A stretch of DNA of 64,000 nt, from the NCBI RefSeq assembly GCF_964204645.1, contig NC_134029.1:16386450-16450449 (forward strand). The letters are read 5' to 3'. The position numbers and the translations under genes are program-made. The notes beneath the pieces were generated by a model, which was not told the DNA's origin, did no database searches, and saw nothing but the letters and a program-made list of their open reading frames with translations. Source of the DNA: Tubulanus polymorphus. Taxonomy: Eukaryota > Nemertea > Palaeonemertea > Tubulaniformes > Tubulanidae. Below are positions 1 to 64,000 of this stretch, piece after piece. Position 1 is the first letter of the stretch, and each line of letters opens with the position of its first letter.

Positions 1-156
1 TAGGCCTAATCAAAAGGATATTTCAAAAGCAAACTTTGCCGGGCCAAGAGCCATATTGAATTCAATTTCTTCCGAACCATTATGCCTCTTTCATCATAAC
101 ATTATTTATCCTATTTCAAGATCTTAGGCCTACAAGTAGAGAGAGGGCCTACGTTG

Positions 157-787
157 GGTTCAAATCGGAATTTTAAGATTTATTTCATTTAATTCCAGGT
201 TTTCACTGTAGATTATCAAAGACATGTGGCGTTTTGGGAGTTCATAGTTGTTTGATAATCCATCATTTGTAAGTGAAAGGCTATTTGAGGGATTCGAAAC
301 CGACATTTTGTAAATTTTGTAGCTTTATTACGTTTAATTCCAGATGTTTATCATGACACGTTTCATTTTGGGGGTTTGTCAGCGAGTTGGTATGCTGTCG
401 GCAGAAGTAGTTTGATAATTCGTTTCATGTAAGTAAACAGCTATTTGAAGGATTCGAAACCGAAATCTGTATTGTGAATTTTTTAGTAGTATTTTGTTTG
501 ATTCTAGGTGAATAGGACATGATTCATTTTGGGAGTTTGTCCGCGAGTTTGTATACTGTCAAATGAAGTTTCTTCGTCAATTTGTCGTATGTAAGTATCA
601 ATCTATAGGTTATATAGGCCCTATTAGGGGTTCGATACAGAAATTTGGTGAATTCCTCAGATTTATTTTAATTTATTCCAGGTTGTTATCAGAAAAATAT
701 GTACTTTATTTCATAGGTTGGTCTTTGATTGAAAACTAAAAATGGATGATAGTTCTAAATTTGATGTTGATTCACATAACCAATCTA
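157..787 (+). repeat. Tandem array of exon-like units (four copies)
   Basis: Four related units of roughly 145-175 bp follow one another. Each has a pyrimidine-rich tract ending in CAG or TAG, a 70-106 nt exon-like block, and a GTAAGT donor, followed by a diverged GGATTCGAAACCGA spacer. The exon-like blocks are 199-268, 344-428, 508-590 and 682-787. The first three share the core CATTTTGGGAGTTTGT or close variants and are closed in all frames, so if transcribed they would be untranslated leader exons. The fourth differs and contains a start codon. A spacer remnant near 157-175 suggests a further unit to the left. The splice signals are seen directly; transcription is inferred. Confidence 0.55.
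742..787 (+). CDS. Candidate first coding exon of an unidentified small gene
   Basis: Within the fourth exon-like unit an ATG (742) in a good context (AAAATGG) opens 15 codons, MDDSSKFDVDSHNQS, and then meets the strong donor GTAAGT at 788, leaving a phase-1 codon. The peptide is acidic and serine/asparagine-rich, with no recognisable domain. A phase-compatible next exon lies at 17543-17611 and a possible terminal exon at 18219-18268. If this is correct, the 12.67 kb foldback element sits in the first intron. The chain rests only on splice signals and phase agreement. I do not recognise the protein. Confidence 0.3.
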
Positions 788-2504
788 GTAAGTATGGCTC
801 ACTCGTCTTTTAGAATAAGAGACCTATTGCATTAATCCTTCAATTCAAGTTGCTATACAACCTTTTATACAGATATTTACCTTATCAATATAAACACGTA
901 TTTGCCATTAGCCATACAATTCAGTAAAACTGTTCCCGTCCAGATTTTGAAACATCATTTGACTCAATTTTTCCTCCTAGAAAATTGCTTTAGCTCATTC
1001 CAATGTTCGCAGTAAAAGTGAATGTAGCATGTATGATTCCCATCCATCAATTTTGTCTTGTTTCGTATTTTTAGCGAAAATCTCGAAAAAGTCTGACGTC
1101 GAGGCAGGTGGCTGCCAGACAAAGACATATTCTTGGGAAATATTTAAAGACGCATGGCAAACACACTTATTGTTCAATTTTTTCCTATCCTTATTTTGAA
1201 ATTGAAGTATTATAATAAACTATTGATTTATTTTTGTTGATCAACGCAACTAGTTTTGTTTTCTTTCTTAATTTACATTTGAATTGGATGGTCATCTTGC
1301 GTAGGAGTCAGTTTGTCATCGAAGCAATACAGTCTAACTTGTTGACGTCTCAGATGCAGCGGGGCAGGGCGGTCATTATATTGTGGACTTATCCAAATTA
1401 CACTTACACAGCCCAACGTGTTTCAGTGTGTAAACTCCGTCGTACTCGGCATTATAAGACAGTGAGGAATTGAGTTTTAGTCACCTGAGCCCTCGGCTTG
1501 ATTCGACCAAAAAGACCTTAACTGACTTCACAGAATTTGATTATGAGTCAAGGATTTTCTAAATTTCTGAATGCTTTCTCTGGTTTTAAGATCAATTCAA
1601 ATTCAATCTTCAAAATATTTTATTGAAAGAAATTCTACTGAATACAGATTTTGAAATGAAGGATATATCCAGGCAAATAATTATAGCAAAATCAACTGAT
1701 GATCATCAAGGTGAAGTTTTCATTCATCTTCGGCTAATTTGTTTACCCCTGATGATTGAAGCATTTTGGTTACTCGTGCCAATTAGTCAGCCACAGTCGA
1801 TTTTCATGCCATCTGACCTCTTTCCATCTGTAATTAAGCAATCAAATGTAAGAATTACTTAGGTAAGGAGCGAAATAATATATAGATATCTTAGGAGACT
1901 ATTTGAAATCTTGAGTTTGTTGTGAAAATCTATTACTACAGTCTCGTAGAGCATAGACACCAAGCCACGTGGCATTGGTATTTTAAGGGCTATTCAGTTT
2001 ACTCCAAAACAAGCAATGATTAACATTAAAAAAGCTTCATATCAAGGGTATGTTGCAGGACTCGTGACGCCCATGAATTATCATCCCATAATTACAATGA
2101 ATCCAATTCTGCATGTACGTTAGCACGACTGATTACTAATCCAAATATTGCATTACAAAAAAAAAATTAACGTCAAGTACTTACAGCATCTGAGACAGTT
2201 GCGCTTAAGTTAGCCTGTTAAGTTACGTCTTTGGCTGTCAATGTCGAAAAAGCCTAATTTTAAACATACATTTGCGCACTGTGGTTTAATATTCCTGCAA
2301 GAATCCGCAAAGGAATTGAAGACCGTAGTGCCCAGTTCATTCCACGAATAATAGCTGGAAAGAAAGTAATCAAAATAAATTGTCATGCACATTCAGTGTA
2401 AACCAGGCCATAACTAGCTGCTATTAAGGCATTCCACTGACTGGCTCTACCCATTATATTTAGGGCCTAAATCTATTCTAGGCGCATACCCCAAAAAAGC
2501 TAAT
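788..2504. other. No gene seen; intron-like AT-rich DNA
   Basis: Both strands show only short open frames without splice-site support or protein features. The stretch has no clear repeat structure. Confidence 0.5.
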
Positions 2505-3043
2505 GTCTATTTATTAATTGATGAGACCTGTTTTTCTGGGATATTTTGCTTACTTTTTGGGGTACATACCTCATTTATGTCTTAACAGAATGCCAAAAAT
2601 CGCGGACAACAACTGAATATCTGATATATTTCCAGTTCTGTACCAATTAGATGGATTGGCAAAAAGACTCCTTAAGTCCAGTTTAATGAGAGAGAAAATC
2701 CTCCATTTTGTCAAATTTCTTGGATTTGAACATTGTTACCATGCCTACGCCACCCTGATTTAGTTGTTGAGACCCCACAAGAAAAATAACTTCATTTCGT
2801 AGGCATGGTGACAATGTAAAAATTCAAGAAATTTCACAAAATGGAGGATTTTCTCTCTCATTCAATTGGACTTAAGGAGTCTTTTTGCCAATCCATCTAA
2901 TTGGTACAGAACTGGAAATATATCGGATATTCAGTTGTTGTCCGCGACTTTTGGCATTCTGTTAAGACATAAATGAGGTATGTACCCCAAAAAGTAAGCA
3001 AAATATCCAAGAAAAACAGGTCTCATCAATTAATAAATAGACA
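2505..3043. mobile_element. Foldback miniature element (two ~245 bp inverted arms)
   Basis: The left arm 2505-2749 and right arm 2798-3043 are near-perfect inverted copies separated by a 48 bp spacer. Outer ends read TGTCTATTTATTAATTGATG and inner ends ATGCCTACG. The arms differ by only a few substitutions, so the copy is young or kept uniform by gene conversion. No coding sequence is present. A one-armed copy of the same family lies at 17867-18112, which shows it is a dispersed family. No target-site duplication is obvious. Confidence 0.8.
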
Positions 3044-3177
3044 GTAGGCATTAAGTAAGTAGCCAACAATGATCATTGCTTCACCGAGTAGGCCTACTCA
3101 TTTGCTACCATACTCATATTATTAAAGAAATCATTTAATACATTCCCTGGTTAACGGATTCTCACCTTAAAATACAT

Positions 3178-3214
3178 CATAGAACTATAACGGAATATCC
3201 GTTATAGTTCTATG
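3178..3214. repeat. Perfect 17-bp-arm palindrome
   Basis: CATAGAACTATAACGGA is followed by ATA and then its exact reverse complement. It stands alone between the foldback element and the large inverted-repeat element. It could be a miniature element relic or a structured site. Confidence 0.8.
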
Positions 3215-3469
3215 AATACATAAACTCCGCTGTCATCGTTGTCATCGATACGAGTCGTCAACTGAACGCGGAAGTAAAATTCCGTGTGGAAATTCCTACA
3301 ATTTCTGTCCATATCACGTTGATTTGACCCCGAAATCTTCAGGAAATGTAGCCAACGTAAATTGATTTACGAATAGAATTAATCAATTCACTCATTTTAG
3401 AAATCATGGTTTCGTGAAATTCATTAAAGTCCTAAAACTCGCGATAAATTTAAGCCGAAAATGATTTCA

Positions 3470-3478
3470 ACCATCCAC
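3470..3478 (+). other. Left target-site duplication, 9 bp
   Basis: ACCATCCAC directly precedes the left inverted-repeat end at 3479. It is repeated exactly, in the same orientation, directly after the right end (16149-16157). Extension by one base on either side does not match, so the duplication is exactly 9 bp. Confidence 0.85.
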
Positions 3479-3581
3479 ACTATCGTGAAGTGAGCCTGTT
3501 ATTCCAGCCTCGTATTCAGATATAGTGTGTACACACTGTATAGCTGCCTGTAGATACTGTTGACATGAAATGTATAACTTA
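3479..3581 (+). repeat. Left terminal inverted repeat of the 12.67 kb element
   Basis: It begins ACTATCGTGAAG. Apart from three mismatches at positions 3-5 it matches the reverse complement of 16045-16148 almost perfectly, with one single-base indel, ending at ATGTATAACTTA. Beyond this the two ends diverge until the satellite arrays begin. Confidence 0.9.
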
Positions 3582-3705
3582 ACACTTTGACCGGACGAAA
3601 CGACGATCATTCAATAAAGTCACCGGGGCAGAAGAGTGATCAATAATTGTTTTATATAATTAAAATGTGTAGTGATTTTCGTAAATTTCATAGATTTTCA
3701 TCGAA

Positions 3706-6700
3706 ATGTATTTTACATCAATTATGCCTGTTAAAATTCAAATATGTCTAAAAGTAAAACAAGGCTACCTGAAAATTAATTTCTCTATTCTTCGTGTTGA
3801 TTTAAAGCAGATGTCTTCATTTGTTCATAGTAAAAAATACGCAATATTTCAACGCACGATTGCATCATGGCTCAACATGTTAACATTAAAATTCAAAATC
3901 AAATTTCTCTAAAACTAAAACCTCAGGGTTCCTGAAAATTAAGTATATTATTAAGGAAACTCTATTCTTTAAGTTGATTTAAGCCAGATGTCTGTGCATT
4001 GATTTGATCATAGTAAAAAAACGCGTTATTTCAATACACGATTGCATCATTGCGTGATATTTAAAAAGTTAAAATTCATAATGAGATTTCTCTGAAACTC
4101 TGAAACCTGAGACTTCCTTAAAATTAAGCATATTAATAAGCACACTCTGATGTAAAGTTGATGTAAAGCAGATGTCTGTGCATTGGTTTGATTATAGTAA
4201 AAAATGCGTCATTTCAATAGACGATAGCATCGTGGCACGATATTCAAAAATTAAAACTAAAAATCAAATTTCTCTTAAACTCAAACCTGAGGATAATTAA
4301 GTTTATTAACTCTAGTCTTTAAGTTGATTCAAGGCAGATGTCTGTGCATTGATTTGTTCATAGTAAAAAAACGCGTCATTTCAATACATGATTGCATCAT
4401 TGCGCGATATTCAGAAATTTAAATTTCAAAAAATAAAATTCCATTAAACTAAAACCTGAGGCTTTCTGAAAATCGAGAATATTATAAAGGAAACTCTATT
4501 ATTAAGGCAGATGTCTGTGCAATGATTTGATCATAGTAAAAAATGCAATATTTCAATACACGACTGCATCAAGGCGCAGTATCTAAAAATTAAAATTCAA
4601 AATCAAATTTCTCTAAAACTAAAACCTGAGGCTTTCTGAAAATCAAGTATATTAATAAGGAAACTCTATTCTTTAAGTTGATTTAAGGCAGATGTCTGTG
4701 CATTGATTTGATCATAGTAAAAAAAACGCGTCATTTCAATACGCGATTGCATCATTGCGCGATATTTAAAAAGTTAAAATTCAAAATCAAATTCCTCTTA
4801 AACTAAAACCTGAGGCTTTCTGAAAATCCAGTATAATATTCAGGAAACTCTATTCTTTAAGTTGATTTAAGGCAGATGTCTGTGCATTGATTTGATCATA
4901 GTAAAAAAACGCGTCATTTCAATACGCGATTGCATCATTGCGCGATATTTAAAAAGTTAAAATTCAAAATCAAATTCCTCTTAAACTAAAACCTGAGGCT
5001 TTCTGAAAATCCAGTATAATATTCAGGAAACTCTATTCTTTAAGATGATTTAAGGCAGATGTCTGTGCATTGATTTGATCATAGTAAAAAAACGCGTCAT
5101 TTCAATACACGATTGCATCATGGCACGATATTCAGAAATTTAAATTTCAAGATTAAATTTCTCTAAAATTAAAACCTGAGGGTTCCTGAAAATTAAGTAT
5201 ATTAATAAGCAACCTCTATTCTTTAAGTTGATTCAAGGCAGATGTCTGTGCATTGATTTGATCATAGTAAAAAAACGCGTCATTTCAATACACAATTGCA
5301 TCATGGCACGATATTCAGAAATTTAAATTTCAAGATTAAATTTCTCTAAAACTAAAACCTGAGGGTTCCTGAAAATTAAGTATATTAATAAGCAAACTCT
5401 ATTCTTTAAGTACATTTAAGGCAGATGTCTGTGCATTGATTTGATCATAGTAAAAAAATGCGTCATTTCAATACACGATTGCATCATGGCGCGATATTCA
5501 GAAATTTAAATTTCAAGATTAAATTTCTCTAAAATTAAAACCTGAGGGTTCCTGAAAATTAAGTATATTAATAAGCAAACTCTATTCTTTAAGTTGATTC
5601 AAGGCAGATGTCTGTGCATTGATTTGATCATAGTAAAAAAACGCGTCATTTCAATACACAATTGCATCATGGCACGATATTCAGAAATTTAAATTTCAAG
5701 ATTAAATTTCTCTAAAACTAAAACCTGAGGGTTCCTGAAAATTAGGTATATTAATAAGCAAACTCTATTCTTTAAGTACATTTAAGGCAGATGTCTGTGC
5801 ATTGATTTGATCATAGTAAAAAAATGCGTCATTTCAATACACGATTGCATCATGGCGCGATATTCAGAAATTTAAATTTCAAGATTAAATTTCTCGAAAA
5901 CCAAAACCTGAGGGTTCCTGAAAATTAAGTATATTAATAAGCAAACTCTATTCTTTAAGTTGATTCAAGGCAGATGTCTGTGCATTGATTTGATCATAGT
6001 AAAAAAACGCGTCATTTCAATACACGTTTGCATCATTGCGCGATATTCAGAAATTTAAATTTCAAGATTAAATTTCTCGAAAACTAAAACCTGAGGGTTC
6101 CTGAAAATTAAGTATATTAATAAGCAAACTCTATTCTTTAAGTTGATTCAAGGCAGATGTCTGTGCATTGATTTGATCATAGTGAAAAAACGCGTCATTT
6201 CAATACACGATTGCATCATGGCGCGATATTCAGAAATTTAAATTTCAAAATCAAATTTCTCTTAAACTAAAACCTGAGGGTTCCTGAAAAGTAAGTATAT
6301 TGATAAGCAAACTGTAGTCTTTGAGATGATGTAAAGCGCATGTCTGTGCATTGATTTGATCATAGTAAAAAAAACGCGTCATTTCAATACACGATTGCAT
6401 CATGGCACGATATTTAAAAAGTTAAAATTCAAAATCAAATTTCTCTAAAACTAAAACCTGAGGCTTTCTGAAAATCCAGTATAATATTCAAGAAACTCTA
6501 TTCTTTAAGTTGATTTAAGGCAGATGTCTGTGCATTGATTTGATCATAGTAAAAAAACGCGTCATTTCAATACACGATTGCATCATGGCGCGATATTCAG
6601 AAATTTAAATTTCAAAATCAAATTTCTCTAAAACTAAAACCTGGGGCTTTCTGAAAATCAAGTATAATATTCAGGAAACTCTATTCTTTAAGTTGACTTA

Positions 6701-6712
6701 AGACAAAAAGAA
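3706..6712 (+). repeat. Left satellite array, ~182 bp unit, about 17 copies
   Basis: The unit is marked by GCAGATGTCTGTGCATTG and recurs near 3806, 3986, 4168, 4336, 4505, 4688, 4871, 5055, 5235, 5420, 5605, 5787, 5969, 6150, 6333, 6528 and 6755. Other unit landmarks are CGATTGCATCATGGCGCGAT and AAAACCTGAGG. Two subtypes can be told apart: one with GTTCCTGAAAATTAAG and one with CTTTCTGAAAATCCAG. The outer and innermost units are most diverged and the middle ones nearly identical, as expected from unequal exchange. Short open frames inside it are not genes. Confidence 0.95.
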
Positions 6713-7002
6713 TTTCTTTTATCTGAATTTTTTAAATATCTATAAGTTGATGTTAGGCAGAAGTCTGTGCATTGGTTTTTACGTGGTATTGCAATAAACA
6801 TTTGCACCATGGAGCGATATTCAAAACGAACACGAACACGTAAAACATAATTAATGAAAATGGCGTTTCATTAAAATTTCTCACGGTTTATACCTCCTTT
6901 CGTTGGCTACTTATATGAAGTAAAATGTAAAAATTTGAAGCAAAGCGAGGAGGCGCTGCACAAACTGCTCTTTCTGGACATATGACTGGCCCTTATAAGG
7001 GC
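6713..7002. other. Inner flank of the left satellite array
   Basis: A decayed last satellite unit runs to about 6800. AT-rich unique sequence without a coding signal follows. Confidence 0.5.
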
Positions 7003-7291
7003 CTATGATACGGGGATAGCTTTTGACCATAACGATGTTGCTGCATTCGATGTCAGCCGAATATACTCAGCCTTATTTTTTAATGCACCTTTATCAATTT
7101 CCTTGTCAATGCTGCTACTGCTGCCGTTGTTTCCGTCATCATCGCTTTCTTCAGAAGCGGCTAACAAAGAGGTTTGCATGGCTTTAACAATATCAGCATA
7201 TGTTATCGGTGAGGATATGGTCGATTCTATGCAACTCGAATTCGATGAGCTGGTCAAATCAACTTCATTTTGAATGTTATTGCAGGATTCC
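7003..7291 (-). CDS. Exon-like ORF, serine/acid-rich C terminus, unidentified
   Basis: Read on the - strand, a TTTGTAG acceptor at about 7292 opens a frame that runs to a stop at 7003, about 95 codons. It carries ITYADIVKAMQTSLLAA followed by a low-complexity segment with EESDDDGNNGSSSS. The composition suggests a disordered, acidic C-terminal tail. I do not recognise a family. It lies inside the 12.67 kb element and could be the last exon of a cargo gene, but no convincing upstream exon was found. Confidence 0.3.
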
Positions 7292-7710
7292 TACAAATAA
7301 ATATTACTATCAGTCACGGTGCAAAAAGTGCAGATCTGTTCGAAAAATACTTATTTTTTGATAGATGGTGTATTGCTGCACTTTACCGAACTTTGATTGT
7401 GTACGGGGACACAGGTAGAACAATTCGAAACCTATATAAATGGCTAAAAATGATACCTTGTTTCTCATCTATAGAGGAAAACTGTATGCCCAAAAGTGAC
7501 CAGGCAGGCAGCATTTTATTTTTATTTTTTCCATAAAAAGTATGAAATTTGACATATTTCCACCAGGCCGGCCTTTCTTTATTTTCATTTCAAAACTGTT
7601 TCCACTGAAATTTTTGAGATAAAAAAGATGTACAGGATATGGTTTTTAGAAGTTCTTACTGTTTGTCAAATACCATTATAGTATACTTGTAGGTCTAGTT
7701 TGATTTCCAG
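7292..7710. other. No gene seen
   Basis: AT-rich interior of the large element. The open frame on the + strand here has no splice support or recognisable features. Confidence 0.4.
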
Positions 7711-7962
7711 ATGTTGGATCATTCATATCTTCCTGTTTTCCCCAATTTTCGAGGGTACGTTAACTATTCAACTATTTTTCTAAATAGCCAGAATGGAAAC
7801 AATAAGCAAGAGACTCTGCCTAGTTTAGCTGCCAAACCTTGGATCATTCCCAACTACCGAGGATTTTTCGCTCATGGCTACAAAGCGTTCTATAGAATAA
7901 GCTTTAGTAAATATCGAAGAAACGCCATTAGTATGGGGAGTTGGCGTGATTCAATCGCATGA
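7711..7962 (+). CDS. Exon-like ORF with repeated PNFRGY/PNYRGF motif, unidentified
   Basis: A good acceptor (TTTGATTTCCAG, ending at 7710) is followed by an 83-codon open frame that starts with ATG and ends at a TGA. The peptide has two similar segments, FPNFRGYVNYSTI and IPNYRGFFAHGYKAF, about 35 residues apart. Paired proline/aromatic motifs of this style occur in small structural proteins, but I cannot name a family. It lies inside the 12.67 kb element. It may be a terminal exon of captured host sequence or a chance frame. Confidence 0.25.
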   Translation: MLDHSYLPVFPNFRGYVNYSTIFLNSQNGNNKQETLPSLAAKPWIIPNYRGFFAHGYKAFYRISFSKYRRNAISMGSWRDSIA

Positions 7963-8939
7963 AAATACTTATTTAGTGCCACGAATTAAATATCTAAAAG
8001 TAAATGAAATTATGAAAATCTCCAAATCCCAGACAAGAATCATCATGAACCAAATATAAATTACCTTATATTTCCAATTTGAATCTGATTTTTAAATTTC
8101 AACTTCAAAAACATTTTTTTTAAATTTCTTTATGAAACAAGAGTTTCGAAAGTCGAAATGATTGAGTGATTAAGTCGAAATGATCGAGTGTATTTCTGTT
8201 AAAAGCAAAGGTGTCCAGACTAATCTAGAAGTCTGGACACCAGTCGACGTTACGGGTTCTGGAACAACGACGATACTACCCAGGAGTGTTGGCGTAGGTT
8301 CAAGTCCCGACCTCACGCTATTCGGCATCTGATTTTAAACAAGTAAATTCATTACCATATACTACTTATATTGACCCACCCGGTCGGTTTTTATCTGCAT
8401 CATAAAAATAAGAAGGTAATAGGCCCGGTCGGCAGCATTTATTTTTATGATTTTTGTCGTACTTTATGGGACTCGGTCGGAGAATGGGAAACAGGGTATC
8501 ATTTTTTGCCTTAAACTGAGAAAATGAAATAATCAATAAATTACTGGTGCAGGTTGATCAAAGGCGAAAACAACAGCAAAATACGCGAAGTTGAGTTTTA
8601 TACCAAACATCATATAATTTACGGGTGAATAACCATGGACAGTGGTAATAACTAGCTTTCTTCAAGCATCAGAGAGGGGATTTAAAATCAGTGGTGATTT
8701 GGAGAGGGGATTATTTCTTAGCCCTTAACACCAGGAGCAGAATTTTCAGCGCAGCACAAGAGCGCATTTTGCTGTCATCACTTTTGGAGTAATAACGCAT
8801 GTGCATTGACTACGAATGCTGCGCAAAGGCTTAATTAACTACTTGTCATCGGCTTCTGCTAATTTGTTGCCCACACCTTGCTATGATCACCTACAGGCCT
8901 ACCTCTACTCTCTTTTGCGGATGCATCCATATTACATAG
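7963..8939. other. Non-coding; contains a 12-bp-arm hairpin and a tRNA-like B box
   Basis: At 8210-8241 GGTGTCCAGACT and its exact complement form a short hairpin. About 55 bp downstream GGTTCAAGTCC (8298-8308) fits a pol III B box, with only a poor A box before it. This may be the head of a decayed tRNA-related SINE. Nothing else is recognised. Confidence 0.4.
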
Positions 8940-9290
8940 TTTGAATCTAATTCAGACGAAGAATCATCATGTAAAGACTGTAATATGATGTACATCGGCG
9001 AAACGGGACGTAATCTTAGTCAGCGTATTAAAGAACACAACATAGATATCCGCACCCAAAAGCCTGAGAGTGGAATAGCAAATCATGTCTTTACAACTAA
9101 TCACCAATTTGACTTTCAGAATTCGAAACTTATTTATCCTTGTAAAGATATTAATAAGAGACACATAGTGGAATCAGCCCTAATATGTAAACTTTCGAAA
9201 TCCAATTTATCTACTAATTTAAATACTGGTTTTTCTCCACATAACCAATTATTATCCAGACACATCAATTCTTTATTAGATTTGGGTTAA
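8940..9290 (+). pseudogene. Penelope-like element GIY-YIG endonuclease fragment
   Basis: The frame reads CKDCNMMYIGETGR, followed by LSQRIKEH and a segment with IANHVFTTNHQFDF, and ends with a natural-looking stop at 9290. The CxxC pair just before YIGETGR and the R..EH helix are the standard beginning of the GIY-YIG endonuclease that forms the C terminus of Penelope-like retroelements. The reverse transcriptase that should precede it is absent, so this is a 5'-truncated copy, as is usual after target-primed insertion. It lies inside the large inverted-repeat element and presumably inserted there later. Confidence 0.85.
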
Positions 9291-9509
9291 TGTCACTATG
9301 TGTCACTCTGTTATCGCCACCCTCTTCAGTCCACTTCACTTAGTTACATAATTTGTTTTTACTCTGAACTGTTTAGAATTGCTGTGGTTTCCACGGTACC
9401 CCTTGATGTTTTATTGCTTGGTCTGTTTATCTTTAGTTTTGACACACTGCTTCTATTTTAGATCCTGTGAGTTTATATGCTTTGTAACTTGTTTTTCTGG
9501 TCATTCCAC

Positions 9510-9545
9510 CTGATGATGGCTGCTAGTCAACAGCCGAAACGTTGT
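9510..9545 (+). other. Hammerhead-ribozyme-like core in the Penelope 3' tail
   Basis: CTGATGA is followed by a stem with arms GGCTG and CAGCC around an 8 nt loop, then GAAAC. This is the layout of the hammerhead core that Penelope-like elements are known to carry. One unpaired base lies between CTGATGA and the stem, and I could not find a convincing stem III/cleavage strand upstream. It is probably a decayed or incomplete ribozyme. Confidence 0.35.
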
Positions 9546-9599
9546 GGTTTCGTAATGATAAATTTGATCGTATAATTTTAAATTCGAAGTGTGAGATTT

Positions 9600-10793
9600 C
9601 TTCATTTATCATCGCTGATATTTATAATGAATTTGTCAACCAAATCATTTGCATTATAAACTGACTTGTGTAATATCAGGGAGGTGGGAGTGAACTCCCA
9701 CCTCCCTGGTGGAGATGCAAGTTATGTGTGTGTAGTTATTCACTCTTGGTGGACGCTGGGCTGCAGTGGGTCAGCACATCTGTGATGGATCATTTGTGTA
9801 GCAGCTATCTGACAGCTCACAGCAGTAGCTGCTCTTTGATATGGAGAAAAAGCCGCACGTCAACTCATTATGAATAGACTTTACATCGTGTTTGTCTTTG
9901 TGTTTGTTTTGATCATTGCGCGCAGTGGGTGACGTCACGCGGAGCGTCCAAACTTAAATGGTCCAAAAGTCTACGAAACCATGAAATCGATACTAAAACA
10001 TATAAACGACCATTCATTTGGCACCAAAAACTTGTTCATGCGTAGCGTACAGACCGCCCCCAACCCGTGACGAAATTTCGCCACAAGGGTAAAGGAGCAT
10101 GGAACTTAACCTTCAGCGATAAAAGAACATTTAACATCATGTGGAAATCGTACATCGAACTTCTGGCAGAAGTGACTTTTAAATCACCATCAAACAGGCA
10201 TAAAATCCGAAAAACCAAGTATCAACTAACACGAATTTCACGCCTGCACGACATTCTTTGTAATTAGTATTAGTAATCACTATCAATATTCATAAGGACT
10301 ATACAGTATAAATGTTTTTACACTAGGCATAGATTGTATCTATTCCTCACATTTCGCTGTGTTTTATCGGTCCGCACTTCTCATCTGAGGGTGTCAGCTA
10401 ATCTCAAATAGACATTCCCATTAAACAGCATGTGTAGGTGAAATAGAATGTTATATTCCATCATTTTCAACGCTTTGGTTATGCGGCAAAATAAATGAAC
10501 AATATACTTCTTTGAACCTAACAATTATTATCCTGATCTTGAAATTATTAAGTGGCTAACTAAAACGTTGGGATTTTTCCACTACATCCTCATTATTCAA
10601 TCATACGTACATGTAACATTGAATCTTTAAACAAAACTACTTCATGGACGTATAAACATTTTTATAAATCATTGATATTATATAATCTTACGTTGCATAA
10701 CTATCAGTTGCGTAAGCAAAAGTCACTGCTCTAACTAGTTTAAGGCGCGCAACAATTTCAAACCAGTTCTTACCAGATTATTACCCGGTTTAC
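9600..10793. other. Region before the esterase gene; one ORF of unknown status
   Basis: A short inverted repeat, GGGAGGTGGGAGT with ACTCCCACCTCCC, lies near 9680-9710. At 10046-10267 a + strand frame without an upstream ATG encodes VTKFRHKGKGAWNLTF and continues to SRLHDILCN before a stop. The same frame is open for about 30 codons before an intervening TAG near 10041. The peptide is basic and not recognised. It could be a broken exon of the cargo gene. The rest shows nothing clear. Confidence 0.3.
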
Positions 10794-11036
10794 ATGAGCG
10801 CGCACACATTCAAAATGAAAACGATACTTTTAAGTGATAGCATGGGTCGTTTTTTCCCGGAATCGGAAAATCATAAGACACATTTTTGGCCAGGAATAGG
10901 CATTGACGTAATGCGTAGAATCGTCGGTGAGAAAATAATTGACGACATAAAATACGCGGACGTTCTCATAGTATGGGTCGGAACTAACGATTTAAACGAA
11001 AATGTTCAACCAAAGGATATAGTAAAGGCATACCAG
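10794..11036 (+). CDS. SGNH/GDSL-type hydrolase, exon 1
   Basis: The first exon of a three-exon esterase-like gene encodes 81 residues from ATG 10794. ILLSDSMG (Ser16) is block I with the catalytic serine (SDS in place of GDS). PGIGIDVMRRIV supplies block II glycines, and VWVGTNDL (Asn65) is block III, the oxyanion asparagine. SGNH hydrolases cleave ester bonds in lipids, polysaccharides or acetyl groups; the substrate here is unknown. The donor after CAG (GTTAGT at 11037) is phase 0. The gene sits between the inverted satellite arrays of the 12.67 kb element. SGNH domains are also known in ORF1 of some CR1/L2 retrotransposons, but introns argue against this being such an ORF. Confidence 0.75.
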
Positions 11037-11120
11037 GTTAGTTACTCAACAGTTTATGCAGAAAATTACAGAAAATTTAAATGACTAAATGACGAATGAC
11101 TAAATTCCTCTTGATACTAG

Positions 11121-11294
11121 TTTTTTTTAGGTTATCTCGCGCTGATGATGCCATCAACCAAAATCCTTCTGTTGCCGATATTTCCACGAAATGATTCAAA
11201 GGTGAAGGATCAGAAGCGGAAGAAAGTTAATAGGTTAACGAAGAAGCTTCTGCGCGAACCCAGGTTCAAAAGGGTTTCCTTCATGAAAACTGAG
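11121..11294 (+). CDS. SGNH/GDSL-type hydrolase, exon 2
   Basis: The reading frame has YLALMMPSTKILLLPIFPRN, which matches the strand after block III in SGNH proteins (a Lys-Ile-Leu-Leu-Leu-Pro strand), then a lysine/arginine-rich segment ending FMKTE before a GTAAAT donor, phase 0. The strong acceptor TTTTTTTTAG would start the exon at 11131 but requires a phase-1 upstream exon, whereas exon 1 ends in phase 0. The weaker acceptor CTAG at 11120 gives the correct phase and adds FFLG. Either the weak site is used or the gene has a frame error here. Confidence 0.6.
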
Positions 11295-12391
11295 GTAAAT
11301 ATATATATTCATGAAATGTATACCGTAAACTAATACCATGTTACAGTTGCCAGCCACCATTTTGTTAGGGTACTTTCATTTGTCCTCTATTGTTTGGTAA
11401 TTATTTCTATTTTAAATATTATTTGTGATGTGTTTTATCATATTTCATTGGCCTGTAGGTGGATTTTGACATTTTGGCAGCATTCAAACATTTCTAGTGT
11501 TTCTCAAATTCGCAACAATGCGACATGAGAATGATAAAAAAACCCGTGGCCAGTTTTTGCCACATGCGTTGGGATTCGAAGTTCGTTATTTTTTGTATCT
11601 CAGCACGGCCCCTGGACTGGCCAGACAAAAAAAATTGTTTTTTACTCCCTGTATACTACTCGACCAATAATTCGAGTAAAACGAGTAAAAATCTGTAACT
11701 GATGGAATTGAATGACACCTTCCATGATTCTGGGGATTATTTCTGATTAAAGGCAAGAACATGGGTAAAAAACTTCCTTGTTTTTATTTTAGGTCCGATT
11801 TTCTTAAAAATTTGAGGGTTAATCAATCTAGTTATAAGAAACGAATTAAAAATTTATCATATTTCCTTTTTACCAAGTAAACAAGTTTTGCTCCGAGTAA
11901 AAACCATTGCCGGTGAAGGCAATTAATTAACAACAGCTTACAAGATAAAAAACACACAGCTGTTATGTTTACATAATTCAGCAGGCTTGTGGTCAGTGAG
12001 TTGATAACTAAGAAGCTCCTCCTCCAAAGTCAATCAAAGTTTGAATTTGCTACGAAAATGAAGAATTCAAAATTACTCCCTATTTGCTGGTTTCTAGAGT
12101 ATTTTTGACTTTTGCAATCATTTATCATCTATAATTGCTCGTAGATTTTAGATAACTGAAAACAAACAAGATACGTATTCCCATGGTTTGAATGCTCCTT
12201 ACATGGCAAAATTCACCTACAAACCAATTAAATATGATAGAACACATCACAAATAATCCTTTAAAAAGAGAAAAAAGTTATCTAACAATAGAGGACAAAG
12301 TTTAGTACCGTACGCTAACAAAAAGGCGGCTAAAATCTGTAAAATGGTATATTTTCAGAGCCTGCATTTTGATTGTGTTGTCTCATTTCAG

Positions 12392-12670
12392 CGTATTTTC
12401 GAAACGAGTCAGAAACGCAAAAACAAAGGAGATCAATTCTCTGTCAAACAAGAATTTTATCGTTTGGATGGGTTGCATTTAAATGATCGTGGAATAGAAC
12501 GCCTGCATCGTTATATTATGCAATACATCAAGGAAAATCTGTCAGCTGACCCCAGAAGTAAGATCGCGGAACGAGTGGAGAGGGCTAATATTGCGCACGG
12601 ACTATGTACCGAGGAGACACCGGGGGATCGAAGTTTTGATTTTGAAGAACCAGATGTTTCGATAGATTAG
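12392..12670 (+). CDS. SGNH/GDSL-type hydrolase, exon 3 (C terminus)
   Basis: After the acceptor TCTCATTTCAG the frame joins exon 2 in phase 0 and encodes 92 residues to a TAG. YRLDGLHLNDRGIERL is block V with the catalytic Asp and His (DxxH), followed by a helix (LHRYIMQYIKENL) and an acidic tail. All four SGNH blocks are therefore present across the three exons, giving a protein of about 230 residues, the usual single-domain size. It lacks a signal peptide. A polyadenylation signal follows at 12872. Confidence 0.75.
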   Translation, partial: RIFETSQKRKNKGDQFSVKQEFYRLDGLHLNDRGIERLHRYIMQYIKENLSADPRSKIAERVERANIAHGLCTEETPGDRSFDFEEPDVSID

Positions 12671-13756
12671 ACTCTAAAATCGAAGAATTCTAGTTCATTA
12701 CACCTACACATCCTGACGTTTCTGATCACACTCCCGGCCCTGCGTTAATGGATTCGGAGCCACTTTTTATCAGGATCGTGAACCACGGATTTTGATGGCA
12801 GCGATGTACACAATATATTAAAGAACTATATATATATAACATTGCAGCTATCATGTAATTGACTTTCCACCAATAAAGTGTTTTGGAAAATGTTTAATTT
12901 TTTCAGCTAGATATATGATCTTTTTTTAGGAAAATGATTTTATTTTTTCAGCTCAATATATGTTGTATATGATGGCTATTATATGAATGTCCCCAAGGAC
13001 GGGAACGTAGATTGAGGGGAGAGGAATATTATGATTTGGGTTCCACTTTTTTAGAAATAAATTGAATGAATAATACAACGTATTATATGATACGCTAGGA
13101 CATTAGACTGGGAGAACTAGGATTATTGAAAACAAGAATAATAGAGTGTATATAGTATAGTTAATGGATTATTATTATTATTAGACTAGAATAACTCTTG
13201 AATATTGGCCTTAAGCCTGGGGGAAAGTGCTCATCAGTGTGAACACTTAAAGACTAGTTTGGATAACAATTCAAGCAAAGCAATTATTCTGACACATTGA
13301 CACTAAAACCTCTCAGCCTCTTGAAACTAAAAAGTTTACATTATACGGATTCTTTTATATTCAATAAAGAAAAAACATATAACAGAACGCGAGCTTTTAT
13401 TTGGATTTATTTTTGGAAGTATCGGAAAGTACAATGTACTTGGTATAAGTCATTATCTACATTTGCCAGAATTGATTTGTTCATTGCACAGTTCAATTCA
13501 AACCCCCATTTTGCGACTTAAAACGGAAAACCTAGCAACAGAAACGTCATCAGAGGAGCGGATACACGTTGGCATAACCAACATTTCACTTTCTGCACGT
13601 TTTTGTTGAGGCAGTAATATGCGCACTGCTGATTCTAAATCAAAACATAGGTGCAAAATACTAAACTAATGAAAGAGGGCGATTTTGATTAATAGACTAC
13701 ATCGACATAATTTCCAGTGAATATCGCTAAACCGTTTATCAATATGTTCGTATTTT
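12671..13756. other. 3' flank of the esterase gene; AT-rich
   Basis: AATAAA at 12872-12877 is a plausible polyadenylation signal for the esterase gene, about 200 bp after its stop. Short runs of TTA/ATT near 13167 and a long AT-rich stretch follow. No further gene is seen before the right satellite array. Confidence 0.5.
12872..12877 (+). terminator. Candidate polyadenylation signal of the esterase gene
   Basis: AATAAA followed by GTGTTTTGG (G/T-rich) lies about 200 nt downstream of the TAG stop. Confidence 0.4.
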
Positions 13757-15985
13757 CAATATTTTCATCAATCATCTTGTTTTAGAGAAATTTAATTTTG
13801 AAATTTAAATTTTTGAATATTCGCGCAATGATGCTTCGAGTATTGAAATAACACCAATTCTTACTATAAACCAATCAATGCAAAGACATCTTATTTACAT
13901 CAACTTGAAGAATAGAGTCATCTTATTGATATAATCGTTTTTTCAGGAAACCCCAGGTTTTAGTTTTAGAGAAATTTGAGTTTGAATTTTTAAATTTTGA
14001 ATATCGCGCAATGATGCAATCGTGTGTCGCAATAACAGGCAATCTAACTATGAACAAATCAATGCACAGACATGCGCTTTACATCAACTCAAAGACTACA
14101 GTTTGCTTATTAATATACTTACTTTTCAGGAACCCTCAGGTTTTAGTTTAAGAGAAATTTGATTTTGAAATTTAAATTTCTGAATATCGTGCCATGATGC
14201 AATCGTGTATTGAAATGACGCGTTTTTTTTACTATGATCAAATCAATGCACAGACATCTGCCTTGAATCAACTTTAAGAATAGAGTTTGCTTATTAATAT
14301 ACTTAATTTTCAGGAACCCTCAGGTTTTAGTTTTAGAGAAATTTGATTTTGAAATTTAAATTTCTGAATATCGCGCCATGATGCAATCGTGTATTGAAAT
14401 GACGCGTTTTTTTACTATGATCAAATCAATGCACAGACTTCTGCCTTGAATCAACTTAAAGAATAGAGTTTCCTTATTAATGTACTTAATCTTCAGGAAC
14501 CCTCAGGTTTTGGTTTTAGAGAAATTTAATTTTGAAATTTAAATTTCTGAATATCGTGCCATGATGCAATCGTGTATTGAAATGACGCGTTTTTTTACTA
14601 TGATCAAATCAATGCACAGACATCTACCTTAAATCAACTTAAAGAATATAGTTTCCTGAATATTATACTGGATTTTCAGAAAGCCTCAGGTTTTAGTTTA
14701 AGAGGAATTTGATTTTGAATTTTAACTTTTTAAATATCGCGCAATGATGCAATCGCGTATTGAAATGACGCGTTTTTTTTACTTTGATCAAATCAATGCA
14801 CAGACATCTGCCTTAAATCAACTTAAAGAATAGAGTTTCCTTATTAATATACTTGATTTTCAGAAAGCCTCAGGTTTTAGTTTTAGAGAAATTTGATTTT
14901 GAAATTTAAATTTCTGAATATCGCGCCATGATGCAATCGTGTATTGAAATGACGCGTTTTATTACTATGATCAAATCAATGCACAGACATCTGCCTTGAA
15001 TCAACTTAAAGAATAGAGTTTCCTGAATATTATACTGGATTTTCAGAAAGCCTCAGGTTTTAGTTTTAGAGAAACTTGATTTTGAATTTTAACTTTTTAA
15101 ATATCGTGCCATGATGCAATTGTGTATTGAAATGACGCGTTTTTTTACTATGATCAAATCAATGCACAGACATCTGCCTTAAATCAACTTAAAGAATAGA
15201 GTTTCCTTATTAATATACTTGATTTTTCAGAAAGCCTCAGGTTTTAGTTTTAGAGAAATTTGATTTTGAAATTTAAATTTCTGAATATCGCGCCATGATG
15301 CAATCGTGTATTGAAATGACGCGTTTTATTACTATGATCAAATCAATGCACAGACATCTGCCTTGAATCAACTTAAAGAATAGAGTTTCCTGAATATTAT
15401 ACTGGATTTTCAGAAAGCCTCAGGTTTTAGTTTTAGAGAAACTTGATTTTGAATTTTAACTTTTTAAATATCGTGCCATGATGCAATTGTGTATTGAAAT
15501 GACGCGTTTTTTTACTATGATCAAATCAATGCACAGACATCTGCCTTGAATCAACTTAAAGAATAGAGTTTGCTTATTAATATACTTAATTTTCAGGAAC
15601 CCTCAGGTTTTAGTTTTAGAGAAATTTAATTTTGAAATTTAAATTTCTGAATATCGCGCCATGATGCAATCGTGTATTGAAATGACGCGTTTTTTATTAT
15701 GATCAAATCAATGCACAGACATCCGCTTTACATCAACTTAAAGAAAAGAGTTTCCTTAATATTATACTCGATTTTCAGAAAGCCCCAGGTTTTAGTTTGA
15801 GAGAAATTTGAGTTTGAATTTTTAAATTTTAGATATCGTGGAATGATGCAATCGTGAGTTGAAATGATACCTGAACAAATCGATGCACAGACATTTACTT
15901 TATATATCTACTTGAACAATCGAGCCTACTCAGTAATATACTCAGTTTTTACGAAACCTGGAGTTTTTGTTTCAGAGAAATTTGA
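13757..15985 (-). repeat. Right satellite array, same ~182 bp unit inverted, about 12 copies
   Basis: The reverse complement of the left-array unit (CAATGCACAGACATCTGCC as marker) recurs near 13885, 14067, 14250, 14433, 14615, 14798, 14985, 15167, 15352, 15537, 15718 and 15890. Both subtypes of the left array are present. Outer units are strongly decayed, inner ones nearly identical. With the left array it forms an inverted pair able to fold into a very large stem. Confidence 0.95.
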
Positions 15986-16044
15986 GTATCAGTATCCGAT
16001 GCTATATACTAACGTTTACGTTAGTTATCATCGCTCCGTCATGC

Positions 16045-16148
16045 TAAGTTATACATTTCATGTCAACCAGTATCTACAGGCAGCTATACAGTGTGTACAC
16101 ACTATATCTGAATACGAGGCTGGAATAACAGGCTCACTTCACGTAGGT
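16045..16148 (-). repeat. Right terminal inverted repeat of the 12.67 kb element
   Basis: Its reverse complement begins ACCTACGTGAAGTGAG and follows the left end for about 103 bp. It ends exactly where the 9-bp duplication ACCATCCAC begins. Confidence 0.9.
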
Positions 16149-16157
16149 ACCATCCAC
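16149..16157 (+). other. Right target-site duplication, 9 bp
   Basis: ACCATCCAC is identical to 3470-3478. The pre-insertion sequence would have been a single copy between GATTTCA and CATGTTG. Confidence 0.85.
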
Positions 16158-16211
16158 CATGTTGTTTCATTAATAAAACAATTGTTGCGCGCCGGCGCTG
16201 TACTGTGATAA

Positions 16212-16285
16212 CGCATGGTTTCACTAGGATTCGAACCCTCGCCCTCTCAGTTGGGAGTTAAACACCTTATCCACCATGCCACAGG
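16212..16285 (-). mobile_element. tRNA-related sequence (SINE head or tRNA pseudogene)
   Basis: On the - strand an A-box-like TGGTGGATAAGG (16265-16276) is followed at normal spacing by a B box GGGTTCGAATCCT (16226-16238). The D and T arms are suggestive, but the anticodon stem and acceptor stem do not pair, so a functional tRNA is unlikely. It sits just outside the large element. Confidence 0.45.
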
Positions 16286-16568
16286 ACAGGACGCTCTTTT
16301 TATCGTTAGTGGGAGTACCGGACGGGGCGAGTCGCGATTGCTACTATCATCCGGTGTTATCTTTCAGTAAGTAATTTTAAGTTTAAAATAGGACGGAGAG
16401 TGCATAGGTATAATCTACGCGGAGCGAATGCGTGTTATATTACTATCAGAATTCTACATTTCAATTAGAAGCAGTTAGTTGTCGAATCTGATAGAAGATG
16501 AATTTTATGTGCGAAAAAAAAGTGGAAAATATGTAAATAATAATAATAACAATCAACAGAATTACAAA

Positions 16569-16721
16569 AGGGTTTTCGACGAAAGTCAGAAAACCCTAAT
16601 AATAAGAAACACGCGAATCTCAATAGGGTTTTCTGTGATGTAACAGAAAACCCTAATAATAATAAGAAGAAGAAACACGCGAATCTCAATAGGGTTTTCT
16701 GTGATGTAACAGAAAACCCTA
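16569..16721. repeat. Three tandem hairpins of the AGGGTTTTCTGT family
   Basis: TAGGGTTTTCTGT, a GATGTA loop and its exact complement occur at 16624-16655 and 16690-16721. A variant, GGGTTTTCGAC with GTCAGAAAACCC, lies at 16569-16597. Each is preceded by a purine-rich AATAATAAGAAG leader and ACACGCGAATCTCAA. A fourth copy with the same leader is at 39905-39989, so the leader-plus-hairpin is a dispersed unit. Confidence 0.85.
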
Positions 16722-16767
16722 ATTAGATATGTCAGGGTGTCCCACAAACTGTCTTCAAACGGATATG

Positions 16768-17046
16768 AAGGGTCTAGACAGGAACATATCCATGAGACTG
16801 TGTAGAGAGAGGAGACAGTTTTGAAGGGTCGAGACGGGAACATGGTGTCCACCGGACTGTGTAGAGAGTAGAGACAGATGTAAAGGGTCGAGACGGGAAC
16901 ATAGTGTCCATGGGACTGTGTAGAGAGTAGAGAGAGTTTTGAAGGGTCGTGATGGGAACATAGCGTCCACGGGACTGTCTAGAGAGTAGAGACAGATGTG
17001 AAGGGTCGAGACAGGAACATAGTGTCCATCGGATAAAGACCGACGG
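16768..17046. repeat. Minisatellite, ~59 bp unit, five copies
   Basis: The unit begins GAAGGGTCGAGACGGGAACA and repeats at about 16768, 16823, 16882, 16941 and 17000. Junctions alternate between GTTTTGAAGG and GATGTGAAGG, giving a two-unit higher-order period of about 118 bp. Open frames crossing it are by-products of the repeat. Confidence 0.9.
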
Positions 17047-17542
17047 GATCTGGTAGAGAAAGACAACGCGTCATAAATTTAACAATCATCTTTATTTTTT
17101 TTTTGCAAAATTCATACTTAATTTTCTTCATAAATTTGATGAATTCAAATTGATTAATGGCAAATAAAACATGCCCCAAACAAAATGCCCCGCGCCGGGT
17201 CGTTTGTAGAAAAAACGGTTTGAGAGATTTAAAGAAAGTTGATTTTATTTTTTAGAAACCAAAATAATTACACACGTGATGACACGTTTCAAGATTATAT
17301 TTGAAATTAGTTTAGCTTTACCAGTAAATATATATCATTTCTGGAAGGAAATCTCGACGGAATATTGCTTACTTCGCATCTTGACTTTTTACTTCTGTTG
17401 ACATTGGAGCTGTTTTCTTCATTCGATCTTTTCAATGAAAAGTTTAAAAAAATCTAATTGACTTTTTAAAAATTGTTTGTAGGTTTCACTGATCGTTCTT
17501 AGGTTCAACATTCACCATTTATTGCTAATGTTACTTCTACAG
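17047..17542. other. No gene seen
   Basis: AT-rich, with no repeat or coding feature recognised. It ends in the acceptor of the candidate exon at 17543. Confidence 0.5.
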
Positions 17543-17611
17543 ATCTAATCCCGGTACCGTACCACGAGCGCGTCATTCAAAATCTATGCAGGGTTCAGAT
17601 GCAGCTCAGGA
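17543..17611 (+). CDS. Candidate internal exon of the small unidentified gene
   Basis: A good acceptor (TGTTACTTCTACAG) and a strong donor (GTAAGT at 17612) enclose 69 nt. Read from the phase-1 end of the 742-787 exon it is open, encoding LIPVPYHERVIQNLCRVQMQ and two more residues, and again ends in phase 1. A second frame is also open, so the choice rests on phase agreement. The helix-like peptide has no family I recognise. Confidence 0.35.
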
Positions 17612-17866
17612 GTAAGTCAAGTTGGCACCGTATACTTTGGTGCAGCTGAAAAGTAGCGATGTCTTTCAGAATTTATTTGACCTTTTTGGGCACAAAAATA
17701 TTAACTTGTAGGAAATATCTTCTTCCTGTGATTTCAGCTATCATAAGTTAGAACGAATCTGGAAAGATTTGCCGAACGTACCTTCGGTACGATAAACGAA
17801 ATTCAATATTAGGCTGACTACTATCTGTCACACTTCACCAAGAATCTTAGTGTCTGATGTACCACA

Positions 17867-18112
17867 TGGTGACAATGTAAAAATTCAAGAAATTTCACAA
17901 AATGGAGGATTTTCTCTCTCATTCAACTGGACTTAAGGAGTCTTTTCGCCAATCCATCTAATTGATACAGAACTGGAAATATATCGAATATTCAGTTGTT
18001 GTCCGCGACTTTTGGCATTCTGTTAAGACATAAATGAGGTATGTATCCCAAAAAGTAAGCAAAATATCCCAGAAAAACAGGTCTCATCCATTAATAAATA
18101 GACATTAGTAGC
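17867..18112. mobile_element. Single-arm copy of the 2505-3043 foldback family
   Basis: It matches the right arm of the foldback element, from ATGGTGACAATGT to TAAATAGACATTAG, with scattered substitutions. The left arm and spacer are missing. It marks the family's outer end as ...AAATAGACATTAGCTTTT. Confidence 0.85.
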
Positions 18113-18218
18113 TTTTCTGGTCATTTAAAACTGTCATTATGTTGATAAATCATCCAAATGATAATTCAGGCGAGTTTGAGTGTTTCTTAAAAGGTTGATT
18201 TGTGATATTTCATTTTAG

Positions 18219-18268
18219 GTTTGTCGTGCTACGGTGCCCGTGACTGTGTTCACACTTTCACGGAATGA
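18219..18268 (+). CDS. Candidate terminal exon of the small unidentified gene
   Basis: After the acceptor CATTTTAG a phase-1 entry reads SLSCYGARDCVHTFTE and stops at TGA 18266-18268. An AATAAA lies at 18484-18489. The three candidate exons would give a protein of about 54 residues. There is no homology evidence, and the exon could equally be spurious. Confidence 0.25.
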
Positions 18269-18835
18269 TTAACTACACTACCAATGTACCACAGAAATTG
18301 ACACAATGTCTCGGGGGTGTTATGATTATTCAAAGAAATTTTGAATGTATAGGGTTTTCTAAGTCGGACCTCGCCTCAGTAGGCCTACTTTCAACTTCCC
18401 GATTCCGACTCCTGTTCCTAGCTTGAAATCGAGAAACAACAGTCAACCGTCCTTTAGTTGTGGTTAGAGTATTAGACTAGAAAAATAAAACCGAATTATT
18501 TCAGTATCTTTAGATGCATTTGTAGACGTTGATTTAATATTCCGCGTAGGAGAGAATTAGTAGTTTTCAGAAAACGGTTGCTTATTCAAAGTTGGACTTC
18601 TAAGTCGGGGTATATTTCTTGGTCTCAAACTACACGTGGACCGACAGTTTACGCATGGTCTACCGTTCTCTGCATTGGGCACGGACGAATAACTCTGTAC
18701 TCTTCCACATCTCCCCTATTACTTTTTGCCATGAAGGTACTACAAAAATTGCAGACCTGGCAGGAACTGATTTCAAATTTTATTGCAGTTTACAAATTAA
18801 GAATCATTCCAGCGATTATCAGAAACAACGTATCA
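18269..18835. other. No further gene; possible 3' UTR and flank
   Basis: The stretch contains the AATAAA at 18484 and otherwise unstructured sequence. Overlapping open frames at 18578-18950 lack splice support and run into the adjacent miniature element. Confidence 0.4.
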
Positions 18836-18839
18836 TTAA

Positions 18840-19034
18840 GCCCAACGCACTCAGTACCGAAAAAAACGTTTTTTCCTCGTGAAAAAATGTTTTCGATGTT
18901 TTTTTGTTATGCCGTGTGCGGGGGAGGCAAAACAAAACGCCGAACTTAAAAACGTTTTTCTCTAGCAAAAATCGTTTTCTGAAAAACGTTTTCTGTATCG
19001 CCACGAAACAAATGTTGTGCCGTGTGCGTTGGGC
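18840..19034. mobile_element. 195 bp miniature element flanked by TTAA
   Basis: GCCCAACGCAC at the left end and its complement GTGTGCGTTGGGC at the right end are flanked on both sides by TTAA (18836-18839, 19035-19038). The interior is rich in AAAACGTTTTT palindromes. TTAA duplication is typical of piggyBac- and Kolobok-type transposition; which one mobilised it cannot be told. A much decayed relative may lie at about 61405-61815 (TAGCCCAATGCACATGGCA). Confidence 0.75.
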
Positions 19035-19885
19035 TTAAAGCCGATACAAAAACTGATTTCGGTTGATGTCAAATGATAATTCACATGATAATTTACAGTT
19101 TATTCTTATTATAAATCGCACTGATTTTGGTTCTATGTGCATTAGAAATAGGTTTAAAACCCCTTGATTCACTTAAAATGTAGGATACGAAATCCATTTA
19201 TTGCGATAATTTTCCGTGAGGCTTTGAAGGCACCATGGTGCTTTCTAAAATGATTTCGTCTTGGTGTAGGGCCGGTAGGCCTACTGTAAATTAATAACAT
19301 TAAATCAAAGAAATAGACAACAGTTCACTAACATATTTCTGATATCGTAGGATGATTTTGAAATTGAAAATTGGGCCAGGTGAGAATCAAAATTGCGTTG
19401 TCACCATCAATTAAAGTATATAAATCGTTTAATTTGGCTCGGTTTACATTCGGATTTTCACATATTTCGGACTAAAATGCAAGTCCCTTAACTAGGTTAT
19501 TTCTGTTCAAATGAAAACACAGTATTACTGTATTGTTTCGATCTAGAGGTTGAGTCGTGTGGGTAGATGGTCCAACGTTCTCTAAATTCCGTGTATTCTA
19601 TTCTCCACGGCCAGAACCAATCAAACCAAACTTTTGGGGTTTAATTAAACAACGGCGATAGCGTACGTAGCATGAGTGGAAATTGCAGTTGGAAGCTCTG
19701 ATTGTACACCCGCTATGAACAGACCGCAAAGTAGGTATAAATTGCGCCCGAAGCATAATATGGGATTCGAACCTACTCACACTGTATGGCATTAGCTCGT
19801 CAAAAGATTCCGTTCACAGGCAAACATCAACCAAATTGCGGATTGACCAGCTGAGTGAGGCAAAAGGTAGAAAGTTTCTAATGTC
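19035..19885. other. Non-coding; tRNA-like B box and half of a 22-bp inverted pair
   Basis: GTAGGTTCGAATCCC on the - strand (19762-19776) is a B-box-like site, possibly a SINE relic. 19858-19879 is the exact reverse complement of 28474-28495. No gene is seen. Confidence 0.4.
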
Positions 19886-20666
19886 CGATAAGATAAGATA
19901 AGATATTTATTTCACTCCAACCATAAGAATGGTACGTGGAGGCAAGATTGAATACAAAATATGGAATATAAAAATTTACAAAACATGAACAGAATTATAT
20001 ACATATATACAAAACAAAATAGGAATTAACAAAATTTAATATCAAACTTTCAGTAATAAAACTATTTACAAACAAAGCAAGTACAGAGATTGAATTATAT
20101 ACAGCAAGATATATCACACGTATATACACAATTCACTGGAGGGATTTGTATAAACTTAAACCTAACTGGATAAATTTAGCTAATTGTGGGGTAGGATTCC
20201 TTAATATTTCCAAGTTTCTGGACATACTTAAATGGATAGAATTATCACGCAGATCACTTAGCAAAGTGCAGTCATAAATGAAGTGAAGCTCATCTCCTAC
20301 GGTGTTACAGGCAGGGCACAGTCTTTCACTTCGGTCTATGAGCGTTCGATCGATTATTTACCGGTAATAAATAGGAACCAATTCTGAATTCGAATAAGCT
20401 ATGCACAAGACTTCCGTCAAGTTGAGTTATATATTTTTCAAGCCTAACATCGTTCTTATATAGTTTGAAATTAACATACTGCTGATCGTCATTCACTTTT
20501 TGAAGCATTTCTTGTACGTGTTGGTCACGGAGGACTTGTTTCACGTACTTGGAGAGCGTTTTATAATTTTCCGTGTATTGCTGTAACCATATGTAAGATA
20601 AGCCAATGTCGTCAAATATTTTCTTTATATACAATAACCAAGGGGATTTGTGTTTTTCGCTTACAT
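19886..20666 (-). pseudogene. LINE-C: 3' fragment of a non-LTR retrotransposon
   Basis: The - strand encodes the C-terminal part of an ORF2 related to LINE-A (SPWLLYIKKIFDDIG, then RLEKYITQL). After a frameshift near 20340 it continues with LCPACNTVGDELHF, a CxxC...H zinc-finger-like segment, and LGLSLYKSLQ before a stop at 20133. The 3' UTR contains GGAGTGAAATAAAT and ends in three copies of TATCT/CTTAT. It is 5'-truncated and abuts the 3' end of LINE-A. Confidence 0.85.
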
Positions 20667-20883
20667 ACAGATTACGATTACGATTACGATTTATTTACAC
20701 TCCAACCATTTCCATGGTATATGGAGGAAAACTATTACACATGTATATACAAATATTTACAAAACAACACTAAAGTGATTAAAATTTAGAGAATGAAAAC
20801 GTAACGAAATATATATATACATCAACTATTTACAATACTATATATACTATTATATACATCAACTATTTACAATACTATATATA

Positions 20884-22242
20884 CTATTGGAGGGATCTAT
20901 ATACATCTAAGCCGGTCTTAATGAATTTAGCTAAGTTGACCGTTGGGTTTTTCAGAATATCAAGGGTATTAAAGGTATTCAAATTCAAAAAGTTTTTGCG
21001 TTGTTCGTTAAGTAAGGTACAGTCAAACAGAAAATGGGATTCGTCACCTAAAGTATTACAAGTGGGGCATATTCTATCGGCTCTGTCTAAATGAAGGTTT
21101 GAAAATTTGTTCACAGGTAAAATATAGGACCCGACCCTAAATTCAAATAAACTAGTTCCTAAGTCATCACCAAGTTCTATTATATACTTCTCTAACCTAA
21201 TATCATTTTTATATTGCCTAAAGTTAGTGTATATCGGATTAGTATTTATGGCAGATACAGTTTCTTGAAGGTGCTGGTCACGGAGTATCTGTTTTATTTG
21301 TTTTGAAAAAGATTTACTGTTAGTCATGAATTGCTGCGTCCAAATGCAGGACAAACCACAGTCATCAAACGTTTTCTTTATATATGATAACCAAGGGCTC
21401 TTAAATTTATCCCTTAAAAATAAATTGAAAGATATTTTATAGAGTATTGAATTAAGTTTGGTTTGCTTTCCAGATACTGTTTTCACCCAAAAGTTAATCA
21501 TCCTGCGTCTAACATCTACATTCAAAGGGTAACGTCCTAGCTCTGATAAAACTTGTAAGTTGCGAGAATATTTCGTCACTTTCATTAAGATTTTACAGAA
21601 GAAGCGATGAATATTTTCTAATAAATCAAGATTTTCATATCCCCAGATCTCACACCCATACATGGCTATTGGAGCAACACACGTATCAAATAATTTAAAC
21701 ATAACATCTATGGGCAATTTCAAACGTCTGCCTTTTTGAACGATCGAAAACATAGCTCTGATAGCTTTATCGTAAAGATACTTTTTTGCCTTAGCAAAGT
21801 TACCATTCCAATTGAATTTTACTCCGAGATAAACATAATCTTCAACTACCTCTAACTCTTGATCACCAAACATAAATTTCGAAATCGTTTTTATCCGGGA
21901 TTTACTTCGCGCAAATACTAGTACTTTAGTTTTCTCTGGGTTAACAGTGAGACCATTAGCCGCGCAATATTCAAATAAGGTATCTAAGTGTAGCTGAAGA
22001 GATTTCTCATCCTCAGCAAGAATAACTGTATCATCTGCGTATAGTATTATGAATAAATTCAGTAAAGTATCAATATCCTGATCACGATTCAAATTTAGTT
22101 TTTCTATAAATGACAAAGTTGGTTTTCCACGATCAATGAAAAATTCTTCAATGTCGTTTAAGAATAACGAAAAGAGGATAGGTGAGAGATTTTCGCCTTG
22201 TCTTAAGCCTCTCAGCTGCAAAGTATTGTGACGTGCAACCAT
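20884..22242 (-). pseudogene. LINE-A ORF2, reverse transcriptase fingers/palm to C terminus
   Basis: The frame begins after the 22200 frameshift. Motif B is RQGENLSPILFSLFLNDIEE, motif C is ILYADDTVILA with the catalytic YADD, motif D is VNPEKTKVLVF and motif E is YVYLGVKF. A long thumb/C-terminal region follows, with SPWLSYIKKTFDDCG and the zinc-finger-like CPTCNTLGDESHFLFDC, then a stop at 20884. RT copies the element RNA onto nicked target DNA. Confidence 0.9.
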
Positions 22243-22654
22243 TTAATTCAACACATGATTTTATGGAGTTATACATATTTTTGACCACATTGAAAAAGTT
22301 TCCATTAACATTGTTAGCAATTAATTTTCGCCATAACTTTACCCTACAAATCGAGTCGAAAGCTTTCTTAAAATCAACAAAGGCGCAAAAAAGTCTTCTT
22401 CCCTGACAAAGATACAGCTCTACGATTGTTTTAAGCGTGTAAATATGATCAATGGTGGAATATTTCGATCTAAAGCCAGCCTGGGCTTCACTTATAATGT
22501 GATTCGTATCTAGAAATGTTGACAATCTTTGATTTAGGATACTTGTAAATAATTTACCAAGACAGCTAACTAAGGTAATACCTCTATAATTATCAGGATT
22601 AGAGGGATCGCCATTCTTTTTGAAAATGGGTTTGATGACGCCTATAGACCACAT
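22148..22654 (-). pseudogene. LINE-A ORF2, reverse transcriptase N-terminal motifs
   Basis: This is a separate frame between two single-base frameshifts. It shows IGVIKPIFKK, DNYRGITLVSCLGKLF (RT block 1), QAGFRSKYSTIDHI (block 2) and motif A, AFVDFKKAFDSI, with the first catalytic aspartate. The frame runs out after FAAERLKT, where one lost base separates it from motif B. Confidence 0.9.
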
Positions 22655-23787
22655 CTCTGAACATATCCTGTTTTAAGAACTAAATTGAATAATTTTTGTA
22701 ATATATCAACTAAAAACGGATACTGACTAACTCCCAGCAGCTCATTCGTGATTCCATCAATGCCTGGGGCCTTATTGTTTTTGAGTAAAGAGATAGCCTT
22801 AATTACCTCATCACTGGTTATATCACTGTTCAAAATATAATTGTCATAGACAGGATGGTCACCCACGTCTGGGGGCTCATCACCGTCATCGGTTTCATTG
22901 TTAACATTATTCAAATCATTTAATCTCATAAAATGTTCAAGAAAAATATCAATATCTATATTAGCCTCATTATTTTTTGTTCCGCTCGCAGAGTTTAGCA
23001 TCGACCAATACTTTTTTGGGTTATTAATTTCGCATTCTCTCAATTCCTTAATAAATTCATCCTTTTGTTTCTTCTTATTTTCTCGGATGACCTTTTTATA
23101 GTTTTTAGACGAGTTCTTAAGGGATTCAAAATTGGAAAGGGTAGGGCAACCCCTATATCTTTTTTTCATATGATTATATTTCTTCTGTGCATCTCTACAG
23201 TCCCTGCCAAACCATCTGTTGCGGACCGGTTTTTTGCAGTTATTACTTTTCCTACTTTTTCTATGATACATCAAATTACACTCATCAGCACTTGATAATA
23301 AAGAAGATACAAATCTATCGGTAAGTCCATTAATGTCATCTGGCGATTGATTTCCTAGATCTTGCAACCCGTCCAACAGTAACTTATCTAAATCATTATC
23401 TCGTAATCTTGATTCTACATTCAGGAAAAATTGATTTGATCTAGTACTGACCCACCTAATTGAAGTTTTAAAGTTCGCGTGTTCATTACCCCTTTCATTA
23501 TCGCTAGCAATGGTGTCCCTAGAATTCGTATACACGCACAGATTAATAGGATTATGTCCATCAGATAATAATGGGTCAAAAGGCATTATTTCAAAGTCCT
23601 CAACATAACCAAACAGTTCTAAATCACACACAAAATAATCGATGACACTAGTGTTCCTAAAAGTATAATTACCTGTCTGATCATTGCCACATCTGCCATT
23701 GAGGATAATTAGTGAATGGTTCTTACACAAATCTATTAGTTGATAGCCTGTATTATTCTTTCTTTTGTCCTGATTATTTCTTAGTTA
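22642..23787 (-). pseudogene. LINE-A ORF2, endonuclease C terminus and linker
   Basis: The frame resumes directly after the LINE-B insertion (RNNQDKRKNNTGYQLIDLCK). The apurinic-type endonuclease ends with VIDYFVCDLELFG and LLSDGHNPINL, which holds the conserved SDH catalytic site. A basic linker (NRWFGRDCRDAQKKYNHMKK) and AISLLKNNKAPGIDGI, the conserved pre-RT motif, follow. A single lost base near 22663 ends the frame. Confidence 0.88.
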
Positions 23788-25095
23788 AGTTAAGTTTATT
23801 TACTCCACAATTATACAATTGCACAGAGCACAAAATTAATTTACAATAGACATTGCAACATTTAACATTAGAAATGTATTAAACATTTGCGTATACACAA
23901 CGCCAATTTTTTAAGAGTTTGGCAATTTGAGTTAAACAAATCATACAACTTTACGTTATTGGGGAATCTCCAATAACGCTCCGGGATATATCTAGCTCTG
24001 GATTCCTGGAAGTACGGGCAGACGAGTAAAAAGTGATATTCATCCCCCACCGCCACTAAATCACACTTTTGGCACAGCCTATTGGCACGGGCAATTCCAC
24101 GCCACCGCCCAACTTCCACCGGTAGCCTGTGAGCTGAGCATCTAAATCTACATAAAGTTAACCGGTCCCTAGGGGTTAATTCAGTTAGATACTTTTCCAT
24201 TTCGAAACGGCATTTGATTGTTAAATACGTAACAGCCATAGTGGAATCAGTAAGTTTTGCATGCCAGACTTGCATAAACTGATCCTGCAATCTCTGTTTA
24301 AGAATCAGACTCAAGTAATTCACGTTTGGAATATTTTGATTTTCCCAAATATATCCGAGCCCATTTCGGAGCAAAATGTTCTTCACAGAATCCATCCAAG
24401 AGTTAGCTTGACTATCAATATAGCTATTATAAACACAACTGTAAACCTTTGACGATAATTTATCATCAGTTATTAATTTTGCCCAAAAATTTACAATTCT
24501 AAGCTGTACGTAAACTTCGAGAGGAAAACGACCCAGTTCTCCATAGACAAATGAGCTATTAGTAGATTTCTTTAACTTGAGTAAATATTTAAAAAATTTC
24601 AGCTGCACGCACTCAAGAACTCGGAGATTTTCGTAACCCCAAATTTCACAACCAAATAATAGAATTGGTAATACCATGCTATCATATAACTTTAAACTAA
24701 CATCAACGTCGAGTGAATATTCGCTAACCTTTTTTAAAACAGAGAACATAGCCCGCTGTGCTTGGTTTGCTAACGCTTTTCGGCACTGAGCAAAAGACCC
24801 GGTATGGGAGAATAGTATACCCAAATACTTATAGTTATATACTAACTCCAACACTCGACCGTTTATATTAAACTCCGGAGGGTTTCGGAGTCTTCGTTTC
24901 GAGAATATCATTACTTTTGTTTTTTCGCAATTTATTTGTAACTTCCAATCTTTGCAATAAACATGCAGGTTGTCAATCAATTTCTGAAGACCCTGTGGAC
25001 TCTCGCTCATAAGTACTGTATCGTCTGCGTACATAAGGATCATCAATTTGACCCATGCATCATTACGCATGCGCAGATTTAGGGAGGGACAATTT
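23788..25095 (-). mobile_element. LINE-B: 5'-truncated retrotransposon nested in LINE-A
   Basis: An intact 400-residue frame (25070-23868) starts inside the reverse transcriptase with ILMYADDTVLM (motif C). It continues through INCEKTKVMIFSKRR, YKYLGILFSH, a C-terminal domain with GCEIWGYENL, and CQKCDLVAVGDEYHFLLVC, to a stop. The short 3' UTR ends GGAGTAAATAAACTTAACTTAACT. LINE-A coding sequence flanks it on both sides, so it inserted within the LINE-A endonuclease. It is a different family from LINE-A: the shared motifs are conserved but the intervening sequence differs. No target-site duplication is obvious. Confidence 0.88.
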
Positions 25096-25102
25096 TGAGC
25101 AT

Positions 25103-26011
25103 CTAAATAGTAGTGGGAACGCCTAAATTAATCAATGAGTCAACAATAGGGTCTAAGTTATCATCTTGAATTATCTGATTATCAGGTTCCAAAAAGTCTG
25201 GCATACAAGCGGTGTGAGCATTAAAGTCACCAGAAATTAACACATTGAAATCATACTCAACTTTCAATTGCAATAACTCTATTTCAATTTCTCTGATAGC
25301 TATTTCTGAATAATAACGACTATTTTCTGGAGGAATATAAATTACACCTAAAAGTACATGTTTGTCGCGATTAAATAAATCTTTATCTAATAAATACCAA
25401 GATACAAACTGAGAGTCAGTCGAAATTGGTTTTATTTTATTTTTCATGAACTTCCTATATATGATACCGACGCCACCTGATCCTTTTTTTGAAAACTTTT
25501 TCCTATTTTTAAAGTGCGCCATATGGGAGGCGGGCAAACTACAACCTAAATTACCGTCTAAATCATCTAAGTGAGTTTCAGTTAGACATGTGATGTCATT
25601 ATTGCTAATAAATTCACAGAATTCTGGGATATCGAGTTTAGCTATAAGGCCACATACATTCAGCGTAGAAAACTTTAATGATGATTTGATACAAGGAATT
25701 TCACTTATGTTTGCTGCGTTTGCTGTACTAGTTACATTTTGCTTATTTAAATCAGAAGTGTTAATATTTCGCTTATTTACATCAGAAATGAAATTGTTAG
25801 GAGTTACATCAGGTACATGATTGTTACTATTTACATCAGGGTATGTATCTACCGTATGAGAATTTACATGCGAGCCAACGATATCTCTATTTACATTTGG
25901 ATAACTGTCACATAAATTTACACTATTTACAAATTCTATAACATAACAACAACTTCGAGATACAAGGACAGTCCGGTCTACGAATTGTACGCAAAGTCCC
26001 TCCGCTGGTTC
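25103..26011 (-). pseudogene. LINE-A ORF2, N-terminal linker and endonuclease (first part)
   Basis: The frame is the same as ORF1 and opens immediately after its TAG with EPAEGLCVQFVDRTVLVS. A low-complexity linker rich in DVN/NN follows, then the endonuclease starts at FSTLNVCGLIAKLD. The catalytic glutamate motif is ITCLTETHLDD and the GDFNAH motif (VLISGDFNAHTACMPDF) is present. There is no in-frame ATG in the first ~160 codons, so ORF2 has no conventional start before its endonuclease. The frame ends at 25103 where LINE-B interrupts it. Confidence 0.85.
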
Positions 26012-26797
26012 CTAGTGGCTGTCCATCGGTACGCGGTCACGGTTTTCGCGGATAACGAGTTTGTCCCGTACAAAGAAAGCTTGTTTTCCGTTCGCTTTCG
26101 CGGCTCTCAGCTCGGGTAGCTTTTCGCGTCGTCTCGCCGCCCATTCCTCAGGCACCTGTTCATTCAGTCCTAAAGACGAGCCCGCGAGATTTTTCGCAAC
26201 TGAACGTACCAGTTCACGATCTTTGAAGAACTCGAATTTTGCAACAATTGGGCGCGGTTTTTTCTGTTCGTTTTTCCTTCGTCCAAGGCGATGTGTTCGC
26301 GCGAATTTGAATGAGTCCACGGTCGTCTTCGGTAACTTAAGGTCTTTCTCGCAAAAGCCTTTAATTAAGTCCTCGGTATTCTCATTTTCGGATTCCTCGA
26401 CGCCGTAAAAGATCAAATTATCGCGCATGCTACGCCATTGCTGATCTAGGAGTAGTTCATGGTCCGATTTGATAATTGCGTCCTGATCAGCGACGACTTT
26501 CTCTAAATCGCGAACTTTGCTTCTAAGTTGTTCGTTTTCACTCTTTAGTTGTAATACGTCCTGGTGGCAAAATTCAAGCGATTGTTTAACTTCGGTCATG
26601 TCCCTCTGCAAGTCGTCTAGAAGCTCTAATTTCGAAAGCTGGGAAAGAATCGCATCAAGTTTTGACGATATTCCATTGTCTGCTTCCACACGTGATGCCG
26701 TTTCCTCAGTCGATTTATGATTCTGGCGATTCGGACGATTTGATGCAGCAGTCTTCTGCTTCTTGTTAGGGGGTGAAACACTTTGTCTTCCCGCCAT
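26012..26797 (-). CDS. LINE-A ORF1 protein (coiled coil + RRM-like, L1 ORF1-like)
   Basis: An intact 261-residue frame. Residues 1-40 are basic, including NKKQKTAASNRPNRQ. Residues ~45-115 form a coiled coil with leucine heptads (LDAILSQLSKLELLDDLQRD). The rest matches the RRM-like and C-terminal domain of L1-type ORF1 proteins (RSMRDNLIFYGVEES, ARTHRLGRRKNEQKKPRP, AAKANGKQAFFVRDKLVI). Such proteins trimerise, bind element RNA and act as a nucleic-acid chaperone. It starts at ATG 26797 and ends in a TAG that is in frame with ORF2. Confidence 0.9.
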   Translation of the reverse strand: MAGRQSVSPPNKKQKTAASNRPNRQNHKSTEETASRVEADNGISSKLDAILSQLSKLELLDDLQRDMTEVKQSLEFCHQDVLQLKSENEQLRSKVRDLEKVVADQDAIIKSDHELLLDQQWRSMRDNLIFYGVEESENENTEDLIKGFCEKDLKLPKTTVDSFKFARTHRLGRRKNEQKKPRPIVAKFEFFKDRELVRSVAKNLAGSSLGLNEQVPEEWAARRREKLPELRAAKANGKQAFFVRDKLVIRENRDRVPMDSH

Positions 26798-28607
26798 TTT
26801 CTCCAGGTCTCACCGAATATCACACAGATTTTGTGGTTGAAAAAGAAAAACAAATCGGTTAAGTTTCAATATATAGAAACGGGATTAACTGGACGCAAAG
26901 AATTAAACTAATCTAGGCCCTACGCACGTTAGTTCGTTTGTCATCAACCGGTGCGATTAGTCTTTGTCGACTATGCAATGTTAATTCGTTTGATATAAGC
27001 TAGTTTTTAGTGTCTGTCGTGGCCGAATAATTAATACTAAATTCTCAGCTAATACGGGCTAAACGCACAAAAACGGCAACGGAATATAATAGATCTAAGG
27101 TAGAAAAAATAGTTTCCTTGGATAATGTTTGTAAGTGAAATGTGAAAATTTACCTTGACGGTCGTTTAAGTAATTCAAGGAGCGCGCCGAAAGTACGTCC
27201 GCACAGTTCAGTACACCGCCGTGATTCGACAGTACCGGTAGCGCCGCTACTTAGCAATAATAAGAACTAATGTTATTGACGATGTTTTGTTAAGTGGAAA
27301 GACTTCGAGTACCAGTATATATCCGATAGGTTCGAATCCCCAATTTCTTCGGGATGATTTGATTTTGAAATAGCGATCGTTTTAATAGATTTGGTGTACC
27401 TTATTAAACTCCGTCAACACACCTGCCGGATGTGAAACAGGGGACGTCCTATTCCAATGACGCTAAAGATTTTGTGTGAATTTTATGGTACTGTAACGGC
27501 GGTATGAATTAAATTCAGCTTAGACTGAGAGTAAAGTATTTTAAGGCAAACTCTAATGGCCTAACTGCACATCGTCGAAAGACTTCTCATCCATCGATAC
27601 TTGATAAAAATGAAATAAAACAACTAGTTCCAATTATCTCATGTAAGCATAACATTTATTTTGAAAATCTCAACCATACATCAAAACATTTTAAAGCCTT
27701 CTATATCAAATGCAATCTTTTGCTAACATAAACAATAGACAAATGGCCATATCTCTATCATATTAATTATATCACGAATGCTAAATATTGCGATATTAAT
27801 TGAAATCGTTCAACCAACAAATGAATTTAGTTAACATAATATCATCACAAACCATTCATATCCTTGGCAAAGGACTTATAAGCTTTTAGAATATCCAAAC
27901 AGGAAAACTTTAGTCTCATTTCTATGCGAGTAGAAACACATTATCATTATAACATCCATATCTTTGCATTATATATAACATCCATATCTGTGCATTATAT
28001 ATATGTTTATTATGTCATATCTCTTAATAATAATCAATCCAATAATTAGATTAATAATACTAATTTATTTATAAATTAATAATTGATAATTAAACTATCA
28101 ACTCTGCTATAATTGAGTTACACATGAGTGAGGTAAAAAAAATTATGACATAAAAACTCCTGTCAGAGTAATAGAAGTAACTGTCTAATACATGAAATAA
28201 CACATTTTATACAATGAACTGAGCTCTGAATCAGATGAAAATATTCAATCTGAGATCTTACGAATGATGTTATTTTAGCCCTCTACTTCTGAAAACTGAA
28301 TAGCGCGCTGTGAACTTCAACTTGAAAACAAATTTGTTGAACAGCAGTGTATCGAAAAACTGTACGTACAGTGTACCGCGAACTGAACGCGGCGTCTTCT
28401 CACTTAGAAAATTATCGACTTGACAGATTAGTTCGATTTTCGACCGCGGCGGCGCTATACGACATTGGACAAAAGAAACTTTCTACCTTTTGCCTGAGTG
28501 AGTGTCCAGGTGTTACCGAATAAAAACGGACAACACCATCGTCGACTGACAACAGGTTTATATTTTGAATTTAGATGACAGGGCTGACTAAAAGATTAGT
28601 CGTCTGG
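26798..28607. other. LINE-A 5' flank and AT-rich DNA; no gene
   Basis: The first few hundred bases probably include the LINE-A 5' UTR, whose end is not visible. A B-box-like GGTTCGAATCCC lies at 27329-27340. The sequence 27600-28260 is extremely AT-rich. 28474-28495 is the exact inverse of 19858-19879. Confidence 0.4.
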
Positions 28608-28808
28608 GTAAAAGTGCTGATCCGCACCTCTCCGCGTAAACGGTTCAATCAATTACGTTAAATATCATTGTTTCAGATTCAAAATGTCATCCAGTACATT
28701 GCGGCCTTGGTTAATTTTAAGATATCTTCAGAGTAGAAAGATTTTAGCCAGGATTCTGGCATTCAGCAGATTGCGTCAATCACGAGAGGTGCGGATCTGC
28801 ACTTTTAC
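28608..28808. mobile_element. 201 bp element with 25-bp inverted ends
   Basis: GTAAAAGTGCTGATCCGCAC CTCTC (28608-28632) and its complement (28784-28808) differ at one base. The interior includes a short open frame from ATG 28684 (MSSSTLRPWLILRYLQSRK...), which crosses the right arm and is not supported as a gene. It is probably a miniature DNA element. Confidence 0.6.
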
Positions 28809-29063
28809 CGTCGTGTGGCCAATCTCCCCATACATATATTCATTGACATAAGGCTACCGCTATAGTTAGCTATATCCATAAAAAATTCAAATAGCTCCAA
28901 TCTTACTGAAAGAAAGCTTGTTGGAATGGGGAGGGCTCAAATAACAATATGCTTTTTAAATTTTTGAATTATCTTCAGTAGTTTTCGAGATATCGCAAAT
29001 TGAAGTTTGAAAATTTGAGCGAAAAGTGTCTTCATGTTTCAATACACAAAAACTGTGATCTAA
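28809..29063. other. No gene seen
   Basis: Short non-coding spacer. Confidence 0.5.
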
Positions 29064-29068
29064 GAAGG

Positions 29069-29901
29069 CAGAGGCGGATCCAGACCGTATTAGCCGTATT
29101 GCCCAATACGGTCTAGAATTTTTAAGTGCCCTTCGAAATTTCACCGGCAATATTTTTGACGGCATTATTTCAGCAACCGCTAATTCCGTGTCCGTAATCC
29201 GGGCATAATTATAAAATTAATCGGTTAGTATGTACTGCTGCCGAGAAAGTGAGGAGAGATAATCATATTTGTAAAGCCTTTAATCATGATAAATTAAAAA
29301 GGGAACTTTCCTTTTGCAAGGGGCACTCATGCTTTAGATGAGGGCACCTTGTCCTTCCTTGCCTTTTCAGGGAGGGCTAAAGGGGCACTCGTACTTTAGA
29401 AGAGGGCACTATACGCGGAAAATATTGAAGAAAAGGGCACTTTTTTGCCTAATTTTTAAAATTTTAGGGGCACTTTTGGTTTGGAAGATGGCACACGACA
29501 TAAGGATAAATGTGAAGACGAGGCAATTTTTGCCGATTGTTAACAATGAAGGGGCACTTAGCCGTATTCTGTATAATTGTTAAGGGGCACTTTTAAAGAT
29601 TATAGGGGCACTAGGCGAAGTTGACGACAACCATTCTTTCATGGGTTCGCCAGCTTCATTTTTTATCCGCATGTGTTGAAATCTTGTCTCGAATTCGTTT
29701 ATTCTGGATTGCTCTGCTAGCCTCTAGAAGCCCTCTAAAAGCCTTTAAATGGTACCATATTTTCAAAATTTGACCCCCCTCTAAGGACTTCGCGCCTTCG
29801 GCGCTCGCATTGACCTGGATACTGGGTGTGCCCTAAGATCAGAAAGGTGCCCTTAAATTTCCTTCCAATACTGTCTACCCATCCCCCTGGATCCGCCCCT
29901 G
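29069..29901. mobile_element. hAT-like non-autonomous element, 833 bp, 5-bp duplication
   Basis: Left end CAGAGGCGGATCCAG and right end CTGGATCCGCCCCTG are inverted copies with one mismatch. GAAGG flanks both sides (29064-29068, 29902-29906), and the match extends by CA on the right. CAGRGGCGGATCC ends are typical of hAT-like elements; 5-bp duplication fits the hAT5 subgroup. The interior is rich in GGGGCACTT/AAGTGCCC words and has no transposase. Confidence 0.65.
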
Positions 29902-29906
29902 GAAGG

Positions 29907-31664
29907 CAATATTTCATGTAAACAAACTTCAATATCTCTTAAACTAAAAGAGATAGACTAGAAATTTAAAGAGCAATACACTCATAGCACTTTCAGGTGA
30001 CAGTTGAAAGACCCAAAGTTTTTATCTGATTCCAAATGCCTATGATTTCCATGGAAACCAGCCGAAAAATGGTAAAATAATGAAAATATCGATGTTAGAT
30101 CAAAAGTTATGATGTAGAAAGGGGATAGAATAACTAGTTATCAATAGTTTATGTTTGCCCTAAGTTTATCTAGGAGTATCTATTATTAGGTTGATTATTA
30201 TTATTAGGTTTCCATGGTAACGGCAAGAAAAAATGTGAAATATTGAGAAATATTGATATGATTTCAGATGAAATTATTTTTTTCACTACATAATTTTTGA
30301 AGGCCTGTCAGTTAGGTCTATAGCCATAGCCTCCTATTGCAAATTGATTTAAATATACCAATTTTATATTTGCTAGATGGATTTTAGTTAAGAAAAGCAG
30401 AAAATTAGGCTTGGCCTAGCTCAAAACGCTGAAATTTGAAATATATTCATGATATCATAATAAAATCAATCAGTTTAGAAACATAAACCAAGCAATAGTA
30501 ATGATACTACTAATAATAACTAAATAATAATCCATTTGTTTTGTTTTGAGCTAAATTTCAACAATATTTTATATATATTTCAATTTTGCTGCTTTTGGAA
30601 AATCCCCTCGGGAGCCTCACTGTCCCATCACGCGCCTCTATTTTTGCCCGTCACAAGCCTCAATTCATCCCATTAGACGCCTCCCTCTTTCAACAGCCGC
30701 TTTACCGACGGGAGCGTAGTGGCGATCCGCACGCAAAAAAAAATTTTTTTGCCGATCATTTCGCTAAATCTGTCCTAATATTCAGAAATATAGTGATGAA
30801 TAATTATGAATCGGAAAATAAATACAATAATTCACCGCTAGACCGATGAATAATTGTTGAATATTGATCTCATCACGAGCAGCACGGCTCGTCGTCATTC
30901 AATAACAAGTGCCGGCCGCCATTTTGTATCGCTCGCTTCAACGCAAAACTTAGACATTGAATTTTCCGGCAGCGATCGCTCAGCCCCGACACGAAATAAA
31001 ATCATGCGGTCTTCAGTATTTGAATTTTAAGATCCTAAACCTTCCGATTCCTAATGATTCGTCGCTTATTCCGGGTCCTAATCTGACGAATTTTGCTCTT
31101 GAAAAAGGGTATATTTCGATTTCTATTTTCTTCGTCTAAAATGCGGATTTATACACTTAACCAACCCCCAAGTGATAAAGATCGATCTTATTGGTTGATT
31201 CCAAAAGATTTTAGCTCATTTGCATTGATAGACAGGTTTTATGAATGATTTTACTACGCGATGTCAAAACGCGTAGTAAAAACGCGCATCACACTTTTCC
31301 TAATCAATAATGGTCGTCACAATCGATAGTGGCGCCCCGCGCGGACATGAACATACCTACTATAGTATCACACACACAGGGCAGGGGTTTGGCGTAGTCA
31401 GTAACCTGTCTGTGGTTTAGTTTCACGATCGGATATTTTCACAAACCACAGTCAGGAATGGGAAGGTCATTTTTGTATGCAATCTTCGTCGGCCAATTTG
31501 ACTGACGAGTAATTTGCCTGGCATTTCATTGTATCTTAAGATATCCGTCTAATTTTTGTTGTAATCGACGCACAACAGATTCGTAATTTGTTTGATACCT
31601 ATAACACCTCACCTGACGATCTTAATCCATGTGCAAATCGGCCGTAAAGTGAGAGTAAATGTCC
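29907..31664. other. No gene seen; AT-rich then a more GC-rich patch
   Basis: 29907-30580 is AT-rich with no recognisable features. 30580-30960 is more GC-rich (CCTCGGGAGCCTCACTG, CGGCCGCCATTTTG), like a promoter-proximal or element-end region, but no exon with splice support follows. Confidence 0.4.
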
Positions 31665-31750
31665 GTGCAATTTAGGTAATGTTGAAACCATCCACAAAAC
31701 GGAAGTGATATTGAAAAGAGACAAAATGGCGGCTTTTTGAATCGCAGAAG

Positions 31751-31862
31751 GGGTAGGGTCTAGGGTTTAGGGTCTAGAGGGTCCAGAGGGTTAGGGTTAG
31801 GGTCAAGAGGGTCCAGAGGGTTAGGGTTAGGGCTACGGGAAGGATTAGGGTTAGGGTTAGGT
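31751..31862 (+). repeat. Interstitial TTAGGG-type telomeric tract
   Basis: TTAGGGTTAGGG occurs several times, interspersed with TAGGGTCTAGGG and GGGTCTAGAGGGTCCAGAGG variants. It is degenerate and short, so it is an internal tract and not a chromosome end. TTAGGG is the ancestral animal telomere repeat. Confidence 0.8.
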
Positions 31863-31942
31863 TCCGTTACATATTATAACATAGTAGGGTTAGGATGAGG
31901 CTATAAGTAGTTAAAAAGTTATGACTGAACGAAGCAACCGTC

Positions 31943-31998
31943 ATAGCGCTTTGGGGTAACGTTAGGCTTGCACTCTTATGCTTGCGTGTTCGAATCCC
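31943..31998 (+). promoter_or_regulatory. tRNA-like pol III A and B boxes
   Basis: TAGCGCTTTGGGG (31943-31955) and GTGTTCGAATCCC (31986-31998) are at tRNA-like spacing. No full cloverleaf can be folded, so a SINE-type head is likelier than a tRNA. Confidence 0.45.
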
Positions 31999-32103
31999 AA
32001 TTTTCGTGAATCTTTCTCAGAATTTTCTAAGTCCAGCACATTCGCGCATGCGCATTGGATTGATTTGTGGATGGTTTCAACATTACACAAATTGCAATGT
32101 CCG

Positions 32104-32734
32104 TCGAGTCAACAGCTGCCATTTTGAAAATTACTGGAGGGTGCTGGCACCTGTGGACTGAGGCCAGGACAAGAGCACAAACTAACGAAGCGAAACGACG
32201 AAATTAAAAACATTAAGAAATCAACACTAATAATTCACATTATTCTTCATCCAGAATTTATTATTAAATTATTTATCATGGAAAGCACGAAGATTTGAAA
32301 TAGATGTTTGAAAACCATCAATAATAAAAATTGTCGTTTCGTCTTGGAAGTTTTATATAAATCCTTGTAGGTCACCTTGTCTATCATGCCACATGTGCAA
32401 TACACAGAAATGGCGGCCAATGGCGAAATTTGTGGAGAAATTAATTTATTTCTCAAAATAATGTTGATTAATCATTCGAAACATACATAGAATTGGATTA
32501 TTTCGAAAGGTACCTGTGTTAGTTTGTGAATTAAGCCATTAATTGTGGACTGAAGTGAATAGAAAGTATATTTTTGAAGTGTTACTTTTTTCAACCGTGT
32601 TTTGGTCCTTGTCATCCCTAACGTTGGTATAAGCCCATCCGATTATAAAAAGCTTACCACCAACGATTAGGTAACTTAACTAGGGAGCCCCTGGGCCTGG
32701 GGTTTTTGATGGTGTTTCCGTGTTTTGAGTGTTC
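32104..32734. other. No gene seen
   Basis: Open frames here are short and unsupported. The sequence is AT-rich. Confidence 0.5.
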
Positions 32735-33314
32735 TATGATTGTGGTGAGTTTCAAGGCCACCACTCACCAGGGGGATTGAATTATACGATAACTTAATAT
32801 TTCTATATTATATTTGTACCTACGCATATTTTGTTACCACAATCAATTGCAAAGTTGTAGCTCATGACATCGTCTATGATTGTGGTGAGTTTCAAGGATA
32901 TCAGTTATTCTATATGATCACCAGGGGGCGTTGAATAGTAGAATAACTTAGTATTTCCTTATAAGATTGGTACCTAGGCAAATTTTGTTACCATGATCAA
33001 TTGCAAAGTTGTAGTTCATGACATGTTCTATGATTGTGGTGAGTTTCAAGGTCATTGGGTTTTGCATATGGTCACCAGGGGGCGTTGAATAGTAGAATAA
33101 GTAAGTATTTCCATATTAAATTGGTAACGAGGCATATTTTGTTATCACAATCAATTACAAAATCATAGCTGCTGACATATTCTATGATTGTGGTGAGTTT
33201 CAAGGTCATTGGTTTTTGAATATGGTCACCAGGGGGCGTTGAATATTGAAATTGTTAGATTGATGAGCACTTAAAACCACTTCCCAAGTGGCCATTGTGT
33301 CCCTGGACCCCTAG
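32735..33314 (+). mobile_element. 3' part of a hairpin-ended element with ~130 bp internal repeats
   Basis: Four copies of a unit with TTCTATGATTGTGGTGAGTT and CACCAGGGGGCGTTGAATA are followed by the shared 3' end CCACTTCCCAAGTGG...CCCCTAG. The same 3' end closes the fuller copies at 55552-56806 and 58702-59974. The 5' hairpin part is missing here. Confidence 0.8.
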
Positions 33315-33473
33315 TTTGATTACTTGGAGCACGGATTCTCTGAAATTCTGCCAAAAGCTTCATGCCGAAGATAGGTATACATTTCCATCATAATTCGAAA
33401 AAAGAAATTTTTGTTGTTGATATTTTCGGTCCTTATTTTTTCGATCTAATTGTCTGTAAAAAGTCAGTCTTCA

Positions 33474-33908
33474 CATAGAAAAATGTCCCATAAGATAGAA
33501 AAAAATGTCTCAGTATATCATCACTAATTTAGTAAATTTCACATCAAAATAACACCAGAGAACAAACTTGTTTATAGTGTAAATTGCACACTAACCATAA
33601 AAGAAGAATTCATGGAGTGAGCATGAGATTTATAGGCCTAGGATTTTGGCATTAATTAATTTTGCCTGTTGAGAACATGTGAACTCATTACATGATACTT
33701 CAAATTTAAGATGTTACATTTATAATACAAATAATTACATCAAAGTAGAGCCATTATTTGTAATCAAATGTTAAAATTGTTTTTAGAATGTATTACCAAG
33801 TTTGTTCTCTGGTGTTATTATGATGTGAAATTAACTACATTACCAAGTTAGTAATCATAGACTGGGACATTTTTTCCCTAGGACATATTTTCCGGGGACA
33901 TTTTTACC
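33474..33908. mobile_element. GTCCC-ended miniature element, copy 1 (left end decayed)
   Basis: AAAAATGTCCCATAAG at the left and GGGACATTTTTACC at the right belong to the same family as 42134-42584 and 44210-44662. The interior is AT-rich and non-coding. The left terminal motif is incomplete. Confidence 0.75.
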
Positions 33909-35087
33909 GTATACCCCGCCAGTCCCACAAACGTGATATTAAGGGTTTATTCAAGTATGATGAAATAACTATAGGCCCTATTTAGGGATCTTAAGTTTAT
34001 GGATCTTAGGTTTAGCATGTTATGTCAATGTAGCCTGTATCATCTGATTCTCCATAAACCTTTTTTTCAGGGGTAGATTTAGAGGGTGGTATCAGGGCCC
34101 AGATTCCTGCCTTACCACTGAGATTTTACCCACTAATACGTAAAAAAAACACATACTAACTAACTGTTTTATTTTATCAAAATTTAATTTGGCCGTGCGT
34201 GAGCCGTTTCTACGACGTATGTAATAAGGCCACGTGCATCTAATCAATAAAATGGTGCGAAAATAAACGTAATAGCGTGAGTAACTCATTTTGTTTGTGT
34301 GTAGGAGAGAATAATCGCTGGTTATATCAGACCGAAGATCATCACTGACGGATTTTCAAACTGAGGGGCGGCTAATCTTTTCATAGGGGCGGACGATTTT
34401 TACAGGGGCGGACATGAAAATTAAAGGAGCAGGCCGCTCTTTAAAAACCCCTAATGGAGAACACTGATCGTTACACGTAATCCTTTCAGTATGATATCCC
34501 AACAATGTGTTGGATTTGATAAAACAGGCCCACACCTGCCACGTGCGAAATAGGGTTTGATTTTGAAATCAGAAAATTAAGTACAAATAGGGGGTCAGTG
34601 AGTAGGGAACAGGTCTTAGGCACTTATCTGATTTTGATAATTTTCATTCAGATCATGAACTGCAAGAAGACAAGAGCATGAGAAAAGACCAGTAAATCTG
34701 CTGCTGCTACTTCATATGAGACATGGAAAAACCAAAAAACAGCAAAGACTTACTTTTTGGTAACCTCATGTATTCAGCGGTAAGTAATTACAGACATTCG
34801 GGTTCGAGTACATATATGCTTACTCCTCTGTATGCTAGACTTAATGGTTTGTAAATCGGTGGCTTGAAACCACCAACTTTTTTTTGGCCTATTTATATTA
34901 TTATCACCCAATTCTTACACATGGAACATCTATTTTGACTCCGTTTTGTCATCATCAGCAGCTTACTGGTAGGCCTACATGGATTTTTGGCCTATGATAG
35001 ACACTAGCCATCGACAATGAACCCTGCTTATATTCAGTACAATTGATCAAGTCCGCCCTCCCGCATCATAGCTTGAAAATAAATGTG
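33909..35087. other. No gene seen
   Basis: The stretch includes short GAGGGGCGGCTAA/GGGGCGGACG repeats at 34365-34430, perhaps the end of another hAT-like relic. Otherwise it is AT-rich non-coding DNA. Confidence 0.4.
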
Positions 35088-35317
35088 TTTTAAGCCCACT
35101 TGGGACTTAAATCCCAGCGGGCTATTGCGTTTACTTTTCGTTCGGACGTGCGTCCGTCCGTAGACAGAATCCAGTTATTTTGGGAAGTTTTGAAGACGCT
35201 TCAAGGTAATGTCTTGATATTTGGTTTATACATGTATCTACCCTAGACACATAAGCCCAAAAACTGGCCCTGTCACTCAGAATCAAGATGGCTGACTGGC
35301 AGCCATTGTTGTTCAAC
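35088..35317 (+). mobile_element. 5' part of a hairpin-ended element
   Basis: The hairpin AGCCCACTTGGGACT/TCCCAGCGGGCT is followed by TTCGTTCGGACGTGCGTCCG, GAATCCAGTTATTTTGGGAA and CAAGATGGCTGACTGGCAGC. The downstream half found in other copies is absent. Confidence 0.8.
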
Positions 35318-36041
35318 AGTTCGTAACTTCATTATTGATAATCCAATCCGCTTCAAGTGAGATTATTCTTAAAGATAACGAATTTTTGCGTTAGACTGGG
35401 TGGTTTAAGAAAGATAAGAGTGCCTTTGAGATTGTTAAATCGTGCAATTAATCCGAAAAAATCGGCAAAATCCGTCTGTACCGCACCAGCCTGGAAGTAA
35501 AAATGACCATGATTTTTGAAAACAAACAGTGCTTTCGACCAGAAATTCTGAAACGATTTTTACAAACGAGGGCTTTTTGGAAAGCTTAGACTCTGATCTT
35601 ACCTCTACATATCGTTATTTCTGATTAAAATGATAATCCTGTCTGTAGCGAACGCAAAATTTGACCGAGATCGAAAACGGGTTTAAAAATCGCGACATGG
35701 CGGCCATTAATCATAGCTCCGCGCTTTGTACGAAAATCGAGATTTCAAATAAAAAACTTTTGACACGGAAACACATGGCAAATTAGACAAAATATCTTAC
35801 ATTTATGTAATTAATCTAAGAATATTTGTTGCGCGTTGTAGTTATTCTTATAATGCGCAAAAATGTGATTAGAAAGCATCGCGTTATAGCATTGAGTGCA
35901 GTACTCATCAGCTGGCGCAACCATGCGGTGACCGCGGTAATTAGAGCCGTTTTCAATCTCGGCACAGTTTCATATATTGAGATTTTGTCATGTTGTTTCA
36001 TCGAGAACTTCAGCAAGAATGACCTCAACACTTACTGCACC
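35318..36041. other. No gene seen
   Basis: Non-coding; short open frames on both strands at 35816-36068 overlap each other and lack support. Confidence 0.5.
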
Positions 36042-36046
36042 AAGTA

Positions 36047-37278
36047 CAGGGTTCGTCGCGGTGCTTGAAAAGCTTGAAATGGCTTGAATTTGAGAAATAC
36101 TACTCAAGCGCTTGAAAACAGCTTGAAAATAGATCGAAAGCTTGAAATAATTATTTTTGACTTGAAATAAAAAGATATGGCTTGAAATGCTTGATTATCT
36201 CAAATTTTCTTCTTCGCGAATTTTTTTCGATGAAATCGCTGACAGAATATGTTCTTGAGTCGTTTCTACGCGTGCATCATGTTTTAGGCATCCATAAAGA
36301 AATTAATTGAATTGTATTGAATCGCGAGACACGCTTGCACTGCGACTTGTGGTGAAACTCTCCGGTGTCTGGAGACTTGAACATATGGGGAAATTTCAGT
36401 CATGCATGTTATCATGCATTGATGTAAAGTGGCATTGAAATCCCACACCAGGTGTGAGAGCCATGTTGAAGGCACCGCGACCTAGTCAAAGTCATTGAAC
36501 ATTACAACTTTCATATTAGGCCGTCCAAAATTAGAGGTCTGTTTGCCGTCACCCGACCGACCCGACTTCAAAGGTACCGAGTGGAAACTTTTTTCTTGGA
36601 TTCATTGAAATAAATTTTATTTTTGAAACAAATGGCCGACCCACTGCCGAAGTATGAGCTACGTATGTTTGAAGTTAAGTGTGCATCGTGTGAAAACATG
36701 CCTCGACTATAGTTGAAGTTTTCCAGGAAACTGGCAGTGTTCCAATAAGCTGCCATTCATTCTTAGTGACTATATTAAAGCTGGTAATGTTATAGCGTGC
36801 ATATATTCAATCTACTGTTTCATTTTGAACGCAGATTTGGGATGTTGTTTCCACTAAAAGAGGTGATGATAAATTTGTTTTTTTTTTTGCCCCAAAATTT
36901 TGCAAAAAAAAATGATTCTACCTTCCTACTGACTTATCCCAAAAATTTTAGTAGGTGTAACGGCAAAACAGACAATTAATTTGGGATGGCCTAATATCCA
37001 AATCTTGATTGATATGAATATTTAAGCTGGGAAATGCTGAAAATCATTGTGATAAAAACAGGTTTCATCTCTAACAGAATCGTATCAACTCGGAGGTTCC
37101 ACTGGAATCAAAATTTTACCTCTTTTTTAACATTTTTATACGAACCTGTTAAAAATAGGCAAATTGGCTGCGACTTTCGAAAATTGCTTCCAACGTGCCT
37201 TAAAAAATAGCTTGAAAATGGTATAAATCTAGCTTGAAATGGCTTGAATTTCACCTGAGCTTGAGACAATGAACCCTG
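36047..37278. mobile_element. hAT-like non-autonomous element, 1232 bp, 5-bp duplication
   Basis: The ends CAGGGTTC and GAACCCTG are perfect inverted copies, flanked by AAGTA on both sides (36042-36046, 37279-37283). Just inside, GCTTGAAATGGCTTGAATTT occurs in direct orientation near both ends, among many CTTGAAA words. No transposase is present. The CAGGG end and short duplication fit hAT5-type elements. Confidence 0.7.
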
Positions 37279-37377
37279 AAGTACATGTATTCTTCATAGC
37301 GCTACTCAGAGAATCAATGACAAATATAGCTGCACAGCAGCGATAACGGGTTTTCTGCACAGTCTTAGAATCCTGTT

Positions 37378-37606
37378 CAACGGTGGATTTCGACAAAGCA
37401 TTTGATAAGGCACAACATCAGCCATTACTAAACAGGCAATTAGGAAACAGTATCAATGATAGGTCGCCCAAATGGCTCAGCAGTTATCTCTGAACGAAAA
37501 CTTGTAGCCGAAATCAACGGAACGCCTCAAGTCAGTCTAACTAGTGGAGTCACGCAAGGTAGTATCCTAAGTCGTCTTCTGTTTAATGTCCTGACAAATG
37601 ACATGT
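37378..37606 (+). pseudogene. CR1/Jockey-like reverse transcriptase fragment
   Basis: Translation gives STVDFDKAFDKAQHQPLL (RT motif A), SPKWLSSYL, a stop and frameshift, then LTSGVTQGSILSRLLFNVLT (motif B) ending NDM. It is a small, broken remnant of a non-LTR element without the YADD region. Confidence 0.85.
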
Positions 37607-37639
37607 AATCCAAAATATACCAGACCGAGTAAATTTCCA

Positions 37640-38190
37640 AAACGACCTTCACACGCTATTCGACCAAAAAACTTAATGTTCCGACAAGAAAATCTTGTTC
37701 GAATGAAAACAATTCTGTTTGATCAAACAATACGCTTTTTGTTTGAACCAAAACTTTTCTTCATTCTGACAAAAAAAATGTGTTCGAATAAAAAGCTATG
37801 TTATTGTTGAAATGAAAAACTTTTTGTCCCGGTAAAAAAATTTGGTTGATCGAAAACAATTTTTTCGAATGAATGTTTGAATGAAAACAATTCTGTACGA
37901 TTGAACGAAATACTTAATACTTTTGGTTCGGAGAAAAAACTTTTTACAATATACTTGTTCGAACGAAAAACTTAATGTTCTGACAAGAAAATTTTGTTCA
38001 AATTAAAACGATTCTGTTCGATCGAACGATTGTTCGAACAAAAAACCTTTCGTTTGGACAAAAAAAAGTTTCTTCAACTTTGTTCTAACGATTTTTTCAA
38101 ATTGGTTCAATCGAACAGGATATTATTGGTTGGAACGAAATGAATTTTGTTCCGACGAAAGAATTTTCAAGCGAAAGGTCCTATGAACGA
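37640..38190. repeat. Degenerate TTCGAACGAAAA-type tandem repeat
   Basis: Variants of TTCGAAC(G)AAAA, TGTTCGAATGAAAA and TTGATCGAAC recur irregularly every 15-40 bp. There is no fixed period and no coding signal. It could be an ancient expanded satellite or the AT-rich interior of an unrecognised element. Confidence 0.6.
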
Positions 38191-38227
38191 AAAAAAAGAT
38201 ATTTCTGGGGCTCCACAGTAACCTTAA

Positions 38228-38545
38228 GCCGGACGTAGGTCGGCCTTGCGACGCGATGCGATCCTCGCGTTGCATCGCAAGTTTCGGTGCAAGTCGGTTG
38301 CGATACGATTGTCAGCGACTGTGTGCGACTAGTTTCTGCCAGTTGCAAGGGCGCGTAGGTCGGTTGTGACAGTCGTGTCGCGTCGCAGAAAGTAGAACAC
38401 GTGCGACTCCTTGTGACTGGCGTTGCTGACAGTCGCAACCCGTCACAAGGGAGCGTAGGTCGATGAGTCGTTGCGACACAATCGTCGCTGGCAGAATGGC
38501 ATCGCAGTGAGTCACAAGCCGTCGCAAGGCCGACCTACGCCCGGC
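38228..38545. mobile_element. 318 bp miniature element flanked by TTAA
   Basis: GCCGGACGTAGGTCGGCCTT and its inverse at the right end differ at one base and are flanked by TTAA (38224-38227, 38546-38549). The interior is unusually GC-rich with many GTCGC/GCGAC words in both orientations. It shows no ORF of interest. Confidence 0.8.
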
Positions 38546-38549
38546 TTAA

Positions 38550-39904
38550 GTCATAGGAATTAATGAAATACCAGTTTCATTTATGATGAAAAAACTCTAA
38601 TGAAAAGTCTGGCTTATAAAGCTGTCTGTTCAGACGAAATTTTCAAAAAGATCTTCATTTTTGGCAATGAAATTGATAATTGTGATTGATCGTTGCAAGT
38701 CACAACCAGTTAATCACTAATTAACGTGCATTTTGATAAATCTGATTCCTCTTTTACAGTGAACTTAGCTTTAACCTAGTAGAGGCTACTAGCCTATGTA
38801 GGCCTATGTATATGCGTAGGCCTAACATCAGGACAGATTGGTTGTAGGCCTATTGAATAACAACCCTCCTAAATATCGTAAATTTTGTTTTGAAGTTCAA
38901 TCCAATGAGTCCGTTAATAAGCGCAACAATTATACTGTGTTTGTTTGAGACAGTAAAGCTCAGTACCGGTAGGCCTAAAGCCGGGTAAAACTCGATAAAC
39001 ACTTCAAGTGACACAGCGAACGATCTCCTTTCCCCCACAGCGAACGCTTACTCCTAATGTCAAGTGTGAGTCCAGCATACGGAAAGGAGTTTGTTATATA
39101 CTTGTATTTAGTAAATACCTTGTGCATTTGACAATGATCGGTATGTACTGTAGGAAATATAGAGTATTGATGGTATTGATATAGAGGCTGAAGCCCGCGG
39201 CCGAATAAAGTAATATATTCTTTTATTTTGATACCTCGTCGACATAACAGCTTTTCTCCGCTATCTCTTCGGCGTGTTTAGTTTAGGCCTACGACTCCCC
39301 GGTACACTTATGATTTATCTTTATACATGGTTAATTTGATAAAGAAAAATAGGTATTGCTAAACTAACTGCTTGAAGCCCGCGGCCAAATCACTGGTAGT
39401 AATAAATTAATTTGTACTCAATTTGATTCTCATGATGAGGAGAATTTCGCAGCTGATCCCCGGAACGACGATGTAGTGACACACGTCGATTTGTCGATGT
39501 TTACGGCTTGACAGTGCTTTTAAAATCAAAAGTAGTAAATTTCCTGTGTATCGGTAATATGATTTGATGAGGAAAATGGGCTATTGTTAAAGTTAGTTTT
39601 TAAAAACCGCGCCAGAATGTGCAATCTTTTGGTAATAAATTTGTTTATTTATGCTTGAATTGATAATCGATGTGACAAGAAACGTGCGGTAGATTTCCGA
39701 AAGACGACTTAGAAAAACATGTCGGCTCTTTGAATGGGGCTCAATTTTCGATGTTTACGGCCCGACAGTGCTTTTGTAACGATTATTCTTCAAAATACGC
39801 ATGGAGTATTTGTAGATCGAAGTGAGCTGAATGATATCAGACGGATTGTATCGGCAACAGCGGTAATGTAAATAAGCCTATGTACTTTTGACAAAAAAAG
39901 TGTG
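38550..39904. other. No gene seen
   Basis: TAGGCCTA words cluster at 38790-38975. The word GAAGCCCGCGGCC recurs at about 39189 and 39375, and ATGTTTACGGCYYGACAGTG recurs at 39498 and 39748, which suggests an old local duplication of about 200-250 bp. Confidence 0.4.
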
Positions 39905-39989
39905 GAAAAAAATAATAATAATAATAATAATAAGAAGAAGAAACACGCGAATCTCAATAGGGTTTTCTGTGATGTAACAGAAAACCCTA
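39905..39989. repeat. Dispersed leader-plus-hairpin copy
   Basis: (AAT)n, then AAGAAGAAGAAACACGCG, then the 13-bp-arm hairpin TAGGGTTTTCTGT. It is identical to the copies at 16569-16721 over the leader and hairpin. Confidence 0.85.
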
Positions 39990-40437
39990 ATAAAAATTCA
40001 TGTTCATTCTCTTAACAGTAGTTGACACAATCGATCAGCTATTTTATCCCACCGAACACCAGTACGTGCTGCCATCTGGTATTGCTATATAAACTAACAA
40101 ATGATATATAAATTCTGCAGCTCTTTCTTACCCGTGAAAGAAAATACCAGCACGAATTAAAACTATAGGCCTAGGCCTACCCTGTTTTGAAAATCACCCT
40201 GAAAAATTGGATATTTTGTCTGAGCTTGAAAATAAAGGTTTAAGTTGAAATAGAGATTTAATATATAAAAACACATTTGCTTCATGTGGGACTCGAATCA
40301 ACACTTGATTCAAAGTCATATTACGTCGTTTTTTCATTTAGATTTTCTGTCAAAATATTCTTTAAATCGATCTTAGAGCATCTAAAATTCAAAAATGTTG
40401 AACTTGTTAGCATGATACAATGACAGCCTTCTTAGGC
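39990..40437. other. No gene seen
   Basis: Non-coding AT-rich sequence. Confidence 0.5.
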
Positions 40438-40880
40438 TATTCTTGACGGATTTTCATGAAACTCGGTGTAAGAGATGTCCACCTCTTTTGGAGGCTATCG
40501 GCATCCAAGTATGGCCACCAGGGCAACCCCTTGAATTTCTTGTTAGCACTTTGCCGTTTAAATTCTTGTTGGATTTCTTAGATTTTTCGTGAAACTTAAT
40601 AAGATTGAGGCCGGATATCAGATATGGCTGCCAGGACAGCCTGCTTGAATTTTCTTGTTAGCACGATACAACCTATAATTCTTAAAAGGATTTTCATAAA
40701 ACTTGGTGTGAGGGTTGGGGCAGGTAAGCTGCACCCCTATCGAAAATAGAGGTCATCAGCCATTAAATATGGTCGCCAGGGCAGCCATCTTGATTTTCTT
40801 GTTAGCACGATGCAACCTGCAATATCTGATGGATATCCATGAAACTTGATTTGAGAGTATTAAAAGACATGTTAATCCTT
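40438..40880. repeat. Tandem repeat, ~115 bp unit, about four decayed copies
   Basis: The unit has GGATTTTCATGAAACT, CAGGGCAGCC and TTGAATTTTCTTGTTAGCAC. A related single unit occurs at about 62640-62790 in an ATP7 intron. The unit resembles the internal repeats of the hairpin-ended elements in style but not in sequence. Confidence 0.7.
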
Positions 40881-41640
40881 TCTTGACTTTTACCAATGAT
40901 TCCTGCTAAGTCAAGGAACAATTAATTAGGTAAACTCACCTTTTTGAGGTATGCATATGTTTGTTACCTGTCTTCAATTTTTTGCTTCATTCCTGTTTGC
41001 TTACCCGGGGGACACATGTAGGGCATTGCCACATTCTAGTTTATTTAGTGTTTATTGATTCATTTCAATGATGTGCTGATAACAGTTGCCATTTTATGAA
41101 TGGTAGCAGAACTATTTGAAATGTGTTGCCGTAGTTATTTGTAATGCTGGTCATAGAGTGAAAAATGCGAAAATGGTATGAGAACAATTAGTAACAAACT
41201 CTTCTTGGCTATATGTACGGTTCTTAGATACTGGATTTGTTAGATAGATATCTGGTATTTCGATAATTCTAAGTCGTAATCGTGTTAAGATATTATTATC
41301 GTCTGTGAATTAGGCATGTAATTATCAGTTTAGTACATTCTTTTGCGGGTATTATGGGTTTGACTTCGCATAGGTTTATCAGTCAGTTCATCAGTTTACC
41401 AGAGTTAGGGGCCATGCAAATGTTAGTTTTTGGTTCTACAGAAATATCGTTGATATTATACTATATTATATGCAACAGAGTGCGCAAACACAGCTGTGTA
41501 CAGTTATCAGCTCTATTGATTTCTATCAATAATAAAACGACGGGATATTTTCACATTTCACTTCTTTTTCAATGTATCACATGTAGGGATGTAATGAGGA
41601 TGATCAATTGAGAGATAACTAAAGCCCGTCATAATTGAAT
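40881..41640. other. Upstream flank of ATP7; no gene seen
   Basis: The sequence before the candidate first ATP7 exon could hold its promoter. No TATA box or GC-rich island is clear. An open frame at 41354-41611 has no supporting features. Confidence 0.35.
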
Positions 41641-41701
41641 TCAGTCTTTCTATGTTTATCCGTCTCAACTTATTCATTTCAATTCGTTATTCTGTTTCAT
41701 C

Positions 41702-41764
41702 ATGTTCAATCTATTTCGTAAATCTGTGGAACATTATGAGAACTACCCCTATCATCCGTTAAAG
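41702..41764 (+). CDS. ATP7: ATP7 candidate exon 1 (start of the copper ATPase)
   Basis: An ATG preceded by an in-frame stop about 65 bp upstream encodes MFNLFRKSVEHYENYPYHPL and a lysine, ending at the donor GTACGT in phase 0. This matches the phase-0 start of the exon at 43982. The short N-terminal tail of ATP7 proteins is poorly conserved, so homology cannot confirm it. Confidence 0.45.
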
Positions 41765-42133
41765 GTACGTTAGACATCATTGTTCATTTAGATATAATCA
41801 GATCTTTTTGTTTCTGAAAATGATTAAGTCCCAACAGGCAATACATTTTTATTATTCAAATAAATGAATGGATATTAGATATTGACATGTAATGCTGATT
41901 TGGTTGCCATGTGTACTACATTCTGTTTCTCAATTCAATAATCCCTATTATCAGCTTAAGCTGCATCAAGTTAAGTCTGGTTCTGATTCCAGTCCCTTTG
42001 TAGCTCAATAATACGGTTGTGGACTATAATGTAGGCCTAAAGGGACTAGTGTTATCTATAGAATTAGTGTATGTTAAGGCCATCAGTTGCTTGACAGTAC
42101 ACTTACTTGAAACTATTGTGACATATGAATGTA
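41765..42133. other. Intron-like sequence between candidate ATP7 exons 1 and 2
   Basis: Unstructured, AT-rich. Confidence 0.4.
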
Positions 42134-42584
42134 GGTAAAAATGTCCCGGGAAATAATGTCCCAGGAAAAAATGTCCAAGAAAATATGTCCCCGGAAAAAA
42201 TGTCCCATAAGGTAGAAAAATGTCCAAGTCTATCATTACTCATTTAGTAAATTTCACATCAACATAACAACAGAGAACGCGCTTGGTAATTGTGTAAATT
42301 GCACAATAACCATGAAAAATAATTCATTGAGTGACCATGAGAATTATAGGCCTAAAGTTTGGCAATGATTAATTTTGGCTATTGAGAACTCATTACCTGA
42401 TATTTCAAATTTAAGAAGATTTTGAATTTATAATACAAATGATTAAATCAATCTAGAGCCATTATTTGTTACAAAAATGTTAAAATTGTAATTAAAATCT
42501 ATTACCAAGATTGTAATGATAGACTGGGACATTTTTACCGGGGGATATATTTTCCAGGACATTTTTTCCAGGGAAATTTTTACC
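42134..42584. mobile_element. GTCCC-ended miniature element, copy 2
   Basis: It begins GGTAAAAATGTCCC and ends TTTTTACC in inverted orientation. Both ends hold several extra copies of the motif (GGAAAAAATGTCC), so the termini look like short arrays. It is 451 bp long and non-coding. Confidence 0.8.
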
Positions 42585-43981
42585 ATATACCGTGACATAG
42601 GCCTATAGGCTTCTTGGATTCAACCTACTTGAATAGCACATGTTCGGTGCTTAGTTCAAATATATTGCGGTTTGTCGCAAATTAATAGGAGAAACACAAT
42701 ATTTGTTGCTATGAAACGTTCTTAGAAAATCGCCAAGTGGGGATTTTTACCTACCCTTTGAATGTTTACCTACAGCGGATGTTTTTGGGGCATTTTTACC
42801 TACATTAGGTATGCAGCATTTTAAGTTATATCATATTCAATTTCTACCCACATTCTGTATTACAATCTCTGTTGAAGGTGGTTCTGCTTGATGAATCTAT
42901 AGCCAGTTGATTTCCAAAGCTTCAATGAACCCAGGTCAAAACAGGGGAAACTGCAAATCTATCTGTGTGACATATGCACCAAAATATTGATAGTGTGTTT
43001 TCTCAGCTGCAAGGTGATTTTTATTTGCTATCCATTGTCACATGAAAATCTATACATAAGTCTGAATCGCTGAGTGTAGGAAATTCAACATTGTAAGATA
43101 TTTACAAAATTCACAAAACAAATTTTGCAACATTTACAAGAATACTTAAAAATAGAACATTATATAACTTCAAGTTTTAGATTGATAAGGACTATATGTT
43201 GTAATAGAATCAATAATTGCAGTTAATTAGACTGCCTAAAAGTATACTTTGATTCACGTGTCCTTGAAATAAGTCTAACAATCGCAAAGCCGAAAACATA
43301 AAATACGTTAAAATTTATTATTAAAAATTCAAATTTTTGGTTTTTAACTGAAAAACATTTTCAAGGAATTCCCTTTGGCTTCGAGACTTTTCTCTTCTTT
43401 GATGCATTGCGTAGTTAAACCTAGTCATCAAGTGTCCCTAAAAGTTTTGACTGGGGCATACAGAGCCTAGAACATGTAATGGGCAATTTATTTGTTCTAA
43501 ATGTTCAGACATGCCCTAAGATATTGATAACACCTGGGCTTGGGTAGTCTATCGAGGAGCCTAGTATATAATACAGATATTTATGTGGGTTAATAAGAGA
43601 TACCGGTATACATACATCAAGTGTAGTGTAGTATGTTATGTACAGTGTATGCAATGTGGCCTACGTGATAATGCTCTTTCTATTATACGTACCAGTATAC
43701 ACCCTAAATATGGATTTGCGAATTAAATTCAGTAATCTGAAAATACTTGATAATGGTTATAAATTGGTGAGTAGGAGTACCCAAGCTATAGCTAGGTTGT
43801 TAGTTAAGGGGTTTGTTTGCTTTTACAGGCTGAGCCCAGTTTCATGGACTAAGCAGTATATGAAAACAATCTGCAATGATACCCTAACCCCTAAGTTCTA
43901 TAAAACTGGCCCTAGGAGCTATCTATTGTTTATTGTTGTTACATCAAGCTGTCATTAAGTAATTATTGAAGTTGTTCCTAG
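42585..43981. other. Intron-like sequence, no gene
   Basis: TTTTTACCTAC-type words near 42740-42820 are stray relatives of the GTCCC element. The open frame at 43638-43958 has no support. Confidence 0.4.
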
Positions 43982-44059
43982 GTGTCACTGGAAGACAATG
44001 AATGTGTAACCGAAAATGATAAGCTTGAAACGACTAATGAGGCTGGATCCATGGTAAAG
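43982..44059 (+). CDS. ATP7: ATP7 candidate exon 2
   Basis: Between acceptor TTGTTCCTAG and donor GTGAGT lie 26 codons in frame with exon 3: VSLEDNECVTENDKLETT, then NEAGSMVK. An alternative donor six bases earlier (after ATG) is possible because GTAAAG repeats at the start of exon 3. The acidic linker before the first metal-binding domain is typical in composition of ATP7 N termini. Confidence 0.55.
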
Positions 44060-44209
44060 GTGAGTCGTCACTTTTAGATGAAACAAGAAATTGATCTTGA
44101 ACAGGTCCCTCCCAGATAGGATTTTCGGCATGCCGGTTGGAGTATTAAGTAAACCAATAGACCTATTAATGTTCCACTTAGGTCGAGGCACCAGTAATGC
44201 ATGAATGTA

Positions 44210-44662
44210 GGTAAAAATGTCCCAAGAAATCATGTCCCCGGAAAAAATGTCCCATAAGGTAGAAAAAAATATCTCGCTCTATCATTACTTATTTAGTAAA
44301 TCTCACATCAAAATAACATCAAACAACAAACTTGTGTAAATTGCACACTAACCACAAAAAAGAATTAATAATTGAATAACCATGAGAATTATAGGTCTAG
44401 AATTTTGGCATTGATTTATTTTGCCTATTTAGAACATGTGAATTGATTACTTCAATGATACTTCAAATTTATTTTATAATACAAATAATTAAATCAAAGA
44501 AGAGCCATTATTTGTAATCAAATGTAAAAACTAATTTAAATGTATTACTAAGTTGGTTCTCTGGTGTTATTATGATGTGAAATTAACTACATTACCAAGT
44601 TCACAAGTAATGATAGACTGGGACATTTTTTCTGGCGACATATTTTCCGGGACATTTTTACC
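44210..44662. mobile_element. GTCCC-ended miniature element, copy 3
   Basis: A 453 bp relative of 42134-42584 with the same inverted ends (GGTAAAAATGTCCC), within the intron between exons 2 and 3. The sequence GAATGTA before the left end is shared with copy 2 and may belong to the element. Confidence 0.8.
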
Positions 44663-45389
44663 ATAAACCATAATGCATCCATCAGGGTATGCAGTCATCC
44701 CGATTGAATCCAGTTTCATCATATTGAGTTTTGCATGAGGTTGCAGTTCCGTAGACAGAATCCAGTTATTTTGGGAAGTCTTCATATTTGGTTTATACAT
44801 GTAAAATGAATGGACGATCCTTTATTCTCGTCCGATTCCACGACAAGAAAGGTGCACTTTTGTGCTGGCCGACCAGTTGATACCGTGCATATTTTGTAGA
44901 GAGACTATTAAAGAGGTGTGCTCTCTATCGGAAGCAATCCTTTGTCAAACGTCTCTTAACATCCGAATCCAGACGAGGAGAATCCTAACTATAGTTTATT
45001 TTCAATGATCTGACGTGAATATTATTATTCATTTTATGTATGTCAAAGCTTGCGACTCGCAAGTCGGCCTTTTCGCTATAATATCCGGAGCTCACGACTA
45101 GCAGGTCGGCCCTTGTCAGTTTCGGAACTTATTCTGAACTCCACTATTCTCAAAAATGTTTATTAGATATTTATAAGTGGTGACTAGAGTGTTGAAATAA
45201 GCGTTAAACTGACATGAGAGAGCGCCAAACTTACAATTTATTATCGCATTGTATCGTTCTTGCAAACCAACGGAAGGCTTTTTTAAACGTAGTACTAGGT
45301 TGCCGCGGTGTTTCGCTTTTAAGTCGCTAGACGTTGCTAGCCAAATTGTTCAGCGCGCATCGGTAATAACAGTTCGCAGTTCATATTGT
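44663..45389. other. Intron; scrap of a hairpin-ended element
   Basis: GTAGACAGAATCCAGTTATT (44751-44770) is a small piece of the hairpin-ended family. The rest is unstructured. Confidence 0.4.
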
Positions 45390-45735
45390 TTTGTCATATA
45401 GCGTTTGTCGATGCGCGATTTGAAACAGTATTTACTTCTTGCCAATACTATTTCTTCTGTAAGATTGTTCCATTGGTTGACCACTCTTAGGCTAAAGAAG
45501 TTTTTCCTCAAATTCTTTCTTGATCTGGTCTTTGAAAGTTTCAGTGAGTGGTCTCTGGTTCTTCCGCCGTTGTTCCGTGGAGTAGATTTCCTGTTTCGAC
45601 TCTATATTGTCCATTTAAGTGATTATACACGGTGATCATATCGCCACGTACTCTGCGATAACTGAGAGACGGTATTGTCAGGACCTTCAACCTGTCTCTA
45701 TATGGAAGTGAGGTGACAAGATAAAAAACCCACTT
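45390..45735 (-). pseudogene. CR1-like retrotransposon, ORF2 C-terminal fragment
   Basis: The - strand encodes YRDRLKVLTIPSLSYRRVRG, DMITVYNHLNG, and after one frameshift RTRDHSLKLSKTRSRKNLRK, NFFSLRVVNQWNNLTEEIV. These are the usual C-terminal blocks (PSL.YRR.RGDMI, FF..RVV..WN.L) of CR1/Jockey-type ORF2. It is 5'-truncated. Confidence 0.85.
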
Positions 45736-45817
45736 TACAAATTAAAAGAAATCTAGAATCAAGAATTTATTTATTGGAACAATCTAAGATGTAAAAACAC
45801 GACGTTTAGATCTCACC

Positions 45818-46060
45818 CTAGAGTTCAGTTTCTCCAATGTAAATTTTATCGCAGCCAAAACAAGGAATTTTGTAAACTCTGCAGTCCAAAGGTTTAGATT
45901 GATTGTTTTTTACCATACGTCGGCAATCGACGGCTTTTGCCGATGATGTATTAGTACATAGCCGTTGACGTATCTTTGTACCGAGGGCTTCAAAATGCCG
46001 TCTATTGAATTTCTTTAAAATGCTGTTGACAATTTCAATCACTGACACCAGATTTTAAAA
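45818..46060 (-). pseudogene. Penelope-like element fragment ending in GIY-YIG start
   Basis: It reads KPLDCRVYKIPCFGCDKIYI and continues GETEL, then a stop. C..C followed by YIGET is the start of the Penelope endonuclease; the upstream part resembles the linker after the reverse transcriptase. The rest of the endonuclease is missing. A different Penelope relic lies at 8940-9290. Confidence 0.8.
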
Positions 46061-46663
46061 TCAAAATTCTGTAAAAATTCTGAGAAGTTTGACATGAAAT
46101 CGAAAGTTACAGCGGCTGATGCCTTAACTGTATGCCGTACGGTGCTGCCACCTTGCAAAATTCCTGTGCTAGCACCAACAACTACTATTTCCGTACAGTG
46201 CTGCCACCTAAAAAAAACTACTATAAACATGAATTTTGATCTGAATTTTAAACTTCCAATACACGGAGGCCCAATATTCATTCCTTCCGTAGTTTAATTT
46301 AATAGTTATCCACAATGCCATATTCTATCTTTGAGAAATTATAGATTATTAGAATATAACTATGTTATAAGTTCTTTCAATAATTTAGTAATCAATTATT
46401 CAATTTCAATCACTTATCATTATGAACTGACCCAACAATAATGATTTCATTTTTAGTTTTTAATTTTTACAAATATTGTTGACAATATTAAAATTGATTT
46501 GATATACATTCAAATTATTTAAGTCAAGTAACCAAATAACATTGACTCTCATATACAATTAGTTTTTAATGTTCATGGAATACATAATTAACCGGGTATT
46601 GGCACTTGCTGTGGTGAGAGCTAGACTTGCTGTGGATCGCTTCCGCCATCCACAGAAGTTTCA
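46061..46663. other. Intron, no gene
   Basis: CCGTACAGTGCTGCCACC-type words recur at 46135-46210. Otherwise AT-rich. Confidence 0.4.
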
Positions 46664-47790
46664 GATGTTTTGAAGAAAAATGCCATCGAATAATAACAAT
46701 ATCCGTGTTTCAATCAATCTTACTAGTGTCATGAACAGCTCATCGATCGGTTTTAATTTCCTGAAATTGTGACCGTTATTTCCAGTATCATTTGACCTTC
46801 CAGCTCCAAACCAGTACTTTAAATTATTCACTGCAGGACCCAAAAAATTGAATAATGCCATGAAATGTGAATATGTCAAACCGGTGAAGAAATTCATTTG
46901 AAAGTCATCATTTTTCATATCCTCGATTTTTAAGAACGCATCCGATGTATTGTTATTTTCGTTCTTAGGCACTGATGTGTTTAAATCATTCCTCTAAACA
47001 ATTGTTTCAATCTTTGCTTGCAAAGAAAATCTATCATAAACAGTCTGACATGATGTGTCACTGTAGCAGAGTCCGACACGGCATGTGCATTGTGTATCAG
47101 TTTGAGTCTCGGTATCCTTAAATAATAACATTCCGTTTGAATTTCGATCAATTTCAACACCAGACGTTCAAGGCAATTCATAAATAGTGCTTTGATCATT
47201 TGTCAGGGAATAATTAGCTAAGTTCACTAAAGCTTCAGCCGCACCCAAACGCTTTTTCTTAACTGGGGTGCTTGATTTCCGTGCAGTAGGTGCCTTACGC
47301 TTGCTTCGACAAAACACTTCCACCTAAAAGAAAAAACTTAAATAGGCCTATATGTAATTACTTTTTTATCTGAAATCAGTGTCCAACAAATTGTATTTTC
47401 TGCTATTTGTCACATTTGACAGTATCATGAGTATGAGTATGAGTATTAAGGGTCAACAATATTGTATATTACTGTAATAAAATTAAGTTTCATCATGAAA
47501 ATGTGAGAATTTACTTACTTGCTCGGGACAAGCTGTGGCGGGTACTGGGTTTTCTTCTGTAGGCCCATTTCCTCCAACAAAATGCTTCAAACAAATATAA
47601 GTGTTCCTTGTGACTTTGCCTGCATTGAAATCCTCTTTGGGCCCACAAGCCGTGATCCATCTTTCACATTTTGCTGAATTTCTTTTGCTTTTGGAAAAGG
47701 TATGAATTTAACTCCTTGCATATGTGGCTGGTAATCATACCTAGAATCACTGTTACAAATTCCGTAACAGCAATGTTTCATAGAGACCAT
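46664..47790 (-). pseudogene. THAP / HTH transposase-derived gene, broken and truncated
   Basis: On the - strand the first exon (47790-47519) encodes a THAP zinc finger: CCYGICNSDSRY, GVKFIPFPK, then after one frameshift CERWITACGPKEDFN and TYICLKHFVGG, ending at a GTAAGT donor. After a TTTTAG acceptor (exon from 47323) come VEVFCRSKRKAPTARKSSTP, KKKRLGAAEALVNLANYS, an in-frame stop, and farther on FFTGLTYSHFMALFNFLGP and FRKLKPIDELFMTLVRLI. The last part is the helix-turn-helix region that precedes the DDE_4 domain in Harbinger-like transposases. The catalytic domain is absent. THAP-HTH-DDE proteins occur both as transposases and as domesticated genes; this copy is dead. Confidence 0.8.
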
Positions 47791-47838
47791 AATTACAGGT
47801 CCTTAGTCATTAAGCTACAACAACTCCAATCTGTGTAA

Positions 47839-48609
47839 AGGCTGGCTTATGTCGACAAGCAACGCAACGCCTACCGACTCCTACCGACGCAACTGAGAGC
47901 AACTGCGATCGCAACCCAGCTTATGTTGACTGCGCTCCGATTCGCAGCAACTGAGGCCGACGAGCGGGATACGAGATCCCCCCAGTTGCTTCCCTGCTTA
48001 TGTCGGTTGCGATTACCAGCAACTGCAATGGCTCAAATGGTCACGTGATAAGCATTTTGTGGATAAATTTGAATTATTTTGAATTATTGGGAAATGTATT
48101 TCTATAAGAAAGCTATTTCTTTAAGATCTAATCTTTCTGATTCGGTTTTGAATACAATGTGCTAGCGACATTATATAAAGATGACCGCTCACACCATAAT
48201 TCTGCCAATTTCGTTTCTAGATCTTCGGTCCAGTCCTCTACCGTGCTGAAGGTTTGGTTAACATTTTGAACTACTTGAATTTGAAAGTTTATGACTAATT
48301 ACGAATGTCGACAACTAGCGGTGATAATTTGTACTATGTATATGCGGTCTCCTATTGGCTGGAACCGCTGCACTCAGTTCCGTCGCGTCGCAGATGAGCT
48401 TATGTCGGTCGCAATCAGCAGCATCTGTCCGCCAACCAGATATGGCTTGCGACGAGTCGGTAGGCGTCGGGTTGCCGTCGCAAGCCGGCTTATGTCGAAC
48501 CGATAGAGCAGCAATTGGCGGCCTTTCTTAGGCCGCTTGTTGTCGCTAATCGGCGATAAACCCAGTTGCGTCAGTAGGCGTTGCGTTGCTTGTCGACATA
48601 AGCCAGCCT
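47839..48609. mobile_element. 771 bp PIF/Harbinger-type miniature element
   Basis: The inverted ends AGGCTGGCTTATGTCGACAA (identical for at least 36 bp) are flanked by TAA on both sides (47836-47838, 48610-48612), the three-base duplication of PIF/Harbinger elements. The word GCTTATGTCG recurs inside in both orientations. The neighbouring broken THAP/HTH gene is Harbinger-related, but nothing shows it mobilised this element. Confidence 0.85.
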
Positions 48610-48612
48610 TAA

Positions 48613-49585
48613 TGCATTAGAGCTACCGAGGTTGTCTGAGCTTTACAGAAACACGTGTTGGCCTCATTCTCAGTAGTAAACAGTAGGTGCATAAATAGCT
48701 CTACAGTGGAGTGCCATTGTCTCAGCGAGTCTCTTTTTTCATTTTGTGTATATAAAATTTGTCTAATAGTCTAGATAACAAGATCCAGAGTATCACAATG
48801 TGTTCAAAACAAACAAAACAAAACTACTGCCAATCATTCTAGCAGTCGCTAGAATGATTGGCAATAAATCAATCTAGCAGTCGCTAGAATGATTGGCAGT
48901 AGTTTGGAAGGCAGCCAATTTCCTGAAAACTAAAACTAGCCCAGTATCTGAGGCACATTTTCACACAATGCACACTGACTGCAGTACATTTAAATATAAT
49001 CACTGATCACATGAGCTACTATCATTGATATCATATGAGATGTTCATATGAGATTTCATAGCCGTCGCAGGATTCATACTAACAGTCGGATGCGACGGCT
49101 TATTTTGACAGCCCTGACTCATTACTCGTGACTGACGAGGGCAGGAGGGCGGACCTACCGCAAGTGATGAGGGCACAAGGGCGAGCATGGGACACATCCG
49201 AAGGGAACAACGGTGGCTATTTTCGGGGGCGGGATCCGCCCCTCTATTTTTGGCTAGATGAAGCACTGCCCTAGCAACCCCCATTAGTATTCAGAACTAT
49301 GATGATATTAATTATCTTTCTCCAAAGTTGGTAATTACTAGATCAATAGTGTATATTCAAACCATCTCATACTGCTTGGATATGTTACTTACTTCATAAC
49401 ACATGAATCTTCCCAAGATATATCTTCAACCTGAAAATTGGGCTTTTCAGAATCAAAATGGCCGACTGGCCAAAATTAGCACATTTTTGTGGTCGTGTTG
49501 CGTAGAGGACAGAAGACCATGGGGCGGGCATTTCAACTAAAATCACTGTGATACGCAGCTACTTCTTTAATTCTTTATTTTGCAG
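48613..49585. other. Intron; nested palindrome and element scraps
   Basis: 48823-48905 holds CTGCCAATCATTCTAGC hairpins with one arm duplicated. 49060-49270 has GC-rich sequence with GGCGGGATCCGCCCC, similar to hAT-like ends. 49449-49480 (GAATCAAAATGGCCGACTGG) is a scrap of the hairpin-ended family. Confidence 0.5.
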
Positions 49586-50504
49586 GTAAAGCAGAAAAAT
49601 TTTATCGCTGAAAGGAAAATTAAAGATTGTATAATAAACATACTAGGAATGACATGTCATTCATGTGTTCAGAACATTGAAGATCAAATCTCTAGAAATG
49701 CAGGAATTGTACATATACGAGTTTCCCTTGAAAATAAACTGGCAACCGTTAAATACAATACTGATACAACAACAGCCGAGGAAATTCGTGATTTGATTGA
49801 TGATATGGGATTCGAAGCCTCATTGCCTGATAATGTGCATAGTGCATGGATTGGAGTGGAGGGTATGACCTGTCAATCATGCGTGAAAAATATCAACGAA
49901 AGTTTATCCTCAAAACCTGGAATAAAATCTATAGCCGTTTCATTAACTGACTCAGAAGCAGTTGTAAAATTTGATTCATCAATTATATCACCGCGAACTA
50001 TCTGTGATTATATGGATGATATAGGATTCATACCATCTCTTAAAGATACATCCAGCATCCAATGCTGTCTTCTATCCATCACTGGTATGACTTGTGGATC
50101 TTGCGTTGAAAATATCAAAGCCAATTTGTCAGTTTTCCCAGGAATAAAGACTATTTCAATATCGTTGAAGGAAAAAACAGGCTTTGTCGAGTACAATCCA
50201 GACTTCATTACCTCACAGAGAATAGCTGATGAAATAGAGGATACTGGATTTGAATCCGCTGTTATTTCTGTAACCGGTAAAATTAACAAGAAATATTCAA
50301 ATATATCGATTGATATTAGAGGAATGACGTGTAATTCTTGTGTGAAAACTATTGAAAGTTTATTGTCGGAATGTAAGGGTATAGTTACTGTTAAGGTGAC
50401 ACTGGCTGACGAAAAAGGTGATTTTACATTTGATCCTGATCTGATAACTATAAAACAGATAATTGAACATATTGAGGATATGGGATTTGAAGCATCATTA
50501 CCAG
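49586..50504 (+). CDS. ATP7: ATP7 exon 3: metal-binding domains 1-4
   Basis: ATP7 pumps Cu(I) out of the cytosol, loading cuproenzymes in the secretory pathway and exporting excess copper. This 919 bp exon (acceptor TTTATTTTGCAG, donor GTGAGT, ends phase 1) encodes about 306 residues with four ferredoxin-fold copper-binding domains. Their CxxC motifs are GMTCHSC, GMTCQSC, GMTCGSC and GMTCNSC, at predicted residues of about 71, 143, 217 and 296. Each domain ends in an acidic helix and a GFE/GFI turn. Packing domains 1-4 in one large exon resembles exon 2 of human ATP7B, which suggests an old exon structure. The ATCUN-free cytosolic side receives copper from the chaperone ATOX1. Confidence 0.93.
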
Positions 50505-51190
50505 GTGAGTGATAAAATCAATTACTCCTATGTTAATCACTGCCTATATCAATTGAGTAGACTGTGTTTTAATTATATTTTATAATTAATAGGTGACACA
50601 ATAATTAATTCTGTTGTTTGATCAGTTGACATGTAATTAATGTGATGGATTAATTGTGTATCCAGATCCATCCCAACTCATTGCTTGACGCCAGCCTATC
50701 CCATATGGCTCTGGATCCTTCCTTTCTTATGTCTGGCTCTCTTTTTCGTCTAACTGCTAATCATTCTGTTTTATTATTATCTCTTTGTCGCTATTGATTG
50801 AAATGTGAAAATGTGAAATTGAATATTGGAACAGCTCACACACCACCAGTAGTCCGTAAAAAGTAGCACGTGTCACATTTCACGTACTCATAATCCAGCT
50901 GGACAGCAGTACTAACTGATAATGAATACAACGCACTGTGCTCGTGATATACGTATCCCCTTAATGTTAAATACATCAGAGTATTTTACTGTATGGATGA
51001 TTGTTGTTCCGAATTACCCAGAATTAAGCATTTTGCTTTGTTCCCGTAATTGATATGAGCAAAGAAATTGTTTTGCTTGAACATTTTCCAGTAATGAAAT
51101 GTAAAGTCAATTTTTACGGAATTAGCAATTATTTCGATTTTGTCTGTATTATATACTGTTGGATGAGATAATGCTGTTTAATGTTAACAG
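50505..51190. other. ATP7 intron 3
   Basis: AT-rich intron; no repeat or gene recognised. Confidence 0.7.
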
Positions 51191-51391
51191 ATGTATCAAT
51201 AACATTACCATCAACTCCGCTCGGATCCGCTGTGAGATTCCGCAATAATCAGTCTTCAGCAATGAATCAAAGTAACTATGACGATGATGATAACGATGAT
51301 GATGATGATGAGAAGTGCCACCTGGAGGTCACAGGAATGACTTGTGCGTCATGTGTCGCTAATATTGAAAATCATCTAAGAAAAGTTGAAG
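51191..51391 (+). CDS. ATP7: ATP7 exon 4: linker and first half of metal-binding domain 5
   Basis: Acceptor GTTAACAG, donor GTAAGA; phases 1 and 1. It encodes a linker ([20 protein letters not shown]) and a poly-acidic stretch, [11 protein letters not shown], directly before [20 protein letters not shown], the fifth CxxC motif. The acidic run is from a GAT-rich repeat and is not a conserved family feature. Confidence 0.92.
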
Positions 51392-52254
51392 GTAAGAATT
51401 TCCCTTTTTTCCCTCTAACTGATTGCTTAGATCTGACACCACTTACGGGTCCCCTACCAACGTCTGACTCTTAACTCTCTCCTATAGAGGTTCATTTCTG
51501 TTTTCTGCAGTGTCACCAGGGGTGGATCTAGGGGTAAATCTGAGGGTCTTCTCAGAATTCTAGGGGCATACCTAAAAGAAAAGGGCACTGATAACACACC
51601 GAGCGCAGCACGCAAGGCTAACACTGCTTCAGCGCGAAGCCCTTCCAGGGTCTGAGGCCCCCCAGAAAATTCCATCACTGATTTGAAGCCATTTCCTGCA
51701 TTTTAAGTCATGAAATTGTTTTGCGAGCAACATTTTTTTAGGACACTTAAAAATATTGAGGGTTTTCCAGAAGACCTGTAAAACTCCCTATGTCCGCGCT
51801 TGGCTACCGCAGATGGTACCAAATAAAACATTTGTGCTTAAATAGTCCAAATGATTTCCTTGTTCACTTCAAAAAAATGTGTTTATATTTTTACTGAATA
51901 CCTGTGGTAAGCAGAGAATCTATTGATATGATTTGAATTGAATTTATTTATTGGTACAATCAGGATTTTAAATACAGACTTAATTGATAGAATTTAAATT
52001 AAACATTTGTATTATTCATGATATTTTTTGTTGTTGTTGTTGATACACTTTTTGATTTTAGTTTGGAAATATGAATATAATCTGCCAGTAAGACATCGTC
52101 TTTAATTCATGTCCTAATCCGTCATTTAGCTTCAAATATCAATAATTGAAAGTAATAGGCTCCGTCTTCTTCAACCCTGTTTTGAATCACAATGGTTGAA
52201 TGGTTTAGTCCTATGTGATGTTTTAAATTCCCTCACTATTCATCTCGATTATAG
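51392..52254. other. ATP7 intron 4
   Basis: It contains the start of an hAT-like element (CAGGGGTGGATCTAGGGG, 51517-51534) with the accompanying AAAAGGGCACTG words up to about 51670; a right end was not found. At 51944-51990 the - strand shows an AATAAATAAATTCAATTCAA tail like those of the LINE 3' ends. Confidence 0.5.
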
Positions 52255-52418
52255 GTATAAAGACAGTACTGGTTGCATTAATGGCGCAGAAAGCTGAAGT
52301 GAAATATGATCCAGCATATATTATACCTTCTCAGATCGCTAATAAAATCAATGAGATTGGATTTAGTGCTGTTGTTATTGATTCTGATACGATTGGTCGG
52401 GGTACTGTTGAAATATCG
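52255..52418 (+). CDS. ATP7: ATP7 exon 5: second half of metal-binding domain 5
   Basis: Acceptor CGATTATAG, donor GTGAGT. It encodes IKTVLVALMAQKAEVKYDPA and INEIGFSAVVIDSD, the strand-helix-strand remainder of domain 5. The end is phase 0. Confidence 0.93.
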
Positions 52419-52550
52419 GTGAGTTTATAGATTCTTAACCTCAAATATTACTTGAAAATTCAAACCAACGAAGCACTCTTGAAGTCATATCAGTAGATTA
52501 ATGGTGTTGTGATTAGTGTACATGTATCAAAGATATTTCATTATTTATAG

Positions 52551-52712
52551 ATCCATGGAATGACTTGCTCGTCTTGCGTGCATCACATTGAATCAACATT
52601 GATGAAAAAACCAGGAATTATTTCGGCATCCGTTGCCCTCGCCACCAGTAAAGGTCGTTTTGTTTACGATTCAGAATTGACTGGACCACGGGATATTATT
52701 GAAATTATTACG
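52551..52712 (+). CDS. ATP7: ATP7 exon 6: metal-binding domain 6
   Basis: Acceptor CATTATTTATAG, donor GTAATT; phase 0 at both ends, 54 codons. [20 protein letters not shown] carries the sixth CxxC, at about residue 481. Domains 5 and 6 are the ones nearest the membrane and are the pair needed for transport in vertebrate ATP7 proteins. Confidence 0.93.
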
Positions 52713-53891
52713 GTAATTCGAAAAATACCTATGGAAACCACGGGTAGTAATTTTATTTGGTTAAAAGGTAGAAAAAAGCCATTGTCTGAGAAATGTAAAG
52801 AAAGAGAAAACAATCAAAATCTAATCTTTAATGAAATTTCCCATAAAAAAATGAGCGTGCTAGCGCAGGACTTCAAAACTTTCGATAACTCATCCATTAT
52901 TTTAGGGAAGATCAGTTTCATTATGAATTAATATGTTTGTTGTTAATGTGTTATGTCCATGTTTGAGAACTCAGATCTCCCACCCGCGCCCATGGACGTG
53001 AATTAATTCAGTCCTACTTATAACTAATCTGGTCAGAATTAAAATGGCTGACATCAGAATCAAGATCGCTATCATAAGTCACTATCTAGATTTAGACAAA
53101 AACGTCTGCGTATGGAATGAATTTTAAACAATACTAATAAGCACACACCATACAGGTGGACCAATGATCAGTAGGAAATAATGAACTTCAGTCTGTCATA
53201 TCGTGTGGGGCACGACGATCCTGTCTCTACATGCGTATCGTTTCAGTTACTGGAGTATAGTGTTGCACTACGTTATGAAGCTAGGGTTTTTGATGAAATT
53301 ATAACTCCTCAGGGAGCATGTCGATTGTGCAAAAGTTGCTAGGCTTTGATATCTACATATGTTCTGCAGGGATTGTTGAAATTTGCTGTGCATTTCAAAC
53401 CACTTCCCAAGTGGTATCCACAGTCCTAGACTCTTAGTTTGATGCTTTATTAAACGTCACCGTATAAAATCTAAGCAATGAATACTATTAAGTATCATAT
53501 TAGGTGAGGCAACGAGAAGATTGATGTGTAGAATGTCACAGCTCTGTGTACACATAAACATACTATATGGCGAAATGTTGTTAACAAAGAATATGTATTG
53601 CAAAATGTTTCTTGACAGGACATACAGCCGTGTGCAACGTTTCTAGGTCATCATTACTTAATTGCCACTAGTGGGCGCTACTCACCCGAAAAAGTTCCAT
53701 TTCCAGGGTATCTCCTAAACACAGCTGATTTGACTATATAGTGGAATCCACATCGGCTAACCAACCATCAGCATTCCATTGTCTCCCCCATCTCATGCAC
53801 ACGTCAATCGATTCGGTGATATATATATTTTATAACACTCTGAACATAGATTTGTGACCTTTTAACAATTGAGAGATACATTTAATTATAG
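52713..53891. other. ATP7 intron 6
   Basis: It contains a 3' scrap of the hairpin-ended family (CCACTTCCCAAGTGG at 53399-53413, ending CTCTTAG at 53437). Reading through the exon 6 donor gives a long open frame that is intronic. Confidence 0.6.
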
Positions 53892-53968
53892 GGCCTGGGT
53901 TTTGATGCAGTTTTGTACACTGAGGAAAAAAATACATTGCAACAAGGTCATAAAAAGGAAATTCGACA
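53892..53968 (+). CDS. ATP7: ATP7 exon 7: end of domain 6 and linker to the membrane
   Basis: GLGFDAVLYTEEKNTLQQGH and KKEIR, ending in phase 2 before GTAAGA. The GLGFDAVL segment completes the last metal-binding fold; the following basic linker enters membrane segment 1. Confidence 0.88.
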
Positions 53969-54065
53969 GTAAGAGAAAAAACACATGTGCAAAAATATCT
54001 ACAATTATGTTTTAGTGGAAATACTGTATGAACCAAAGTCAATTGTTTTATCATTTCTCTATTAG

Positions 54066-54303
54066 GTGGCGTAATTCATTTTTGTTTTCTCTGGTATTTG
54101 GCATACCAACTATGATCGTTATGATTGTGTTTATGTTTCTACGACGATTGAATTCATTTCCACATCCTGTCATTGCCGGTAACAATGCCTCATCAACGGA
54201 CCTGCCACCCACACATCATCATCATAACTATAATGAGTATAATATAGTTGCGGGTCTTTCCTTGGAGAATTTGTTAATGTTTCTATTAGCTACACCAGTA
54301 CAG
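54066..54303 (+). CDS. ATP7: ATP7 exon 8: membrane segments 1-2
   Basis: Acceptor TCTCTATTAG, 79 codons, phase 0 end. SFLFSLVFGIPTMIVMIVFM is membrane segment 1. The luminal loop contains PPTHHHHNYNEYN, a histidine cluster comparable with the His/Met-rich copper-release loop in vertebrate ATP7A. LSLENLLMFLLATPVQ begins segment 2. Confidence 0.92.
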
Positions 54304-54396
54304 GTAATTACAGTTTAAACTTAAACTACAGTTCATTTTCACTGGATACAGGGCTGTAACAGGTTTGGAGTTTTATTTCAATTTGTACTATTTCAG

Positions 54397-54630
54397 TTTT
54401 TTGGTGGCAAATACTTCTATATTCAGGCTTATAGAGCCATGCGACATAGAGCTACAAACATGGATGTGTTGATTGTCATGGCAACAACCATAGCATACAG
54501 TTACTCGGTTTTAGTTGTAGTTATATCGATGATTCTACGCACTGATGAAAGTCCAAAAACTTTTTTCGAGACAACACCAATGTTAATGGTGTTTATTTCA
54601 CTGGGTCGATGGCTTGAACATATTGCAAAG
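54397..54630 (+). CDS. ATP7: ATP7 exon 9: membrane segments 2-4
   Basis: [20 protein letters not shown] finishes segment 2 and the GG-kink platform helix. [20 protein letters not shown] is segment 3. [18 protein letters not shown] is segment 4 and its cytosolic exit. 78 codons, phase 0 both sides; donor GTTTGT. Confidence 0.93.
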
Positions 54631-55020
54631 GTTTGTATCAGTTTCCTGTCTCTAACCCGAACAGTTTCCCAACAAGTTTACTCAAAAAGTAAATAAACTC
54701 ACTTTGGGTCTCTGAGTAGTGGAGTCACGTGTCACCTACTACCCCTCTTCATGGTTTACAACAAATCTACTCATATTCATGACTGGCCCCTCGTACTTAG
54801 TGTTTTTCAAGGTTTGACAGCAGACGTGTCTTAAGGTAGCATTTACGAAGTTTGCCAAAATTGTTACATTGTTATCACAAAGTTACAAAAAATTTAAAAA
54901 AGGAAATTGAACCCGTTTGGCACTGCCTAAGCAATAATTTGAAACCGTTGAATTTAAAGAGTAGCAATTTAACCATCTATTTATACAATATCTAAATGAA
55001 GAAACTTTTTTCTATTTCAG
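54631..55020. other. ATP7 intron 9
   Basis: No repeat recognised. Confidence 0.7.
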
Positions 55021-55161
55021 GGCAAAACATCAGAAGCTTTAACTAAACTAATGTCGCTAAAAGCTACAGATGCAACGCTTATTATTTTAAACAAATCTGG
55101 ATCCGTGATCACTGAAGAAAAGATTAATGTAGATCTGGTGCAGAGAGGGGACCTACTGCGG
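55021..55161 (+). CDS. ATP7: ATP7 exon 10: actuator domain, first part
   Basis: [20 protein letters not shown] and [11 protein letters not shown], the conserved entry to the actuator domain. 47 codons, phase 0, donor GTGAGG. Confidence 0.92.
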
Positions 55162-55251
55162 GTGAGGTTTCATTGTTCAGATTCTGGAAAAGGTTTGATT
55201 GACTACAAGAGATTAATCGTTGATCTTATCTTTGTTGATTGATTTTGATAG

Positions 55252-55360
55252 GTTTTACCTGGCGAAAAAATTCCAGTTGATGGTCGAGTGAAAGAAGGAA
55301 GTTCAACTTGTGATGAATCATTGATTACTGGAGAATCAATGCCTGTTCCTAAACATCCAG
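55252..55360 (+). CDS. ATP7: ATP7 exon 11: actuator domain with TGE loop
   Basis: [16 protein letters not shown] and [19 protein letters not shown] (glutamate at about residue 787) drives dephosphorylation of the pump. The motif reads TGES where human ATP7A/B have TGEA. Ends phase 1. Confidence 0.93.
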
Positions 55361-55551
55361 GTTAGTTACACACACTTACGCCCTCCCCTAATCCTGTGTC
55401 ATCTAGAATTCATCAATTTTCAATGATGTTACTCAAATACTAACTCTGTGGCACTTGGTGCAGATTGCTTGCATTCACTTACCACCGTTGTTTGTCCACA
55501 GATAAAATCATGTTATATTAATAAGCTTTCAACATGCATGGATGTATTGTC

Positions 55552-56806
55552 TTTTTAGCTCCGCGGTGACCGAAGGTCAGCGGAGCTGATGGGTTAGGGG
55601 GATTGCGTCCGTCCGTCCATAGACGGAATCCAGTTATTTTGGGAAGTTTTGAAGACGCTTCAATGTAATGTCTTGATATTTGGTTTATAAATGTATCTAC
55701 CCTAGACACATCTTCAGCCCAAAAACTGGCCCTGTCAGAATCAAGATGGCCGACTGGCAGCCATTGTTGCTCGCCAAAATCGGCACTTTTTACACGTTTT
55801 TGAACTTTTTGAGGGAAATTTTGAAGACGCCTTGATCAATTACCTTGATCTTTCGTATGTATTTGACCCCCCCAGGGCCCATCAGCATAACAAAAATTGG
55901 GTCGATCGGACTCAAGATGGCCGCCCTAGGACCTTTTCAGTGCCCAAAAATGTCAATTTTGGTCCGAATTCCGAGTCCTGTAGCTTCCTACTGATGTGCC
56001 ATTTCTCATTGTAACTGCTGATGGGTATTCTTTGGTAAGGGATGTTTTATACCTGAGACAGGTATTTTTGATCAGCTAACTATGATGCAATTGGCAGCCA
56101 TCTTGGTGTCATCAGTACTCATTCGTAGGTGGGAAAAAGTTTTTTGACTTTATATTGATACCTAAGCATATTTTGTTATGACAATGAAATAGAAAGTTGT
56201 AGCTTATAACGTGTTCTATGATTGTGGTGAGTTTCAAGGTCATTAGTTTTGGTATATGGCCATTAGGGGGCGTTGAATAATACAATATCTTAGTATTTCT
56301 ATATTATATTTGTGCCAATACATATTTTGTTGCCACAATCAATTGCAAAGTTGTAGCTCATGACATTGTCTATGATTGTGGTGACTTTTAAGGAAATTAG
56401 TTATTCTATACCAGGGGGTCACCAGGGGGCGTTGAATAACCTAGTATTTCCTTATTATATTGGTACCTAGACATATTTTGTTACCATGATCAATTGCAAA
56501 GTTGTAGTTCATGACATGTTCTATGATTGTGGTGAGTTTCAAGGTTATTGGGTTTTGAATATGGTCACCAGGGGGCGTTGAATAGTACAATAACTTAGTA
56601 TTTCCATATTAAATTCGTAACAAGGCATATTTTGTTATCACAATCAATTACAAAATTGTAGCTGCTGACACGTTCTATGATTGTGGTGAGTTTCAAGGTC
56701 ATTGGTTTTTGTATATGGTCCCCAGGGGGCGTTGAATATTGAAATTGTCAGATTGTTGAACATTCGAAACTACTTCCCAAGTGGGCATGGTGTCCTGGAC
56801 CCCTAG
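55552..56806 (+). mobile_element. Hairpin-ended element with internal minisatellite, copy A
   Basis: It starts with TTTTTAGCTCCGCGGTGACC folded with GGTCAGCGGAGCT. It continues with GTCCGTCCGTCC and GAATCCAGTTATTTTGGGAA, then about five ~130 bp repeats (ATGATTGTGGTGAGTTTCAA ... CCAGGGGGCGTTGAATA). It ends TACTTCCCAAGTGGGCATGG...CCCCTAG. No coding capacity. The right part of the 5' hairpin reappears inverted at 57287-57299, so the true end may lie there. Confidence 0.8.
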
Positions 56807-56811
56807 TTTTG

Positions 56812-57299
56812 ATTTGTCCCCTAGGGGGCGCGGAGTTTTTATTTCTTCAAATCGCCACTATTCCTACAGTTTTAATCAGATCAATTCCAAATTTGGTATG
56901 AATGTTTCATGGACCAAGGCCTATAAAATTATAGAGCCATTTTTTGGATTCATCCCCCAGGGAGCGCCCCTGGGGGTGGAGTTTCTAATTCTTCAAATGG
57001 CTACTAGACCTACAGTTTTAATCCGATCAATTCCAAATTTAGTATGAATGTTCCATGGACCTAGGCCTATAAAGTGCTGAGCCATTTTTTGGATTCGTCC
57101 ACCAGGGGGGCGCCCCTGGAGATTGAGTTTATATTTCTTCAAATTGCTATTAGTCCTACATTTTTAATCAGATCAAGTCCAAATTTGGTATGAATGTTCT
57201 ATGGACGAATACCTACAAAGAGCCCTTTTTGGATTTGGCCACAAGCGGGCACCCCCTAGGTATGCGGCTTCTATTTCTTCAAATCACACAGCGGAGCTA
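56812..57299 (+). repeat. Minisatellite, ~130 bp unit, four copies
   Basis: Units contain TTCTTCAAAT, TTTTAATCAGATCAATTCCA and AATTTGGTATGAATGTTYYA TGGAC, with CCCCCAGGGAGCGCCCC between. It ends CACAGCGGAGCT, the inverse of the start of copy A, so it is probably the true 3' part of that element. Confidence 0.8.
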
Positions 57300-58701
57300 T
57301 ATAAGCCGATAGGCTCCTTGGTTTATTGGCTGGCGTTAGCGAGCCTATGTCAACAGTCTGGCCGATCGAAAATCATTCGTATGCTTAAAACACTACGCTC
57401 GAAGCTATTTTTAGCACACTCAAACGCAATTTCAGTATCCTGTAATTTCACTGCTAATGGGCGAATTGAACAGATTAAGCAAAAATATATTTCGTAATTG
57501 GTTTTTCTTTATGGTGCGCAAAGTTGAAAGCCGTGGGTTTCATATTTTTTGATAAATTTACCCAAAAGTTTCAAAAATTCGATTTATTTGAGCAGGTTAT
57601 TTTATGCAGCATCTTTAATTTTCCAAAATAACACATGTGAAAATTTAATGTTATTTGCGTCGGAAGAACTTTATATCGCCAAGATCCGACGCTTGGTTCA
57701 GTAGTTATGAGCTTTCAAAGACAAAACCCTTCAAAATCTTGGTTCTATAAAATTGGTGTTGACCCGGTTTTGACTTCCATCATGACGTCATAACATTGAA
57801 CGAGATGGATCAGCTGGTGCACGTTATTTCACAAACAAAATGGCAGCACGATTGAATAGGTTGGTTGATATTCATCATTTCTAGCGCAAATTCTGATATT
57901 CAAGGCATATGATATAACGATTTATTACGTGCGATGTGTTCAATGATTCATCTAGTTTTGATATCCCGTGCATAAGGTAACGTTGCATCAAGATATCTGA
58001 CGAAAATGTGGATTCAAAATGCTGAAATTTACTTCCGTGTTCGCCACACGGCTGATTTACTGATAGCATCAAATTTTTAGAGATGAGTCTGATATTTACA
58101 CGACTGGAATACTTGTTTTATTATCATGAATTGAAGTCTATTAACGTTTGCATTAGCGATCCTTTTTTGGAGCCTGATTATTTGTATTAGTTTGTTAACT
58201 GCGGCACAGTGGAGCGTTCGCGTTGAAAACAGTTGTGTACAGTCGCGTAGGCAATATAGCCTTATAGTCTCGTGTTCACTGTGTGTATGTATCAGTTATA
58301 GAGTATGCGCGCCACGGTGTAGGTCGCGCGTAACAACGATTTGTCTGAGTGAAGATGTAAGCTACTTAAAGCAATCCTATCGTGAAATAATTGAAAATCG
58401 TGCCAGTCGATAAACTTTGTTACATCAATAACCAGCACTGACTGGCCCTAAATTTGAAGAACTTGGGAGCTTCTGTCCTGATTGGTCCGTATGATAAAAA
58501 TGAAAAAACCTCCGATGAAACCCAGGCTCTCACCAAGTTTGTACCGTATCTTGTTGGGTCACTCATAGTTTTAGTTGTTTCACATCATTCAAGGGATGTA
58601 TTACAATTATGAACATTTGTTCAGACAAAAGGCCTATTATCAATTTTTCGAAGATTTCATTCTCGTTAAAAGTCAGTTATCATTAAAAGTTCACACTGAC
58701 C

Positions 58702-59974
58702 TTTTTAGCCCACTTGGGACTTTAGTCCCAGCGGGCTATTGCGTTCACTTTTCGTCCGTCATCCGTCCGTCCGTCCGTCCGTCCGTCGACGGAATCCAGT
58801 TATTTTGGGAAGTTTTGAAGATGCTTCAAGGTAACGTCTTGATATTTGGGTTACACATGTATCTACCCTAGACACATCTTCAGCCCAAAAACTGGCCCTG
58901 TCAGAATCAAGATGGCCGACTGGCAGCCATTGTTGTTGGCCAAAATCAGCACTTTTTACACATTTTTGAACTTTTTGAGGGAAATTTTGAAGACGCTTTG
59001 ATCAATTACCTTGATCTTTTGGATATATGTGAATCCCCCCAGGGCCCATCAACATAACAAAAATTGGGTTGGTCGGACTCAAGATGGCCGTCCTATGACC
59101 TTTTTAGTGCCCAATAATGTTGATTTTGGCCCGAATTCTGAGTCCTGTAGCTTCCTACTGGTTTGCCATTTCTCATTACAATTTCTGATGGGTGTTCTTT
59201 GGAAAGGGATATTTTATACCTGAGACAGGTATTTTTCATCAGCCAATTATGACGCAATTGGCGGCCATCTTGGTGTCACCAGTACTCATTTGTAAGTGGG
59301 AAAAAGTTTTTCCACATTATATTGATACCTAAGCGTATTTTGCTACCACAATCAATAAGAAAGTTGTAGCTCATAACGTGTTCTATGATTGTGGTGAGTT
59401 TCAAGGTAATTGGAATTTGTATATGGCCACCAGGGGGCGTTGAATAATACAATATCTTAGCATTTCTTTATTATATTCGTACCTATGAATATTTTGTAAC
59501 CACAATCAATTGGAAAGTTGTAGCTCATGACATCATCTATGATTGTTGCGAGTTTTAAGGACATAAGTTTTTCTATATGGTCACCAGGGGGCGTTGAATA
59601 GTAGAATAACTTAGTATTTCCTTATTATATTGGTACCTAGGCATATTTTGTTACCATGATCAATTGCAAAGTTGTAGTTCATGACATGGTATGATTGTGG
59701 TGAGTTTCGAGGTCATTGGGTTTTGAATATGGTCACCAGGGGGCGTTGAATAGTAGAATGACTTAGTATTTCCATATTAAATTGGTAACGAGGCATATTT
59801 TGTTATCACAATCAATTCCAAATCGTAGCTGCTGACATGTTCTATGATTGTGGTGAGTTTTAAGGTCATTGGTTTTTGTAAATGGTCACCAGGGGGCTTT
59901 GAATATTGAAATTGTTAGATTGTTGAGCATTTGAAACCACTTCCCAAGTGGGCATGGTGTCCCTGGACCCCTAG
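58702..59974 (+). mobile_element. Hairpin-ended element with internal minisatellite, copy B (complete, 1273 bp)
   Basis: The 5' end is TTTTTAGCCCACTTGGGACT with hairpin partner AGTCCCAGCGGGCT, then (CCGT)n. The body matches copy A. About five ~130 bp repeats lead to the 3' end CCACTTCCCAAGTGGGCATG...CCCCTAG. The 5' GCCCACTTGGGA and 3' TCCCAAGTGGGC are inverted 12-mers. A 3' hairpin before a CTAG end, matching inverted subterminal motifs and an internal minisatellite are features of Helentron-associated non-autonomous elements (HINEs). Class assignment is inference. Confidence 0.75.
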
Positions 59975-60084
59975 TTATATTTTTTTTTTCTACCGGGTAG
60001 TTTAATTTTCAATGAAATGATTTTTTGCATACCGGTAGCCTACGTGACAGATTTTTTACTTCACAACAGATTGGCGAGCCACTG

Positions 60085-60480
60085 GACCATTGGTCCTTTA
60101 TATTTGGTTCATTCATACATTTATCTACCTTAGACACATCTGCAGCCCAAAAATTTGCCCAATTGGAATAAAGATAGCCAACTGGTGTGCCATTGATGTT
60201 TAACAAAATATGTACTTTTTGTGAATTATTTATGAGAAAATTTGACTAATTGTCTTGATACGAAAATGTATTCCCCTAGTATAGTGTCATATCAAAAGAA
60301 AATCAAACATATGTTTTTCTCATGTTCGCTCAAATTATAAATATTTTCATCAACCGGGGTAGCAGCTATGATTGCGTGGAGTTTCAAGGTCATCGGTCTC
60401 TGTATTTGTTCGCCAGGAGGTGTCGAATATTGAAATTGTCAGATTGTGAAGCATTTCGCCAAGTGTGCATGGTGTCTGTG
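60085..60480 (+). mobile_element. Hairpin-ended element, decayed copy C
   Basis: Recognisable pieces include TTGGTCCTTTATATTTGGTT, TTAGACACATCTGCAGCCCA, GAGTTTCAAGGTCATCGG and CGCCAAGTGTGCATGGTGTC. It is strongly diverged and ends just before ATP7 exon 12. Confidence 0.6.
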
Positions 60481-60508
60481 AAGTATTCAGTGTTATTTTG
60501 TTTTTTAG

Positions 60509-60768
60509 GATTATCAGTAATTGGTGGATCAATTAACCAAAATGGAACTTTACAAATAGAAGCTACTCATGTTGGGGCAGAAAGTGCTTTATCTCAGATA
60601 GTTAAACTTGTAGAAGAAGCTCAGACATCTAAAGCACCGATCCAGCAGTTAGCCGATAGGATTGCTGGATATTTTGTTCCATTAGTCTGTACTGTTTCCC
60701 TTGTTACATTGATAGTTTGGATTATAATCGGATATTCAAATATTCACCGCATAGATCCACTATATATG
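60509..60768 (+). CDS. ATP7: ATP7 exon 12: actuator end and membrane segment 5
   Basis: [20 protein letters not shown] and [20 protein letters not shown] are almost invariant in the family. [20 protein letters not shown] is membrane segment 5. Acceptor GTTTTTTAG joins exon 11 in phase 1; ends phase 0 at GTATGT. Confidence 0.94.
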
Positions 60769-60932
60769 GTATGTAAAGGTATATATCTACCCTTTTCCTG
60801 ACTCTCATATCAGACTGTTTCCTCATCCCAATCATCTGCATGCCCTCCTCATCTCAACCATCCCAATATCTTCCCTCTCGTGCTCGCCACTCCTTGTCTC
60901 ACTTTATCAAACTGTTGTCTCTGTATTTTCAG

Positions 60933-61127
60933 GATGATGCAGATTCGATGAATTATCATGAAATTATATTTGAGCATGCATTTAAATTTGCAATAACTGT
61001 ATTATCCATTGCGTGTCCATGCTCATTGGGTTTAGCAACTCCTACAGCAGTGATGGTAGGAACTGGTGTTGGTGCGATAAATGGAATACTCATTAAAGGA
61101 GGAGAACCACTTGAAAATGCTCACAAG
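60933..61127 (+). CDS. ATP7: ATP7 exon 13: membrane segment 6 with CPC motif
   Basis: [20 protein letters not shown] holds the CPC copper-translocation motif (Cys about 910 and 912). [20 protein letters not shown] and PLENAHK lead to the phosphorylation domain. 65 codons, phase 0. Confidence 0.95.
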
Positions 61128-62423
61128 GTATCATCAAACGCCTTTCTTCTGAACCCAATTTTAGATAAGAAATATCTTTATAATTTTAGCTATTTAAATT
61201 TTTATTTATTTCTGATAAAAATCACAGATTTTTAAGTTGTAGAGTAGCTTTCCGTAATACAGTTTGAGCATGTTATGTACCGTACTTTCCAATTGATTGC
61301 CAATTAATCTTACAAATTGGCAAAATTTACCGATATAATGATTCAAAACATTTTTTGTCAACAGATTAGCCACAGTAGACTATTGCCTTATGGTGATGGT
61401 TTAGCCCAATGCACATGGCAATACGTACATTTCATCAAAACTGTAAAAAAAACATTTTGAGTAAAAATTTTACGCCCACGCCTAGAAAACTGTTTTTGCC
61501 CCATGGAGTCCATAGTGCAACAATAAACTCAGTTATTCATATCAATTTTTGTGTATATCATGTGATGCCATTCATGCCCCCTGATTGGTTATTGAGCAGT
61601 GGATGTGTTGCTTAACACGAAACATGCAATGCATATGGGACTTCCATGGCACAAAACGTTGTCCACAAATCAATGCTCGTTTGAGAAACACGTTTTTCTG
61701 CGCAGCATTTTCTGACTTTCACTTTAACGCACATGACATATCAAAACGCATCAAAAACTTTTTTCACGAGGTGGAAAAAATGTTTTTTAATTGCCATGTT
61801 TGCATTAGACTTAACCCTTTCAGTACTATGGACGTGCTATGCACGCTTCTACTGCGTCACTTTGTGTGCGGCTGACCTGCAGAGCACGCATATCAGCTAT
61901 TCTTTTCAAATTGACTGTAGCACAACAGCGATCGTTTTGTTTTGAATAGTCAGCACCTTACTAAAAAAACCTTATTAAAATTGTTTTGCAAATCATCAAA
62001 ATCTTGTAGATTGCGCATGCGTTTCAGTGGGAAAATCAAAATAATAACTAAAATTTGAATTTATTTTATTCTGGCGTTCGCTCCATAATATTCCGTTACC
62101 GTACAGTGCTGCGATCTCTCCATAATCATTGTATTTGTTTTTATTTTCGATTTTTAGTGATTTTTCCGGAAAATGATGGTTTTTAGTATGGTTTTTAGTT
62201 TTAAGTTTTATGTCTAAGTTTCATATGTGAAAAATAGATCAATTGCAGTTATTTTTTTAAAAAGTCAAATTTTGACATAAGGGCTCAGCACAGGGCAAAA
62301 ACAGGCCTCAGCAGTTAAAGGGTTAAGGGTTACAGATTTTAGAAGGACATTTGTGAAATAGTTAGTCTATTCGATGTGAGGGTTAGGAATATTTCAAATG
62401 ATTTCGATGCTATTTCGTTACAG
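61128..62423. other. ATP7 intron 13
   Basis: 61405-61815 looks like a much decayed relative of the TTAA-flanked element at 18840 (TAGCCCAATGCACATGGCA near the left). No gene is seen. Confidence 0.5.
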
Positions 62424-62606
62424 GTGAAAAGTATAATATTTGATAAAACAGGGACAGTAACTCATGGTGTTCCAAAGGTTTCCAAGGTTGTATTGTTCGT
62501 TAAAGAAGCGCTTTGTTCATTGAATCAATTATTGGCTGTAGCGGGAACTGCGGAAACTAGCTCAGAACATCCTATTGCTACAGCAATTGTAACGTATGTT
62601 AAACAA
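62424..62606 (+). CDS. ATP7: ATP7 exon 14: phosphorylation site and SEHP motif
   Basis: [17 protein letters not shown] has the DKTGT loop whose aspartate (about 954) is phosphorylated by [21 protein letters not shown] has the SEHP motif that positions ATP; its histidine is 42 residues after the aspartate, the same spacing as Asp1027-His1069 in human ATP7B. Donor GTAAGT. Confidence 0.95.
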
Positions 62607-63063
62607 GTAAGTTGATTACTGGTGGACAGGGCTATCCATGATGTCCATGGTGGGGTGGTTATGGTCAAATTGTGTATGGTGAGGTTTGGGGCAGGCAAGA
62701 TTTCTACCCCTACTTAGAATAGAGTACATCAGCCATCTTGAATTTCTTGTTAGCACGAAACAGCTGGCAGTTCCTGATGGATTTCCTGATGCTCTACCAG
62801 GCACCGGGTGGCCTTCAATACCGTGCACCATGAAAGGCCCAATATCGTTGTTTCCCAGCTATATTCCTACTATTGTTTTAGTATCTATAAATGTATCCAA
62901 GCAACTTTTTCCAAATCCTTATGACCAATTCTCTCTTAAGGAAATTATCTTTGTTGCAGGGGGTATTGGGCTCACCTCCCGCAAACATTTTGAGTTTCCA
63001 CTTCCTCATTGATCACAGTCTCAATAGCTAAGTAAAAAATTTTGAAACTTTTATGTATTTCAG
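62607..63063. other. ATP7 intron 14
   Basis: It contains one unit related to the 40438-40880 tandem repeat (AATTTCTTGTTAGCACGAAA). Confidence 0.6.
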
Positions 63064-63235
63064 ACATTAAATGTTGAAACATTAGGAAAGACGTCTGATT
63101 TTACAGCTATTCCTGGCTGCGGCTTGAAATGTACCGTTTCCAATATTGAAAAAATTCTCAGTTCCAAAGATTTAGACGAAATCAAAAATCCTCAGAATCT
63201 ATCAGCTAAACGTATCAACAATTCACTACTTATTG
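63064..63235 (+). CDS. ATP7: ATP7 exon 15: nucleotide-binding domain
   Basis: TLNVETLGKTSDFTAIPGCG and LKCTVSNIEKIL; PGCG is the glycine motif of the P1B ATP site. A variable lysine-rich loop follows (SSKDLDEIKNPQNLSAKRIN). Ends phase 1 at GTAAGT. Confidence 0.93.
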
Positions 63236-63328
63236 GTAAGTATCCACTATCTTTCTTTACGTACAGTATATCCTAACTTAACAACACAAACAGCATAGGA
63301 CATTATTTGATTGATTCTATGATTGTAG

Positions 63329-63487
63329 GTAGCAGTACTACAGCTCCCTTTTCTGATGAGTATGATGTATTAATTGGAAACCGTGAATGGATGATAAGAA
63401 ATGGAATCTCAGTTACTGAAGATATGGATAGAATAATGAGTGATCAGGAAGAACTCGGTGAAACAGCTGTTCTATGTGCTGTTCACA
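63329..63487 (+). CDS. ATP7: ATP7 exon 16: nucleotide-binding domain, continued (gene runs off the window)
   Basis: YDVLIGNREWMIRNGISVTE includes the invariant GNREW. MSDQEELGETAVLCAVH ends in phase 1 at GTAAGC. The rest of the ATP site (GDN, GDGVND), membrane segments 7-8 and the C-terminal trafficking signals must lie beyond 64000. Confidence 0.92.
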
Positions 63488-64000
63488 GTAAGCACCTCTT
63501 CTGGTCGCTGTTCCAAGCTACAGTCAACCTTGCATAAGTCGTACAAGTTGGGCCAATCAGATTTATTCAATTTGCATGATGTGCTACTCGCGTAATATCC
63601 TTCAATAATGACATCGGCTGTTGCATAGCCACCAATCATGTTTAATTCATAGACTTTACTTTCATACACTCAGTATATCTTTCATCATATTTAAATGAAA
63701 CTTGATAAATGTATAAGGTAGAGTGTGAACTTGTGCACATACAATTTATTTCCATTAGATTTAGGGATTGCCCCACTGGCAGCCTTCTGTCTTCGTAGTG
63801 CATCAATTACTATCACCTCCCTATAACCATGTCGCGTATAGCTTTCAACTCACTGCAAATACAAATGATTTAAACATTACCCTGTGTGTTAGTACAGTTC
63901 CTCCAGTTTGAGTTTCAATCTCATCTCATGTTCGGTTTCAATCTCAATTAGCCAAAATCAGCAGATTTTTGCAATTAATATAAGCCATTTGAAATTTCAT
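63488..64000. other. ATP7 intron 16 (partial)
   Basis: No repeat recognised; extends past the window end. Confidence 0.7.

Follow-up and report, generated by a model that had tools for sequence, protein, structure and literature searches.

The 64,000-nucleotide stretch of DNA analysed here (the window; C5:16386450-16450449 of the 267.8 Mb assembly that was scanned) comes from Tubulanus polymorphus, a ribbon worm of the Palaeonemertea (Nemertea), and contains, at positions 3479-16148, an element of 12,670 bp. The element is bounded by terminal inverted repeats, one on the plus strand at 3479-3581 that starts ACTATCGTGAAG and one on the minus strand at 16045-16148 that, read inward, starts ACCTACGTGAAG. 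The two align over ~104 bp: the outermost five bases are unlike (ACTAT on the left, ACCTA on the right, read inward), and in the remainder 98 of 99 columns agree, the sole difference being one inserted base. Directly outside both ends (3470-3478 and 16149-16157) lies the same nine-base sequence, ACCATCCAC, a match that is destroyed by a one-base shift in either direction. An earlier reading of the window (the first-pass annotation) had described these inverted ends and a perfect 9-bp duplication outside them, and both are present.

Just inside the terminal repeats are subterminal stretches that are shared with other copies of the element, with 98-100% identity at six other left ends (3582-3782, plus strand) and 99-100% identity at the right ends of the other paired copies (15868-16044, minus strand). 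These are followed by the inverted satellite arrays that the first-pass annotation had also reported, built of a 183-bp unit repeated 16.1 times on the left (3783-6702) and 11.4 times, in inverted orientation, on the right (13779-15867); in one example the two arrays are 97% complementary across 556 nt. Among the matches listed (of 239), the 183-bp unit is found in the element copies and a few other places. If the arrays are counted in with the ~104-bp ends, the inverted part of the element measures 2-3 kb.

The interior contains a predicted three-exon gene for an SGNH hydrolase on the plus strand. Exon 1 (10815-11036) includes the SDSMGR and GTND blocks and exon 3 (12392-12670), which ends at the stop codon, the DGLH block, all recognised by eye; exon 2 lies at 11121-11294 and the exon borders are of the GT-AG type. 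The predicted product is 224 amino acids long with the NCBI splice (222 under the alternative splice that was first used) and matches Pfam Lipase_GDSL_2 above the cut-off (E 6e-9) and, in a search of solved structures, PAF acetylhydrolase Ib (E 1e-6). Residues 33-224 are identical to the 192 amino acid NCBI protein LOC141906112 [Tubulanus polymorphus], annotated as "uncharacterized", and in a protein search this, the species' own protein, was the sole confirmed match (1 of 247 candidates). The gene had been read in this form by the first-pass annotation and, judged by its sequence, appears to be real. The same annotation saw no transposase in the window, and here it needs correction: the minus strand at 7018-7290 carries the first 91 codons of a 1,758-codon stop-to-stop transposase frame, the rest of which is deleted.

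Whether the element is mobile can be judged from its occurrence elsewhere in the genome. The first-pass annotation had held that a mobile element should have further copies of its 103-bp end, and at least 40 scored matches to this end (71 candidates) were found, 12 of which form six inward-facing pairs, copies A-F. Five of these pairs are each flanked by a perfect 9-bp duplication, with a different sequence at each locus: copy A, the window element on C5 (12.7 kb, ACCATCCAC), copy B on C1 (15.1 kb, TTTTTTTCT), copy C on C2 (12.8 kb, ACATTATAG), copy D, also on C2 (26.1 kb, GGCGCAAGC) and copy E on C4 (27.3 kb, AGATTACTG). When the flanks of A-E were cross-paired as a chance control, the best of 20 trials matched at 6 of 9 bases. 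The expectation that each full copy would show such a duplication therefore holds for five of the six pairs and fails for copy F on C10 (5.5 kb), a rearranged fold-back copy whose two flanks are duplicates in inverted orientation (94% across 657 columns). Two further end matches, on C3 and C17, lack a partner within the 40 scored. The remaining 26 are likewise unpaired, and all nine of those inspected have one and the same outer flank (one-base variant), so that they represent a right-end piece carried inside another repeat.

Further evidence comes from sites that lack the element. When the flanks of the window element were joined with a single ACCATCCAC and used as a query, all 40 scored matches (260 candidates; 93-98%) spanned the junction; 39 of these cover all 300 bases and one covers 3-300, and 25 are exactly 300 bases long. 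At L027, the one paralogous empty site that was read out, ACCATCCAC is present once only. It follows that the element inserted into a dispersed repeat, and that the window element transposed as a unit. These data also bear on the proposal that no transposon is involved and that the structure is either an artefact of assembly or an inverted segmental duplication. Long inverted satellites are indeed hard to assemble, and since the exact array lengths rest on the assembly some may be wrong, but five loci with perfect, mutually different 9-bp duplications and an uninterrupted site in all 40 scored matches make this explanation extremely improbable and, for the element as a unit, have already refuted it. 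A check for wrongly joined halves, raised by the first-pass annotation, has the same outcome, as the empty site shows that they are joined correctly.

Copies D and E, at 26-27 kb the longest, look autonomous and are relatives with a transposase of the kind that the first-pass annotation had proposed to look for. Both contain, unbroken, the giant 1,758-codon frame, which has a PHD-UCH-DDE-Ulp1 domain order, and on the opposite strand the SGNH hydrolase gene. The PHD finger of the transposase protein scores above the cut-off (PF00628, E 7e-6, residues 323-370) and the D, D, E triad is invariant in nine of nine aligned transposase sequences. The DDE core spans residues ~990-1450 of the frame in D, and a structure of the DDE part predicted from these nine sequences reached pLDDT 68 and pTM 0.66 (from three sequences, pLDDT was only 36), and the structure-search list for this model was filled by transposase and integrase cores, consistent with a DDE transposase. 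Relatives of the transposase were sought in IMG/VR viral contigs, where none of 18 pattern matches was confirmed by tblastn. Beginning 15 bp beyond the stop codon of the frame is a minisatellite with a 101-bp unit, repeated 30 times in D and 37 times in E.

Comparison with D reveals how the window copy has been shortened. Copy A matches D in pieces, first along a stretch beside the left array and then, after two jumps, in the half containing the SGNH gene. The first jump skips the 101-bp array, which is missing from the window copy, together with all of the transposase except its first 91 codons; the second skips 4.7 kb that are complete in D and E and partial in C. The same deletion form is found in A and B, which lie at different sites and differ from each other at only 7 of 7,077 interior bases and 7 of 3,224 bases in the left ends with arrays. 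The right array of B is, however, longer than that of A by 2,381 bases (13 unit lengths), although the leading 1,084 and the final 925 bases match exactly; because array length differs whilst the other sequence is near-identical, the arrays resize and the rest hardly changes. The breakpoints of C are unlike those of A and B, and F has lost the transposase side as well as the first part of SGNH exon 1. In all, three different deletion forms (A/B, C and F) have lost the transposase and kept the inverted ends, with the SGNH gene retained whole in A/B and C and in part in F.

The first-pass annotation inferred that the element had mobilised the SGNH gene with it, and proposed to compare copies to see whether the gene is constant cargo. 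The gene is present in all six paired copies and is intact through the DGLH block in five of them (A-E); only its tail is altered, by a one-base deletion in C and a replacement in E. Since the six include D and E, the SGNH gene is a standing gene of the element family and was not picked up by this copy. A rival view is a Pack-MULE-like event, in which a non-autonomous element recently captured an SGNH gene of the host within its inverted ends as a passive passenger. Gene carriage by Mutator-like elements is known (PMC6431247) and the SGNH gene has introns, as host genes do, but its presence in both long-frame copies argues against recent capture, as does its distribution in the genome: 18 of 20 scored matches (40 candidates) lie inside element copies, and the other two are weak (54% identity over 47 amino acids, 43% over 54) and lie on C7 beside Polinton-type integrase and packaging-ATPase-like genes. 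We therefore consider recent capture unlikely. Capture long ago, with the gene resident in the family ever since, would agree with the explanation favoured below.

Moderate evidence from sequence divergence suggests that the SGNH gene is under selection. With the window copy as reference, differences in the exons (222 amino acid splice) were compared with those in the noncoding DNA between 8906 and the right array. The exons have changed less in D (1/669 versus 59/4187, p 0.002), E (0/621 versus 28/3090, p 0.009), C (3/668 versus 58/4197, p 0.04) and F (3/537 versus 44/2280, p 0.02), with p values that come from copies related to one another; B shows no contrast (1/669 versus 5/4205). Leaving out the downstream region weakens the effect (p 0.048 for D, 0.009 for E, 0.26 for C and 0.07 for F). 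The SGNH protein would then be an element-encoded accessory enzyme kept by selection, rather than passing host cargo.

Which group of transposons does the family belong to? The closest published description is that of Rehavkus, a group that includes Rehavkus-1_TC and Rehavkus-1_HR. Its elements, known from arthropods and annelids, duplicate 9 bp of the target, encode a PHD finger and have a minisatellite ahead of the 3' inverted repeat; they are tabulated with terminal inverted repeats of 26-400 bp and one ORF (PMC6446971). A length of 9.5 kb and inverted termini that include a 164-bp satellite are given for Rehavkus-1_TC from Tribolium (PMC10218199), and recent work on transposons, in which Rehavkus serves as an outgroup, places it in the MULE superfamily (PMC13359780). 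The Tubulanus family resembles these elements in its 9-bp duplication (five of six paired copies and the empty site), the PHD finger of its transposase protein, the minisatellite between the transposase frame and the 3' inverted repeat in D and E, and, as in the account of Rehavkus-1_TC, satellite monomers in the inverted termini, here the 183-bp arrays. Against the tabulated values, the ~104-bp ends are in range, the inverted part reaches 2-3 kb with the arrays and there is a second gene. Further differences from the published descriptions are the length of the long copies (26-27 kb against 9.5 kb for Rehavkus-1_TC), the UCH and Ulp1-type protease domains that accompany the others in one frame, the spliced SGNH gene beside the single tabulated ORF, and the nemertean host. 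As four of five tested structural marks are shared, and the comparison is one of structure rather than sequence, we use only the name "Rehavkus-like". Very probably, then, the window element derives by internal deletion from a Rehavkus-like (Mutator-related) cut-and-paste DNA transposon and is itself non-autonomous. The first-pass annotation, which proposed a non-autonomous Mutator-type or FB-type carrier, was right that the element is mobile, non-autonomous, probably Mutator-related and has an intact spliced gene aboard; that this copy captured the gene does not stand.

Long inverted repeats made of tandem units are described also for Foldback/Galileo and Drosophila FB elements (PMC3573991, PMC3688188), and this likeness, together with the rearranged fold-back copy F, could suggest a Foldback/Galileo-type element of the P superfamily. 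Galileo has a P-type transposase. We regard assignment to that superfamily as highly improbable. For the Rehavkus-like family, a plausible scheme is that the long copies supply a transposase in trans, which would recognise the common ~104-bp ends and make 9-bp staggered cuts, and that the inverted satellite arrays serve as long, fast-resizing subterminal regions, perhaps as rows of protein-binding sites. The last suggestion is reasonable by analogy, because the repeat-built long ends of Galileo are reported to have several transposase-binding sites (PMC3688188).

The window element is a shortened member of a gene-owning family, not a gene-collecting carrier. Helitrons, which are rolling-circle elements, are not known to have terminal inverted repeats or target duplications. 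Those of fish travel with texim genes, SGNH genes with several introns that are related to PAF acetylhydrolase, for which the authors weigh two ideas, a helper in transposition or a useful cargo (PMC4021074). An SGNH passenger thus has a precedent in kind, alike by description in being a multi-intron, PAF-acetylhydrolase-related gene on a DNA transposon, in an association that the source reports in fish only (PMC4021074). GDSL/SGNH esterases are also reported as encoded by Terminons (PMC6431247) and CR1 elements (PMC4021074), which are mobile too but are retroelements, not cut-and-paste DNA transposons. Pack-MULEs share Mutator-type ends enclosing non-transposase genes, and are described as carrying gene fragments and as being mostly 1-2 kb long themselves (PMC6431247), whereas here the SGNH gene is complete and is shared by the two copies that have the transposase frame.

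The first-pass annotation took the element to be of an undescribed type. Its end structure has been published for Rehavkus and SGNH genes are moved by fish Helitrons, so that the novelty, relative to the published descriptions covered, lies in the phylum, in the set of domains, which combines protease domains of both the UCH and the Ulp1 type in a transposase protein, and in the co-transposing SGNH gene. The parts of the open-licence literature covered show neither a Rehavkus or MULE element with an SGNH gene nor any such element in nemerteans. Relative to the published host list of arthropods and annelids, the Rehavkus-type design is extended to a further phylum, and one genome displays the series from long copies that are unbroken, through several distinct deletion forms, to a young pair, the same spliced gene being present throughout. 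The reason for which mobile elements have SGNH/GDSL esterases can now be tested in a DNA transposon with intact copies. One tentative answer, which we think possible although not probable, is that selection at element level keeps the SGNH gene as a functioning accessory gene, and that animal mobile elements of unrelated kinds (CR1, Terminons, fish Helitrons, the Rehavkus-like family and possibly a Polinton in the same genome) have repeatedly recruited PAF-acetylhydrolase-like SGNH enzymes since cutting lipid esters might help them to spread, in germ cells or across membranes, for instance.

A GIY-YIG-like frame on the plus strand at 8940-9290 is also part of the window element and recurs in copies B-E, with a Pfam GIY-YIG score just under the cut-off (E 3e-4). 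The idea that it is a second accessory gene was weighed but not retained; we take it to be the probable remnant of a Penelope-like retroelement, the tail of which may reach about 9570.

Within the three-exon SGNH-hydrolase gene of the element (window 10815-12670, plus strand), intron 2 contains a pair of inverted repeats, at window 11333-11489 and 12186-12350, that are approximately 79% identical to one another. Copies B, C, D, E and F contain matches to this pair as well, and the pair has the appearance of a small nested inverted-repeat element. Stretches akin to exon 2 plus exon 3 of the SGNH gene are seen elsewhere in the same genome, on a different contig (G000:C7 10200050-10211389; L048, L049 and L047), where the neighbouring genes are of Polinton type, comprising an rve integrase and a Pox_A32-like packaging ATPase. 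These stretches possibly represent an SGNH gene within a second, unrelated kind of element.

In copy D, one of the two long copies with a transposase frame, a frame of 107 amino acids (L014:1815-2138) is located between the transposase and the SGNH side; no Pfam family scored above cut-off against it. Copy F (L020:1000-8200) is rearranged, its two flanks being inverted duplicates of each other (94% over 657 columns), and this copy lacks a target duplication.

Pieces of the element's right end, each of ~280 bp, are contained in another repeat at L024, L025, L026, L027 and L028. The outer flank of the piece is the same, apart from a one-base variant, at all nine places inspected and, at L027, a 31-bp satellite follows the piece.

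In the right flank of the element, a tRNA-like stretch (GGATTCGAACCC...) was recognised by eye at window 16200-16290 and is perhaps a SINE; ARAGORN identified no tRNA genes in the window. A second minisatellite family, with a 154-bp unit, forms three arrays in direct orientation (window 32765-33245, 56150-56739 and 59305-59905), and the region at 55.6-56.2 kb of the window resembles that at 58.8-59.3 kb, with a spacing of 3,167 bases.
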